36,478 nucleotides of DNA, from positions 1-36,478 of IMG/VR virus record IMGVR_UViG_3300034018_001699. The stretch is one strand, 5' to 3'. The stretch's first letter is position 1; each line of letters opens with the position of its first letter. The position numbers were made by a program, and so were the translations under genes. Under the pieces are notes generated by a model. The model made no database searches. It was not told where the DNA came from and worked only from the letters and a program-made list of their open reading frames with translations. This document shows, in pieces, positions 1-36,478 of this stretch. The DNA comes from a virus.

Positions 1-144
1 GACGCAAGCGGCGCGACGGATGCCACAGGCGATGCATTCGCTTCAATGGGTGGTGCTCTCGGCATTGCTGAGACTGCTGCCGGTTATCTGATCAAAGCTT
101 GGGACCTAGTCAACATCGCCCTGAATTCGGTGATGGGGACAGGC
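1..144. repeat. Left copy of the 144-bp end redundancy
   Basis: These bases recur at 36335-36478 with a single difference: T at 127 against A at 36461. The reading frame of the tape measure gene continues exactly across the join. The redundancy therefore marks a circular assembly of about 36,334 bp, not two genes. Whether the virion DNA is circularly permuted by headful packaging or has fixed ends cannot be told from this. Confidence 0.93.
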
Positions 145-900
145 CGAATGCTTATGCGGGTCCTACTCAACCTGTTCAAGCTGATGATCAACAACCCCTT
201 AGCGCGAGGCACCTTCGGCAAGGAGACGATTGACAACCTGGTCACGATCGTGGACGAGGTGGACAAGGTCACAGCGAAGTTGATGGATGAGAACAGCCAG
301 GCCATCAGGAGTTCTCGGGACTCTCTCCTTGATCCAAAGACCGGGGAGAAGGCTGTCGCTAATGTCCAGGACTTCATCAAGGACCAGCAGAAGAAATACG
401 CAGATAAGCGAGAGAAGCTCAAAGCAGCTCGGGAGCAGGTCAAAGCGGACAGCGAAAAAGCCGACCAGGAAGCCAAGGCAGCAGCAGCAAGCTTGGACGG
501 TCAGATGGGCGAAGCTGGTAGCGAAATGGCGGACGGCTTAGCCAAGGCACGAGAAGAGGCAGCTAAGCGATGGGCGAAGACAGACACCGGATTCGCATTC
601 AGCGATATGAAGCCCATCGAGAATCTAGCCACAGCAGCTCCACCAGAGAAGCCAGAAGAGGAAGACAAGGGTCCGACAGCGGAAGAGCTTGCAGCCAAGG
701 CACAAGAAGAGATGGCACAAAAGGCTGTTGAGCTTGCAAGTCCTCAGACCCTGGAGTCCACGAGCTTAGCAGCTTTTGAGCGATTCAGGGAGAACGCGCA
801 GAACGAACAGAAGCAGCTTATGGAGAAACAGCTTGCCGTTCAATCGCGGATGGCAGCAGCTTTACAAAATCCGAAAATTACAGTCGTGGAGGTTGGATAA
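1..900 (+). CDS. Tail tape measure protein, C-terminal part
   Basis: This is the 3' part of the tape measure gene, which begins at 35456 and crosses the circular junction. Joined as 35456-36334 plus 1-900, it encodes about 592 residues. The open frame runs in from base 1, so the ATG at 46 is internal. The region starts with an Ala/Gly-rich hydrophobic stretch and then becomes highly charged: Lys/Glu/Ala-rich helical sequence around 280-560 has the look of a long coiled coil. The tape measure fills the tail tube and sets tail length; 592 residues predicts a rather short tail. The gene ends one base before the ATG of the next tail gene. Confidence 0.9.
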   Translation, partial: DASGATDATGDAFASMGGALGIAETAAGYLIKAWDLVNIALNSVMGTGRMLMRVLLNLFKLMINNPLARGTFGKETIDNLVTIVDEVDKVTAKLMDENSQAIRSSRDSLLDPKTGEKAVANVQDFIKDQQKKYADKREKLKAAREQVKADSEKADQEAKAAAASLDGQMGEAGSEMADGLAKAREEAAKRWAKTDTGFAFSDMKPIENLATAAPPEKPEEEDKGPTAEELAAKAQEEMAQKAVELASPQTLESTSLAAFERFRENAQNEQKQLMEKQLAVQSRMAAALQNPKITVVEVG

Positions 901-1809
901 ATGTCGGCAATCCTTGGGATCAAGCTTGGGAAAAATGCGGTCGATACCTGGAACGAGAAAGACTTTCGGATCGATACCGAGCATACCGAGATCTACAAAG
1001 TCTTGATGACAACCGGTGTCGGCCTGACCGGCCAGCTATGGGAAGCTGCGCAAGAGAACTTGGTCGCTAATGTGTCCGGTCTTCCAAGAATCGGGACCGG
1101 CTCGGTGATTCTGCCTGGTGCTTTTTGTATCAAGCGAAGCTTCCAGGAGGTTGGACCGGCCACCTGGGAAGTAGAATGTACTTACAGCAACATCCAGAAG
1201 CGTGGGGATGACTCGGACGTAAACAACAACCCCTGGGACATCGATCCAGAATGGACCTGGGGATTCGAGAATATGGAAGTCCCGATGACTGCCGACGCGC
1301 AGGACTCGACGAGGGCAATCACAAATTCCGCTGGAGAACCTCTACCACCAGTCACCAAGCCAATTGCAATCACGGTACTGACCATCCGTCGCGCCGAGTT
1401 ATCCTTTAACGACTCGATAATTGACACCTATGTCAACCACGTAAATTCATCGACGTACTGGGGACGGGCAGCAGGTAAGGCCCTGATGGCTGGCATCACA
1501 GCACAGACAGCCAAGCGGGACTTCACGAAGTATTTCAACGTGGAATACACGATCAAGTTCAGCCCATTGCCGGAAGGCTGGGCATTCGAGCCACTCGACG
1601 AGGGGACCTATTATTGGCAAGGTGGAGTTGGCACCGGTCGAAAAGTCCCCTTCGGTGACGATGCATTCCAGCAGGTGGTAGGCAACCTCAACGGCTCGGG
1701 AGGAAAGAATAGCAATCCACTGACTCCATCATTCGTCAGCCCACCGTATAATCGATATGACGAAGTAAACTTCAACGCTCTGAATCTCGGTCCTTTCACC
1801 TGGGCATAG
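901..1809 (+). CDS. Putative tail protein downstream of the tape measure
   Basis: A 302-residue protein whose ATG directly abuts the tape measure stop, preceded by a GGAGG-type site (gtggaggttgg). I recognise no named domain. The sequence is polar, rich in Asn, Trp and aromatic residues, with no signal peptide or membrane segment, as expected for a beta-rich structural protein. In siphophages the slot after the tape measure normally holds the distal tail or tail-hub protein, so a tail-tip role is inferred from position. The next gene begins 1 nt after its stop, so the two are probably translationally coupled. Confidence 0.62.
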   Translation: MSAILGIKLGKNAVDTWNEKDFRIDTEHTEIYKVLMTTGVGLTGQLWEAAQENLVANVSGLPRIGTGSVILPGAFCIKRSFQEVGPATWEVECTYSNIQKRGDDSDVNNNPWDIDPEWTWGFENMEVPMTADAQDSTRAITNSAGEPLPPVTKPIAITVLTIRRAELSFNDSIIDTYVNHVNSSTYWGRAAGKALMAGITAQTAKRDFTKYFNVEYTIKFSPLPEGWAFEPLDEGTYYWQGGVGTGRKVPFGDDAFQQVVGNLNGSGGKNSNPLTPSFVSPPYNRYDEVNFNALNLGPFTWA

Positions 1810-1810
1810 C

Positions 1811-2437
1811 ATGGCTGAAAAACAAGTAGCAACATTCTCCAGCACTCTGACATCCAAGCTTAAACGGATGGCTGACAGCTGGACCCCTGGAGCATCCACA
1901 GCAGGTCACATGACAGCTCGCAATGCGGTAGGCTGCTGGATCATGCAAGCCATGGCTGAGATACCAGCGGCCACCGGCCAGTGTGCAACACCTGGCACTC
2001 TGATCGGCATCACGCCAGGCGTGGGGACTGCGAGAATCTGCCACAGAGACAGAGCTACAGGCCTGGTGGTTCCATATCGACCAAACGGACTCGATGTGAC
2101 CAACACGGTCTACAACCTTAAAAAGCGAAAAATTAAAGGGGGCGGGTACTTCCTCGGAACCCGCGACCTAAATGGATCGATCTATGTCGAGGAGTATTAC
2201 AGTCACTGCTCATGCGCTCAGGAAGATGGGACCACCACCTTGACGGTGGTCACTAACGTATCCTTCGACGTGAGCAACTGTAGGCTGGTGGTATGTACTC
2301 GCCAGATATGCTTGCCACCTGGAGCTGAGATCTCCGAAGAGAGTTGCGGCGGTGGTGGTGGTGGTGGATCTGGAGGTCTCCCGGAGACTGGCGGGGAAGA
2401 TCCACCAGGGCCAGGACCAGGAGGGGGACTGTTTTAG
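1811..2437 (+). CDS. Tail-tip region protein with Gly-rich C-terminus
   Basis: A 208-residue protein of unknown family. The body has scattered cysteines, including HCSCAQ and CRLVVC motifs, and ends in a low-complexity tail: after ESC comes a run of seven glycines, then SGG, then a Gly/Pro/Glu stretch. Such Gly-rich tails are common in phage tail-tip and adhesin proteins. It sits between the presumed tail-hub gene and a Gly-Ser-repeat protein and is probably co-translated with both (gaps of 1 and 3 nt). A structural or adhesion role is inferred from position only. Confidence 0.6.
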   Translation: MAEKQVATFSSTLTSKLKRMADSWTPGASTAGHMTARNAVGCWIMQAMAEIPAATGQCATPGTLIGITPGVGTARICHRDRATGLVVPYRPNGLDVTNTVYNLKKRKIKGGGYFLGTRDLNGSIYVEEYYSHCSCAQEDGTTTLTVVTNVSFDVSNCRLVVCTRQICLPPGAEISEESCGGGGGGGSGGLPETGGEDPPGPGPGGGLF

Positions 2438-2440
2438 CAG

Positions 2441-2788
2441 ATGGGATACTCAATCGATGTGCGCAGCTGCGCCGGGTGCTGCGGGTCCGGTTCGGGCTCA
2501 GGTAGCGGGTCTGGATCTGGCTCTGGATCTGGTAGCGGGTCTGGCTCGGGCTCTGGTTCAGGTAGCGGCAGTGGAAGCGGCTCAGGCTCTGGCACTGGCC
2601 CGACGCTATGCGATGGACTTTGCTTCTACCGGTGGGATGCATTAGACAACAAGTGGGTGTTCCAGTACGAGACGTGCATCAATTTCGAAGAGACTTCGCT
2701 TGTCTGTGGTTGTATCGGTACAATCGAGACATCTGGCGGATACGATGGCGAAATGGCCTTCAAGCAGTGTGTTTTCTCCGAGGTTTAG
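2441..2788 (+). CDS. Cys-rich protein with an 18-unit Gly-Ser repeat
   Basis: A 115-residue protein in three parts: a Cys-containing N-terminus (CAGCC near residues 10-14), a run of 18 Gly-Ser dipeptides encoded at 2483-2590 followed by GTGP, and a Cys-rich C-terminal module with LCDGLCF, ETCINF and VCGC motifs. The repeat uses all four glycine codons and all six serine codons, so it is kept by selection on the protein and is not a fresh DNA slippage product. Gly-Ser runs act as flexible linkers, and serines in such runs can be glycosylation sites. A glycosyltransferase fusion lies about 480 nt downstream. A tail-tip role is inferred from position. Confidence 0.7.
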   Translation: MGYSIDVRSCAGCCGSGSGSGSGSGSGSGSGSGSGSGSGSGSGSGSGSGSGTGPTLCDGLCFYRWDALDNKWVFQYETCINFEETSLVCGCIGTIETSGGYDGEMAFKQCVFSEV

Positions 2789-2794
2789 GACACG

Positions 2795-3268
2795 ATGGAC
2801 AAATGCGAGCGCAGGCGAGAGCACGAGGGATTGATCTTTTGCGATGTGGCCAAGGAGTGGGCCGAAGGACTTGATATTCCGGTCACTCTCGCGGCATGCA
2901 AAGTATGCCTTGGGTGTGCAAAACCAAAGCAAGTCAACCGGGTGACTGTCTCCATTGCCATGGCTCGTCTGAGTCGAGACAACCACGAGCTATGGGTTAA
3001 GAAACAACCCGAGACCCTGGAGCACTTGCTCGAACCAACCATGTCCGAGAAGGCAATCCGGTACATCAACTCTACAACCCAATGGGTGATGGAAGGTCGG
3101 CCAGAGCGTACCGACGCACAAGTCGAAGCGGTCCTCAAGATCTGCCGAGCGTGCGACAATTGGACCGGTCATTCGTGCGACTTGTGTGGCTGCGAGATCA
3201 ACGAGTCGAATGGATGGCAGAATAAGGCTAGGCGATCAACGGAAAATTGCCCAAAAGGACACTGGTAG
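2795..3268 (+). CDS. Cys-rich putative zinc-binding protein
   Basis: A 157-residue protein with two Cys clusters. The N-terminal one contains AACKVCLGC. The C-terminal one (about residues 125-157) has the pattern KICRACDNW, SCDLCGCEI, then NCPKGHW. This CxxC...CxxCxC...CPxxxW arrangement recurs in small domains of phage and bacterial proteins and probably binds zinc. It has no signal peptide. It lies between the Gly-Ser-repeat protein and the glycosyltransferase-methyltransferase. It could be an accessory protein of the modification block or a tail component; I cannot assign a function. Confidence 0.62.
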   Translation: MDKCERRREHEGLIFCDVAKEWAEGLDIPVTLAACKVCLGCAKPKQVNRVTVSIAMARLSRDNHELWVKKQPETLEHLLEPTMSEKAIRYINSTTQWVMEGRPERTDAQVEAVLKICRACDNWTGHSCDLCGCEINESNGWQNKARRSTENCPKGHW

Positions 3269-3270
3269 AC

Positions 3271-4968
3271 ATGCCCAACCACAACGAGCTAACGCAATCC
3301 TGGACAGTTGAACAATGCATGGCACTCATGCAGCAGCCACCAGGACCATGGCCTGCTAACTGGTTCGGCTATCCAAACGTCATCGAGGCTTTTCGAAGGC
3401 TCTTTGACCAGGCCTCAAAGTCTGTCCCTCGTACTCCAGATAGATGGGATCACGATCGCGGCATTGTGATCTGTGGTGGTGGCTGGCGATTCTTCCCATC
3501 GATCTATGTGACTGTCCGACAGATTCGCGCCCATGGCTGCGACTTGCCAATACAGGTCTGGTACTTGGGGGATCGCGGGGAGTTCGATCTTAGGATGGCT
3601 CAAGCCTTAGAGCCTTACAATGTCGGCTGGGTGTGCGCCAACTCGTGGCAGCGGACCAGGGGCATTCCTCGAAGGATCTTGGGCGGATGGGAAATGAAAC
3701 CATTCGCGGCCCTGCATGCTCCATTCAAGGAGGTCATCTGCCTCGATGCCGATTCGTACCCGGTCTACAATCCCGAAGTCTTCATGGCCCACCCCGAATA
3801 CATGCGGGTCGGTGCTGCGTTCTGGCCGGATCAACAGAAGCTCGAACACGGACAGTGGGAGCGTTTTGGCTTACCATGGCATGATGAGCAAGCCTTTGAA
3901 TCGGGTCAGTACATGGTGGACAAGTCCAGGCACTATGACGCATTGTGGTTAACGGACTGGATGAATGATTACAGCGACTACGTGTATAAGCACATCTACG
4001 GCGACAAGGACACATTCCACCTATGCTGGCGAAAGATGGGCCGAGAGTGCTGCATCCCGACCACCCATCCCGGATGGCATCACGTAGCATTCATGCAGAA
4101 GGACTTCGACGGTCGGACGTTGTTTGTCCATCGAACCCGCGACAAGTTCCGATGGGAGGGGGACATTGACGGCCAGCCTGTCAACAAGTGGTATATGACC
4201 GGTCAGTATAATCATGCGGTGGCCTTCATTGCCGACATGCCAGATGAGATCCAGGCCCACGGATACTGCGACGAGTCGAGCAAGCTGATTCGACCGGACA
4301 AGCACTTTCATTTTTCTGACGGGCCGACAGGCGTAGCTCGTCGAACTTGGGACGAGGTCGCTTTATACAACGAGTATCGATTGCCGAACAAGTTCAGCAG
4401 CAAGGACGTGATCATCGATTGCGGTGCCCACATGGGGGCTTTTAGCTGGTCCTGTCTTCGTCGCAATGCTGGGCTTGTAATCGCGGTCGAACCCATGGCG
4501 GAAAATGTCGAGAGACTCGCAGCCAACCTGGATCGCGAGCGAAACCGAATCGAGATCATCCCTAAGGGCGTGTGGCGTGAAAATGGATCGATCACCTTGG
4601 AGGACGATCCAATGCACGAGCCAGGCGTGACAACCACGTTTAACCTGCTACAGACCAGCGAGTCGGGTCGGATCGTGCAGACGATCACCATGGACTCGGT
4701 AATCGATCGAGCGGTTAGTCTGTCTCCATCGGGTCGAGTGCGACTGCTCAAGGTGGATTGCGAAGGTGGCGAATACCCTGGGCTGTTGTGGTGCTCCAGG
4801 TTAGGGCTCGTGGATGAGATCTGCGGGGAGGTCCATCGCAATACCACCATCGACGGTACTGTCTATTCAACTGAGGACATCGAGCGACGATTGACCGACG
4901 AAGGCTTTACCGTCGAGGTCAAGCAGAACGGACCGAATACAGATCTACTTTGGGCGGTGAGAGAATGA
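3271..4968 (+). CDS. Glycosyltransferase-FkbM methyltransferase fusion
   Basis: A 565-residue two-domain enzyme. Residues ~60-300 look like a nucleotide-sugar-dependent transferase of the putative mannosyltransferase type (CGGGWRFFPSIYV; a DAD metal-binding motif at 159-161 in LDADSYPVYNPEVF). Residues ~375-560 form an FkbM-family SAM-dependent O-methyltransferase: DCGAHMGAF as the SAM loop, VEPMAEN after it, and LLKVDCEGGEY near 492-502. The family knowledge suggests sugar transfer followed by O-methylation. I chose ATG 3271, with AAAGGA upstream and 2 nt after the preceding stop, over a TTG at 3247 that would overlap that gene. It lies in the tail-tip block, so a virion protein such as the Gly-Ser-repeat protein is a plausible target. 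The substrate is unknown. Confidence 0.85.
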   Translation: MPNHNELTQSWTVEQCMALMQQPPGPWPANWFGYPNVIEAFRRLFDQASKSVPRTPDRWDHDRGIVICGGGWRFFPSIYVTVRQIRAHGCDLPIQVWYLGDRGEFDLRMAQALEPYNVGWVCANSWQRTRGIPRRILGGWEMKPFAALHAPFKEVICLDADSYPVYNPEVFMAHPEYMRVGAAFWPDQQKLEHGQWERFGLPWHDEQAFESGQYMVDKSRHYDALWLTDWMNDYSDYVYKHIYGDKDTFHLCWRKMGRECCIPTTHPGWHHVAFMQKDFDGRTLFVHRTRDKFRWEGDIDGQPVNKWYMTGQYNHAVAFIADMPDEIQAHGYCDESSKLIRPDKHFHFSDGPTGVARRTWDEVALYNEYRLPNKFSSKDVIIDCGAHMGAFSWSCLRRNAGLVIAVEPMAENVERLAANLDRERNRIEIIPKGVWRENGSITLEDDPMHEPGVTTTFNLLQTSESGRIVQTITMDSVIDRAVSLSPSGRVRLLKVDCEGGEYPGLLWCSRLGLVDEICGEVHRNTTIDGTVYSTEDIERRLTDEGFTVEVKQNGPNTDLLWAVRE

Positions 4969-5408
4969 ATAACCTGTCAAAGTCGCTGATTGAATCCTAC
5001 TTGTTCGTTTTGGCCTTGATGGCTGTCTTCGCGTTGTTTGCTTGGATGACTCGCGGGTCAAGCATACCACCAGAGCCACCAGAGCAACTGAGCGAAGCCA
5101 CTGTAGATGGATGGGGAGAGCCCCGCAGCTCCGAATGGTCGGCGGTGCGAGCAGCTCACGTCAAGCGGCATCCGGCCTGCCTGGCTTGCGGATCGGTCGA
5201 GCAGCTCAACGTTCACCACATCGAGCCATTCCACTTGCGACCGGACCTGGAGCTAGAACCAAACAACCTGGTGACCCTGTGTCGCGAGCATCACTTCCGC
5301 ATTGGTCACGATCCAGACGGACCATGGAAGCCACAAAAACCAAGCTGGATCAAGTCGAATCCGAATGTCAGGCAAGACTCCATCAACTGGGCAAGGTCAA
5401 GCAAGTGA
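4965..5408 (+). CDS. Membrane-anchored HNH endonuclease
   Basis: A 147-residue protein. Residues ~11-28 form one hydrophobic transmembrane segment followed by a Pro-rich linker. Residues 72-115 carry an HNH nuclease fold: CLACG (C72, C75), VHHIEPFH (H84, H85), an EPNNL loop, and TLCREHH (C106, H109, H110). The two CxxC-like pairs would hold the structural zinc; His85 is the likely general base. ATG 4965 overlaps the previous stop as ATGA, and an upstream TTG is less likely. HNH proteins often sit near terminases and help packaging, but a membrane anchor is odd for that. Action on DNA entering or leaving at the membrane is possible but untested. Confidence 0.82.
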   Translation: MNNLSKSLIESYLFVLALMAVFALFAWMTRGSSIPPEPPEQLSEATVDGWGEPRSSEWSAVRAAHVKRHPACLACGSVEQLNVHHIEPFHLRPDLELEPNNLVTLCREHHFRIGHDPDGPWKPQKPSWIKSNPNVRQDSINWARSSK

Positions 5409-6256
5409 ACCAACTGAGAACAGCTATATGGTGGACCACTTTTGCCTGTAACTTCAAGTGCAAATACTGCTGGGAAGTCCAGGCCCAAGAGCGGGGAGAG
5501 TTTAAGCCTGAGCCATTCTTGCCATGGGAGAAATGGGTCGAGGTATGGAACAAGCTCAAGCCTCAATTCCTCGACATCACAGGCGGTGAACCATTTCTCC
5601 CTGGGATCGGCCTGGTTCAAATCCTTGAGCACCTGGACAAGTCTATTAAAGTCTCCATCACGTCCAATCTGTCTCACAGTCTTCTAGACTTCGTCAAGGT
5701 AGCGACACCACACCAAGTTCACTCGATCACGGCTAGCTTTCACCCGACCGAAAACGGGACGAAGCAGCAGCCAATGAACCCAGAGATATTCATCGGGCGG
5801 GTGAAGTTTCTCCAGGAGTTTGGCTACCAGGTCACAGCGAATATGGTGGCTTGGCCAGAACAGCTTTGGCTTATCCCGCATTGGGTCCAAATGTTCGACG
5901 CTCAGGGAATCCGCTGGCATGTGGACCCCTACCAATCCATCGCCTATTACCCCTGGGATTACACCGAAGCACAGAAAGAAATGCTTCGTCCATTCATGCG
6001 AGAGAATCGAGCCTGGGGGCTAGATCCCAAACCAGATGGCAAGCAGGTACTCTGCTCAGGTGGGATCGACCATATCAGCGTTCAGCCGAATGGTGATGCC
6101 TGGCGTTGCATCCTGGAGCGCCAACAGCTAATCGGCAAGCTTGGTAACGTCTTCGATCCAGATTTCCGACTGGCCACAGAATCGAGACCCTGTGACCAGT
6201 CCTGGCAATGTCCAGCCTGCGATAGAGATAAGGTCAGCCTGGTTCAGATCGGCTAG
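5405..6256 (+). CDS. Radical SAM enzyme with SPASM/twitch-like Cys C-terminus
   Basis: A 283-residue radical SAM protein. The CxxxCxxC motif for the [4Fe-4S] cluster is at C15, C19 and C22 (ACNFKCKYC), followed by the SAM-contact motif DITGGEPF. The C-terminus adds further cysteines (LCSGG, WRC, and CDQSWQCPAC), like the auxiliary-cluster SPASM/twitch domains of enzymes that modify peptides. I chose GTG 5405, which overlaps the previous stop as GTGA; an in-frame ATG at 5324 would give 27 more residues but an 84-nt overlap. It is the last gene of the rightward operon, beside the glycosyltransferase fusion. Peptide or sugar modification is inferred; it lacks the spacing of QueE-type enzymes. 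Confidence 0.85.
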   Translation: MNQLRTAIWWTTFACNFKCKYCWEVQAQERGEFKPEPFLPWEKWVEVWNKLKPQFLDITGGEPFLPGIGLVQILEHLDKSIKVSITSNLSHSLLDFVKVATPHQVHSITASFHPTENGTKQQPMNPEIFIGRVKFLQEFGYQVTANMVAWPEQLWLIPHWVQMFDAQGIRWHVDPYQSIAYYPWDYTEAQKEMLRPFMRENRAWGLDPKPDGKQVLCSGGIDHISVQPNGDAWRCILERQQLIGKLGNVFDPDFRLATESRPCDQSWQCPACDRDKVSLVQIG

Positions 6257-6942
6257 TCTGTACCTAGCTCAAAGCCTTTCGCGGTAATGCGGATCGCCTT
6301 GCGGCTCGGAAGTGTGTAGGTGAATCCTTCGACGAGGATGAAATCCTCCATCCTTCGGATCGCGTGCCACTTGCCGGTCTTGTCGTTCGCGTACTCAACT
6401 CGATCATCTCCGATCAACAGCCACTCTTTGCAACTCTGCGACCAGTATAAATCGCTTGCGAGTCGCTCTTCATCCTTGCCGAGCACACGCCAGCCGCTGG
6501 GGATGTTGTCGCGGGATCGGCAACTATCCGAAGATGCTGGATTATTCTTTTCAATGCGGCGGCGATACCAAAGCTTTCCGGATTGGTGTCTGCATCCCCT
6601 CTCGGCGTAATCCGACTTGCCCCACTCATTATCTTGATAATTTCCCCAAGCCTCATCGCCCTCTTGTAACTCCTCCGGCGGAAACTTCTCCAGCAACCTC
6701 CACCCTTCGCCGGGATCTGGCTTGTTCTTTAGGATCTCAGGCGGGTCGTAGACTTGGCATTTAATCCATGCTGAACCACTGTCACAACAAAAAGCCGAAT
6801 CACTCCATCCGGCTAGATTTCGAGGATACCAGGGGCCAGTGTCGTCATCGCGAAACCTGGCCCAAACTGCTTCGCCTTTCATCACCCGTGCAACATCATC
6901 AGCCGTTGCGTCACGGTAAAACTGTTCAATTTTTTCTTCCAT
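6253..6942 (-). CDS. Hypothetical protein with two tandem GWR modules
   Basis: A 229-residue protein of unknown function, last in the leftward replication operon. It contains two similar stretches, each starting with GWRLL or GWRVL, with a tryptophan cluster midway and ending near an RR or RRR (around residues 80-130 and 150-200). This looks like an internal duplication of a small domain of the kind found in phage early proteins. ATG 6942 is preferred because AAAGGA lies 8 nt upstream; the ATG at 6951 would place that site too close. Its stop shares the tetranucleotide CTAG with the stop of the convergent radical SAM gene. Confidence 0.6.
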   Translation of the reverse strand: MEEKIEQFYRDATADDVARVMKGEAVWARFRDDDTGPWYPRNLAGWSDSAFCCDSGSAWIKCQVYDPPEILKNKPDPGEGWRLLEKFPPEELQEGDEAWGNYQDNEWGKSDYAERGCRHQSGKLWYRRRIEKNNPASSDSCRSRDNIPSGWRVLGKDEERLASDLYWSQSCKEWLLIGDDRVEYANDKTGKWHAIRRMEDFILVEGFTYTLPSRKAIRITAKGFELGTD

Positions 6943-6947
6943 TGTCC

Positions 6948-9146
6948 TCATCCTTTAACAGAGTAGTAAGTTGCGAATTTACCATTCGCAGCAGGCACTT
7001 GTTTCGCCTCGATCACATGGGCCTGTACCATGGTATCGAGTATCTTGTCCAGGTCTTTCGCGTGCCACTTGATGGTTCGCAGCAAAGCGGATCGCGAGCA
7101 AAGCTGATTGCGTTTTGTATAGGCGTTGATCACCTTTCGGATTCGTTGCCACTTCTGCTGGGCCGGATCGTCGCTGGCAACCTCATCTTTCGCGATTGCG
7201 ATAAATCGATCGGTGCACCAGGTAGCGAAGTCTACCCCCCACTGCGCGGCCTGGTCATCAATAACCGGCGCTTCCTGGTCTCTGCTGCATGCATAGATCA
7301 AAGCTAATCGCCTAGCTTTCTGGATCGCTCGGCCCCAGATGGAGTTCTCGGTCTCGTCGTTTCCAGCGTCTTCGGCCTTGTTTACCAGCTTGCGGAAAAT
7401 TGCCGTTGCTGCTGGTGTCTCTGGTACCAGGATAGCCTCGGGATTGACTCCACCGAGATTTCCACCAGGCCGAAGGTTGATCCAGTAAGCAGCCTTCTCA
7501 AGTATGCTTTTCGGCGGCTCCTTCTCAATCGTCTCCTCGAACTTCAATCGCGGGCCAGAGTCAATAACCATCATCCGAGCAGCAAACCCGTCGCTCAAAT
7601 GGCCCTCTTCAAGTCCATCCCAAAACGTACTTGGTACGGTCAGACCTAGGAACGAGCAGCAAGGGTGATAGATCTCCTTATTGTTCTTGGAATCTGCGTA
7701 GCTCTTTTGCTTCCAGACTCCAGAGGTCTTTCCCCACAGCTCCAGCAATGCCTCTTGGACTGCGTGCAAGTGGGCTCCACCTGTCTTGATTCGCGTCTTG
7801 TCGAGGAAGCGCCCAAACTCATCCCAGATGTACAGCTTGGATCTACTGACCATCAAGTCAGAAGCCAAAGCAGAATCGGACGACACTTTGCCACCGTAGA
7901 GATTACCACCGTTTGAAGCATTCAGGATCTTCTCGATGCATTCCATCGGGGCTTGCTTGCCACCAGATGAAGGGGCAAGCAGGACGAAATAAAGATTCGA
8001 TCGGTTACCAGTCCGGTCCTTGTATTTCGCACCGATCAAAACTCCCTGGAGCGCCACAGCAGCCACAAGCGACAGTATGGGATTCTTCCTTGGGTTCTGG
8101 TCGGTGATGTAGTCCGAGACTTCCTTCATAAATCCAGGCACATTGTAAAGGTGCTCGGGAAAGCCGGTTTTCGCTCTCGATGCCTGGGCTTTACCCATCA
8201 GGCCACCGAGAAAGACTTCATACGCATCGAGTTCGCCGACTGAGACAGGGACTGCCGACTGCACTAGTCTGACCGATTCGTCCTCCAGCATCCAACCATG
8301 ACCACCCTCGGCTTGTCCAGCCTTCTCGGCTTGGTTCAGTTTGTGCTCCAGTTCTCTGGAGCCCCAAGGAGGCTGGCAACTCATATTCCACTCTTCGAGG
8401 ATCGGCCTGGCACCATTGGCTCCGAGTCCGAACCCGGTCACGAGTACGCAAGCCAGGCGAAAGGTGACACCATGTCCATCTTGTCCGCTGATCGCGGGTG
8501 GATAGCTGCGAGCGTAGAGCCTGGCTCGTTCTTCGGCATCTGGCCGATTGCCTTGCTTGGCTTGCTGCTTTGGTGCTGGAGCTGCGACGGGTGCTGGTGG
8601 TGGAGCGGATGCAGGCAGAACCACAGCAGCCAGCCAATCAAGACCGTCCTGGCAGTTCACAGTTTCCATGCAATCACCGTGGGCCTGACCTGTCACGGTG
8701 AAGTATCTGCCCGAAGAATAGACTTCGAGATGGGCGCCAGGCTTGCCGGGGATGTTCAACCTTCGGCCTCGATCACTCGCGAGCGTACCTCGGCAAAATA
8801 TCTTCATCCCCTTGGCGGATGGGCTAATCTCGCAGTAGCTCGGGAAGCGACTGAGCACATCGCGAGCCCACTCGTCAAGGCTTCCATCTTCACCAAAGCA
8901 GTTATCGAGATCGATTCCGACGAAGTCGTCGGCCTGGCTAAAAACGAAACCGAGACCAGAGAACGAGGGGGTGTTCTCCACGAACTGACAAGCCTGTTCA
9001 AAGCTGGTCCAGTGTCGCGGGTCCATCGAGCTAGCTCTCTGGCCATTGATCTGATACGGGATCTTGGAGCCTTTACCGTCGCGTTCTTCGAGTCTCCAAG
9101 CGACCCACTGCCGACAGTTCTTCATTGATTCAGGGACAAGCATCAT
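6948..9146 (-). CDS. Primase-polymerase / DUF3987 helicase-like replication protein
   Basis: A 732-residue replication protein. The N-terminal part is an archaeo-eukaryotic-type primase-polymerase of the NrS-1-like class: NCRQWVAWR near the start, the catalytic DLD at 79-81 (FVGIDLDN), and RYFTVTG at 147-153. Residues ~220-285 resemble a PriCT-like linker. Residues ~330-700 match the DUF3987 helicase-like domain, with APSSGGKQAP at 391-400 in the P-loop position and a Walker B YIWDEF near 439-444. The P-loop is unusual because Q replaces the usual Ser/Thr after GK. It likely primes and drives phage DNA replication together with the SF2 helicase encoded 4 nt upstream. The start could be the second Met at 9143. 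Confidence 0.87.
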   Translation of the reverse strand: MMLVPESMKNCRQWVAWRLEERDGKGSKIPYQINGQRASSMDPRHWTSFEQACQFVENTPSFSGLGFVFSQADDFVGIDLDNCFGEDGSLDEWARDVLSRFPSYCEISPSAKGMKIFCRGTLASDRGRRLNIPGKPGAHLEVYSSGRYFTVTGQAHGDCMETVNCQDGLDWLAAVVLPASAPPPAPVAAPAPKQQAKQGNRPDAEERARLYARSYPPAISGQDGHGVTFRLACVLVTGFGLGANGARPILEEWNMSCQPPWGSRELEHKLNQAEKAGQAEGGHGWMLEDESVRLVQSAVPVSVGELDAYEVFLGGLMGKAQASRAKTGFPEHLYNVPGFMKEVSDYITDQNPRKNPILSLVAAVALQGVLIGAKYKDRTGNRSNLYFVLLAPSSGGKQAPMECIEKILNASNGGNLYGGKVSSDSALASDLMVSRSKLYIWDEFGRFLDKTRIKTGGAHLHAVQEALLELWGKTSGVWKQKSYADSKNNKEIYHPCCSFLGLTVPSTFWDGLEEGHLSDGFAARMMVIDSGPRLKFEETIEKEPPKSILEKAAYWINLRPGGNLGGVNPEAILVPETPAATAIFRKLVNKAEDAGNDETENSIWGRAIQKARRLALIYACSRDQEAPVIDDQAAQWGVDFATWCTDRFIAIAKDEVASDDPAQQKWQRIRKVINAYTKRNQLCSRSALLRTIKWHAKDLDKILDTMVQAHVIEAKQVPAANGKFATYYSVKG

Positions 9147-9150
9147 CGGC

Positions 9151-10857
9151 CTAACTGTTGAATAGGTTTAATTGGATTTCGGCTAGCTCTCTGGCCTCGA
9201 TGACTGCTTCCTCGTTCGAGCAGTCCACTATTTCGCCGATCTCTACGGCTAGGATCTCTGGCCACTTGCGACCAGGTATCCATTTCAAATGCATCCGCTT
9301 TGGTGCTGCTAATGCATGCGGGACTTTTTTGAGCATGTGGTAGGCTTCCCAGCAGCTATTCGGACACGGTACGCTCGAGCGTTCTGCCCACCATGCCTCT
9401 GCTTTCCTCCTTGCAAACGAGCCTGGCGGGTGATCCAAGCAGATATACTCGGACACCGACTGCGTCCCCTTGAGGCGGTAGATAGCTCGGAAGGATCGGT
9501 GCTCCTTCTTCTCGGACTTGTAGACCAAGTAGACAGGCTCCTTAACCACATCCACCCATTCCGTGATCGGCTCCTTGATTCCACTCGACAGGACTGGCAG
9601 CTGGCTAGCTTGGGCCTCGTGCCTGGCTTCCGGCTCGGGAAACTCATACCCACAAGCAGGGCACTCGCGAGCTTGCAAGCTCAGTAGCTCTTTGCACTCT
9701 GGGCAAGCCTTGCTCGGTGTTTCCCCTGGAGCACCCTCCCTGGGTCCTTTGCGGTCCGGTGCTTTGAGTTGATCGATCGGCCCATGTCGGCGGATGTTTC
9801 CCGCGAAGTCAAGGACCAAGCAATTCTGCTTGCTGGGGTGAAGTCTGAAACCACGCCCCACCATCTGATACAGCAGACCAGGCGAAAGAGTCGGACGAAA
9901 CAATGCCACGCAGTCCACATTCGGTGCATCAAATCCCGTGGTCAAAACATCGATATTCACCAGGTATCGGATTAGACCAGCCTTGAACTTTGCTAGCGTC
10001 TCGTCTCGTTCTCCGGATGATGTCTCACCATCGACGTATCCGATCTGCTCCGCTGGTACTTGTTGGCCGATGCAATCACGCAACATCGCGGCATGTTTTC
10101 GACCACACGCGAACAGCAACACCGAATGGCGATCATGAGTCCAGCCGAGCAGCTCCAGCGTAGCGGCTCGGACCACATCCTCTTGAGCTGCTGAGCGATC
10201 CAAGGCACCCTGTACGAATTCACCACCCTTGGTGGCCACTCCATCAGTATTGATGGCGTGGGCTGTCTGCTTCGATGTCAGGGGGCACAGGTAGCCTTCC
10301 TCGATCAGCTTGAGCAGCGGGACTTCGTAGCAGATCTCAGTAAGAAGATTCTTCGGACCACACACAACCCCATGATCCAAACGGTATGGAGTCGCGGTCA
10401 GTCCAACGATTCGCAAATTAGGATTGATCGCTAGTAGGTGATCCAGGAGTTGCCGATACATCCCCTCACCTGATAACGGAATCAGGTGAGCTTCGTCAAC
10501 GATCACAATATCGCGATGGCCGATCATGTAGGCAGCGGCTTGCCGAAAGCAGGACTGGACACCAGCGACCACGATCGAATGTCCGTGCTCCTTTCGTCTC
10601 AATCCTGCCGACCAGACTCCAATGTCGAGCCCTGGTAAGCACGAGGCGATTTTCTCGGCGTTCTGTTCTAGCAGCTCCTTGCGGTGAGCTAGGACGAGAC
10701 ACCGACCACCCCAAGCGACCACATCACGCGCCAGCATGGCAATCACAAGCGACTTACCAGCCCCAGTGGGGAGCACGATGCAAGGATTACCAGGCTGGGC
10801 GCGGATGAAGTCCCAGCAAGCAGAAACCGATTCTGACTGATACCATCGCGGATCCAT
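9151..10857 (-). CDS. SF2 DEAH-box helicase, RadD-like
   Basis: A 568-residue superfamily 2 helicase. Motif I is LPTGAGKS (29-36), motif II is DEAH (121-124), motif III is LTATPYR, and motif VI is QMVGRGFR. A four-Cys zinc ribbon (CPECK and CPACGYEF) follows the helicase core near residues 385-405. That layout, with the GYLCPLTSK stretch between the two RecA folds, matches RadD/YejH-type helicases that act in recombination and repair. A GAGGAG site lies 6 nt before the ATG, made from the last codons of the upstream gene. It probably unwinds DNA or recombination intermediates for the phage. Confidence 0.88.
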   Translation of the reverse strand: MDPRWYQSESVSACWDFIRAQPGNPCIVLPTGAGKSLVIAMLARDVVAWGGRCLVLAHRKELLEQNAEKIASCLPGLDIGVWSAGLRRKEHGHSIVVAGVQSCFRQAAAYMIGHRDIVIVDEAHLIPLSGEGMYRQLLDHLLAINPNLRIVGLTATPYRLDHGVVCGPKNLLTEICYEVPLLKLIEEGYLCPLTSKQTAHAINTDGVATKGGEFVQGALDRSAAQEDVVRAATLELLGWTHDRHSVLLFACGRKHAAMLRDCIGQQVPAEQIGYVDGETSSGERDETLAKFKAGLIRYLVNIDVLTTGFDAPNVDCVALFRPTLSPGLLYQMVGRGFRLHPSKQNCLVLDFAGNIRRHGPIDQLKAPDRKGPREGAPGETPSKACPECKELLSLQARECPACGYEFPEPEARHEAQASQLPVLSSGIKEPITEWVDVVKEPVYLVYKSEKKEHRSFRAIYRLKGTQSVSEYICLDHPPGSFARRKAEAWWAERSSVPCPNSCWEAYHMLKKVPHALAAPKRMHLKWIPGRKWPEILAVEIGEIVDCSNEEAVIEARELAEIQLNLFNS

Positions 10858-10860
10858 TGG

Positions 10861-11379
10861 CTACTCCTCAGTTGTCAAGGATTGCTTAACAACTGGTAAG
10901 CTCGGCTCTCCGGGATAGAACGAGCCCACCTGAATACTGATATAGCCCTTGCCATCGTCGTCGGTCTGCTCAGCTTCCTCGCATGGGTCCGACTCGATCC
11001 AGGCATATTTCCACTCAACCCGCTGGCCTCTTGACCCTTCGCAGCAAAACCAGCCATGCGCGATTCCGATCAGCTTGGCCTCGGGTGATTCGGTGGGCTT
11101 GCATGATGCCCTGTTGTTGACCCGTACCAACCTGCCGACATTGGCAGCGGTCGCGCGTTTCCAGATCTTCCCATCAAGCGACCAAAAATCGGGCTGATCT
11201 CCGTCCCAAGTCACCATCTGCTCCAAGGCCTCACAGCGTTTATCGCTGTCGGCTACAGTCCTATCGATCGCGGCTACCTCAGCTTGGGCCATGTCGCATT
11301 CGTCAAGAATCGATCGATGCAGATTCGCAGCTATTTCTCGAAGGCTTCGCAGCCTTTGCAGTCTCTGTTTTGCACTCAC
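10861..11379 (-). CDS. Hypothetical protein, GTG start set by a GGAGACAC leader
   Basis: A 172-residue protein of unknown function. The N-terminal third is a charged helix (Arg/Glu-rich, likely coiled coil). The C-terminal part contains an aromatic, Cys-containing core with AHGWFCCEG and ends acidic. The longest frame would begin with ATG at 11451, but GGAGACACAAAAA directly precedes GTG 11379, the same block that precedes several other leftward genes here, so I chose GTG. The HGWxCC motif recurs in the product of 15918-16370. It lies between the DUF669 gene and the helicase gene, so a role in DNA metabolism is possible but not shown. Confidence 0.66.
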   Translation of the reverse strand: MSAKQRLQRLRSLREIAANLHRSILDECDMAQAEVAAIDRTVADSDKRCEALEQMVTWDGDQPDFWSLDGKIWKRATAANVGRLVRVNNRASCKPTESPEAKLIGIAHGWFCCEGSRGQRVEWKYAWIESDPCEEAEQTDDDGKGYISIQVGSFYPGEPSLPVVKQSLTTEE

Positions 11380-11412
11380 TTTTTGTGTCTCCAGTGTGAT
11401 TTGTCTCAGATG

Positions 11413-11438
11413 CCTAGCAGGCCAACGGCGACCTGCTA
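11413..11438. other. Hairpin in the 11380-11467 gap
   Basis: TAGCAGG (11415-11421) and CCTGCTA (11432-11438) are perfect inverted repeats around a 10-nt loop. No T-run follows on the minus strand, so this is not a classical terminator. The 9-mer GATGCCTAG occurs at both edges of the gap (about 11409 and 11462). A role in mRNA processing or stability between the DUF669 gene and its downstream neighbour is possible. Confidence 0.4.
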
Positions 11439-11467
11439 CGGCTAGTTTCAAGCGGTCGGACCGATGC

Positions 11468-12187
11468 CTAGAATGGCGGATCCATGCTCGGATCGTAGGG
11501 AGGCTGCTGTTGTGGCTGCTGAGCTGGCCTTGGCTGTGCCCACGGTGGAGCTCCAGCAGGTGGGCTCATTGGCTGTTGCTGCATCGGCTGAGGCTGATAC
11601 TGCTGGGCCGGTGGCTGCGTTCGGTACTGTGTTTGTAGGTCCATGTGCTGCTGCTGTGGTACCTGTTGGACAGGTGGAGCGTACTGAGGCTGCTGCTGCT
11701 GTGGCTGTTGCCATGCCTGGGCAGGTGCCTGAGCGTACTGCTGGCCGGCTGGCTTCGGTGGCTGCCCCTTGGGCTTCGCGAGCGGTGGAGCTGCGGAGGC
11801 GGTGCTCCAGCAGGTCTGGACATTGTTGACAACCTTTCCCGAGTCGAGCTGCTTCGCGATCAGCCGAACGAAAAATGGAATATCATGCAGTTCGGTAGAG
11901 TCGCTCGGTGACATCACACCAACGGCGCGGCAGACCTGGGCTAGCTGCTGCATGCCGATTCGCACTGCTTCCTCGTTGTGGCTGCTCATCGTGTAATTGC
12001 TGAACACTTTTCGCCCCTGCATCTGCTCAGGCTGCATCACATCAAGAGTCAAGCTCAGAGACTGATTTCCGTTGTCCTGATTGATTCGCATCTCACTAGC
12101 TGCGACGTAAACCATATAGTCACCAGCGGGGAGTGGTCCAGGTCCGGTGTCCTGGTGGTCATTCGCGTTAAAATTGATCAAAGCCAT
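11468..12187 (-). CDS. DUF669-family ssDNA-binding-like protein with SSB-type tail
   Basis: A 239-residue protein. Residues 1-~120 match the phage DUF669 family (INFNAND, LPAGDYMVYV, the GRKVFSNYTM stretch, QVCRAVGV, ELHDIPFFVRL), which stands in for single-stranded DNA-binding proteins in many phage replication modules. The rest is a disordered Gln/Pro-rich tail ending in DPSMDPPF, very like the acidic DDDIPF tip of bacterial SSB that recruits partner proteins. The long Gln/Pro tail also resembles SSB linkers. It sits between the Sak4-like ATPase and the replication genes. The assignment as the phage SSB is inference from family, tail and place. Confidence 0.82.
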   Translation of the reverse strand: MALINFNANDHQDTGPGPLPAGDYMVYVAASEMRINQDNGNQSLSLTLDVMQPEQMQGRKVFSNYTMSSHNEEAVRIGMQQLAQVCRAVGVMSPSDSTELHDIPFFVRLIAKQLDSGKVVNNVQTCWSTASAAPPLAKPKGQPPKPAGQQYAQAPAQAWQQPQQQQPQYAPPVQQVPQQQHMDLQTQYRTQPPAQQYQPQPMQQQPMSPPAGAPPWAQPRPAQQPQQQPPYDPSMDPPF

Positions 12188-12244
12188 CTTGTAAAAACCT
12201 TATCTAAGAAACTAACAAACATCTAACAAACAAACACTAACGAT
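12188..12244 (-). promoter_or_regulatory. GTTT-rich leader of the DUF669 gene
   Basis: Read on the minus strand, the 57-nt gap is almost free of cytosine and contains repeated TGTTTGTT and TTAG units, ending in AAGGTTTTTACAAG before the ATG. Similar GTTT-repeat leaders precede the Sak4-like gene and the secreted beta-helix gene. A shared regulatory or translation-enhancing role is inferred. Confidence 0.45.
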
Positions 12245-12976
12245 CTAAGACGGTAGGAACTTCGCGTATTCCACGTAGGAAAACGGGATCTCATCAGGCA
12301 TGTTCAAGCGATTCTTGGCGACTGCTGCTGGCTTCGCGGTGGTCCTGAGAATCCGCTGGCCGGTGGACTTAGCCTTGCCAATCGTGCGATTGAATCCAGC
12401 GTCTTCCTCCTTCACGACTGCCTTAAAGTTAGCGAAGAAGACCTCATCGGCCCATTCCACGATCAGGTTCGTGACGTGATCATGGAGCTTTGGCTCGTAG
12501 CGATCGTAGCTGGTGTGCTCGGGGTCCTCGAACTTCTCTGTTTTCGCATGGGCAAGCAAAAAGACCGACATACCTCGATGGTCTCGCAATGCATCCAACC
12601 CCTGGAGCACCTGGCGGAACAGATTCGCGGCGAAACCGTACCCGCGACCATATTTAATATCGCCAATCTGCTCCACGTGATTCTCGCGAGCGATCTGGAC
12701 CCATGCGAGTTTCTCGGCCCAGTCCACTGTGTCAAGGCAGACAGCCTTAAAGCTGTGCTCTTCGGTATACAGTTGGCCGATGCAATTCAGTACATCAACG
12801 AAGCTCTGGCAGATCGGGAATTTTGCGACCTCCACATCGTTCGCTCCCTCTTCGGTGGGAATGATCACACAGTCAGGCGCGGCAGCTGCAAAACTGGTCT
12901 TGCCGATACCTCCAGGCCCATACAGAAAGGTCCGTCGCGGTTTAATGACTCGCGTGGTCGTCAGGTTCAAAGCCAT
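12245..12976 (-). CDS. AAA_24/Sak4-like recombinase ATPase
   Basis: A 243-residue RecA-fold ATPase with Walker A GPGGIGKTS (20-28), a Walker B-like strand ending VCLDTVDW, and a later FLLAHAKTEKF strand. This is the pattern of the phage AAA_24 family, which includes the Sak4 single-strand annealing recombinases that work with an SSB. ATG 12976 is chosen because GGAGACACGAAAG directly precedes it; upstream Met codons lie in the GTTT repeat. Its neighbours are a RecE-like exonuclease upstream and the SSB-like DUF669 protein downstream, a typical recombination set. Some AAA_24 proteins are only annotated as ATP-binding, so the recombinase role is probable, not certain. Confidence 0.78.
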   Translation of the reverse strand: MALNLTTTRVIKPRRTFLYGPGGIGKTSFAAAAPDCVIIPTEEGANDVEVAKFPICQSFVDVLNCIGQLYTEEHSFKAVCLDTVDWAEKLAWVQIARENHVEQIGDIKYGRGYGFAANLFRQVLQGLDALRDHRGMSVFLLAHAKTEKFEDPEHTSYDRYEPKLHDHVTNLIVEWADEVFFANFKAVVKEEDAGFNRTIGKAKSTGQRILRTTAKPAAVAKNRLNMPDEIPFSYVEYAKFLPS

Positions 12977-13022
12977 CTTTCGTGTCTCCATAAACAGAAA
13001 AACAAACAAACAAACAGGTAAA
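12977..13022 (-). promoter_or_regulatory. GTTT-repeat leader and GGAGACAC site of the Sak4-like gene
   Basis: On the minus strand the gap reads as four GTTT units, then a T-run, CTGTTT, and GGAGACACGAAAG before the ATG. The TGTTTGTTTGTTT...CTGTTT block matches the leader at 20528-20565 closely. Just upstream, at the end of the exonuclease gene, 13038-13051 is a perfect 14-bp palindrome (AGTACGGCCGTACT). Confidence 0.5.
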
Positions 13023-13874
13023 CTAGATCTGTCCGAAAGTACGGCCGTACTCGATCGAGATAGGCCATTTCATTGTATTGCCGACAGTCTTCGAGACCTG
13101 GCGGTACTGGTCGAGCAGCAGCTTGTTTACTTCGTCTGCTGCGCTCAAGGTGGCCTCGGTGACTTGCCAGGAATGGACTCGATATGGTGGTGACTTCTCC
13201 ACAGCGATCACAAACACCTCGGGGACTCGGTCGGTGAGTGCCAACCCGGCGACCATCGCACGATAGAACGCGAGCTGCTTGTCGTATTTGAATTTGAAAA
13301 AGTCCCGGTCGAAGCGCTCCAGGCTCTCGGTAGTCTTGAGATCCACAATTCGGACTCGGTCTAGATCCAGGAAGTCTAACCGGCTCTGGCATGGAACACC
13401 CTTGAGCATTCCACGGATGGTGACTTCCGGTCGGCCATAGTGGAGCAGCTCGGCAGCATTGCTCTCCTCGATGCTGTCGGCCATGGCTTGGATGTCCTGG
13501 AATTCCTGGTCCGAAACGATCTTCATTCCACTGGCCTCGACTTCGGCGATCCATTCCTCGAACTTTTTGCTATCGCGACCATAGCAGTTACCCGTCTTTG
13601 GGTTCACCGGACCATTCGCGACCGTGTATTTCGCGTGGAAGGCGGCGGGGCCCTCCAGGATAAACAGGTGAGCGGCAGTACCGACCTCGTAATAGCTCTT
13701 GGTCTGCTCTTTGAGCAGTCCCGACATCTTCTGCTGGCAGAGTCGCGGGGAATGCCGGAAGATGTCCAGCATGTGGCTCGTCATGTAGTGCGAGCGACCA
13801 GCGTGATAATCAGCAGCAGTGCACTCGACGATCTGTGTCGCGGGGGTGGATTTTGTCCAGGGCAGTTGGACCAT
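13023..13874 (-). CDS. PD-(D/E)XK exonuclease, RecE/DUF3799-like
   Basis: A 283-residue nuclease. The catalytic set of RecB-type exonucleases is visible: GTAAHLFILE with H69, a Glu near 150, D167 in SRLDFLD, and the DLK of VDLKTT (178-180), followed by a YDKQLAFYRAM helix. This is the layout of RecE-type 5'-3' exonucleases that resect phage DNA ends before annealing. The downstream Sak4-like ATPase and DUF669 protein complete a recombination module. The ATG is preceded by AAGGAGACACATA, and a terminator-like hairpin lies further upstream. Confidence 0.85.
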   Translation of the reverse strand: MVQLPWTKSTPATQIVECTAADYHAGRSHYMTSHMLDIFRHSPRLCQQKMSGLLKEQTKSYYEVGTAAHLFILEGPAAFHAKYTVANGPVNPKTGNCYGRDSKKFEEWIAEVEASGMKIVSDQEFQDIQAMADSIEESNAAELLHYGRPEVTIRGMLKGVPCQSRLDFLDLDRVRIVDLKTTESLERFDRDFFKFKYDKQLAFYRAMVAGLALTDRVPEVFVIAVEKSPPYRVHSWQVTEATLSAADEVNKLLLDQYRQVSKTVGNTMKWPISIEYGRTFGQI

Positions 13875-13903
13875 TATGTGTCTCCTTGGTTGGGTATGGG
13901 CGT

Positions 13904-13962
13904 AAAAAAAGGCTGTTGGCTAGTCAGTCAGGAGACACGATTCCGACCGGCTAACCACAGCC
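13904..13962 (-). terminator. Hairpin plus T-run before the exonuclease gene
   Basis: On the minus strand GGCTGTGGTTAG and CTAGCCAACAGCC pair with a one-base bulge, with a 6-bp outer stem GGCTGT/ACAGCC, and TTTTTTT follows directly (13910-13904). This is the form of an intrinsic terminator. It lies inside the leftward operon, between the small early genes and the exonuclease, so it may act as an attenuator or be overcome by antitermination. The loop contains CGTGTCTCC, the complement of the GGAGACAC block. Confidence 0.65.
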
Positions 13963-13998
13963 CTAGAAGGAGCTAGGCTAGCAGATCGAGGCATCGTG

Positions 13999-14241
13999 TC
14001 AATCAGATTCGGTGCTACGTTTAAGCTTCCCGCATGTTTCGCATTGCTGGTAGTTTGGATCGAGCTTCATCGGTAGCCACTGGTGGTCATCAGGTGAACA
14101 GCTAGCTTCGTAGGTCACTTCGTATTCAACATCGATCCAGATCTCTTTCAGGCAGTACGGGCAGCTATAGCGGCCTGATTCGTGCAGATCGTCAGGTGTG
14201 AAGTCCTCTTTACAGTGTGGGCATTCTGCGTCATAGCTCAT
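13999..14241 (-). CDS. Small zinc-ribbon protein
   Basis: An 80-residue protein with AECPHCKEDF and YSCPYCLKEI (a CxxC...CxxC zinc ribbon, residues ~6-35) and a second pair, QCETCGKL, near the C-terminus after an acidic, aromatic stretch. Such proteins can bind nucleic acid or polymerase, but nothing here fixes a role. ATG 14241 overlaps the upstream stop as ATGA and has GGAG 8 nt before it; the ATG at 14256 is less likely. It is the last gene before the terminator-like hairpin. Confidence 0.66.
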   Translation of the reverse strand: MSYDAECPHCKEDFTPDDLHESGRYSCPYCLKEIWIDVEYEVTYEASCSPDDHQWLPMKLDPNYQQCETCGKLKRSTESD

Positions 14242-14579
14242 GTCGCGATCTCCCATAACTGATCCATAATTCCTGGCTCTTTAAGGTACGCATCATCTAG
14301 AAGCTTTGGGTCTATTCCGCAAAGCACATAAACGAAAGCAACCTTCTGAATCTTGCGACGACCATCAACGATGATCTTTTGGCATCCGTAAAACTCTGTG
14401 TTGTATTTTCTGAGGATGTGGTTTTCCCTCAGTAAGTTTTCGACTCTGGAAAGGTTATTCTCCCAAGGAGGATCGGGTACAGCGTGCTGGATGTTTCGCA
14501 AACATGGATACCCTCCTGAGGATTCGACCATTGCAAGCTTCCTGTGCATATGGCCACCGATGTACATCACGCGAATCAC
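14238..14579 (-). CDS. Hypothetical early protein
   Basis: A 113-residue protein of unknown family with mixed basic and aromatic content and no membrane segment or zinc pattern. GTG 14579 is chosen because it overlaps the upstream stop as GTGA and AAGGA lies 9 nt before it; an ATG at 14567 is the alternative. It belongs to the chain of small overlapping leftward genes, which in phages are often early host-takeover genes. That role is a guess from position. Confidence 0.55.
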   Translation of the reverse strand: MIRVMYIGGHMHRKLAMVESSGGYPCLRNIQHAVPDPPWENNLSRVENLLRENHILRKYNTEFYGCQKIIVDGRRKIQKVAFVYVLCGIDPKLLDDAYLKEPGIMDQLWEIAT

Positions 14580-14788
14580 TTGCCACCATCCTTTCCGATT
14601 GGCCGACATGCGAAGACATGGGCATCGCGGGGAGTCTGGCCGATAGTCCCATTGGCAGGATTCCAGTTACCTGGAGTCCCAGTCGATCGGTCCTCACCCC
14701 AGCACTCGGCCACATAGTCCCCCTGCTGGATCGGCTCATCGAGACCCAGTGCCCGGCAGCCTGGCTTAGTCCAGTTTGTGATACTCAA
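14576..14788 (-). CDS. Small hypothetical protein with TTG start
   Basis: A 70-residue protein, rich in Trp and Gly, with no recognised domain. The start is TTG, overlapping the upstream stop as TTGA, with a strong AAAGGAG site 8 nt before it; no ATG in frame fits as well. The downstream gene starts by GTGA overlap. Coupling by stop-start overlap runs through this whole block. Confidence 0.55.
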   Translation of the reverse strand: MSITNWTKPGCRALGLDEPIQQGDYVAECWGEDRSTGTPGNWNPANGTIGQTPRDAHVFACRPIGKDGGK

Positions 14789-15234
14789 GATACAGACTCC
14801 TTTCCTGCAGACTCGCTCGGCGGCTGTACGGACTTCAGCCAGATCATCAGTGCGAGCAGATGCTTAATCTTGGTCATCTGCTTACCTGGTAGGGCGGTCC
14901 AGATGTATGTTCCGTCGAGATAGATGTCGGAAATCAAAATATCAAGAACCTTGTGAAACCACATCCCAACACATTTCTTGAATCCGTTTTCGATCAACCA
15001 CTCCTCGGTGATCGGATCCTCCGGCCCAAAGTCGTCCGGGACGGTGATGGTTCCGTTTCCCGGATGTAATTGCAGATGACACACCTGATCATCACTCGAC
15101 CACTCCACCCCTTCGAGGGTAAATACCTTCCCATGCTGCTGAATCAGCTTGTAGGCTTGATCGGGATCACAACATGGAACTTGCACATCGATCGACATGT
15201 CGCCAATTCGCCTTACTACCATGGTCTTACTCAA
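14785..15234 (-). CDS. Hypothetical early protein with TTG start
   Basis: A 149-residue protein of unknown family: a compact mixed domain of about 110 residues with several Trp and Cys, then a hydrophobic helix (KHLLALMIWLKSV, ~121-133) and a short polar tail. The TTG at 15234 overlaps the upstream stop (TTGA) and sits 7 nt after GAGGAGG; an ATG at 15222 is too far from that site. The hydrophobic helix could be a core helix or a membrane-surface segment. Confidence 0.57.
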   Translation of the reverse strand: MSKTMVVRRIGDMSIDVQVPCCDPDQAYKLIQQHGKVFTLEGVEWSSDDQVCHLQLHPGNGTITVPDDFGPEDPITEEWLIENGFKKCVGMWFHKVLDILISDIYLDGTYIWTALPGKQMTKIKHLLALMIWLKSVQPPSESAGKESVS

Positions 15235-15350
15235 GATCGATCCTCCTCGTCGCAGTGGGTGATTTCCCCAAGCGACACCCCAGCACCAAAGCCAGCAGCA
15301 GCAAAAGCGGCCATCAACAAAAAGATACAGGCGACAAACCAGATCATCAT
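15231..15350 (-). CDS. 39-residue membrane microprotein
   Basis: A very short protein: one hydrophobic segment from about residue 3 to 25 (IWFVACIFLLMAAFAAAGFG) and an acidic tail with HCDEEDRS. GAGGAGGA lies directly before ATG 15350, and a second ATG at 15347 is better spaced. The stop overlaps the next start as TTGA. With its neighbour at 15347-15457 it forms a pair of single-span peptides, a pattern seen in holin/antiholin or exclusion peptides, but the early position argues against lysis. Confidence 0.6.
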   Translation of the reverse strand: MMIWFVACIFLLMAAFAAAGFGAGVSLGEITHCDEEDRS

Positions 15351-15457
15351 TCCTCCTCGGGTGCTGTCAGCACCTCACCAAGAACCCAGCCAGCAAACTC
15401 GATCAGGCAGCAGAGCACGAGCCCAAATGCCAAAGCGTAGACAAACTCCATCAGCAT
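15347..15457 (-). CDS. 36-residue membrane microprotein
   Basis: A 36-residue peptide with a hydrophobic segment (FVYALAFGLVLCCLIEFAGW, about 5-24) and a short acidic tail ending EEE. It has one of the best ribosome sites in the window, AAAGGAGG 7 nt before ATG 15457, so it is likely expressed. Its last codons supply the GAGGAGG site of the following microprotein. The function is unknown; superinfection exclusion or membrane remodelling are guesses. Confidence 0.62.
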   Translation of the reverse strand: MLMEFVYALAFGLVLCCLIEFAGWVLGEVLTAPEEE

Positions 15458-15699
15458 GGCTCAGCCTCCTTTCTCGGCCGGCCACGAGTCGCACGGATCG
15501 ACAGACCGGAGGCAAGCTCCTCGGCAGTCTTACCGCTCATCCAGGCTGCGCGATCCAGGCAGGCCAGGGCAACCCATTCGCTAAATGTCAAGCCCTCCAG
15601 GCTGGCCGAGCTGCGGAACAGCTCCACCCAGTCCACTGGCTGGCTGGTCCCCATGTTGATCACTTCCATCGGCCCCTTGGGCTCCTTTGACTTCACCAT
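15451..15699 (-). CDS. Possible RHH-type DNA-binding protein with AT-hook-like tail
   Basis: An 82-residue protein. The stretch from about 34 to 50 (LEGLTFSEWVALACLDR) resembles the second half of a ribbon-helix-helix fold. The C-terminus has TRGRPRKE, an AT-hook-like GRP core. Together these suggest a small DNA-binding regulator, though the beta strand expected before the helices is unclear. The start is uncertain: ATG 15699 overlaps the upstream frame by 119 nt, and a later Met (about residue 11 or 16) is possible. It overlaps the downstream microprotein by 7 nt. Confidence 0.55.
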   Translation of the reverse strand: MVKSKEPKGPMEVINMGTSQPVDWVELFRSSASLEGLTFSEWVALACLDRAAWMSGKTAEELASGLSIRATRGRPRKEAEPC

Positions 15700-15928
15700 T
15701 GCTAAAACCCTTTACTTCGATTCCACAGGGGGATCCATCGAGCCAGATGTACTTTTCTAAAAGCTTATCGGCCTTGATCCCATCCACGAAAAAAACACCT
15801 TTCACGCATGTCACCCGGGAAACCATCCGCATCACTCGGCCGGATCGCGACTGGTATGTCTTCCCCCAGATCGATTCGCGGTCTTCCCAGCGGTACGGCC
15901 TCAGGATGATTGTTTTCTTAATCGCCAT
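15581..15928 (-). CDS. Hypothetical protein with long 3' overlap
   Basis: A 115-residue product from ATG 15928, which has GAGGA 8 nt upstream. The first ~75 residues look like a real basic, beta-rich domain (KKTIILRPYRW to GIEVKGF). The last ~40 residues are Gly/Gln-rich, overlap the next gene by 119 nt in another frame, and look like read-through of a shadow frame. A lost stop codon, a frameshift or a sequencing error could explain this. The function is unknown. Confidence 0.5.
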   Translation of the reverse strand: MAIKKTIILRPYRWEDRESIWGKTYQSRSGRVMRMVSRVTCVKGVFFVDGIKADKLLEKYIWLDGSPCGIEVKGFSNGEVKGAQGADGSDQHGDQPASGLGGAVPQLGQPGGLDI

Positions 15929-16370
15929 CTGACTCATCCTCCAGCACGTCTGTCTCGTAGAGCCAGCCATCGTAAACAAACTTGATCTCTGTGAATCCGA
16001 AGACTTCGCGGTCGAGCTCGGCGTCAGAGCGCTCCAGGCGGATCGGGCCGAGCTTGGCGTCTTCCAGGCTGTCAGTCTCTCCCCTTTGACAGCAGACCCA
16101 GCCATGCGGCGATTCGTCATCACCTGCTAGCCAGATCGCGGTGTGCTCGTTCGAGTCCCAATGCAGGTATCCAGAATCGATGGTGATCCCATGCCGACCG
16201 GCCAAGGCTACGGTGGCTTGCTCGACATCGTCGCGGGTGGATGACTGGCCAAGGGACTCCAGGGTCTCTTCGGCAATCTGCTGGCCCATGGCGTCCTTGA
16301 CCAGCCCTGTCCAGGTTCTGAAACTGTAATCTGGAAAAACCACAATCTCGCGGGGTAATTTCTTTTCCAT
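15918..16370 (-). CDS. Hypothetical acidic early protein
   Basis: A 150-residue protein whose ATG follows the upstream stop directly (TAAATG), with GAAAGG 8 nt before it. The middle contains SPHGWVCCQRG, which shares an HGWxCC core with the product of 10861-11379, and the C-terminus is strongly acidic (VLEDESDGD). Both proteins also end acidic, so they may be distant relatives. No catalytic motif is visible; acidic early proteins sometimes mimic DNA or bind host factors, but nothing here shows that. Confidence 0.58.
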   Translation of the reverse strand: MEKKLPREIVVFPDYSFRTWTGLVKDAMGQQIAEETLESLGQSSTRDDVEQATVALAGRHGITIDSGYLHWDSNEHTAIWLAGDDESPHGWVCCQRGETDSLEDAKLGPIRLERSDAELDREVFGFTEIKFVYDGWLYETDVLEDESDGD

Positions 16371-16718
16371 TTAGCGTGCCTTTCTTCTGCTTTCCACGTG
16401 CTTATCCTGTTCCACAAACAAATCGCGAACAGCCTGCTTCGCAGGGTCAAGGCTGACAAACCCAGCTTGCTTGCCCCAGCTTTCGAGATGGTGATTTAGC
16501 TGCTCTAACGTCGCGCTGTCGATGTCGCTTTCAACCATCCATTCAGATAGCAAGTAAACACCCATATTCTTAGCCCCGTAAAGCTCCTCGCAGGTAACCA
16601 ACGCAGTACCGTCTCTGATCAACGCTTCGGCCATCCTGGGGTAAGCGATCGCAAAATCTGGCCAGTAATCACGCAGTTCGGCTATCCATCCTGCTCTAGC
16701 AAAAGCTCTATAAATCAT
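16371..16718 (-). CDS. Hypothetical early protein
   Basis: A 115-residue, mostly helical protein of unknown family with a basic C-terminus (ESRRKAR). ATG 16718 is fixed by GGAGACACGAA just upstream, and it overlaps the preceding stop as ATGA. It is one of the four leftward genes with the GGAGACAC block. No membrane segment or zinc pattern is seen. Confidence 0.56.
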   Translation of the reverse strand: MIYRAFARAGWIAELRDYWPDFAIAYPRMAEALIRDGTALVTCEELYGAKNMGVYLLSEWMVESDIDSATLEQLNHHLESWGKQAGFVSLDPAKQAVRDLFVEQDKHVESRRKAR

Positions 16719-16915
16719 TTCGTGTCTCCATCAGTAGGGTTATTGCTCAGGAACTTCCGCACACAGTCGAAAGTCTCCAGGTTGATTCTCGTCTTGCCGA
16801 CCGAAACCTCGATCGACACATCGGCGGTCATATCACCGGCCCAGCCGATGATTCTGGAGCGCCAGCCCTGACGCATTAGCATCAGGTGGGCTACTCGTGA
16901 TTCCGAGCGGGTCAT
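16715..16915 (-). CDS. Small basic hypothetical protein
   Basis: A 66-residue basic protein (several Arg in the first 25 residues) of unknown function. Its ATG overlaps the preceding stop as TAATG, and its own 3' end carries the GGAGACAC site of the next gene. Basic character would suit nucleic acid binding, but there is no recognised fold. Confidence 0.5.
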   Translation of the reverse strand: MTRSESRVAHLMLMRQGWRSRIIGWAGDMTADVSIEVSVGKTRINLETFDCVRKFLSNNPTDGDTK

Positions 16916-17148
16916 TAGCTATCACAGTGCTCGTCGAGAATCCAGCCGACTCTTTCCCGATCGTCCTCGCTGATCCTTGGGTCATCATTCGCCAGCAGAG
17001 ACCAATTCTCCAGACCAGAACCCAACCCTCCCGGCCAGGATTGATCGTCGTCGCAAATCTCGAAGCCATGCTCATTAGGAGCTGGGACCTGGGCGTAAAT
17101 CTTACCGTCAGATCCCAAAACAAAACCGAGCTTAATTGCCGTTGCCAT
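16915..17148 (-). CDS. Small acidic protein, first gene of the leftward operon
   Basis: A 77-residue acidic protein (pattern CDDDQSW, NDDPRISEDDRERV) starting MATAIKLGFVLGSDGKIYA. ATG 17148 has GAGGA 8 nt upstream; a longer frame to 17244 would run into the intergenic region without a ribosome site. It is the promoter-proximal gene of the leftward operon and so probably among the first expressed. The function is unknown. Confidence 0.55.
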   Translation of the reverse strand: MATAIKLGFVLGSDGKIYAQVPAPNEHGFEICDDDQSWPGGLGSGLENWSLLANDDPRISEDDRERVGWILDEHCDS

Positions 17149-17359
17149 CTGTCGTGTCCTCGTGTCTGAGTGTGTCTCTTGCGACAACCATCGGCGGCTG
17201 TCATGCAAAGATTGTAAACATTGATTCGACCGGGACAAGCTCAAAGGTTAAAACTTTTAGAAAATTGTTTTTGCCCCCTGGTGGGCTGGGTAAGTGGACC
17301 GAAACAGCTTCACCGAGGGTGCTCCAGGAGGGTGGGTCCGACCCAAGGAGCGGGGGAAC

Positions 17360-17399
17360 TTCACCACCTACCCCCCTGAGGTGGGGTAGTGAAGGTGAA
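17360..17399. other. Nested inverted repeat
   Basis: TTCACC (17360-17365) pairs with GGTGAA (17393-17398), and inside it CTACCCC pairs with GGGGTAG around CCTGAGGT. The core ACCCCCCTGAGGTGGGG (17370-17386) is repeated at 18121-18137 with one difference, so rusA lies between two copies. Confidence 0.5.
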
Positions 17400-17405
17400 C
17401 CCATT

Positions 17406-17431
17406 GCGAATCTGTTTTGCGAATCTGTTTT
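17406..17431 (+). repeat. Tandem 13-mer GCGAATCTGTTTT x2
   Basis: Two perfect adjacent copies (17406-17418 and 17419-17431), plus a third with one change, GTGAATCTGTTTT, at 17567-17579. Repeats of this size next to AT-rich DNA look like iterons or protein-binding sites. Confidence 0.7.
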
Positions 17432-17584
17432 TTGAAGGAATACCAATAAAAAGACTACTAAACTACTACTACTACTACTTACTATTATACAACTTCACCA
17501 TCAATGTCTTTTTCCTGTGTGTGTGTGGTTTTAGGGGGGTATGTTTATACGCGAGGGTGATCTGGGGTGAATCTGTTTTGGGCG

Positions 17585-17603
17585 TTGACAGGTCAACAGG
17601 TTC
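17585..17603 (+). promoter_or_regulatory. Shared 19-bp element (TTGACAGG type) before rusA
   Basis: TTGACAGGTCAACAGGTTC matches the minus-strand sequence at 20838-20820 at 17 of 19 positions. It starts with a consensus -35 hexamer, TTGACA, and contains two direct ACAGGT units, so it may be an operator over a promoter. No good -10 hexamer is seen at the right spacing on this side. Both copies point toward the genes they precede. Confidence 0.5.
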
Positions 17604-17653
17604 AGGAGACAGTTGGCTCCAGAGACCGAGCCCACTACCTGGAGGACCGACCC

Positions 17654-18109
17654 ATGCGAATCGAGCTACCCTACCCACCGAGCATCAACCACTACTGGCG
17701 ACGAGTGGGAGCCAAGACCCTGATCAGCAAGGAGGGTAGACGATACCGAGAGGCAGTAGCTGCGATCTGCCAAGAGCAGCGTATCTCTTTTGGTGATGTG
17801 GCCCTCTCCCTCTCGATCACAGCACACCCACCAGACCGGCGACGAAGAGACCTGGACAATCTTTTGAAAGCACCCCTGGACGCAATGCAGCAGGCAGGGG
17901 TCTACCAGGACGACTACCAGATCGAGGTAATCCACCTAGAGCGGGGGGAGTGTGTTCGCAATGGTTCGTTGATTGTCGAGATACAGGCCAGCCAAGGGGC
18001 TCTGCAATGCGATAGCGAAGACTTGCACGCAGAACTGACCAAGCGAGCAGACGAGCTTCGCATCGCGTTAGCCGCCACGCTAGAGGCCTTGGCAGCTATC
18101 TCAGAGTGA
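17654..18109 (+). CDS. rusA: RusA-family Holliday junction resolvase
   Basis: A 151-residue RusA-type endodeoxyribonuclease. The N-terminus has the family motif PYPPSINHYW (6-15). The catalytic core is DLDNLLKAPLDAMQQAGVY followed by DD, with D66, D68 and D87 equivalent to the E. coli RusA acidic triad. A helical extension of ~45 residues follows the usual end of the family (which is about 120). It resolves Holliday junctions and branched DNA before packaging. GGAGGA lies 7 nt before the ATG. It stands alone, facing right between two leftward operons and flanked by two copies of a G/C palindrome. Confidence 0.92.
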   Translation: MRIELPYPPSINHYWRRVGAKTLISKEGRRYREAVAAICQEQRISFGDVALSLSITAHPPDRRRRDLDNLLKAPLDAMQQAGVYQDDYQIEVIHLERGECVRNGSLIVEIQASQGALQCDSEDLHAELTKRADELRIALAATLEALAAISE

Positions 18110-18257
18110 GACAAGAGGCGACCCCCCTGGGGTGGGGGGTGTTAGGTACTTTACCCCCCCTCGGAGGGGACCACCACGCCGAGACACCAAAAACACGCAC
18201 TAGTTTATTTGCTTATGCTAGCCTATAACATTGGCTTATAATCAAGAATACTGCTAA
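18110..18257. terminator. Convergent gap with two G/C hairpins
   Basis: After rusA come ACCCCCC-TGGGGT-GGGGGGT (18121-18140, 7-bp arms) and CCCCT-CGG-AGGGG within 18157-18170. Both could end transcription from either side, but neither has a T-run, so intrinsic termination is uncertain. The rest is AT-rich and includes TATAAT at 18238 without a matching -35 hexamer. No gene is seen. Confidence 0.4.
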
Positions 18258-18596
18258 TTACAAGCAGTCAGAACAGCAGGCCTCGTAGGTGCCGAACCTT
18301 GGGCCGATCATCGCTTCGCCACAGTGCTCACAGCAGAGGAGCACCAGGCCGGATCGCTTAATCGCGGCGGCTAGGAATTTGGCGGTATGGATCTCTGGCC
18401 TGCTTTTCCAAGAGGTGGACTTGGCTGCTTCGGCTTCTGCATCGATCTCAGCTTTCGCGGCCAGAAATTCACGCCAGGCTTTGGCGTAGCTGGCGTGCTT
18501 TCCCCCCTCGCCTGGAAAGTAAAGCGTTCTTCCCTTGTAAACCTTTCGCCATCGCTGGTCGTGATCTCTCCAGGTTAGTTTGTACTCTCTGGCCAT
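18258..18596 (-). CDS. Hypothetical protein with arm-like N-terminus and zinc knuckle
   Basis: A 112-residue protein. The N-terminal ~45 residues (YKLTWRDHDQRWRKVYKGRT then LYFPGEGGKH) resemble the arm-binding domain that begins some tyrosine recombinases, but no catalytic recombinase domain follows. The C-terminus carries CCEHCGEAM and CCSDC, a probable zinc site. ATG 18596 overlaps the upstream stop as ATGA, with AAGGA 9 nt before it. It may be a small DNA-binding protein, or the remains of an integrase joined to a zinc module; I favour the former. Confidence 0.58.
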   Translation of the reverse strand: MAREYKLTWRDHDQRWRKVYKGRTLYFPGEGGKHASYAKAWREFLAAKAEIDAEAEAAKSTSWKSRPEIHTAKFLAAAIKRSGLVLLCCEHCGEAMIGPRFGTYEACCSDCL

Positions 18597-18793
18597 CACC
18601 CACCATCCTTCTCAGCACAGGCCCGGCAGAGTGCTAGGCCATCAGGTAGACAGATCACAGGCTTGCCACAGAGTCGGCAGGGGGATAGGTCCATGTCAGA
18701 ATCATGGATCGCTTGGACGAGAGTCTCGACCAAGTGAAGCAGAGCACCTGGCTTGTGCTTTATCTTTTCGAGATTCGGCAGCAAGCTTGTCAC
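18596..18793 (-). CDS. Small zinc-finger protein
   Basis: A 65-residue protein: a helical first half, then CRLCGKPVICL and LCRAC, a four-Cys zinc finger (CxxC...CxxC) near residues 39-59. It begins with GTG 18793, which overlaps the last base of the upstream stop. Possibly a nucleic-acid or protein-binding adaptor. Confidence 0.6.
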   Translation of the reverse strand: MTSLLPNLEKIKHKPGALLHLVETLVQAIHDSDMDLSPCRLCGKPVICLPDGLALCRACAEKDGG

Positions 18794-18963
18794 TATCGCA
18801 ACCCTGCCTTCTTCTCTCTGAGGATCCTGGCTAGCTCTCGTTTTCGCTCCTTGAGCGGTCGGCTAACTCGGACCGGCTGATTCGATTCGGGCTTGTGCCT
18901 CGTCGGCTTCTTACCAACGGTCCCGGCCAACACCAACTGACTGACTAAATTTCGGATCTTCAC
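18793..18963 (-). CDS. 56-residue highly basic protein
   Basis: A short frame from GTG 18963, which overlaps the upstream stop as GTGA with AAAGGA 9 nt before it, to a TAG at 18793-18795. The product is very rich in Lys and Arg, especially the last 20 residues (RPLKERKRELARILREKK). There is no recognised fold. Charge and position suggest a nucleic-acid-binding peptide. The evidence is the tight stop-start chain on both sides. Confidence 0.58.
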   Translation of the reverse strand: MKIRNLVSQLVLAGTVGKKPTRHKPESNQPVRVSRPLKERKRELARILREKKAGLR

Positions 18964-19148
18964 TTCTTTGGTTCCTTTCGCTCCAGCTCAGCTTCGAGAG
19001 CTGCGAGCGCACGAGTAACAACCTGATCGGCTGGGACGTACTCAGCCCCAGCATGTTTTGCGGTCTCGATCCCTGAAGCACCAACCAACCGCTTGGCTAG
19101 GCTCTCCAGTCGTCGCTTGTTCTTCTCACTGATTCTGACTTGCGCCAC
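18960..19148 (-). CDS. Putative RHH-like DNA-binding protein
   Basis: A 62-residue protein that begins with a strand-helix pattern, AQVRISEKNKRRLESLAKRL, and later has VPADQVVTRALAALEAEL. This is the beta-helix-helix order of ribbon-helix-helix repressors, although with an insertion between the helices. GTG 19148 is preferred because AAGG lies 6 nt upstream; GTG 19175 has no ribosome site. It overlaps the upstream zinc-ribbon gene by 23 nt. A regulator of the neighbouring promoters is plausible. Confidence 0.58.
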   Translation of the reverse strand: MAQVRISEKNKRRLESLAKRLVGASGIETAKHAGAEYVPADQVVTRALAALEAELERKEPKK

Positions 19149-19752
19149 GTTCGGCCTTCGCTTTCTCGCAATCACAGATCACGCAAGGAGACTTCTCGAC
19201 CGTCCAGCCGCAACCCTTGCATCGGTACGGCTTGACATTCTTGTAATAAACGGTCTTCAGCGGTGCCACTTTGCGACACTCTGGACACTTGGACGGATAC
19301 TTGCCGTTCTCGCACCTGGGAAACTTTGCACCGCAAGCACAGGTCCGCTTTCGCTGCGAGTCCTGGCAGTGATGGCACTCTGAAGCAGACCCATCCTTGC
19401 GCGGCTTGAGCTTTCGGTGGCATCCGTTGCAGGTCGGCCAAGCCGAAGTCGGCTGGCAGGCCGGGCATCGCCTAGAGACAATCCGCCAGGTCTCAACCTC
19501 GTTTCGGCAGATGCAGCACTTGGAGAACCCTCTAGCCGATCGCGGCTGGCATCGAGGGCACCGGCCCGAAACGATCTGATTCGATGGGACTCGGGTCGAG
19601 CACTTTTTACAGGCCAGCATCCCGTCAGATCGGCGATCCACTTCCTGACAGTCCTGGCACTTCCGCTGCTTAATCTCGGCGGTAGGTTTTTTCAGGCCAC
19701 AGCATCGGCATCGAGTCAGGCCAACAATCTTTTTTTCTTTGATCGCAATCAC
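19126..19752 (-). CDS. Zinc-ribbon array protein
   Basis: A 208-residue protein made almost entirely of CxxC knuckles: RCRCCG, KCQDC, ACKKC, RCPRC, CCICRNE, RCPACQ, TCNGC, ECHHC, TCACGAKF, KCPEC, RCKGCG and CVICDC. That makes about twelve pairs, or about six zinc ribbons in a row, with basic spacers. No enzyme domain is present. Tandem ribbons usually bind nucleic acid or act as scaffolds. GTG 19752 is fixed by GGAGACCTAGA upstream; the longer TTG start lies inside the T-rich leader. I know no family of exactly this architecture. Confidence 0.7.
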   Translation of the reverse strand: MIAIKEKKIVGLTRCRCCGLKKPTAEIKQRKCQDCQEVDRRSDGMLACKKCSTRVPSNQIVSGRCPRCQPRSARGFSKCCICRNEVETWRIVSRRCPACQPTSAWPTCNGCHRKLKPRKDGSASECHHCQDSQRKRTCACGAKFPRCENGKYPSKCPECRKVAPLKTVYYKNVKPYRCKGCGWTVEKSPCVICDCEKAKAERGASQNQ

Positions 19753-19770
19753 TCTAGGTCTCCAGGTAGA

Positions 19771-19843
19771 AAACAAAAAAGGACCGGGCGGGAGTGGCTA
19801 CCCGCTTGCTGGATCAATGCCCCCACTGATCAAACTCCGGCCC
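19771..19843 (-). terminator. Branched terminator-like structure plus T-run
   Basis: Read on the minus strand, GGGCCGG (19843-19837) pairs with CCGGTCC (19787-19781, one G-U), enclosing two hairpins: GATCA/TGATC and GCGGG/CCCGC. TTTTTTGTTT follows immediately. This looks like an intrinsic terminator for the beta-helix gene with a branched, tRNA-shaped body; it could also be an attenuator in the leader of the zinc-ribbon gene. It is not a tRNA: it has no TTCRA loop and only about 63 nt. Confidence 0.6.
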
Positions 19844-19864
19844 TGGCGCAACACATCCAGCAGA

Positions 19865-20527
19865 CTACTCGATCGATCCAGAAACCAAGGTGAACTGCTT
19901 GCCAGATCGTATCAGATCACCATTGGCAATAATCGTCTCGACTAGGTCAACCGATGCGGTACTTGAATCAACGGTCACTCCGACGACTGGAGTCGTGAGT
20001 TTGTCTTTCGATCCATCGAGATAGCAGCCTGAGAGCACTCCAGCAGAACCATTGACGACCGCAACGCAAGCGCGATTCGCAGCGGTCGATAGATTGGTGA
20101 CTCGACTATTCGAGATAGCAAAATCACAACCGCTGAGAAATAACGATGTGCTGTCCTTGGTGTGAGTCAAATCCAAACCCGTCGCCGTGAATTTCGGTCG
20201 AACTGCTCCAGCAGTCGGAAACACAGCAATAGTTCCGCAAGAACCAACAGCGTCTGGAACGATCACCACTGGATCGGCGGCAGTACCGCGAATATCGATC
20301 TCACCGTAGACTGAAATCGGCAAGGAAATCTGCACTCGAATTTTGACTCCAGGCTCTAAGATCAGCTTTCCGCCAACTCGGACAGCGACCTGCTTGGTCA
20401 GGACGTAATCACCAGAGGGAACCGTCGCTGTTTCACCAGCAAGCACAGTTCGCACCGGAAACGGAGTCTGAGCATTAGCGACACATCCGAACAAACAAAC
20501 AACAGCGGACAAAACAAAGCGAAGCAT
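19865..20527 (-). CDS. Secreted beta-helix-like protein
   Basis: A 220-residue protein with a clear signal peptide: MLRF, a hydrophobic core to about residue 15, and a cleavage site after ANA (about 19/20). The mature part consists of short Val/Ile/Gly-rich repeats (GGKLILEPGVKIRV, YGEIDIRG, then SLFLSGCDFAISNSRVTNLS), the pattern of a right-handed parallel beta-helix. Beta-helices serve as tailspikes, lyases or adhesins. Its place at the head of a leftward operon, away from the tail genes, suggests an exported product acting at the cell envelope. AAAGG precedes ATG 20527. Confidence 0.72.
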   Translation of the reverse strand: MLRFVLSAVVCLFGCVANAQTPFPVRTVLAGETATVPSGDYVLTKQVAVRVGGKLILEPGVKIRVQISLPISVYGEIDIRGTAADPVVIVPDAVGSCGTIAVFPTAGAVRPKFTATGLDLTHTKDSTSLFLSGCDFAISNSRVTNLSTAANRACVAVVNGSAGVLSGCYLDGSKDKLTTPVVGVTVDSSTASVDLVETIIANGDLIRSGKQFTLVSGSIE

Positions 20528-20565
20528 CTAAACAACCTTTCAAAACAGAAAACAAACAAACAAAG
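20528..20565 (-). promoter_or_regulatory. GTTT-repeat leader of the beta-helix gene
   Basis: On the minus strand this reads CTTTGTTTGTTTGTTTTCTGTTTTGAAAGGTTGTTTAG up to the ATG. The GTTT-repeat plus CTGTTT block matches the leader of the Sak4-like gene. It starts directly after the tRNA-like element. Confidence 0.5.
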
Positions 20566-20660
20566 CGACCGCGACAGGATTTGAACCTGCGATTTCAAAC
20601 ATCCGCTCCAGAAGGAATAAGCAAATGCTTGCTGTGTTGCCTGGATTACACCACGCGATC
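20566..20660 (-). tRNA. tRNA-like gene with oversized anticodon arm
   Basis: The 95-nt minus-strand sequence has a 7-bp acceptor stem GATCGCG/CGCGGTC (extendable to 8), T8, a D arm GTGT/ACAC with A14 and a GG-containing loop, a 5-nt variable loop AAATC, and a T arm GCAGG-TTCAAAT-CCTGT that matches the B-box consensus. The anticodon arm is abnormal: CAAGCATTTGCT pairs with AGCGGATGTTTG over 12 bp, closing a 12-nt loop, so there is no standard 7-nt anticodon loop. No CCA is encoded. It may be a tRNA mimic, a decayed tRNA or a leader element. I assign no amino acid. Confidence 0.68.
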
Positions 20661-20747
20661 GAAAAAATTGGCTGCGAGCGACACGTCTGGCCGATTCATA
20701 CCGAGACGTTCGGGCTGCGTTTCCCCATCGTTTACCTCGAGCCAATA

Positions 20748-20803
20748 CCGGAATTAGGGCGAGTTAGGCAAACCCTGGCTACCCCTGAGTTATAGCCTTC
20801 CGG
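20748..20803. ncRNA. Compact three-way-junction element
   Basis: CCGGAA (20748-20753) pairs with TTCCGG (20798-20803). Between them two hairpins sit back to back: 20756-20776 (AGGG/CCCT) and 20777-20797 (GGCTA/TAGCC), leaving only two unpaired bases at the junction. The closing stem extends outward by AGCC/GGCT. On the minus strand it would lie in the leader of the beta-helix operon, before the tRNA-like element. The loop TAACTCAGGGG recalls a tRNA D loop. An RNA or cruciform role is inferred. Confidence 0.5.
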
Positions 20804-20804
20804 C

Positions 20805-20843
20805 GGCTGTAATTTTACCGAACCTGTAAACCTGTCAACAGGT
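20805..20843 (-). promoter_or_regulatory. Operator/promoter-like site with shared 19-mer
   Basis: The plus strand reads GAACCTGTAAACCTGTCAA at 20820-20838, 17/19 identical to the complement of 17585-17603. It overlaps the perfect palindrome ACCTGT-CA-ACAGGT (20830-20843). On the minus strand TTGACA is followed 15 nt later by TAAAAT, a possible though tight sigma70-type promoter toward the tRNA-like element and the leftward operon. Confidence 0.5.
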
Positions 20844-20940
20844 AAACCAGATTTTTCATCGGAATGTGTCGCAGTGAAACTTTGGCTGTATGATGATGAC
20901 AGGTGGAAAACTTGTCGGAATCTATCAGCGAGGACAGATT

Positions 20941-21369
20941 ATGAGTTCAGTCTTAGGTGCCTTTGGATCAATCCGTGACGTTCTTTCGCTGGTCTCGAAG
21001 CTCGGAATGAGCAACATCGGCAAGCTGATCGAGCTGGTCAAGCAGATCGGCGACGACAATCTCGACGTGAAAACTCGCGTATTGGCAGCGATCGAAGCTG
21101 GGGACATTGTCGCGGACTTCACAGCGACCCCAGCGGATGACTTGGTTGTCCAGTTCCTTCGTAATGCAGCCAACGAAGAAGGGCTTTGGAAGCTTGTTGA
21201 AATCGTCGGCTACTTGGTCGAAGGTAAGGGTATCCCGGTCGGCGCGATGCCAGAGGACGGGATCCAGGTCGGCAAGGCTGGCGACGAGAAGGGCTTCATA
21301 CCGATCCCGGTAATGATCCAGCTTGCTCAAGTCATCGCGACAATCTTGATGGGGCTGCGTAACAAGTAA
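20941..21369 (+). CDS. Hypothetical first gene of the late operon
   Basis: A 142-residue protein with no recognised domain. It is amphipathic and helical, with a hydrophobic C-terminal segment (PIPVMIQLAQVIATILMG) that could touch or cross the membrane. ATG 20941 has GAGGA about 7 nt upstream; an ATG 51 nt earlier lacks a site. It heads a cassette of membrane and secreted proteins around a cysteine peptidase, so a role in lysis or at the envelope is possible. Confidence 0.6.
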   Translation: MSSVLGAFGSIRDVLSLVSKLGMSNIGKLIELVKQIGDDNLDVKTRVLAAIEAGDIVADFTATPADDLVVQFLRNAANEEGLWKLVEIVGYLVEGKGIPVGAMPEDGIQVGKAGDEKGFIPIPVMIQLAQVIATILMGLRNK

Positions 21370-21638
21370 TGAACACCTTCAATCTTCAACTACTCATCGG
21401 CGCGGCAGGACTCGCGGTCCTGTTCGGCCCAGCGGCTTGGGGGGCGGGAAAGCGGCTGTTGTCCTCCAGCTCTGCTAACCCGTCCCCCAGCGGTCACGGT
21501 GATTCTGTGGTCGATAGCTTGTCTGCTCTGATGCAGATCAGGCGACAGGTCAAGAGCGATCCCAAGGCGCTCGAAGCCATCGACACACTGATCACACCTG
21601 CTCTTATTCGCTCGGGAGATCAAGCGGATGAATCGTAA
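21369..21638 (+). CDS. Small N-terminal membrane protein
   Basis: An 89-residue protein with one N-terminal hydrophobic segment (LLIGAAGLAVLFGPAAWGAG, about 8-27) and a Ser-rich, then helical cytoplasmic or periplasmic tail. Its ATG overlaps the preceding stop as TAATG. The topology would suit a holin of the single-span kind or a spanin-like partner, but nothing specific is recognised. Confidence 0.62.
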   Translation: MNTFNLQLLIGAAGLAVLFGPAAWGAGKRLLSSSSANPSPSGHGDSVVDSLSALMQIRRQVKSDPKALEAIDTLITPALIRSGDQADES

Positions 21639-22101
21639 GCTGCTTGGAATCGTCCTTACAGGTCTAGCCTTGGGTCTCCCTTGGCTGGATCGCCTCGCGC
21701 CTGCTCCTGGCCCCGTACCAAATCCAGCTCCTGCCCCTGGCCCGGTCATCGATGTCCCGGCCAGCGTGGCTGAGCCATTAAAGGCGGGTTTTGCAGGACG
21801 CAAGCAAGAGGCAGCCACATGGGCCGGTCTGCTCTACGGGATGGCCCGGTCTATCGAGTCGGATGCCAGCCATCCCAAGGGACCGAGATTGAAAACCATG
21901 CTTGACGTGCAGCAGCTGCGAGACTGGGTCGTCGCTTGCCCCCCTAAACCGGTCGGCAATGGATCGGTGATCGGCCAAGCTCTCGGACCTGATCTAGCCA
22001 AGCTCGGGACCAGCGATGAACCCCTCGACGAAGCAGGCCGAAGGGCAACTGTGGTCAAGCTTTTCGATGGAGCGGCCTACACTCTGGAGCACCTGAAATG
22101 A
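21628..22101 (+). CDS. Membrane-anchored or secreted protein with Pro/Ala linker
   Basis: A 157-residue protein: a signal or anchor helix (LLGIVLTGLALGLPWL, about 5-20), a linker of repeated APAPGP units (about 24-41), then a helical domain of ~110 residues. No lipobox Cys is seen. It overlaps its neighbours by 11 and 4 nt. The exported, linker-borne domain fits a spanin- or envelope-associated part of the lysis cassette; the function is not recognised. Confidence 0.62.
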   Translation: MNRKLLGIVLTGLALGLPWLDRLAPAPGPVPNPAPAPGPVIDVPASVAEPLKAGFAGRKQEAATWAGLLYGMARSIESDASHPKGPRLKTMLDVQQLRDWVVACPPKPVGNGSVIGQALGPDLAKLGTSDEPLDEAGRRATVVKLFDGAAYTLEHLK

Positions 22102-23075
22102 GCTTGCACTTAGGCTGGACCCCAAATCACGAAGCAGTGGAATCGGTCCTGAATGACTCCGAGACTCCAGTCTTCCGCATGTCGGCGGACCAGTCTCGAA
22201 TGATGCAGGCAAGCTTCGCCGACCCGAGCAAGCCACCGGTGATCCTGTTCGATTCGCTCAGGGCTCTCCAGCCTGACTGGGAACGAGGCAACCAGGGGAT
22301 CGGCGACTGTGTTTCCTGGGGCTGGGAGCTGGGCACCACTCTCTCTGTGTCCAGCGACATCCGGCAGAAGCTTCGGCCATGGATCTGGAAAGGCCCCTAC
22401 GCCACAGAGCCTTACTACGGTGGAGCAAGAGTCGAAGCGCGAGGGATCAAGCAAGGCGGTTACCGCGATGGTGCGGTCGGTGCCTATGCTGCGAAGTTCG
22501 CCACCAAGTGGGGAGCACTTCCACGACTTGACTACTCGTCCATCACCGGCAACCAGGATCACGACCTGCGAAGCTACTCGGCAAAGCGCTCGAAGGAGTG
22601 GGGGAATTTTGGATGTGGTGGATCCTTTGACAAGAACGCTCTCGACGATCTTTGCAAGCTAACGCCAATCAACGAAGCACCACTTACCACAACCTTTGAG
22701 CAAGCAGCAGGCGTCATCGAGTCCGGCTTTCCGGTCGTGGTCTGCTCTGATCAAGGTCTATCAGACAAGCGTGACAAGGACGGCTTCGTTGTCGGTCGTG
22801 GTACCTGGTACCACTGTATGACTTTCGCAGGTGTCCGATACGATCGGCCAGGCTTGCTGTGTGTCAATTCGTGGGGCAATTCCTGGGGTCTCGGTGACTG
22901 GTACAAGAGCACCAAGACTGGCGAAGTGATCGACTATTGGCCAGCGGTGCAAAAATGCTCTGCTTGGGTCGATGCCAAGACGTGTGATCGAATGCTGCGT
23001 CAAGAAGACAGCTATGCTGTCTGTGGCGTGGGCGGACTCCAAAGACGGTCCATAGATTGGACGAAAGGATGGTAA
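22098..23075 (+). CDS. Papain-like (C1-type) cysteine peptidase
   Basis: A 325-residue protein with the papain-fold signatures in order: QGIGDCVSW with the likely nucleophile C71 and oxyanion Gln 66, WYHCMTFAGV with H239, and CVNSWGNSWG with N257. The Gln-Cys spacing is one residue shorter than in papain. No signal peptide is visible. C1-type enzymes are unusual in phages. The flanking membrane and exported proteins suggest an envelope-degrading lysin, perhaps suited to a host with a protein-rich wall; a head-maturation role is an alternative, but a separate capsid protease candidate lies at 30867. Confidence 0.8.
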   Translation: MSLHLGWTPNHEAVESVLNDSETPVFRMSADQSRMMQASFADPSKPPVILFDSLRALQPDWERGNQGIGDCVSWGWELGTTLSVSSDIRQKLRPWIWKGPYATEPYYGGARVEARGIKQGGYRDGAVGAYAAKFATKWGALPRLDYSSITGNQDHDLRSYSAKRSKEWGNFGCGGSFDKNALDDLCKLTPINEAPLTTTFEQAAGVIESGFPVVVCSDQGLSDKRDKDGFVVGRGTWYHCMTFAGVRYDRPGLLCVNSWGNSWGLGDWYKSTKTGEVIDYWPAVQKCSAWVDAKTCDRMLRQEDSYAVCGVGGLQRRSIDWTKGW

Positions 23076-23079
23076 GCAA

Positions 23080-23574
23080 ATGAATGGATTTTATTGCTTG
23101 GTGATCATGTTGACTTTTTGGTCAACCTCGATGGCTCAGGATCTCCAGAGGGGGTGGGCCTGGTCCGGCATGGCATACACGACGCTAGGTCGTCAAGCAG
23201 CTCCGACACCTGCCCCAACTCCAAAGCCTGGAGACCCATGCAAAGCTTGCCTCGGTACTGGCAAGGTGGGGGACGGTCGAGTCTGGCAGACTTGCCGAGA
23301 TTGCGACGGAACAGGCAAGGTGATCGGTGCTCCAGTGTCAGCGATCCAGCAAAGCGCGTCTGACGTGCTGCTCTCTCCAGCTCCGAGCCCATCGGATCGC
23401 CCACAACCGGTCAAGTCTCAGCCTGTGGTTGTGTCGAGTCCAGTCATGGTCAGCAGTCCACCAGTGCTGAGCGATTGCCCTGGCGGGGTATGCAAAGTAC
23501 CATCAGCAAAACCCACCCAATACGCTCCACCACCAACCTCCACAACTCGGCGCGGCTGGATCTTCCGTCGCTAG
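23080..23574 (+). CDS. Secreted protein with DnaJ-type CxxCxGxG motifs
   Basis: A 164-residue protein with a signal peptide (hydrophobic core CLVIMLTFWSTSMAQ, cleavage near residue 19). Residues ~54-81 hold CKACLGTG and CRDCDGTG, a two-motif zinc domain of the type in DnaJ. The C-terminal half is a disordered Pro/Ser/Val-rich tail with one more CPGGVC and ends basic (RRGWIFRR). A secreted DnaJ-like zinc knuckle is odd; it could bind unfolded protein or partner with the peptidase encoded just upstream. Confidence 0.65.
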   Translation: MNGFYCLVIMLTFWSTSMAQDLQRGWAWSGMAYTTLGRQAAPTPAPTPKPGDPCKACLGTGKVGDGRVWQTCRDCDGTGKVIGAPVSAIQQSASDVLLSPAPSPSDRPQPVKSQPVVVSSPVMVSSPPVLSDCPGGVCKVPSAKPTQYAPPPTSTTRRGWIFRR

Positions 23575-23589
23575 TAAGGATCTCAGACG

Positions 23590-23958
23590 ATGCAAATCGA
23601 CTACACGCAAATCGCTCAGTTTGTTCAATCGGTCGGCATTCCGTTCGCATGTCTTTTGATCTTCGTCGGCCCGTTTATCTGGCTGCTGTTCAGCCTGATC
23701 AAAAAGTACGGACCGAAGATCGCAGACGCGCATATCGCATTCATGGACAGCGCCACCCGGACGCAAGAGAAGAATGCAGAGACTTTGGCAAAGCTTGAGA
23801 CGACAGCAGCTCTCGACGGGCAGTCTCACTTTACGACGCATCACGCTATCGGCTTGGTCGCTCAGGCTGGACTCGCGACTCTGGACGGGGATCACGACAC
23901 AGCCAGGCGGAAGCTACAACGGGTGGAAATTGTCTTAGAGAAGAAAGAAACGGCGTAG
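23590..23958 (+). CDS. Holin-like single-span membrane protein
   Basis: A 122-residue protein with a strong transmembrane segment at about 17-38 (GIPFACLLIFVGPFIWLLFS), then a charged helical tail. The topology matches class III holins or membrane-anchored tail-associated proteins. AAGGA lies 9 nt before the ATG. As the last gene of the cassette around the peptidase it is the best holin candidate, though the family is not recognised. Confidence 0.6.
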   Translation: MQIDYTQIAQFVQSVGIPFACLLIFVGPFIWLLFSLIKKYGPKIADAHIAFMDSATRTQEKNAETLAKLETTAALDGQSHFTTHHAIGLVAQAGLATLDGDHDTARRKLQRVEIVLEKKETA

Positions 23959-23959
23959 T

Positions 23960-24388
23960 ATGAGACTCTCGCAATTGATCCAATCTTGCAACGACTGGCA
24001 GAACAAAACAGCGGAAGAAATATCCGCTCAGTTGCGAGATCCAGTACACCCGAAAGCAGACCGAATTCCATGGGCCTACGATGGCTTGGCTGCGATCATC
24101 GGCGCGGAAAATATGGAGACGTTTTTGCCGTTCGCCGTTGAGCTGCTCAAGACTTCCGGCGATCCCCTAGCCTTCGCTGTGGCTAACGAGGCGGCTCGGA
24201 ATGTCTCCCTTCTGGAGTACCATGGACTCGAAGCGACCGATGAGCAGATCGCCACAGAACTGGCAGCCATGAAGCTCCAAGTAGACAGGACCGGCAAGAA
24301 GGGCGCGGCGTCTGTTCGGTATAGCACCTACTGCCACTTGATCGATACTGAATACGATGGCACACCAGGAACGGAACCCAACCTATGA
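23960..24388 (+). CDS. Hypothetical protein
   Basis: A 142-residue, mostly helical soluble protein without recognised motifs, 1 nt after the holin-like gene and overlapping the fibre-like gene as ATGA. It could be a small structural or chaperone protein for the downstream fibre genes. It lacks the helix-turn-helix look of a small terminase subunit, which I do not find elsewhere either. Confidence 0.55.
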   Translation: MRLSQLIQSCNDWQNKTAEEISAQLRDPVHPKADRIPWAYDGLAAIIGAENMETFLPFAVELLKTSGDPLAFAVANEAARNVSLLEYHGLEATDEQIATELAAMKLQVDRTGKKGAASVRYSTYCHLIDTEYDGTPGTEPNL

Positions 24389-25053
24389 CAATCGCTCTCC
24401 AGGGGCAGGCATCAGCTCTCGCGACATCGATCACATTGCCGAGTCATCTCACCGATGACTTGATTATCATTCATGCATCCAATCCAGCATCGGCCACATT
24501 ACCAGTCAAGCCTAGTGCGAGTTGGATCACTGCGTACACCGCGAGCTTGGCTGGCGGTTCAGTGCTCGTGGCTTATATGCATGCGCAAAATGCTTCGATG
24601 ACTTCGGGCACATGGACCAATGCTGCTCATCTCTTTGCGACTGTTTGGAGAGGTGGCGCAAATACGCTAGTGGTACCGGAGTACATCACCACACAGACTG
24701 GCACTAGTGCCACCATCGGCTACCCCGCCCAAGCTGCAGGTACGGTTAAAACCGACGCAGCGAATATGGCTCTGCTGGGCTATGTCCTAAACTCAAACGC
24801 GACAAACACCCTGCTACCACCAGGAGCAATGATCGACCTGCAAGCGGCAACCAACGGTACGACATGGCAAGCAAAGCAATACTACCAGCTCAACCGTACA
24901 GCGATCTGGGCCACTGCTAGTGTGACACAAGCAACATCGGCATTTTATCGATCGCTCATCCTGTCTCTGATTGAGACTCAGCGATATGGGCCTACTGGTG
25001 GCGGTGGCGGATCGGTTCGACAAGTCAACATACGAGGGGGAGCAGACCAGTGA
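24385..25053 (+). CDS. Putative minor structural/fibre protein
   Basis: A 222-residue protein rich in Ala, Thr, Ser and Gly with alternating hydrophobic residues, typical of a beta-sandwich structural protein, and a short GGGGG linker near its C-terminus (GPTGGGGGSVRQVNI). No signal peptide. It overlaps the larger fibre-like gene by 4 nt. A tail fibre, baseplate or head-decoration role is inferred from composition. Confidence 0.6.
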   Translation: MTIALQGQASALATSITLPSHLTDDLIIIHASNPASATLPVKPSASWITAYTASLAGGSVLVAYMHAQNASMTSGTWTNAAHLFATVWRGGANTLVVPEYITTQTGTSATIGYPAQAAGTVKTDAANMALLGYVLNSNATNTLLPPGAMIDLQAATNGTTWQAKQYYQLNRTAIWATASVTQATSAFYRSLILSLIETQRYGPTGGGGGSVRQVNIRGGADQ

Positions 25054-26744
25054 AAATCAAACGAGGTTCTACAAGCGTCCGGCGTCTGATCTTTATCGGT
25101 GACTCATCGAGCACCACCGGCGCGGGATTGCCAAATCTGACGAGCGCGTCTGCTGGTCTGAATTGCTGGTACTACGCAGGCGACATGGCTAACGATGTCC
25201 AGATGCCATTGGTACCTGCGACCCTTGGCAGCTTCACCCCTGGTGGATTCGTCGCTGTGGATAACACCAACCTCCCTGGCTGGTACGAGCTTGGCATCGA
25301 GAACGCAGCTCTGGACGGTGGCAACGAAGTCGCGATCATGCTCAAAGGCGCGGCGAACATGGCGCCAGTCAATTTGTACATCGAGCTGGACTCGGTGAAT
25401 TACCAAGATGCAGCAGCCTTCGGTCTCTCGAAGTTTGCCGACATCGAAACCGATACGCAAAACATCCAGAGCAGATTGCCAACGGCGCTCAGCGGTGGCC
25501 GGATGGATTCCTCCGTAGGTGCTTATCAAACCGGCCTGGCGCCACTGCAACCAACGGTACCAGGTCGCACCCTTGGAGTGGGCACAAGCGGACAAATCGA
25601 TTTAGTGACCATGGTTGACGAGCTGGCTGTTAGCGCATTGGTAGCAAACGATACAGTAGACACAATCACGCAAAGCGTGCTCCAAGGTCAGATTGATCCT
25701 AACGCAGTTCCTGGATCCTTGGCCAAGTACATCCAGATCATCAAACGAGCCAACACAGTGGTGGAGGGGACGGTAACGGCAGCGACTACGCCAACCACGA
25801 CCAGTTTCTCGACCAATCTCACCTACCCGACGCAAGCTTTCGAGCATGCGGTCTTAATGTTTGATTCGGGCCTGGTGATCGACCAGAACAGCCCAATCTT
25901 GACCTACAACAACACCAACGGGCAGATCACCTTAGAGGAGGCTCTGACGAGTGCTCCAGTGGTCGGTGATACGTTCATCGTGCTACCCGCAAGCCATGTT
26001 CACAGCATCGCTGGCATCGTCGCAGGATTGATGGGGCAAGCTGGATCGACGAGCACCTACGATGCAGGGGATCTTGGTTATTTGGTCGCTCAGCTTTATT
26101 CCATGATCCAATCCGATGGCTCTGGTGGCTGGCAGTGGGAAGCGTCATCTCTGAGCCTTGCTCCATCGGGTGGCGGTGGCGGTGGAACTGGAACAGGGGC
26201 GCGGACCGTGAATATCACAGTCCAACTCTCTGGAGCACCAGTCCAGGGTGCCAAGGTCCGATTGACCAAGGCTGGCGAAACCTACCTGGGAACCACCAAC
26301 GTCAGCGGTGTCGCGACTTTCAACATTGATGATGGCTCGTGGATTGTGTCCATCACGAGCCCCAATACTACCTTCGCTGGTGCTGTTCTGGCGGTCTCTG
26401 GTACGGTCAACCAGACCTACAGCCTTACTGCTATCGCGATCACCCCAAGCAGTCCTGGCAACGTCACAGGGTACTGGCTGGTCCTCGGTGCCAACGGCCT
26501 GCCAGAGACTGGGGTCACGATGAGCATGCAGGCAGTCTCCACCGAGCACGGAAGCACTGGGCTAGCGATCGACACAGCCACCAGAACAGCGGTGAGCGAT
26601 GCAGTCGGCGTGGCTCAATTCTCGGATCTCACACCAGGCGTCAGATACCAAGCCTGGCGTGGAACTGGTGCCAAGGTCTACGTTACAATCCCTGCCGATT
26701 CTGATCCTATCGTGGAGCTAAACAGCCTGCTCGGCTCTCCCTAA
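25050..26744 (+). CDS. Putative tail fibre with carboxypeptidase-regulatory-like domain
   Basis: A 564-residue structural protein. The first ~370 residues are beta-rich with a helix-prone middle. After a Gly linker (PSGGGGGGTGTG) comes a domain beginning RTVNITVQLSGAPVQGAKV that resembles the CarboxypepD_reg/transthyretin-like beta-sandwich, then a second similar stretch (VTGYWLVLGANGLPETGVTM). Such modules are common in phage fibres and host-binding proteins. It lies just upstream of the terminase, not next to the tape measure, so a head fibre is also possible. The stop overlaps the terminase start as TAATG. Confidence 0.65.
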   Translation: MKIKRGSTSVRRLIFIGDSSSTTGAGLPNLTSASAGLNCWYYAGDMANDVQMPLVPATLGSFTPGGFVAVDNTNLPGWYELGIENAALDGGNEVAIMLKGAANMAPVNLYIELDSVNYQDAAAFGLSKFADIETDTQNIQSRLPTALSGGRMDSSVGAYQTGLAPLQPTVPGRTLGVGTSGQIDLVTMVDELAVSALVANDTVDTITQSVLQGQIDPNAVPGSLAKYIQIIKRANTVVEGTVTAATTPTTTSFSTNLTYPTQAFEHAVLMFDSGLVIDQNSPILTYNNTNGQITLEEALTSAPVVGDTFIVLPASHVHSIAGIVAGLMGQAGSTSTYDAGDLGYLVAQLYSMIQSDGSGGWQWEASSLSLAPSGGGGGGTGTGARTVNITVQLSGAPVQGAKVRLTKAGETYLGTTNVSGVATFNIDDGSWIVSITSPNTTFAGAVLAVSGTVNQTYSLTAIAITPSSPGNVTGYWLVLGANGLPETGVTMSMQAVSTEHGSTGLAIDTATRTAVSDAVGVAQFSDLTPGVRYQAWRGTGAKVYVTIPADSDPIVELNSLLGSP

Positions 26745-28897
26745 TGGTATCGACCAAGGACAAGGACAAGACAGCTTACGAAGAGCATCGGAAGCGAATG
26801 GCCGAGCGCATGCGAGACATGCGGTCGGCTGGCTCCGAGCTTGGGGAAATCCCTCCTGTAGTCGATATGAATCGGCGGCTTGCGGGGGCTGACTCCTTTC
26901 GCGCGTTTTGCGAGACCTACAGACCGCGAGCATTCTCGATGGGATGGAGTCGCGATCACTTGCGGGTGATCGAGCGGATCGAGACAACGGTCAGAGACGG
27001 TGGCCTCTTTGCTTTGGCCATGCCTCGTGGAAACGGCAAAACCACCTTGGCCATCACCGCTGCTCTGTGGTCTTTGCTCTATGGTTATCGTCGATGGGTC
27101 TGTCTGATCGGTGCGACTGAGACCAAAGCCGAAAAGCTTCTTGGGTCGATCAAGTCCGAGCTGCGATTTAATCCGCTACTCCTAGAGGACTTCCCAGAAG
27201 TCTGTTTTCCGATTCGATCCCTTGAGGGCCGAGCTGCTCGGGCAAGCGGTCAGACCTACGAAGGTGAGCCAACTGGGATTCAATGGTTGAGTAACTTCCT
27301 AATCCTGCCGACCATCACCGGATCCAGAGCATCGGGCTCAGTGGTCAGTGTGTGTGGGATCACAGGGGACGTTCGAGGGCAGCAGTTCACAACTCCAGAT
27401 GGTGAGGTCCTTCGGCCAGATTACGTGATCCCCGACGACCCGCAGACTCGCGAGAGTGCAAAGAGCGGGGAGCAGACCGACGACCGGCTAGCGATCATCA
27501 ACGGGGACGTATTGGGACTCGCGGGACCAGGGGTCAAGATAGCTGGCGTGATGCCTTGCACGGTCATCAAAAAAGGTGACCTGGCGGATATGTCCCTGGA
27601 TCGCGAAGAGTCTCCAGAATGGCATGGTGAGCGGACGCAGTTGCTATACGGCATGCCGACCAACATGGATCTTTGGACGCAGTATTACGAGATCAGGAAA
27701 GCAAGTCTTCGGAACGGTGGCAAAGGTGAGGAAGCCACCGAATACTACCTGGAGCACCGAGACCAGATGGATCTTGGCTGCGAAGCGGCTTGGCCAGAGC
27801 GACACAACAAAGACGAGCTATCCGCGATCCAGAACGGGATGAATCTGTATTTCAGGAACGAGGAGGCATTCTGGGCCGAGTACCAAAACCACCCGCTCGA
27901 ATTGAAACTCGATGATTCAATCCTAAGCGAAGACGAGATTACCAAGCGAATCGGCATCACGAAGAAAGGCCAGCTGCAAGAGCAGACAGACAAGGTGGTC
28001 GGCTTTATCGATGTCCAGCAGGATCTCTTGTTCTACTCCATCGTTTCCTGGCGTTCTGACTTTACCGGAACGGTGGTTGATTATGGAGCATGGCCACAGC
28101 AAAGGGGAAACAGCTTCAAACTCTCGACGGTCCGAAAGACTCTCTCGAAGATGTATCCAGGCGACTCCTTGGAGGTGCGATTGAGCAAAGCACTCAAGGA
28201 TCTGGTAGCCCACCTGATGGAGTCGAAACTCAAGACCGCGACGGGTGGAGAGATCCCATTCAACCGGATCATGATCGATGCAAACTGGGGGTTATCGCGA
28301 AACATCGTCTATGAGTTCTGCCGGACGAGTCCACATCGATCGGTTCTGTATCCGAGCCACGGCAAGGGGGTGACTGCATCGAGTGAGGCACTCAACGCGA
28401 ACCACGTCAGAAAACTTGGACGCGCAGTCGGCCAACACTGGCGGATAGATCGAGCGAAAGACGTGCCCATTCGGCATGTGCTTTACGATACCAACTTTTG
28501 GAAGTCATTCTTTCACTCGCGACTATCCACCGAGCCAGGAACATCCGGTAGCCTGGTGCTCTATCAAGCCGACCCTCACGAGCACTCGACGATAGCGAAA
28601 CACCTAAAGGCTGAGTATCCAGTCCGAACCAAGGGGCGCGGCAGGGAAGTCGATGAATGGAAGATCAGACCAGACCGACCGGATAACCACTGGCTAGACT
28701 GCCTGGTCGGCTGTTGTGTGGCTGCGAGCGTGGAAGGATGCAAGCTCGAAGGAGAGGGCGGGAAGCGGTCAAAGAAGTCCTCGGCGAAGGGCATCGAGCA
28801 GCAGCAACCCACAGAACCTGGAGCACCACCACAGAGCACCGACGCACCACCATCGGAAGTTAAACCCAAGAGGTCCAGGAGGGTCGAGTACCTATGA
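26744..28897 (+). CDS. terL: Terminase large subunit
   Basis: A 717-residue packaging motor. The ATPase domain has Walker A MPRGNGKTT (93-101) and an acidic Walker B region DYVIPDDPQT. The C-terminal RNase H-like nuclease has three spaced acids in hydrophobic strands: D423 in GFIDVQQD, D512 in IMIDANWG, and D652 in HWLDCLVG. It pumps DNA into the prohead and cuts the concatemer. The length is above average for TerL. No small subunit is recognised next to it. The C-terminal ~50 residues are a Lys/Pro-rich disordered tail. Confidence 0.88.
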   Translation: MVSTKDKDKTAYEEHRKRMAERMRDMRSAGSELGEIPPVVDMNRRLAGADSFRAFCETYRPRAFSMGWSRDHLRVIERIETTVRDGGLFALAMPRGNGKTTLAITAALWSLLYGYRRWVCLIGATETKAEKLLGSIKSELRFNPLLLEDFPEVCFPIRSLEGRAARASGQTYEGEPTGIQWLSNFLILPTITGSRASGSVVSVCGITGDVRGQQFTTPDGEVLRPDYVIPDDPQTRESAKSGEQTDDRLAIINGDVLGLAGPGVKIAGVMPCTVIKKGDLADMSLDREESPEWHGERTQLLYGMPTNMDLWTQYYEIRKASLRNGGKGEEATEYYLEHRDQMDLGCEAAWPERHNKDELSAIQNGMNLYFRNEEAFWAEYQNHPLELKLDDSILSEDEITKRIGITKKGQLQEQTDKVVGFIDVQQDLLFYSIVSWRSDFTGTVVDYGAWPQQRGNSFKLSTVRKTLSKMYPGDSLEVRLSKALKDLVAHLMESKLKTATGGEIPFNRIMIDANWGLSRNIVYEFCRTSPHRSVLYPSHGKGVTASSEALNANHVRKLGRAVGQHWRIDRAKDVPIRHVLYDTNFWKSFFHSRLSTEPGTSGSLVLYQADPHEHSTIAKHLKAEYPVRTKGRGREVDEWKIRPDRPDNHWLDCLVGCCVAASVEGCKLEGEGGKRSKKSSAKGIEQQQPTEPGAPPQSTDAPPSEVKPKRSRRVEYL

Positions 28898-29109
28898 GCA
28901 AATCGAAACCGAAAGTATCGATCACCATCCCTCGGTGTCCTCACTGCGACCAGGCGGCAGGGTGCACGAAAAACCGGGGAGCCTACCACAGCTTTGAGCA
29001 TGATGGCTACTTGATGAAGCTTTACCACGTCACCTGCAAGGGCTGCGAGCAAGTCTACACGCTCAAGGAGGCATGGCCACTTGGCGCAGATTCTGCGGCA
29101 GATCAGTAG
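28894..29109 (+). CDS. Small zinc-ribbon protein
   Basis: A 71-residue protein with IPRCPHCDQ and VTCKGCEQVYTL, a CxxC...CxxC zinc ribbon of the Ogr/Delta-like shape, in which such proteins activate late transcription in P2-type phages. The spacing is similar, but the family match is only by eye. It starts by ATGA overlap with the terminase and may be a packaging accessory or a transcription factor. Confidence 0.6.
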   Translation: MSKSKPKVSITIPRCPHCDQAAGCTKNRGAYHSFEHDGYLMKLYHVTCKGCEQVYTLKEAWPLGADSAADQ

Positions 29110-29154
29110 CTGCGCATTTGTATCGATCCAATCCACAAGGTAAATAAATAAGCT

Positions 29155-29391
29155 ATGAGCCACGAAGAGCGAATCCAGAAACTAGAAACCGCACGGCGCA
29201 TGGTCGCTTCTCTCGAAGAGCAGATGGCCACCGGTGCTGGCGTGATGATGGTCAGCGTGGACGGAAACATGGTCCAATACAATCGAGACCAAGCCATCAA
29301 GGAGCTGGAATACTGGCGCAAGCAAGTCGTCAGGTACTCCAGATCAAAGTCCAGATTCAGCAGCTTCAATTTGGGGAATAGCCATGATTAA
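29155..29391 (+). CDS. gpW-like head-completion protein
   Basis: A 78-residue protein: a helix (EERIQKLETARRMVASLEEQM), a beta hairpin with GNMVQYNRDQ, and a second helix (AIKELEYWRKQVVRYS). This is the helix-hairpin-helix order of the lambda gpW / DUF6148 group, which plugs the portal and connects head and tail. Its position between terminase and portal is the same as in lambda (A-W-B). It overlaps the portal gene by 8 nt. Confidence 0.75.
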   Translation: MSHEERIQKLETARRMVASLEEQMATGAGVMMVSVDGNMVQYNRDQAIKELEYWRKQVVRYSRSKSRFSSFNLGNSHD

Positions 29392-30874
29392 GCAAGTCCA
29401 GACAGTTCGTCAGCGACTTGCCGGCATGTTTGGCAGGTACATCGCGGCAGAATCGAGCACCCAGCGGCGCGACCCTGGGACCAACATCAAGACATCCGAC
29501 CAGATCCTCGATACCACCAAGCGACGAAGAGTCATCGAGGGAGCGCGGGAGCTTTGGCGTAATTACAGCGTGGCTGGGTGGGCTGTTCGCAAGCACTTGG
29601 ATTTCGTTTCCACGTTCACGTTCCAAGCATCCACCGAAGACCCAGCATTCAACAAGCAGCTTGAACGGCTGATGACTTGGTACTCCAGATCAATCAATTG
29701 CGACGTAGCCAACCGGCATTCCTTGCGACGGATGATTCGACTTGCTGAGGCCCGTCGCGTCCTCGATGGTGATGTTTTTCTCGTGAAGGTCCAAGGCAAG
29801 CTACAAGCCATCGAAGGGGATCGCGTGCAAGATCCACCTACCAGGGATGGCAAGGCAACGTGGGTCCATGGTATCCATCTAGCCGATGGTGGCCGGATGA
29901 TGGGCGCAGGCATCTACAAGCGAATGACTGACGGTCGGTATCAGTACGAGCGCGAAGTCTCGGCCAAGAATATCATGCAGCTTGCATACTGGGACTCCTT
30001 TGACCAGTTTCGCGGCGTGTCACCATTGGTGGCTGCGATCTCCGAGTTTCAAGATGTGCTCGAAGTTAAAGACTACGCACGAGCCAAGGCAAAAATCACT
30101 CAGCTATTCGCGCTTGCGATTACTCGCGAGATGGCCGACAGCGACGATGAGGAAGAATCTGGCGGTGAGTATCGCATCGATCTCGGTCGTGGCCCGGTCA
30201 AGGTGGAGCTGGATCCAGGCGACAAGATGGAGTTTCTCGAATCGAAGCACCCTTCGACCGAATTCCAGTCATTCTTGACCATGTGTCTCCAGTCGGCTTT
30301 GAAGTCGATGGACATCCCGTGGAGCTTCTACGATGAAGCTTATACCAACTTCTTCGGGTCTCGGTCAGCTTTGATCATGTACCTGCAATCCTGCAAGTCC
30401 AAGCGCGAAGACCTGCGAGAGCTGCTAGACCGGATCACCGTATGGAAGATCCTGCAATGGGTGGCCGAAGGGGTGCTTACCCTACCTGCTGGCTATCGCA
30501 TCGAAGACATCAACTGGGACTGGATCCCGAGCGGCATGCCTTGGTGGAATCCGAAGGATGAGGTAGCTGGCGATGTCCTAGCGATCGCGAACAAGCTTCG
30601 CAGCCGGTCCGAGATTCGTCGGGAGCGATACGGGGACGACTGGAAAGACGTAGTCCGAAAGATCCACGAAGAGGATGAGTTCTTGGTGTCCATGGGTATG
30701 TCCACCCTTACAACGGCATCCCCTGGAGCACAGCAAGCACCACCACCAGAAGAGCCACCGATCAACGAGGACACCATGGAGCCAGAGGACGAGGAAGACG
30801 ATTCCGAAGACTCTGGAGAATCCGAAGAAGATCAAGAAGACACAGCAGATCAAGGAGAATCGCGAAATGCTTAA
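29384..30874 (+). CDS. Portal protein, lambda type
   Basis: A 496-residue portal with lambda-family features: RARELWRN-like arginine-rich N-terminus (RRRVIEGARELWRN), GWAVRKHLDFV, an EARRVLDGDVFLVKV strand, AIEGDRVQDP, and the SFYDEAYTNFFGSRSALIMY segment near 310-330. The portal is the dodecameric ring for DNA passage. The C-terminus is a long acidic tail (EPEDEEDDSEDSGESEEDQE), more acidic than usual, which may interact with the protease/scaffold encoded next. It overlaps that gene by 8 nt. Confidence 0.88.
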   Translation: MIKQVQTVRQRLAGMFGRYIAAESSTQRRDPGTNIKTSDQILDTTKRRRVIEGARELWRNYSVAGWAVRKHLDFVSTFTFQASTEDPAFNKQLERLMTWYSRSINCDVANRHSLRRMIRLAEARRVLDGDVFLVKVQGKLQAIEGDRVQDPPTRDGKATWVHGIHLADGGRMMGAGIYKRMTDGRYQYEREVSAKNIMQLAYWDSFDQFRGVSPLVAAISEFQDVLEVKDYARAKAKITQLFALAITREMADSDDEEESGGEYRIDLGRGPVKVELDPGDKMEFLESKHPSTEFQSFLTMCLQSALKSMDIPWSFYDEAYTNFFGSRSALIMYLQSCKSKREDLRELLDRITVWKILQWVAEGVLTLPAGYRIEDINWDWIPSGMPWWNPKDEVAGDVLAIANKLRSRSEIRRERYGDDWKDVVRKIHEEDEFLVSMGMSTLTTASPGAQQAPPPEEPPINEDTMEPEDEEDDSEDSGESEEDQEDTADQGESRNA

Positions 30875-31934
30875 CAACCTGTTCAAAACATCACCCCTTC
30901 GAGGTGCTCCAAAGTCTGGCGTTGATCGAGCGGCAAAGCGGATCAACGGCGTCAAGGTAATGCAGATGGGCAAGGTAAACGACTCGCGACCATGGGAGGT
31001 TGACGCAGATACCTTGGCTCAGGTCGTCGAATACGGCAACCAACCAAACAGGGGGACCAAAGCCCGGTTCACTCATCCAAGCATGTCCGACGATGGCTTC
31101 GGCAAGTACCTCGGACGATGGACCAATTTTCGCATCGAGGGCGATTCGGCCTATGCTGATTTGCAGCTAGCTGAATCCTCGTTTGACACACCGAGCGGTG
31201 ATCTCGGTACATACGTGATGGATCTCGCAGAAGAAGATCCAGAATCGTTCGGTGTCTCGGCTGCTACCAGCCTGGCTGGCGTGATGTATACCGAAGTACC
31301 AGAGGGGAAAACCTTACCGCTTCGCCTCGATGGACTTCGCGCGGTGGACTTCGTCGATGAACCAGCTGCTACGCGCGGCGGTCTGTTCGACATGGCATCG
31401 CCTCAGGGATTGCCATCACTGGCCACATGGATCGTAGAAACTCACTTCGCGGATCGGGAGCCCCGCGAGGTCGTGGAACGGATGTGCTCCTTTCTGTCCA
31501 AACACTATGGAAGAAACATTATGGACGAAGTGCTAGCAGGCAATCAAGCTGGCCAACAGACCCAACCGGCTCCAGCCCCTGTGGCTGCTCCTGCTGGCCA
31601 GCTCTCGTTGGACGGTGCCAAGCCTTACATCGAAGCGTTCGGTGATCGCGGTGCCAAGTGGTACCTCGAAGGCCGACCAATCGGGGAATGCTTCGCGGAC
31701 ATCGCGAAGGAGTCCCAAGAAGCAAACGCGAATCTGCTCTCGCAGATCAAAGACCTGGAGACCCGACTCGAAGCAGCTGTGAAGGCAAGCAACGGCGAAA
31801 GCGATGCTCTGTCCTCCGATCCTCGGATCGAGCTGAGCGACAGCAAGAAAGCAGCAGTCGCGAAGGCTGAGCAGCTCAAGTCCCAAGGAGCGGACGAGAA
31901 GTCGGCAAAGTGGGCGGCAGCTCTTAGCAACTAG
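30867..31934 (+). CDS. Putative head maturation protease with scaffold-like C-terminus
   Basis: A 355-residue protein from ATG 30867 (AAGGAG 9 nt upstream). Residues ~45-160 resemble prohead proteases (RFTHPSMSDDGFGKYLGRW, DLAEEDPESFGVSA), followed by a Gln/Pro/Ala linker and a helical, coiled-coil C-terminus (~290-355) like a scaffold. This protease-scaffold fusion directly before the capsid gene is a common head-assembly layout. The His and Ser of THPSMS and FGVSAATS are possible catalytic residues, but I cannot fix the active site. Confidence 0.75.
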   Translation: MLNNLFKTSPLRGAPKSGVDRAAKRINGVKVMQMGKVNDSRPWEVDADTLAQVVEYGNQPNRGTKARFTHPSMSDDGFGKYLGRWTNFRIEGDSAYADLQLAESSFDTPSGDLGTYVMDLAEEDPESFGVSAATSLAGVMYTEVPEGKTLPLRLDGLRAVDFVDEPAATRGGLFDMASPQGLPSLATWIVETHFADREPREVVERMCSFLSKHYGRNIMDEVLAGNQAGQQTQPAPAPVAAPAGQLSLDGAKPYIEAFGDRGAKWYLEGRPIGECFADIAKESQEANANLLSQIKDLETRLEAAVKASNGESDALSSDPRIELSDSKKAAVAKAEQLKSQGADEKSAKWAAALSN

Positions 31935-32008
31935 TCGGCAACCAACGAGACACACCACAGAGACACACTCACAGTTTTACAAATCCAATTTAGCAAGGGA
32001 GTATAGCT
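31935..32008 (+). promoter_or_regulatory. Leader of the major capsid gene
   Basis: This 74-bp gap contains two direct GAGACACA units (31947-31954 and 31960-31967) and ends with AAGGGAG before the ATG. The GAGACAC core recurs before several leftward genes. A dedicated promoter or mRNA element for high capsid expression is possible; no clear -35/-10 pair is seen. Confidence 0.4.
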
Positions 32009-32938
32009 ATGCCTGATGTATATATGACATCGGCCAATGTGGTCACGTTCAACAAACTCGACATGGAGCTGATGCTCAGCGACGTTCTCGACGAAGCGCC
32101 GGTTCTCGCGGTCCTTTCGGCTCGTCAATGCCGCTCGAATACCTTCGTCTACACGAAGAAGACCGCCAACCCAGCGGTCGGCTTCCGTAACATCAACGAT
32201 GGGGTGGAGAACACGGTCGGGACTTACACGCAAGTCACCAACACGCTCCGTTTCCTCGATGCATCTTTCGCACTCGATGAGGCTGCTGCTCTGGTCGATG
32301 AGCGTGGAGTCGATCACGTGATGGCCATCGAAGCCATGGCCCACCTTCGCCAAGCTTTGGCTGAGTGCGAAGAGCAGATCTTCTACGGTACCGGCAACCT
32401 GGCTGCAGGGTTCAGCGGCTTGGCCAATCAGACCAACCTCGACGGCCTGGCTGATGCTCAGGTGGTCGGTGCTGGTGGCACCACGGCCAACACTGGATCC
32501 TCCTGCTGGCTGATTCGCACCGGCGAAGAAGATCTCCAGATGTTGTGGGGGAATCAAGGCGTGATCACGATCGGTGAGCGACAACGAGTCGAGCGATCTG
32601 GAGCGGTCCAAGGTCGATTCTGGGCTCTTGCTCACTCGATCCACGGCTGGGCAGGCTTGAAGATCGGCAGCAACTTCAGCGCCGTTCGGATCGCCAACCT
32701 GACCGCTGATTCGGGCAAGGGTCTCACCGATGCCTTGATCAGCCAAGCCATCGAGCGATTCCCAGCGTCTCGCGGTCCGACCTACATCGCGTGCAACCGT
32801 CGAAGCCTTGGACAGCTCCAGCGCTCCAGGACTGCGACGAATCCGACCGGGTCACCAGCACCATTCCCCACGGAATCGTTCGGTGTGCCGATCATCGTCA
32901 CCGATCGCATTGGATCGACCGAGGCTCTGTTGACCTAA
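32009..32938 (+). CDS. Major capsid protein (HK97-like)
   Basis: A 309-residue protein in the capsid slot after the protease. The N-terminus lacks a long delta domain, and the body has the HK97-type pattern: a long alpha-helical spine (DHVMAIEAMAHLRQALAECE, ~107-126) followed by EQIFYGTG, then a late beta-rich P-domain region ending FGVPIIVTDRIGSTEALL, the usual capsid C-terminal strand. A strong AAGGGAG site 7-8 nt before ATG 32009 fits high expression. The next gene overlaps its stop as TAATG. Confidence 0.82.
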   Translation: MPDVYMTSANVVTFNKLDMELMLSDVLDEAPVLAVLSARQCRSNTFVYTKKTANPAVGFRNINDGVENTVGTYTQVTNTLRFLDASFALDEAAALVDERGVDHVMAIEAMAHLRQALAECEEQIFYGTGNLAAGFSGLANQTNLDGLADAQVVGAGGTTANTGSSCWLIRTGEEDLQMLWGNQGVITIGERQRVERSGAVQGRFWALAHSIHGWAGLKIGSNFSAVRIANLTADSGKGLTDALISQAIERFPASRGPTYIACNRRSLGQLQRSRTATNPTGSPAPFPTESFGVPIIVTDRIGSTEALLT

Positions 32939-33306
32939 TGAGTAGCACTCCATTCGCGGCAGCTGGTCTGCATGGTTACAAGACTATGCAGGCCACCATG
33001 GGCGTAGACATCACCTACAGCAGGCCATCGGCTTCGCAGTCGGTGGTCATCACTAAGGCTGTACCCGGTCGATCCAATCACGACCTGTCGCAAGACGGGA
33101 TGATTATCGAACAGGTCAAGAGCAGGGACTATCTAGTCCTCACCTCGGCTTTGGTGCTCGGTGGTGTCCAAACTTTGCCGCTCAAAGGCGATCGCATAAC
33201 TGAGGGGTCAAAGACCTACGCAATCCTTGCGGTCGGCGTGGAGGCTCAGTGGCGTTACACAGACCAATCCGAGCAGCTCATCAGGATACACACACGAGAG
33301 ATTTAG
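32938..33306 (+). CDS. Head-tail connector (stopper/adaptor type)
   Basis: A 122-residue beta-rich protein (GVDITYSRPSASQSVVIT, LKGDRITEGSKTYAILAVGV, LIRIHTREI). The DRI..G..Y.IL pattern is typical of head-tail joining proteins like lambda gpFII or SPP1 gp16. Its place right after the capsid gene supports this. ATG 32938 overlaps the capsid stop; a longer frame upstream is a shadow of the capsid gene. Confidence 0.7.
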   Translation: MSSTPFAAAGLHGYKTMQATMGVDITYSRPSASQSVVITKAVPGRSNHDLSQDGMIIEQVKSRDYLVLTSALVLGGVQTLPLKGDRITEGSKTYAILAVGVEAQWRYTDQSEQLIRIHTREI

Positions 33307-33310
33307 CCAC

Positions 33311-33742
33311 ATGCCTGGAGTACGGGAAACACTAGTTGATTCGGTGGTTGCGTTTATCGATGCAGCCACCTACAGCCAAGCATTCACGCCAATCAAGAAG
33401 CTTGTACCAATCTTCGAGCGGGACGTGTTGACTGGTTACGATGTGACTCTCTACGCAGGACCGATTGAACGGGTCGAGCAATCTCGCGGCGGCGTGTATC
33501 TCAAGACATATACGGTCGGCTTGGTCGTTCGCACCACTGCCGATGGTAACAACGCGCAGAACGAAACAAAGACCGGCGAATTTTTGCAACTGGTCGAAGA
33601 GATCTGCAATTCGCTCCAAGGAGTGAAAATGGCTGGTCTTCCCCTTGTCGAAGTCGAAGAGGATCAACCGTTCGACGTGGGGAAGGTCAGCGATAACGGC
33701 GTCTTAATGACTCAAGTCAATCTTAGATACAAAGGTTTTTAA
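33311..33742 (+). CDS. Putative tail terminator or tail-completion protein
   Basis: A 143-residue protein from ATG 33311. Alternating strands and helices (LVDSVVAFIDAAT, KKLVPIFERDV, GVYLKTYTVGLVVR, FLQLVEEICNSLQG) fit the alpha/beta fold of tail terminator or minor tail proteins (gpU/Z class). It lies between the connector and the tail tube gene, exactly where such a protein is expected. Family assignment is by order and general fold. Confidence 0.65.
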   Translation: MPGVRETLVDSVVAFIDAATYSQAFTPIKKLVPIFERDVLTGYDVTLYAGPIERVEQSRGGVYLKTYTVGLVVRTTADGNNAQNETKTGEFLQLVEEICNSLQGVKMAGLPLVEVEEDQPFDVGKVSDNGVLMTQVNLRYKGF

Positions 33743-33744
33743 TC

Positions 33745-34215
33745 ATGGCTCACGTACTAGCGCAAAACGCAAAGCTTTACCGCAACACTGGCACCAATGC
33801 CGCCCCAACGTGGAACGAGATTCCTAACGTCAAGGATCTCACGCTCTCGATGGAGAAGGACGAAACCGACGTAACGACTCGGGCCTCTGGTGGCTGGAAA
33901 GAATTCGTCGATGGCCTGATCGATGGCTCGGTAGAGTTCTCGATGTTGTATGACAATGCCGACGATGACTTTACCGCTCTCCAGACTGCATTCTTTGCCA
34001 AGACACCTGTTGAGGTGGCGGTGATGGATGGCATCATCACCGGTGCTGGATCGACTGGCAATGAAGGCTTGCGAGCGTTCATGATGGTCAAGTCTTTCAC
34101 CCGAAACGAGAATCTCGGTGAAGCTCTGATGGTGGACGTATCGCTCCGGCCATGCAAGAATTCTGGTGGCGTGGCTGGTGCCAATGTGGCTCCATCCTGG
34201 TACACCGTGCCTTAA
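33745..34215 (+). CDS. Major tail tube protein
   Basis: A 156-residue protein with the tail-tube pattern: AQNAKLYRNTG, NVKDLTLSMEKDETDVTTR, GGWKEFVDGLIDGSVEFSM, and a closing strand LMVDVSLRPCKN. This matches TP901-1-type tube proteins, which form hexameric rings around the tape measure. It begins 2 nt after the preceding stop. Confidence 0.83.
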   Translation: MAHVLAQNAKLYRNTGTNAAPTWNEIPNVKDLTLSMEKDETDVTTRASGGWKEFVDGLIDGSVEFSMLYDNADDDFTALQTAFFAKTPVEVAVMDGIITGAGSTGNEGLRAFMMVKSFTRNENLGEALMVDVSLRPCKNSGGVAGANVAPSWYTVP

Positions 34216-34232
34216 TCTAAGCTGAGGACTGA

Positions 34233-34685
34233 ATGAGGACATTTACCGATAAGACAGGCCAACCGTGGGCAATCGATCTCACGGTCGGCCATCTACTGAA
34301 CATCAAGACCGAGATGGGCATCAACCTCATGGACGATGTCGGCCAGGTGCCAGAGTCACCAGAGAAGATGCTGGGAATACTTTGGGTCTGCTGCCTCGAC
34401 GAATGCAAGCGGCTTGGTCTGAGTGCTTTGGAGTTTGGAAAGCGGATCGATGGCGCGACACTCACCCGCGCATGGGATGCATGGATGGGGGAGTACATCG
34501 ATTTTTTCGTCCACCTGTCCCCAGCTCAGGGGCAAATGCTCAAGGGCTTGTGGGACAAGGCGAAGACGCTGGAGATAGCACGAGCCAATCTGATCGAGCA
34601 AGCATGTTTATCCACTTCTTCCGATTGGCTGGAGTCGCTGGACTCGATCCCAGACCCTACAAAGGATGGATGCTCTTCGAGCTAG
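34233..34685 (+). CDS. Tail assembly chaperone (gpG-like)
   Basis: A 150-residue helical protein just after the tail tube gene. In siphophages this slot holds the chaperone that guides the tape measure, often made in two forms by frameshift. The sequence (TFTDKTGQPWAIDLTVGHLL, then helices to the Ser-rich end CSSS) fits the small first form. GAGGA lies 4 nt before the ATG. A second frame beginning inside its end (34604) is the likely second part. Confidence 0.68.
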   Translation: MRTFTDKTGQPWAIDLTVGHLLNIKTEMGINLMDDVGQVPESPEKMLGILWVCCLDECKRLGLSALEFGKRIDGATLTRAWDAWMGEYIDFFVHLSPAQGQMLKGLWDKAKTLEIARANLIEQACLSTSSDWLESLDSIPDPTKDGCSSS

Positions 34686-34894
34686 CTCGGGGTGCTCGTC
34701 CTGAGCTGTTCATACCGCAAAGGAGGACAGCCAAGAAGGGCAAGGAGCGGTCCACTATACCGCTGCGAAAAGGTACGATCGGCGCTTTGAAAATGTTTCT
34801 GCCAAGGGACTCGAAAAATGAAAATCAAGACCCGGCTGAAAGCACGAATCAAAGAGATCCAGAAGATCAAAGGAAAGCAGACCAAGCGAGCTGA
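34604..34894 (+). CDS. Second tail-chaperone part (gpGT-like), alternate frame
   Basis: A 96-residue frame in the -1 register relative to the gpG-like gene, starting MFIHFFRLAGVAGLDPRPYK, a sequence style seen in the T part of tail chaperones, and ending in a basic, then acidic tail. It overlaps the preceding gene by 82 nt and the following one by 77 nt. It could be expressed from ATG 34604 (weak site) or by a -1 frameshift. I see no classic slippery heptamer, so the mechanism is open. Confidence 0.55.
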   Translation: MFIHFFRLAGVAGLDPRPYKGWMLFELARGARPELFIPQRRTAKKGKERSTIPLRKGTIGALKMFLPRDSKNENQDPAESTNQRDPEDQRKADQAS

Positions 34895-35456
34895 GCGAGC
34901 CACCGAACGGACCTTGAAGCACTTCGGTGCGATCATTCGGCAGGACGCTCGAAAGCTCATCGGTGCTCCAGCAAAGGGGGTCAAGTTCTCCAAGCAGATC
35001 GTGGATGGTAAACAGGTCACGGTCATGAAACCTGGACCACCACCACGACCAGCGGGAAAGCCACCACGAGCACGGAACAGCCAGGAGGGAGCCAACCTTA
35101 GAACCATCGTCTATGATGTGGACAAGGAGAAGCGATCGGTACGAATCGGGGTTATGAAACTCTCTGGCATGCGTACCTATGGCGGGAAAACTCAACCCGA
35201 GATCCACGAGTTCGGTGCTACAGTCACGGTCAAGGTGGTCCGAGTTCGTAGCACTCTGACGAAAGAGAATCTCAAGAAGAAGAAAGGGCAGATGACTCAA
35301 GTCAGCTCCAGCATGATTCTCTTAGAGTCTTCTCGTGGAGGACCTATGCCGATGAAAATGCCGAAGCGCCCCTTTATGCGTCCAGCATTTGAGAGACACA
35401 AGAAGAACGCAACGAAGATTTGGAAAGAATACTACAAGGCAAGCAGGGGTAGATAA
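34818..35456 (+). CDS. Basic minor tail / HK97 gp10-like protein
   Basis: A 212-residue Lys/Arg-rich protein with a C-terminus PKRPFMRPAFERHKKNATKIW, which is typical of HK97 gp10-like tail or neck proteins. The middle is beta-rich. ATG 34818 has AAGGGA 8 nt upstream. The usual gp10 place is before the tail tube gene, so its position here is unusual, and it may be a different basic tail protein. Its stop overlaps the tape measure start as TAATG. Confidence 0.6.
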   Translation: MKIKTRLKARIKEIQKIKGKQTKRAERATERTLKHFGAIIRQDARKLIGAPAKGVKFSKQIVDGKQVTVMKPGPPPRPAGKPPRARNSQEGANLRTIVYDVDKEKRSVRIGVMKLSGMRTYGGKTQPEIHEFGATVTVKVVRVRSTLTKENLKKKKGQMTQVSSSMILLESSRGGPMPMKMPKRPFMRPAFERHKKNATKIWKEYYKASRGR

Positions 35457-36478
35457 TGAGCGCAGAGCTAGCAGGCAAGGCCTATGTAGAAATGTCGGTG
35501 AAGGGTCGCGAAGATTTCGCGAAAGCCTTCTCGGACATGCAATCCAGCGTCCAGACATTCGCGGCCAGGCTGAATGCAGTTAGAGCAGCTCCGAATGGGA
35601 CTGCGATGCAGAAGTTCTTCAAGTCGGCCAAGAAGGAGTTTGGCGACCTGATCGGAATCGCCAAGCAGTACGGCGCGGTGATCGGCGTTGCCATCGGTGC
35701 TGGAACTGTAGCCATGCTCACGCAGGCGATCAGCAAAGCTTCGGATCTCCAGGAGACAATGAACAAGTTTCGCGTTGTCTTCGGTGACAATGCGTCACAA
35801 ATGGAAGCTTGGGGCACCACCTTCGCGGCTCAAGTCGGCAGATCGAAGCAGGAAGTATTGGACTTTATGAGCCAGGCCCAAGGGCTGGTGGTTCCTATGG
35901 GGATCGATCCAAACCAGGCTCAGATGATGTCACAGACATTGACGCAGCTATCATTCGACCTGGCTAGCTTCCACAATAGCACCGATGCTGAGGCATTCGA
36001 GGCGCTCCGGTCGGCTCTGACCGGTGAAGCCGAGCCCATGAAAAAATTCGGCGTCATTGTGAACGAGACAGCGGTCAAAGCTGAGCTGCTCAAGCGAGGC
36101 CTAGATCCAACAACGGCCAACGAAGCCCAGAAAGCGATGGCCCGGTATAACATCATCCTGGAGGGCACCAAGCAGGCCCAGGGGGACGTTGAGCGTTCTG
36201 GGGACTCCTTCGCGAATAGACTCAAGGCGCTCCAGGCAAGTTGGGATGATCTGTCAGCGGGAATCGGTACTGCATTCCTGCCGGTCGCTGAGGCTCTGCT
36301 GGGATGGTTCACCGAGTTGATCCAATCCCTTGGTGACGCAAGCGGCGCGACGGATGCCACAGGCGATGCATTCGCTTCAATGGGTGGTGCTCTCGGCATT
36401 GCTGAGACTGCTGCCGGTTATCTGATCAAAGCTTGGGACCTAGTCAACATCGCCCTGAATACGGTGATGGGGACAGGC
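35456..36478 (+). CDS. Tail tape measure protein, N-terminal part
   Basis: The 5' part of the tape measure gene, continuing at base 1 of the window. It begins at ATG 35456 and stays open to the end (341 codons). The core matches the phage tail tape measure family (lambda/TP901 type): KASDLQETMNKFRVVFGDN, an LTQLSFDLASFHNSTDAEAF segment, GEAEPMKKFGVIVNETAVKA, and LKALQASWDDLSAGIGTAF. A hydrophobic stretch at about 70-90 (YGAVIGVAIGAGTVAM) may help DNA ejection through the host membrane. The last 144 bases duplicate 1-144. Confidence 0.92.
   Translation, partial: MSAELAGKAYVEMSVKGREDFAKAFSDMQSSVQTFAARLNAVRAAPNGTAMQKFFKSAKKEFGDLIGIAKQYGAVIGVAIGAGTVAMLTQAISKASDLQETMNKFRVVFGDNASQMEAWGTTFAAQVGRSKQEVLDFMSQAQGLVVPMGIDPNQAQMMSQTLTQLSFDLASFHNSTDAEAFEALRSALTGEAEPMKKFGVIVNETAVKAELLKRGLDPTTANEAQKAMARYNIILEGTKQAQGDVERSGDSFANRLKALQASWDDLSAGIGTAFLPVAEALLGWFTELIQSLGDASGATDATGDAFASMGGALGIAETAAGYLIKAWDLVNIALNTVMGTG
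36335..36478. repeat. Right copy of the 144-bp end redundancy
   Basis: Same sequence as 1-144 except A at 36461 (T at 127), which changes a Ser codon to Thr in the tape measure. See the left copy. Confidence 0.93.

Follow-up and report, generated by a model that had tools for sequence, protein, structure and literature searches.

The present analysis suggests that phages of Planctomycetota coat their tail tips with sugars by means of a compact gene cassette. Specifically, in the phage genome studied here a phage-encoded cassette probably glycosylates and O-methylates a dedicated tail-tip acceptor, a Ser-tract protein encoded at positions 2441-2788. The argument is built on gene order, domains, conservation, repeated co-occurrence, fusions and the retention of Ser/Thr, all of which are observed directly. 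The DNA analyzed, IMG/VR record IMGVR_UViG_3300034018_001699 at its full length of 36,478 nucleotides (hereafter the window), is a tailed-phage genome with recognisable portal, terminase, capsid, helicase, primase and recombination genes, and its two ends share a 144-bp overlap that contains one mismatch.

Organization of the Late Operon

When the ends are joined, the late operon runs from the tape-measure gene through genes 901-1809 and 1811-2437 into the module at 2441-6256. Its features are as follows.

35456-36334 (5′ part) and 1-900 (3′ part), plus strand: tape-measure gene, 592 aa, joined via the 144-bp overlap; 46-99% identity in relatives
901-1809, plus strand: tail protein of unknown type, 302 aa; first gene past the tape measure, kept in all relatives that reach it
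1811-2437, plus strand: Cys-containing tail-tip candidate, 208 aa, with a Gly-rich tail at its end; 34-99% identity in relatives
2441-2788, plus strand: Ser-tract protein, 115 aa, the proposed glycan acceptor; N-cap MGYSIDVRSCAGCC, then tract, then Cys/Trp domain
2483-2608, plus strand: (GS)n tract, with mixed TCN and AGY serine codons
2609-2785, plus strand: C-terminal Cys/Trp domain, C-x3-C-x-F/Y/W-x-W...W...C...C-x-C...C, from alignments
2795-3268, plus strand: Cys-rich protein, 157 aa; homologs in L013, L047, L111 and L116
3271-4968, plus strand: fusion of a PF11051 glycosyltransferase and an FkbM methyltransferase (PF05050); best start ATG 3271, LDAD at 3742-3753
4965-5408, plus strand: HNH endonuclease with an N-terminal hydrophobic helix (PF01844, 1.2e-5; phrog_144, 1.4e-13)
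5405-6256, plus strand: radical SAM protein, 283 aa, CNFKCKYC plus five further invariant Cys (PF04055, phrog_1802, alignment)

An initial annotation had read a Gly-Ser-repeat Cys protein (2441-2788), a second Cys protein (2795-3268), a glycosyltransferase-FkbM fusion and a radical SAM gene ending at 6256, and open reading frames and profiles confirm all four. It also rightly set them at the late operon's end, a place close behind the tape-measure gene (which runs from 35456 over the joined ends to 900); the genes it listed are real, but it overlooked the HNH gene at 4965-5408 between the fusion and the radical SAM gene. The product of 901-1809 has no match in Pfam or PHROG, and that of 1811-2437 none in the profile libraries. 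Elsewhere in the genome, a 325-aa ORF (22098-23075) without a PHROG match shows papain-like motifs by eye (GDCVSWGWELG, VNSWGNSWG) and is possibly a cysteine peptidase.

The HNH gene overlaps both of its neighbors. It has no match in L011 or L012 and only a partial one, at 46-47%, in L003-L005, while in the closest relatives DNA methyltransferase-like genes, apparently of different types, lie between HNH and the radical SAM gene (L001:3890-5158 and L002:9766-11274). The HNH/radical SAM junction looks like an insertion hotspot. HNH was dismissed as a cassette member, being variable or absent among relatives; the core is therefore taken to be the Ser tract, the Cys-rich protein, the GT-FkbM fusion and the radical SAM protein, with HNH as a variable insertion. 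The radical SAM start is probably the GTG at 5405, which overlaps the HNH stop (GTGA) and is preferred because relatives show it.

The Ser Tract as Candidate Acceptor

The architecture of the Ser-tract protein is common to all relatives and only the length of the tract differs: with the ends fixed, the window's protein has 115 aa, that of the close relative L002 173 aa and that of L011 279 aa. Changes inside the (GS)n tract among close relatives are synonymous and, by its coding sequence, the tract is under protein-level constraint. Serines of the TCN and AGY types are mixed within it and all four Gly codons are used; the mixture of serine codons rules out a DNA microsatellite. Across lineages the tracts take the forms (SG)n, (SSG)n, poly-Ser, (SSP)n, (SATP)n, (TTS)n and TTTTP, so that Ser/Thr is retained and Gly, Pro and Ala are not. 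A long, Ser/Thr-rich, low-complexity acceptor feature is present in the Ser-tract protein, which alone in this phage reaches at least 16 Ser/Thr per 36 residues; among the 323 ORFs of the studied loci 17 reach this density, and 15 of the 17 are these tract proteins.

Gly-Ser repeats are classic linkers. This, along with the free variation in tract length, speaks for an alternative in which the (GS)n tract is a mere flexible spacer and the transferase and methyltransferase act on some other virion or host protein. We regard that alternative as unlikely. The tracts shift to poly-Ser, SSP, SSG, TTS and TTTTP, and what is retained across lineages is therefore hydroxyl residues and not flexibility; the distribution of the glycosyltransferase, described below, also bears on it.

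The Cys/Trp domain is predicted by AlphaFold2 to be compact and all-beta (pLDDT 88.7). Fold searches of the PDB and a viral library gave no Foldseek match at E<=0.001 and a best VIA-align Z of 2.1, although a missing or weak fold match of this predicted structure is no proof of a new fold. Gene order, and in L013 a fusion to a larger protein beside structural genes, point to a place for the Ser-tract protein in the virion. The Cys/Trp domain is not confined to phage tails, since it is found N-terminally, with TTTTP repeats, in very long RHS-like proteins of one Planctomycetota genome (L109 and L110; G721 C14 and C13). On a Planctomycetota chromosome (L060:6677-13871, minus strand), a 526-aa protein in which Cys/Trp domains alternate with poly-Ser has two neighbors, a multi-domain GT-methyltransferase-TPR protein on one side and on the other a GT2-Fringe/galactosyltransferase fusion.

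The Transferase-Methyltransferase Fusion and Its Putative Accessory

The glycosyltransferase domain matches PF11051 at 8.8e-26 (91.3 bits against a cut-off of 22), a match that is a superfamily assignment and gives neither donor nor acceptor. The second domain matches PF05050 at 4.7e-11 (43.5 against a curated cut-off of 22.7) and TIGR01444 at 61.7 against 37.7, and carries DxGAxxG and E-P motifs. The two domains are fused in the window's lineage and encoded by separate genes in the prophages. The Cys-rich protein is likely an accessory of the transferase; two observations suggest this, namely that several lineages have a homolog of it ahead of the enzymes and that the GT2 proteins of L107, L108 and L119 end in a DUF6171-containing region which its C-terminal third resembles (1e-6 to 1e-8).

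Phages also carry transferases that modify the host surface. By analogy, the enzymes here might alter the host surface or a small molecule, in superinfection exclusion or counter-defense, with their proximity to tail genes owed to chance module exchange; the sub-threshold resemblance of the radical SAM protein to the STM4011, viperin and MoaA families would fit such a role. We consider this improbable, as the fusion enzyme appears soluble (no hydrophobic helix was found in the GT-FkbM, Cys or radical SAM proteins), the genes lie in the late operon and the Ser-tract protein is repeatedly linked with different transferases.

Recurrence in Related Phages

This linkage is first seen among related phage contigs. 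IMG/VR contigs L001-L005 and L007-L012 have the same module order as the window and, in every related contig long enough, the order is tape measure, two tail genes, Ser-tract protein, Cys protein, GT-FkbM and radical SAM. The Ser-tract protein is present in all related contigs that reach it, even where the other genes have fallen to 34-70% identity. L013 is a different phage, whose portal is of the Mu type. There a 624-aa protein ends in a poly-Ser tract and the Cys/Trp domain seen in the window, and downstream of it come a Cys protein, a GT25, a second enzyme that matches nothing in Pfam, a methyltransferase and a radical SAM protein at 56% identity. The 79-kb phage L047 has several glycosyltransferases and, farther downstream on the same strand, two domain proteins whose tracts are of the (SSP)n and (SATP)n types; its glycosyltransferase cluster also holds one radical SAM/SPASM and one B12-type radical SAM protein, again on the same strand (L127:11320-13671, minus strand). 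A Planctomycetota contig, L024, encodes GT-FkbM (57%) directly followed by the radical SAM protein (61%). L055 retains GT-FkbM (46%) and a Cys-type protein, yet the protein in the acceptor slot lacks a long Ser tract, which favors the spacer alternative. Queries of INPHARED (50,697 records) with the GT-FkbM, radical SAM and Cys proteins and two Cys/Trp-domain sequences returned zero matches.

Recurrence in Planctomycetota Prophages

A profile of the Cys/Trp domain searched against 398 Planctomycetota genomes matched in 16, and the prophage-like loci among them, whose prophage nature was read from ORFs, mostly have Ser/Thr tracts beside glycosyltransferases of several families. The tract/domain protein is followed by a GT2-methyltransferase-DUF6171 protein in L107, a GT2/DUF6171-type protein in L119, a GT25 and a homolog of the second L013 enzyme in L112, and PF11051 plus FkbM in L116 and L121. 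In L113, Cys/Trp domain, tract and GT25 form one 805-aa ORF. L114 fuses the Cys/Trp domain to a GT8-like transferase (below cut-off) and lacks a strong tract, and L115 has domain and tract with no transferase found nearby; together with L055 these are partial counterexamples to the pairing of acceptor and enzyme. In L123, a 418-aa ORF (9991-11247) that follows a poly-Ser protein has a Cys-rich start, the motif WLDSDNYF and no Pfam match, and is perhaps an unrecognised transferase. Twelve of the domain-bearing genomes contain 43 GT25 and FkbM genes, five of which lie within 4 kb of a domain locus against 0.065 expected (Poisson 4e-5 when counted as three independent cases).

The reciprocal search used a profile built on the glycosyltransferase domain of the window and gave matches in 33 of 368 Planctomycetota genomes at 1e-30. 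A Ser/Gly tract lies directly upstream in 12 of the 13 strong homologs that have upstream sequence (at least 409 bits, phages included; L024 is cut by a contig end), the exception being L055, and in 0 of the 20 weaker homologs. On a maximum-likelihood tree of the transferase, the tract label changes twice, against a mean of 10 in shuffles, none of which was as low (0/500). The prophage copies checked have the glycosyltransferase and then a separate FkbM. The Ser-tract proteins of L148-L153 have a variable C-terminal cap or none, and tract, transferase and FkbM stay (FkbM profile-checked in five of the six); as far as these loci can be read, the partner of this glycosyltransferase is the tract rather than the cap. 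That only the strong homologs have the tract directly upstream, and that fusions of glycosyltransferases to the domain protein exist, further argues against a spacer. The proposed glycosylation of a dedicated tail-tip acceptor by the phage itself is accordingly well supported by genomics, because of this split between close and weaker transferase relatives and the recurrence of the cassette in many Planctomycetota prophages.

When genes 901 and 1811 were compared, as profiles, with their counterparts in the prophages, no homology was detected, and we claim no orthology; the tail-tip position in the prophages therefore rests on gene order. The Planctomycetota contig L024 and the prophage cassettes make Planctomycetota the probable host phylum of the window's phage. 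The initial annotation had proposed conserved co-occurrence of the repeat protein and the enzymes as a check; it proves strong for the repeat protein with glycosyltransferase and FkbM, both among related phages and in separate prophages of Planctomycetota, where the glycosyltransferases differ. Its proposal that the enzymes modify the repeat protein gains from this co-occurrence and from two fusions of domain and glycosyltransferase, but the part assigned to the radical SAM enzyme, found in few lineages, is weak.

The Radical SAM Protein

The radical SAM protein matches phrog_1802 at 5.6e-15 and PF04055 at 2.1e-6 (28.5 bits, just below the cut-off of 29.5; the L013 protein reaches 41.1 bits). 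Its CX3CX2C motif is invariant, with cysteines checked across eight relatives. The SPASM-like cysteines reported by the initial annotation form a CX12GX4C motif followed by C-x5-C-x2-C, giving five invariant auxiliary cysteines and not the seven of a SPASM domain, and Pfam SPASM is absent from the window protein and below threshold in L013 (13.7 of 21.5 bits). Every NCBIfam family stays below its cut-off, with STM4011 scoring best (45 of 200 bits), and the AlphaFold2 model is too poor for use (pLDDT 57). Radical SAM proteins accompany the cassette in three phage lineages, an unrelated one in one of them, and on one Planctomycetota MAG contig, the relatives being those of the window's lineage, L013 and L024; another contig of the L024 MAG holds a truncated copy with the C-terminal part only (L036:7752-8138).

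It is possible, at somewhat worse than even chances, that this protein stands outside the decoration system, acting on a nucleotide, a nucleic acid or another phage target, and is merely the last gene of the operon. It went undetected at 1e-10 in the 398 Planctomycetota genomes, where the Ser-tract/GT cassette does occur, it has weak QueE-like and MoaA-like matches, and HNH separates it from the fusion in the window; yet it directly follows a glycosyltransferase or methyltransferase in L011, L012, L013 and L024, and the unrelated radical SAM/SPASM protein of L047 sits in a glycosyltransferase cluster upstream of Ser-rich tail proteins. No RiPP precursor was seen with it. The protein may be an optional tailoring enzyme with a sugar, a protein or something else as its putative substrate, and a role as peptide modifier of the Ser-tract protein is weakly supported.

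A Model for Tail-Tip Glycosylation

From these observations we infer the enzymatic activities, the identity of the acceptor, its location in the virion and the purpose of the decoration, adhesion or hiding. In our model, the most parsimonious one, the (GS)n tract would offer serines between the N-cap and the folded Cys/Trp domain. In the cytoplasm of the infected cell, the glycosyltransferase domain of the soluble fusion enzyme would place a sugar derived from a nucleotide sugar on tract serines, the Cys-rich protein would help the transferase as its likely accessory, and the FkbM domain would cap the glycan through O-methylation. The decorated Ser-tract protein would then be built into or onto the tail tip, and the radical SAM protein could provide optional extra tailoring of sugar or protein. 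A broader and more tentative reading is that the tail tips of many Planctomycetota phages bear a mucin-like glycoprotein, that interchangeable cassettes produce it (GT-FkbM, GT25 plus a second enzyme, or GT2-methyltransferase, at times as a transferase-acceptor fusion), and that in the window's lineage the radical SAM protein gives it a further, unusual modification.

Comparison with Known Systems

Literature searches, mostly without subscription papers, returned no description of this Ser-tract/GT-FkbM system, and the proposed tail-tip Ser-tract acceptor route is undescribed in searchable papers. Glycosylation of virions has been found in a small number of phages, chiefly on capsid and tail-tube proteins. 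If the model is true, a Ser/Thr tract with recognisable enzymes would be a sequence rule that predicts glycosylated phage tails, an entry to the nearly unstudied phages of Planctomycetota, and a source of compact enzyme-acceptor pairs for producing O-glycosylated, O-methylated repeats.

Individual components resemble known families. The FkbM domain lies above the curated cut-off of its family (PF05050, TIGR01444) and is here, in the window's lineage, fused to a PF11051 transferase. The radical SAM protein shares the CX3CX2C cluster and CX12GX4C auxiliary motif with radical SAM/SPASM and twitch enzymes but, unlike these families, has five auxiliary cysteines and falls below every family cut-off. 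As described in PMC5207161, PMC6973325 and PMC7948813, Gram-positive bacteria make serine-rich repeat glycoproteins, Fap1 among them, whose Ser/Thr-rich repeats are O-glycosylated in the cell by transferases from the same locus. A Ser/Thr-rich repeat acceptor, here a candidate, and transferase genes at the same locus are thus shared; those proteins, however, are, in these accounts, bacterial adhesins exported by accessory Sec, whereas here the genes lie in a phage tail operon with other glycosyltransferase families, and GtfA/GtfB and accessory Sec genes are not present among the scanned module proteins, which have PF11051/FkbM instead.

The closest phage parallels are the mycobacteriophages Che8, Corndog and Myrna, whose virions are glycosylated (Freeman et al. 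2023, as cited in PMC12363180 and PMC11256854). Of the marks of virion glycosylation, a phage-encoded glycosyltransferase and an enzyme-acceptor linkage conserved across phages are found here. As in these phages, a glycosyltransferase made by the phage would decorate a structural protein of its own virion. Their targets, as given in those sources, are capsid and tail-tube proteins, whereas we propose a dedicated Ser-tract acceptor at the tail-tip position; and, unlike these mycobacteriophage systems as they are described there, the present one includes an FkbM methyltransferase and belongs to phages linked to Planctomycetota.

Follow-up and report, generated by a model that had tools for sequence, protein, structure and literature searches.

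What could a tRNA-like RNA do for a phage when the place of the codon-reading arm is filled by a closed hairpin? The question is raised by a locus in the window, by which we mean the whole stretch of DNA that was analysed, a linear record from IMG/VR, 36,478 bases long. Our answer, to which we give a probability of about 0.5, is that the locus encodes a non-decoding element with a tRNA frame that RNase P and RNase Z would excise and that would be selected for the formation of mRNA ends.

Genome and probable host

The genes of the window include those for a terminase, a portal, a major head protein, a primase, a helicase, and an exonuclease. All terminase matches in named phages showed less than 60% identity. 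Of 108 terminase relatives in cellular genomes, 80 were kept, and almost all of these belong to Planctomycetota or groups close to it; the virus therefore probably infects bacteria of the Planctomycetota type. The genome of one terminase locus, L224 (CP036432.1), contains dense clusters of lower-scoring tRNAs at 5.746-5.756 Mb and 6.008-6.012 Mb, the second about 14-40 kb from the terminase locus. On the plus strand of the window, positions 2441-2788 encode a predicted protein with a long Gly-Ser repeat, and positions 3247-6256 hold a mannosyltransferase-like plus FkbM methyltransferase gene, with a radical SAM gene after it.

A cloverleaf with a hairpin in place of the anticodon arm

The tRNA-like RNA is a 95-nt cloverleaf read on the minus strand, from 20660 to 20566, and it heads the leftward genes beside a divergent junction with the rightward genes. 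The features of the locus are as follows:

20566 to 20660, minus strand: tRNA-like RNA (RF00005, 36.9 bits; leave-one-out model R1, 66.1 bits, E 3.7e-17)
20654 to 20660, minus strand: 5' strand of the acceptor stem, from structural comparison
20634 to 20651, minus strand: D arm of four pairs with GG in the loop, nearly invariant in 15 relatives and partly fixed by the search pattern
20596 to 20631, minus strand: hairpin replacing the anticodon arm, with no decoding loop; its outer pairs covary in relatives
20574 to 20590, minus strand: T arm of five pairs with the loop TTCAAAT, from pairing and from covariation in relatives
20567 to 20573, minus strand: 3' strand of the acceptor stem, with the discriminator at 20566 and CCA not encoded, from the sequence
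20541 to 20565, minus strand: U-rich trailer, from the sequence; a U is the second base past the discriminator, within the known stimulating distance for RNase Z
19865 to 20527, minus strand: next gene (220 aa), starting 38 nt after the tRNA-like RNA, with a 77% identical homologue in L001
20812 to 20838, minus strand: possible weak promoter (TTGACA, 15 nt, TAAAAT), about 150 nt upstream, read by eye

The coordinates in the original prediction were correct, the strand is minus like that of the 19865-20527 gene, and the 38 nt claimed between the RNA and that gene were confirmed. The canonical acceptor, D, and T arms described there were found with all their pairs (7/7, 4/4, and 5/5, respectively); the variable loop has 5 bases. 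The 36-nt hairpin at the anticodon position (20631-20596) has 13 consecutive standard pairs, four of them G-U, and a 10-nt loop, and the 12 pairs and 12-nt loop claimed earlier are this same hairpin with its last pair opened. The 5-pair anticodon stem, 7-base loop, and U33 of a canonical tRNA are missing. Base 20661 (position -1) is able to pair with 20566 (position 73), which makes an acceptor of 8 pairs possible.

None of 200 shuffles was as stable as the hairpin alone (z -4.46) or as the whole element (z -3.44); the energy model refolded the tip of the hairpin differently. The plus strand was rejected as the RNA since the stability signal was absent there (z -1.12), and the long leader folded as a whole had ordinary stability (z -0.10). 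A promoter scan with spacings of 16-18 nt found none.

Detection by tRNA models

ARAGORN and a fast Rfam scan of the whole window missed the element. The Rfam tRNA model RF00005 matched it above the cut-off (36.9 bits, cut-off 29) with the anticodon arm skipped, in a more permissive Rfam scan and in a separate genome search. A covariance search, which the original prediction had put forward as a check, found the tRNA frame and no standard tRNA with a normal anticodon. Model R1, built from 14 relatives with the window left out, had this element as its sole match in the window, and it also found the element of G002, which was outside the training set (E 1.2e-12).

Rfam and ARAGORN label some of the relatives as tRNA, with differing or impossible anticodons. 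Rfam 15 gave nothing besides tRNA in the loci scanned, and sequence comparison with named phages returned short tRNA-like matches only. No account of anticodon-less tRNA-like RNAs in phages was found in the open-licence literature searched.

Covariation in a family of 15 members

A search pattern based on the D and T loops retrieved 19 viral loci. With the window included and near copies thinned, 15 members were compared; L342 stands for six near-identical matches (L342, L343, L344, L350, L352, and L353), and the 15 still contain five near copies (L122, L014, L354, L002, and L123) and another two (L349 and G025).

The acceptor sequences of the members differ throughout and yet pair, except in G013d, and the acceptor, T, and anticodon-arm stems covary strongly. 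Standard pairs filled 96.1% of the cells, versus 36-48% in controls with slid partners. Changes on both sides occurred in 15 of the 22 pairs (73 cells, versus 20 in shuffles), and the covariation was 0.675, compared with 0.191 after shuffling. The elbow letters of the D and T loops (GG; TTCAA) were kept in all members, being partly fixed by the search pattern.

What fills the anticodon position varies. The tips include GAAA, GCAA, GGGGGCGA, and a nearly closed CGAG/CTCG tip; other arms are a 9-pair stem with an 11-base loop, a hairpin with a bulge, and the 13 pairs of the window, and G022 and G017 have further arms with GCGA and GCAA tetraloops. No member has a 5-pair, 7-base anticodon arm with U33. 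There is free variation at base 73 and in the first acceptor pair, a pattern suggestive of the absence of one shared aminoacylation identity. Because the stems covary across the 15 members, none has an anticodon loop, and R1 finds the element, we conclude on comparative grounds that it is a genuine RNA that does not decode, and we reject both a codon-reading tRNA and a fold due to chance.

Relatives at and beyond the junction

G002, whose terminase is 80% identical, has a tRNA-like RNA of 78 nt at the same divergent junction; its arm has 5 pairs, and the loop is 10 bases long and rich in purines. A 109-nt tRNA-like RNA stands at the same place in G009 and G010, and in both a gene of the same family follows downstream. 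G006 contains this downstream gene and lacks an element at the site, and the junction is not covered in the nearest relative, G001. In the more distant relatives G013, G016, G022, and G025, such RNAs and the terminase are on opposite strands.

A tRNA-family search of 47 records gave 10 matches at E 0.01 or better, 9 of them above the cut-off; the elements of G002 and G025 were missed by it and found by other searches. In 38 further terminase relatives, the five matches were two ordinary tRNAs and three RNAs of 63-64 nt without a D arm (L299, L300, and L301), which are Met-like, have a long anticodon stem, and come from distant relatives. Many of the records searched are fragments, in which the absence of an element means little.

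Related phages have one to about five such RNAs each. The element is dispensable, since two decayed relatives have damaged acceptors (L348 9757-9829; L312 14373-14448) and G006 does without it. The G013 contig, L309, has four tRNA-like RNAs on the plus strand (8988-9104, 9370-9415, 10272-10329, and 11645-11719), one of which is a 46-nt minihelix of acceptor, T arm, and small hairpin; the last has a damaged acceptor. Small ORFs ending in PPTVE were seen near tRNA-like RNAs in L309 (9144-9362), L303 (9621-9881), and L312 (2098-2295 and 5036-5254, counted on the minus strand).

The gene that follows the element in the window had been called a beta-helix gene. The model of its product has a leading helix and then short strands, all-beta, at low confidence (pLDDT 48.8), and Pfam and PHROG searches gave no match; the beta-helix identity is putative. 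Between the tRNA-like RNA and this gene the link is weak, because the genes downstream of the element differ in relatives and, in L001, the single contig with a homologue of the 19865-20527 gene, the RNA lies downstream of that homologue. The earlier interpretation is supported in part: the kept, covarying frame, the lack of an anticodon, and the U-rich 3' trailer agree with a processed tRNA mimic that lies within an mRNA leader.

Processing signals and gene boundaries

In Bacillus subtilis, a U just after base 73 stimulates RNase Z about 200-fold, according to an excerpt of PMC10100781. A U within 2 nt after base 73 was present in 25 of 25 elements, and in 18 of 18 groups once near copies were collapsed by hand; the expectation from local composition was 0.42 (P 1.6e-7 for the 18 groups). 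Host-type tRNAs of one planctomycete genome (best 30 of 89 matches) had the U signal in 30/30 and an encoded CCA in 0/30. The U signal alone fits a mere processing site and a functional small RNA alike.

Pairing between positions -1 and 73 was possible in 20 of the 25 elements (13/16 hand-collapsed groups, P 4.5e-4), versus 11 of the 30 host tRNAs, and may shift the cleavage by RNase P. As in t-element-like processing elements, the tRNA-like fold of the window stands at a gene boundary, 38 nt before a gene. By our ORF rule, an upstream stop codon lay 8 nt or less from the start of the element in 14 of the 25, and no upstream ORF was found for seven, the window included. For the elements of the window and of G010 no gene was found just upstream, so there is nothing there to be separated; the element of G002 likewise lies at the divergent junction. 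These cases speak against a role in separating mRNAs.

A wider set of tRNA-like frames in phages

Among the matches listed for one D-arm pattern with a long gap there were 62 distinct phage sequences. A simple rule classed 39 of them as lacking a canonical anticodon arm; the number rose to 42 when arms resembling a T arm were taken out of the canonical ones. One T-arm/acceptor pattern gave 78 matches, 62 with a fully paired acceptor partner; among its 46 distinct sequences, our rule recognised a canonical arm in four, and a few more looked leucine-type by eye. In loci found with this pattern a second D-arm type recurred (type-B frame), with inserts of 30 to 73 nt, 13 of them distinct in 16 loci, and some inserts appeared in more than one contig (L400 and L436; L345 and L393).

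There is a fair chance that the element of the window belongs to an undescribed class of phage RNA. The fuller proposal, which we place slightly below even odds, is that this noncoding class is wide and consists of a tRNA frame with an exchangeable insert at the anticodon position, matured by host tRNA enzymes and serving to cut operons or to deliver the insert; its members would span lengths between 46 nt and well beyond 100 nt, and a genome may have several.

Other frames were seen in these searches. Loci L388-L450 repeat the frame GGATCGG...CCGATCC with the D arm GCGTGGTGGGAACACGC; their inserts are 30 to 73 nt long. L022, L031, L035, L069, L075, and L095 are tRNA-like RNAs of 112-116 nt that share an inner hairpin, which is conserved, and the motif CAGCA; CCA is encoded in all except L035, and L022 lies within a large tRNA cluster. 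In L008, L033, L107, and L005 the acceptor is AGTCAGG/CCTGACT or a near variant, and a shared insert, GTCGC or GACGC, replaces the anticodon arm. A second T-arm-like hairpin holds the anticodon position in L038, L087, and L112. L016, L019, L030, L046, L086, and L083 are class II phage tRNAs and possible suppressors, with the anticodon CTA (UAG-reading) in five loci and TCA (UGA-reading) in L083.

A proposed model of excision at mRNA ends

RNase P and RNase Z recognise the tRNA elbow (excerpt of PMC11693755). We read the element as one excised by the maturases because the parts read by RNase P, RNase Z, and the CCA enzyme are conserved and the part needed for translation is gone. The elbow and acceptor would be retained so that host tRNA-maturing enzymes act on the element, and the anticodon arm, unneeded for maturation, would be closed by a stable hairpin and free to change. 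The element would be part of the transcript of the leftward phage operon; RNase P would make the 5' cut, RNase Z would cut directly behind base 73, and a CCA would be added. At these cuts the mRNAs on either side would finish or start, and an RNA the size of a tRNA would be set free, unable to decode and not aminoacylated. The likeliest benefit would be the formation of mRNA ends rather than the released RNA. We infer all of these steps, from transcription, cleavage, and CCA addition to the lack of aminoacylation and the selection for mRNA ends.

Alternative explanations

The released RNA might instead be a tRNA decoy that titrates a host factor or defence enzyme acting on the acceptor, the CCA end, or the elbow, while evading anticodon nucleases. 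A frame conserved in all 15 members, each without an anticodon, and the several copies in some genomes agree with this, but the defence target is not known and the members share neither base 73 nor an acceptor sequence; we consider a decoy unlikely but, like the scaffold described next, a live alternative. Sequestering of tRNA enzymes, suggested earlier, may occur but drew no direct support from these results.

Somewhat less probable again is a natural tRNA scaffold for small RNAs, in which the insert would be the payload that acts on targets and the frame would mature and protect it. The varied inserts of the type-B frames, some recurring across contigs, agree with such a scaffold, and if they are payloads, the tRNA scaffold arose in nature before biotechnology. 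The insert of the window, however, is a closed hairpin whose 12-nt loop has no complement of at least 10 bases elsewhere in the window (the sole match is 9 bases at 17434), and the short tetraloop arms of relatives leave no payload.

That the element is a decaying, functionless phage tRNA gene with an insertion is improbable. Damage in some relatives and the missing element of G006 point that way, but the window keeps all pairs of its three stems, and this reading is contradicted by covariation far above both controls. A working tRNA, with an unusual anticodon arm or after intron removal, is largely refuted and very improbable: some relatives are called tRNA by Rfam and ARAGORN, but none has the 5-pair arm, 7-base loop, and U33, their arms end in tetraloops or triloops, and the hosts are bacterial, a group not known to have small protein-spliced tRNA introns.

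Three known kinds of element were rejected. A tRNA-Sec was set aside since there is neither a UCA anticodon arm nor a long variable arm (the loop has 5 bases); the -1:73 pair of an 8+5 acceptor/T helix of the tRNA-Sec type could form in the window element and in 13 of the 16 groups. A T-box or a regulator of the tRNA-Other type would need an anticodon loop to pair with a specifier codon, and there is none. An attachment site was rejected because no integrase was seen among the ORFs checked (20 by PHROGs and 20 by Pfam, several shared) and the frames are full-length rather than 3' halves. L296 (58 nt), unlike these full-length frames, resembles a tRNA 3' half.

Comparison with known systems

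Our preferred reading remains that of a non-decoding element cut out by tRNA maturases. Phage tRNA genes are usually read as helpers of translation, whereas the frames described here covary and are unable to decode, and tRNA finders miss or mislabel them. Members of RF00005 have the acceptor, D, and T arms in common with the window element, which lacks their anticodon arm. The species 1 RNA (rnaC) of phage T4 is stable and has, close to the 3' end, a perfect tRNA T arm; it differs in its length of 139 nt, its place in a tRNA cluster, and the absence of an Rfam tRNA match even at E 0.1. The tRNA-Other of Bacillus cereus is presented, in an excerpt of PMC3399842, as a pseudo-tRNA that acts outside translation and may be a tRNA-like element within a longer RNA; its anticodon is that of Trp and it lies on a chromosomal island, whereas the window element has no anticodon and belongs to a phage family.

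Among eukaryotic RNAs, an excerpt of PMC11693755 describes mascRNA as having a longer anticodon-equivalent stem and a compact loop, and as not aminoacylated. As there described, the human mascRNA and menRNA share with our element the acceptor and T arm, the closed hairpin at the anticodon equivalent, and the elbow letters; they are 3' ends of eukaryotic lncRNAs with a reduced D arm, whereas the D arm of the phage element is complete.

Plant mitochondrial t-elements lie at mRNA ends, are cut by RNase P and RNase Z, receive a CCA tail, and are not aminoacylated, according to an excerpt of PMC11658184. The likeness is a tRNA-like sequence at a gene or mRNA boundary, with the cleavage predicted in our case. 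The t-elements are organellar and close to ordinary tRNAs, whereas the frames here are borne by phages and varied hairpins replace the anticodon arm. Most likely, the element would work as t-elements and mascRNA do, by likeness of form rather than by shown homology. If these frames are operon elements cut by tRNA maturases, the phages of bacteria share a trick with plant mitochondria and human lncRNAs.
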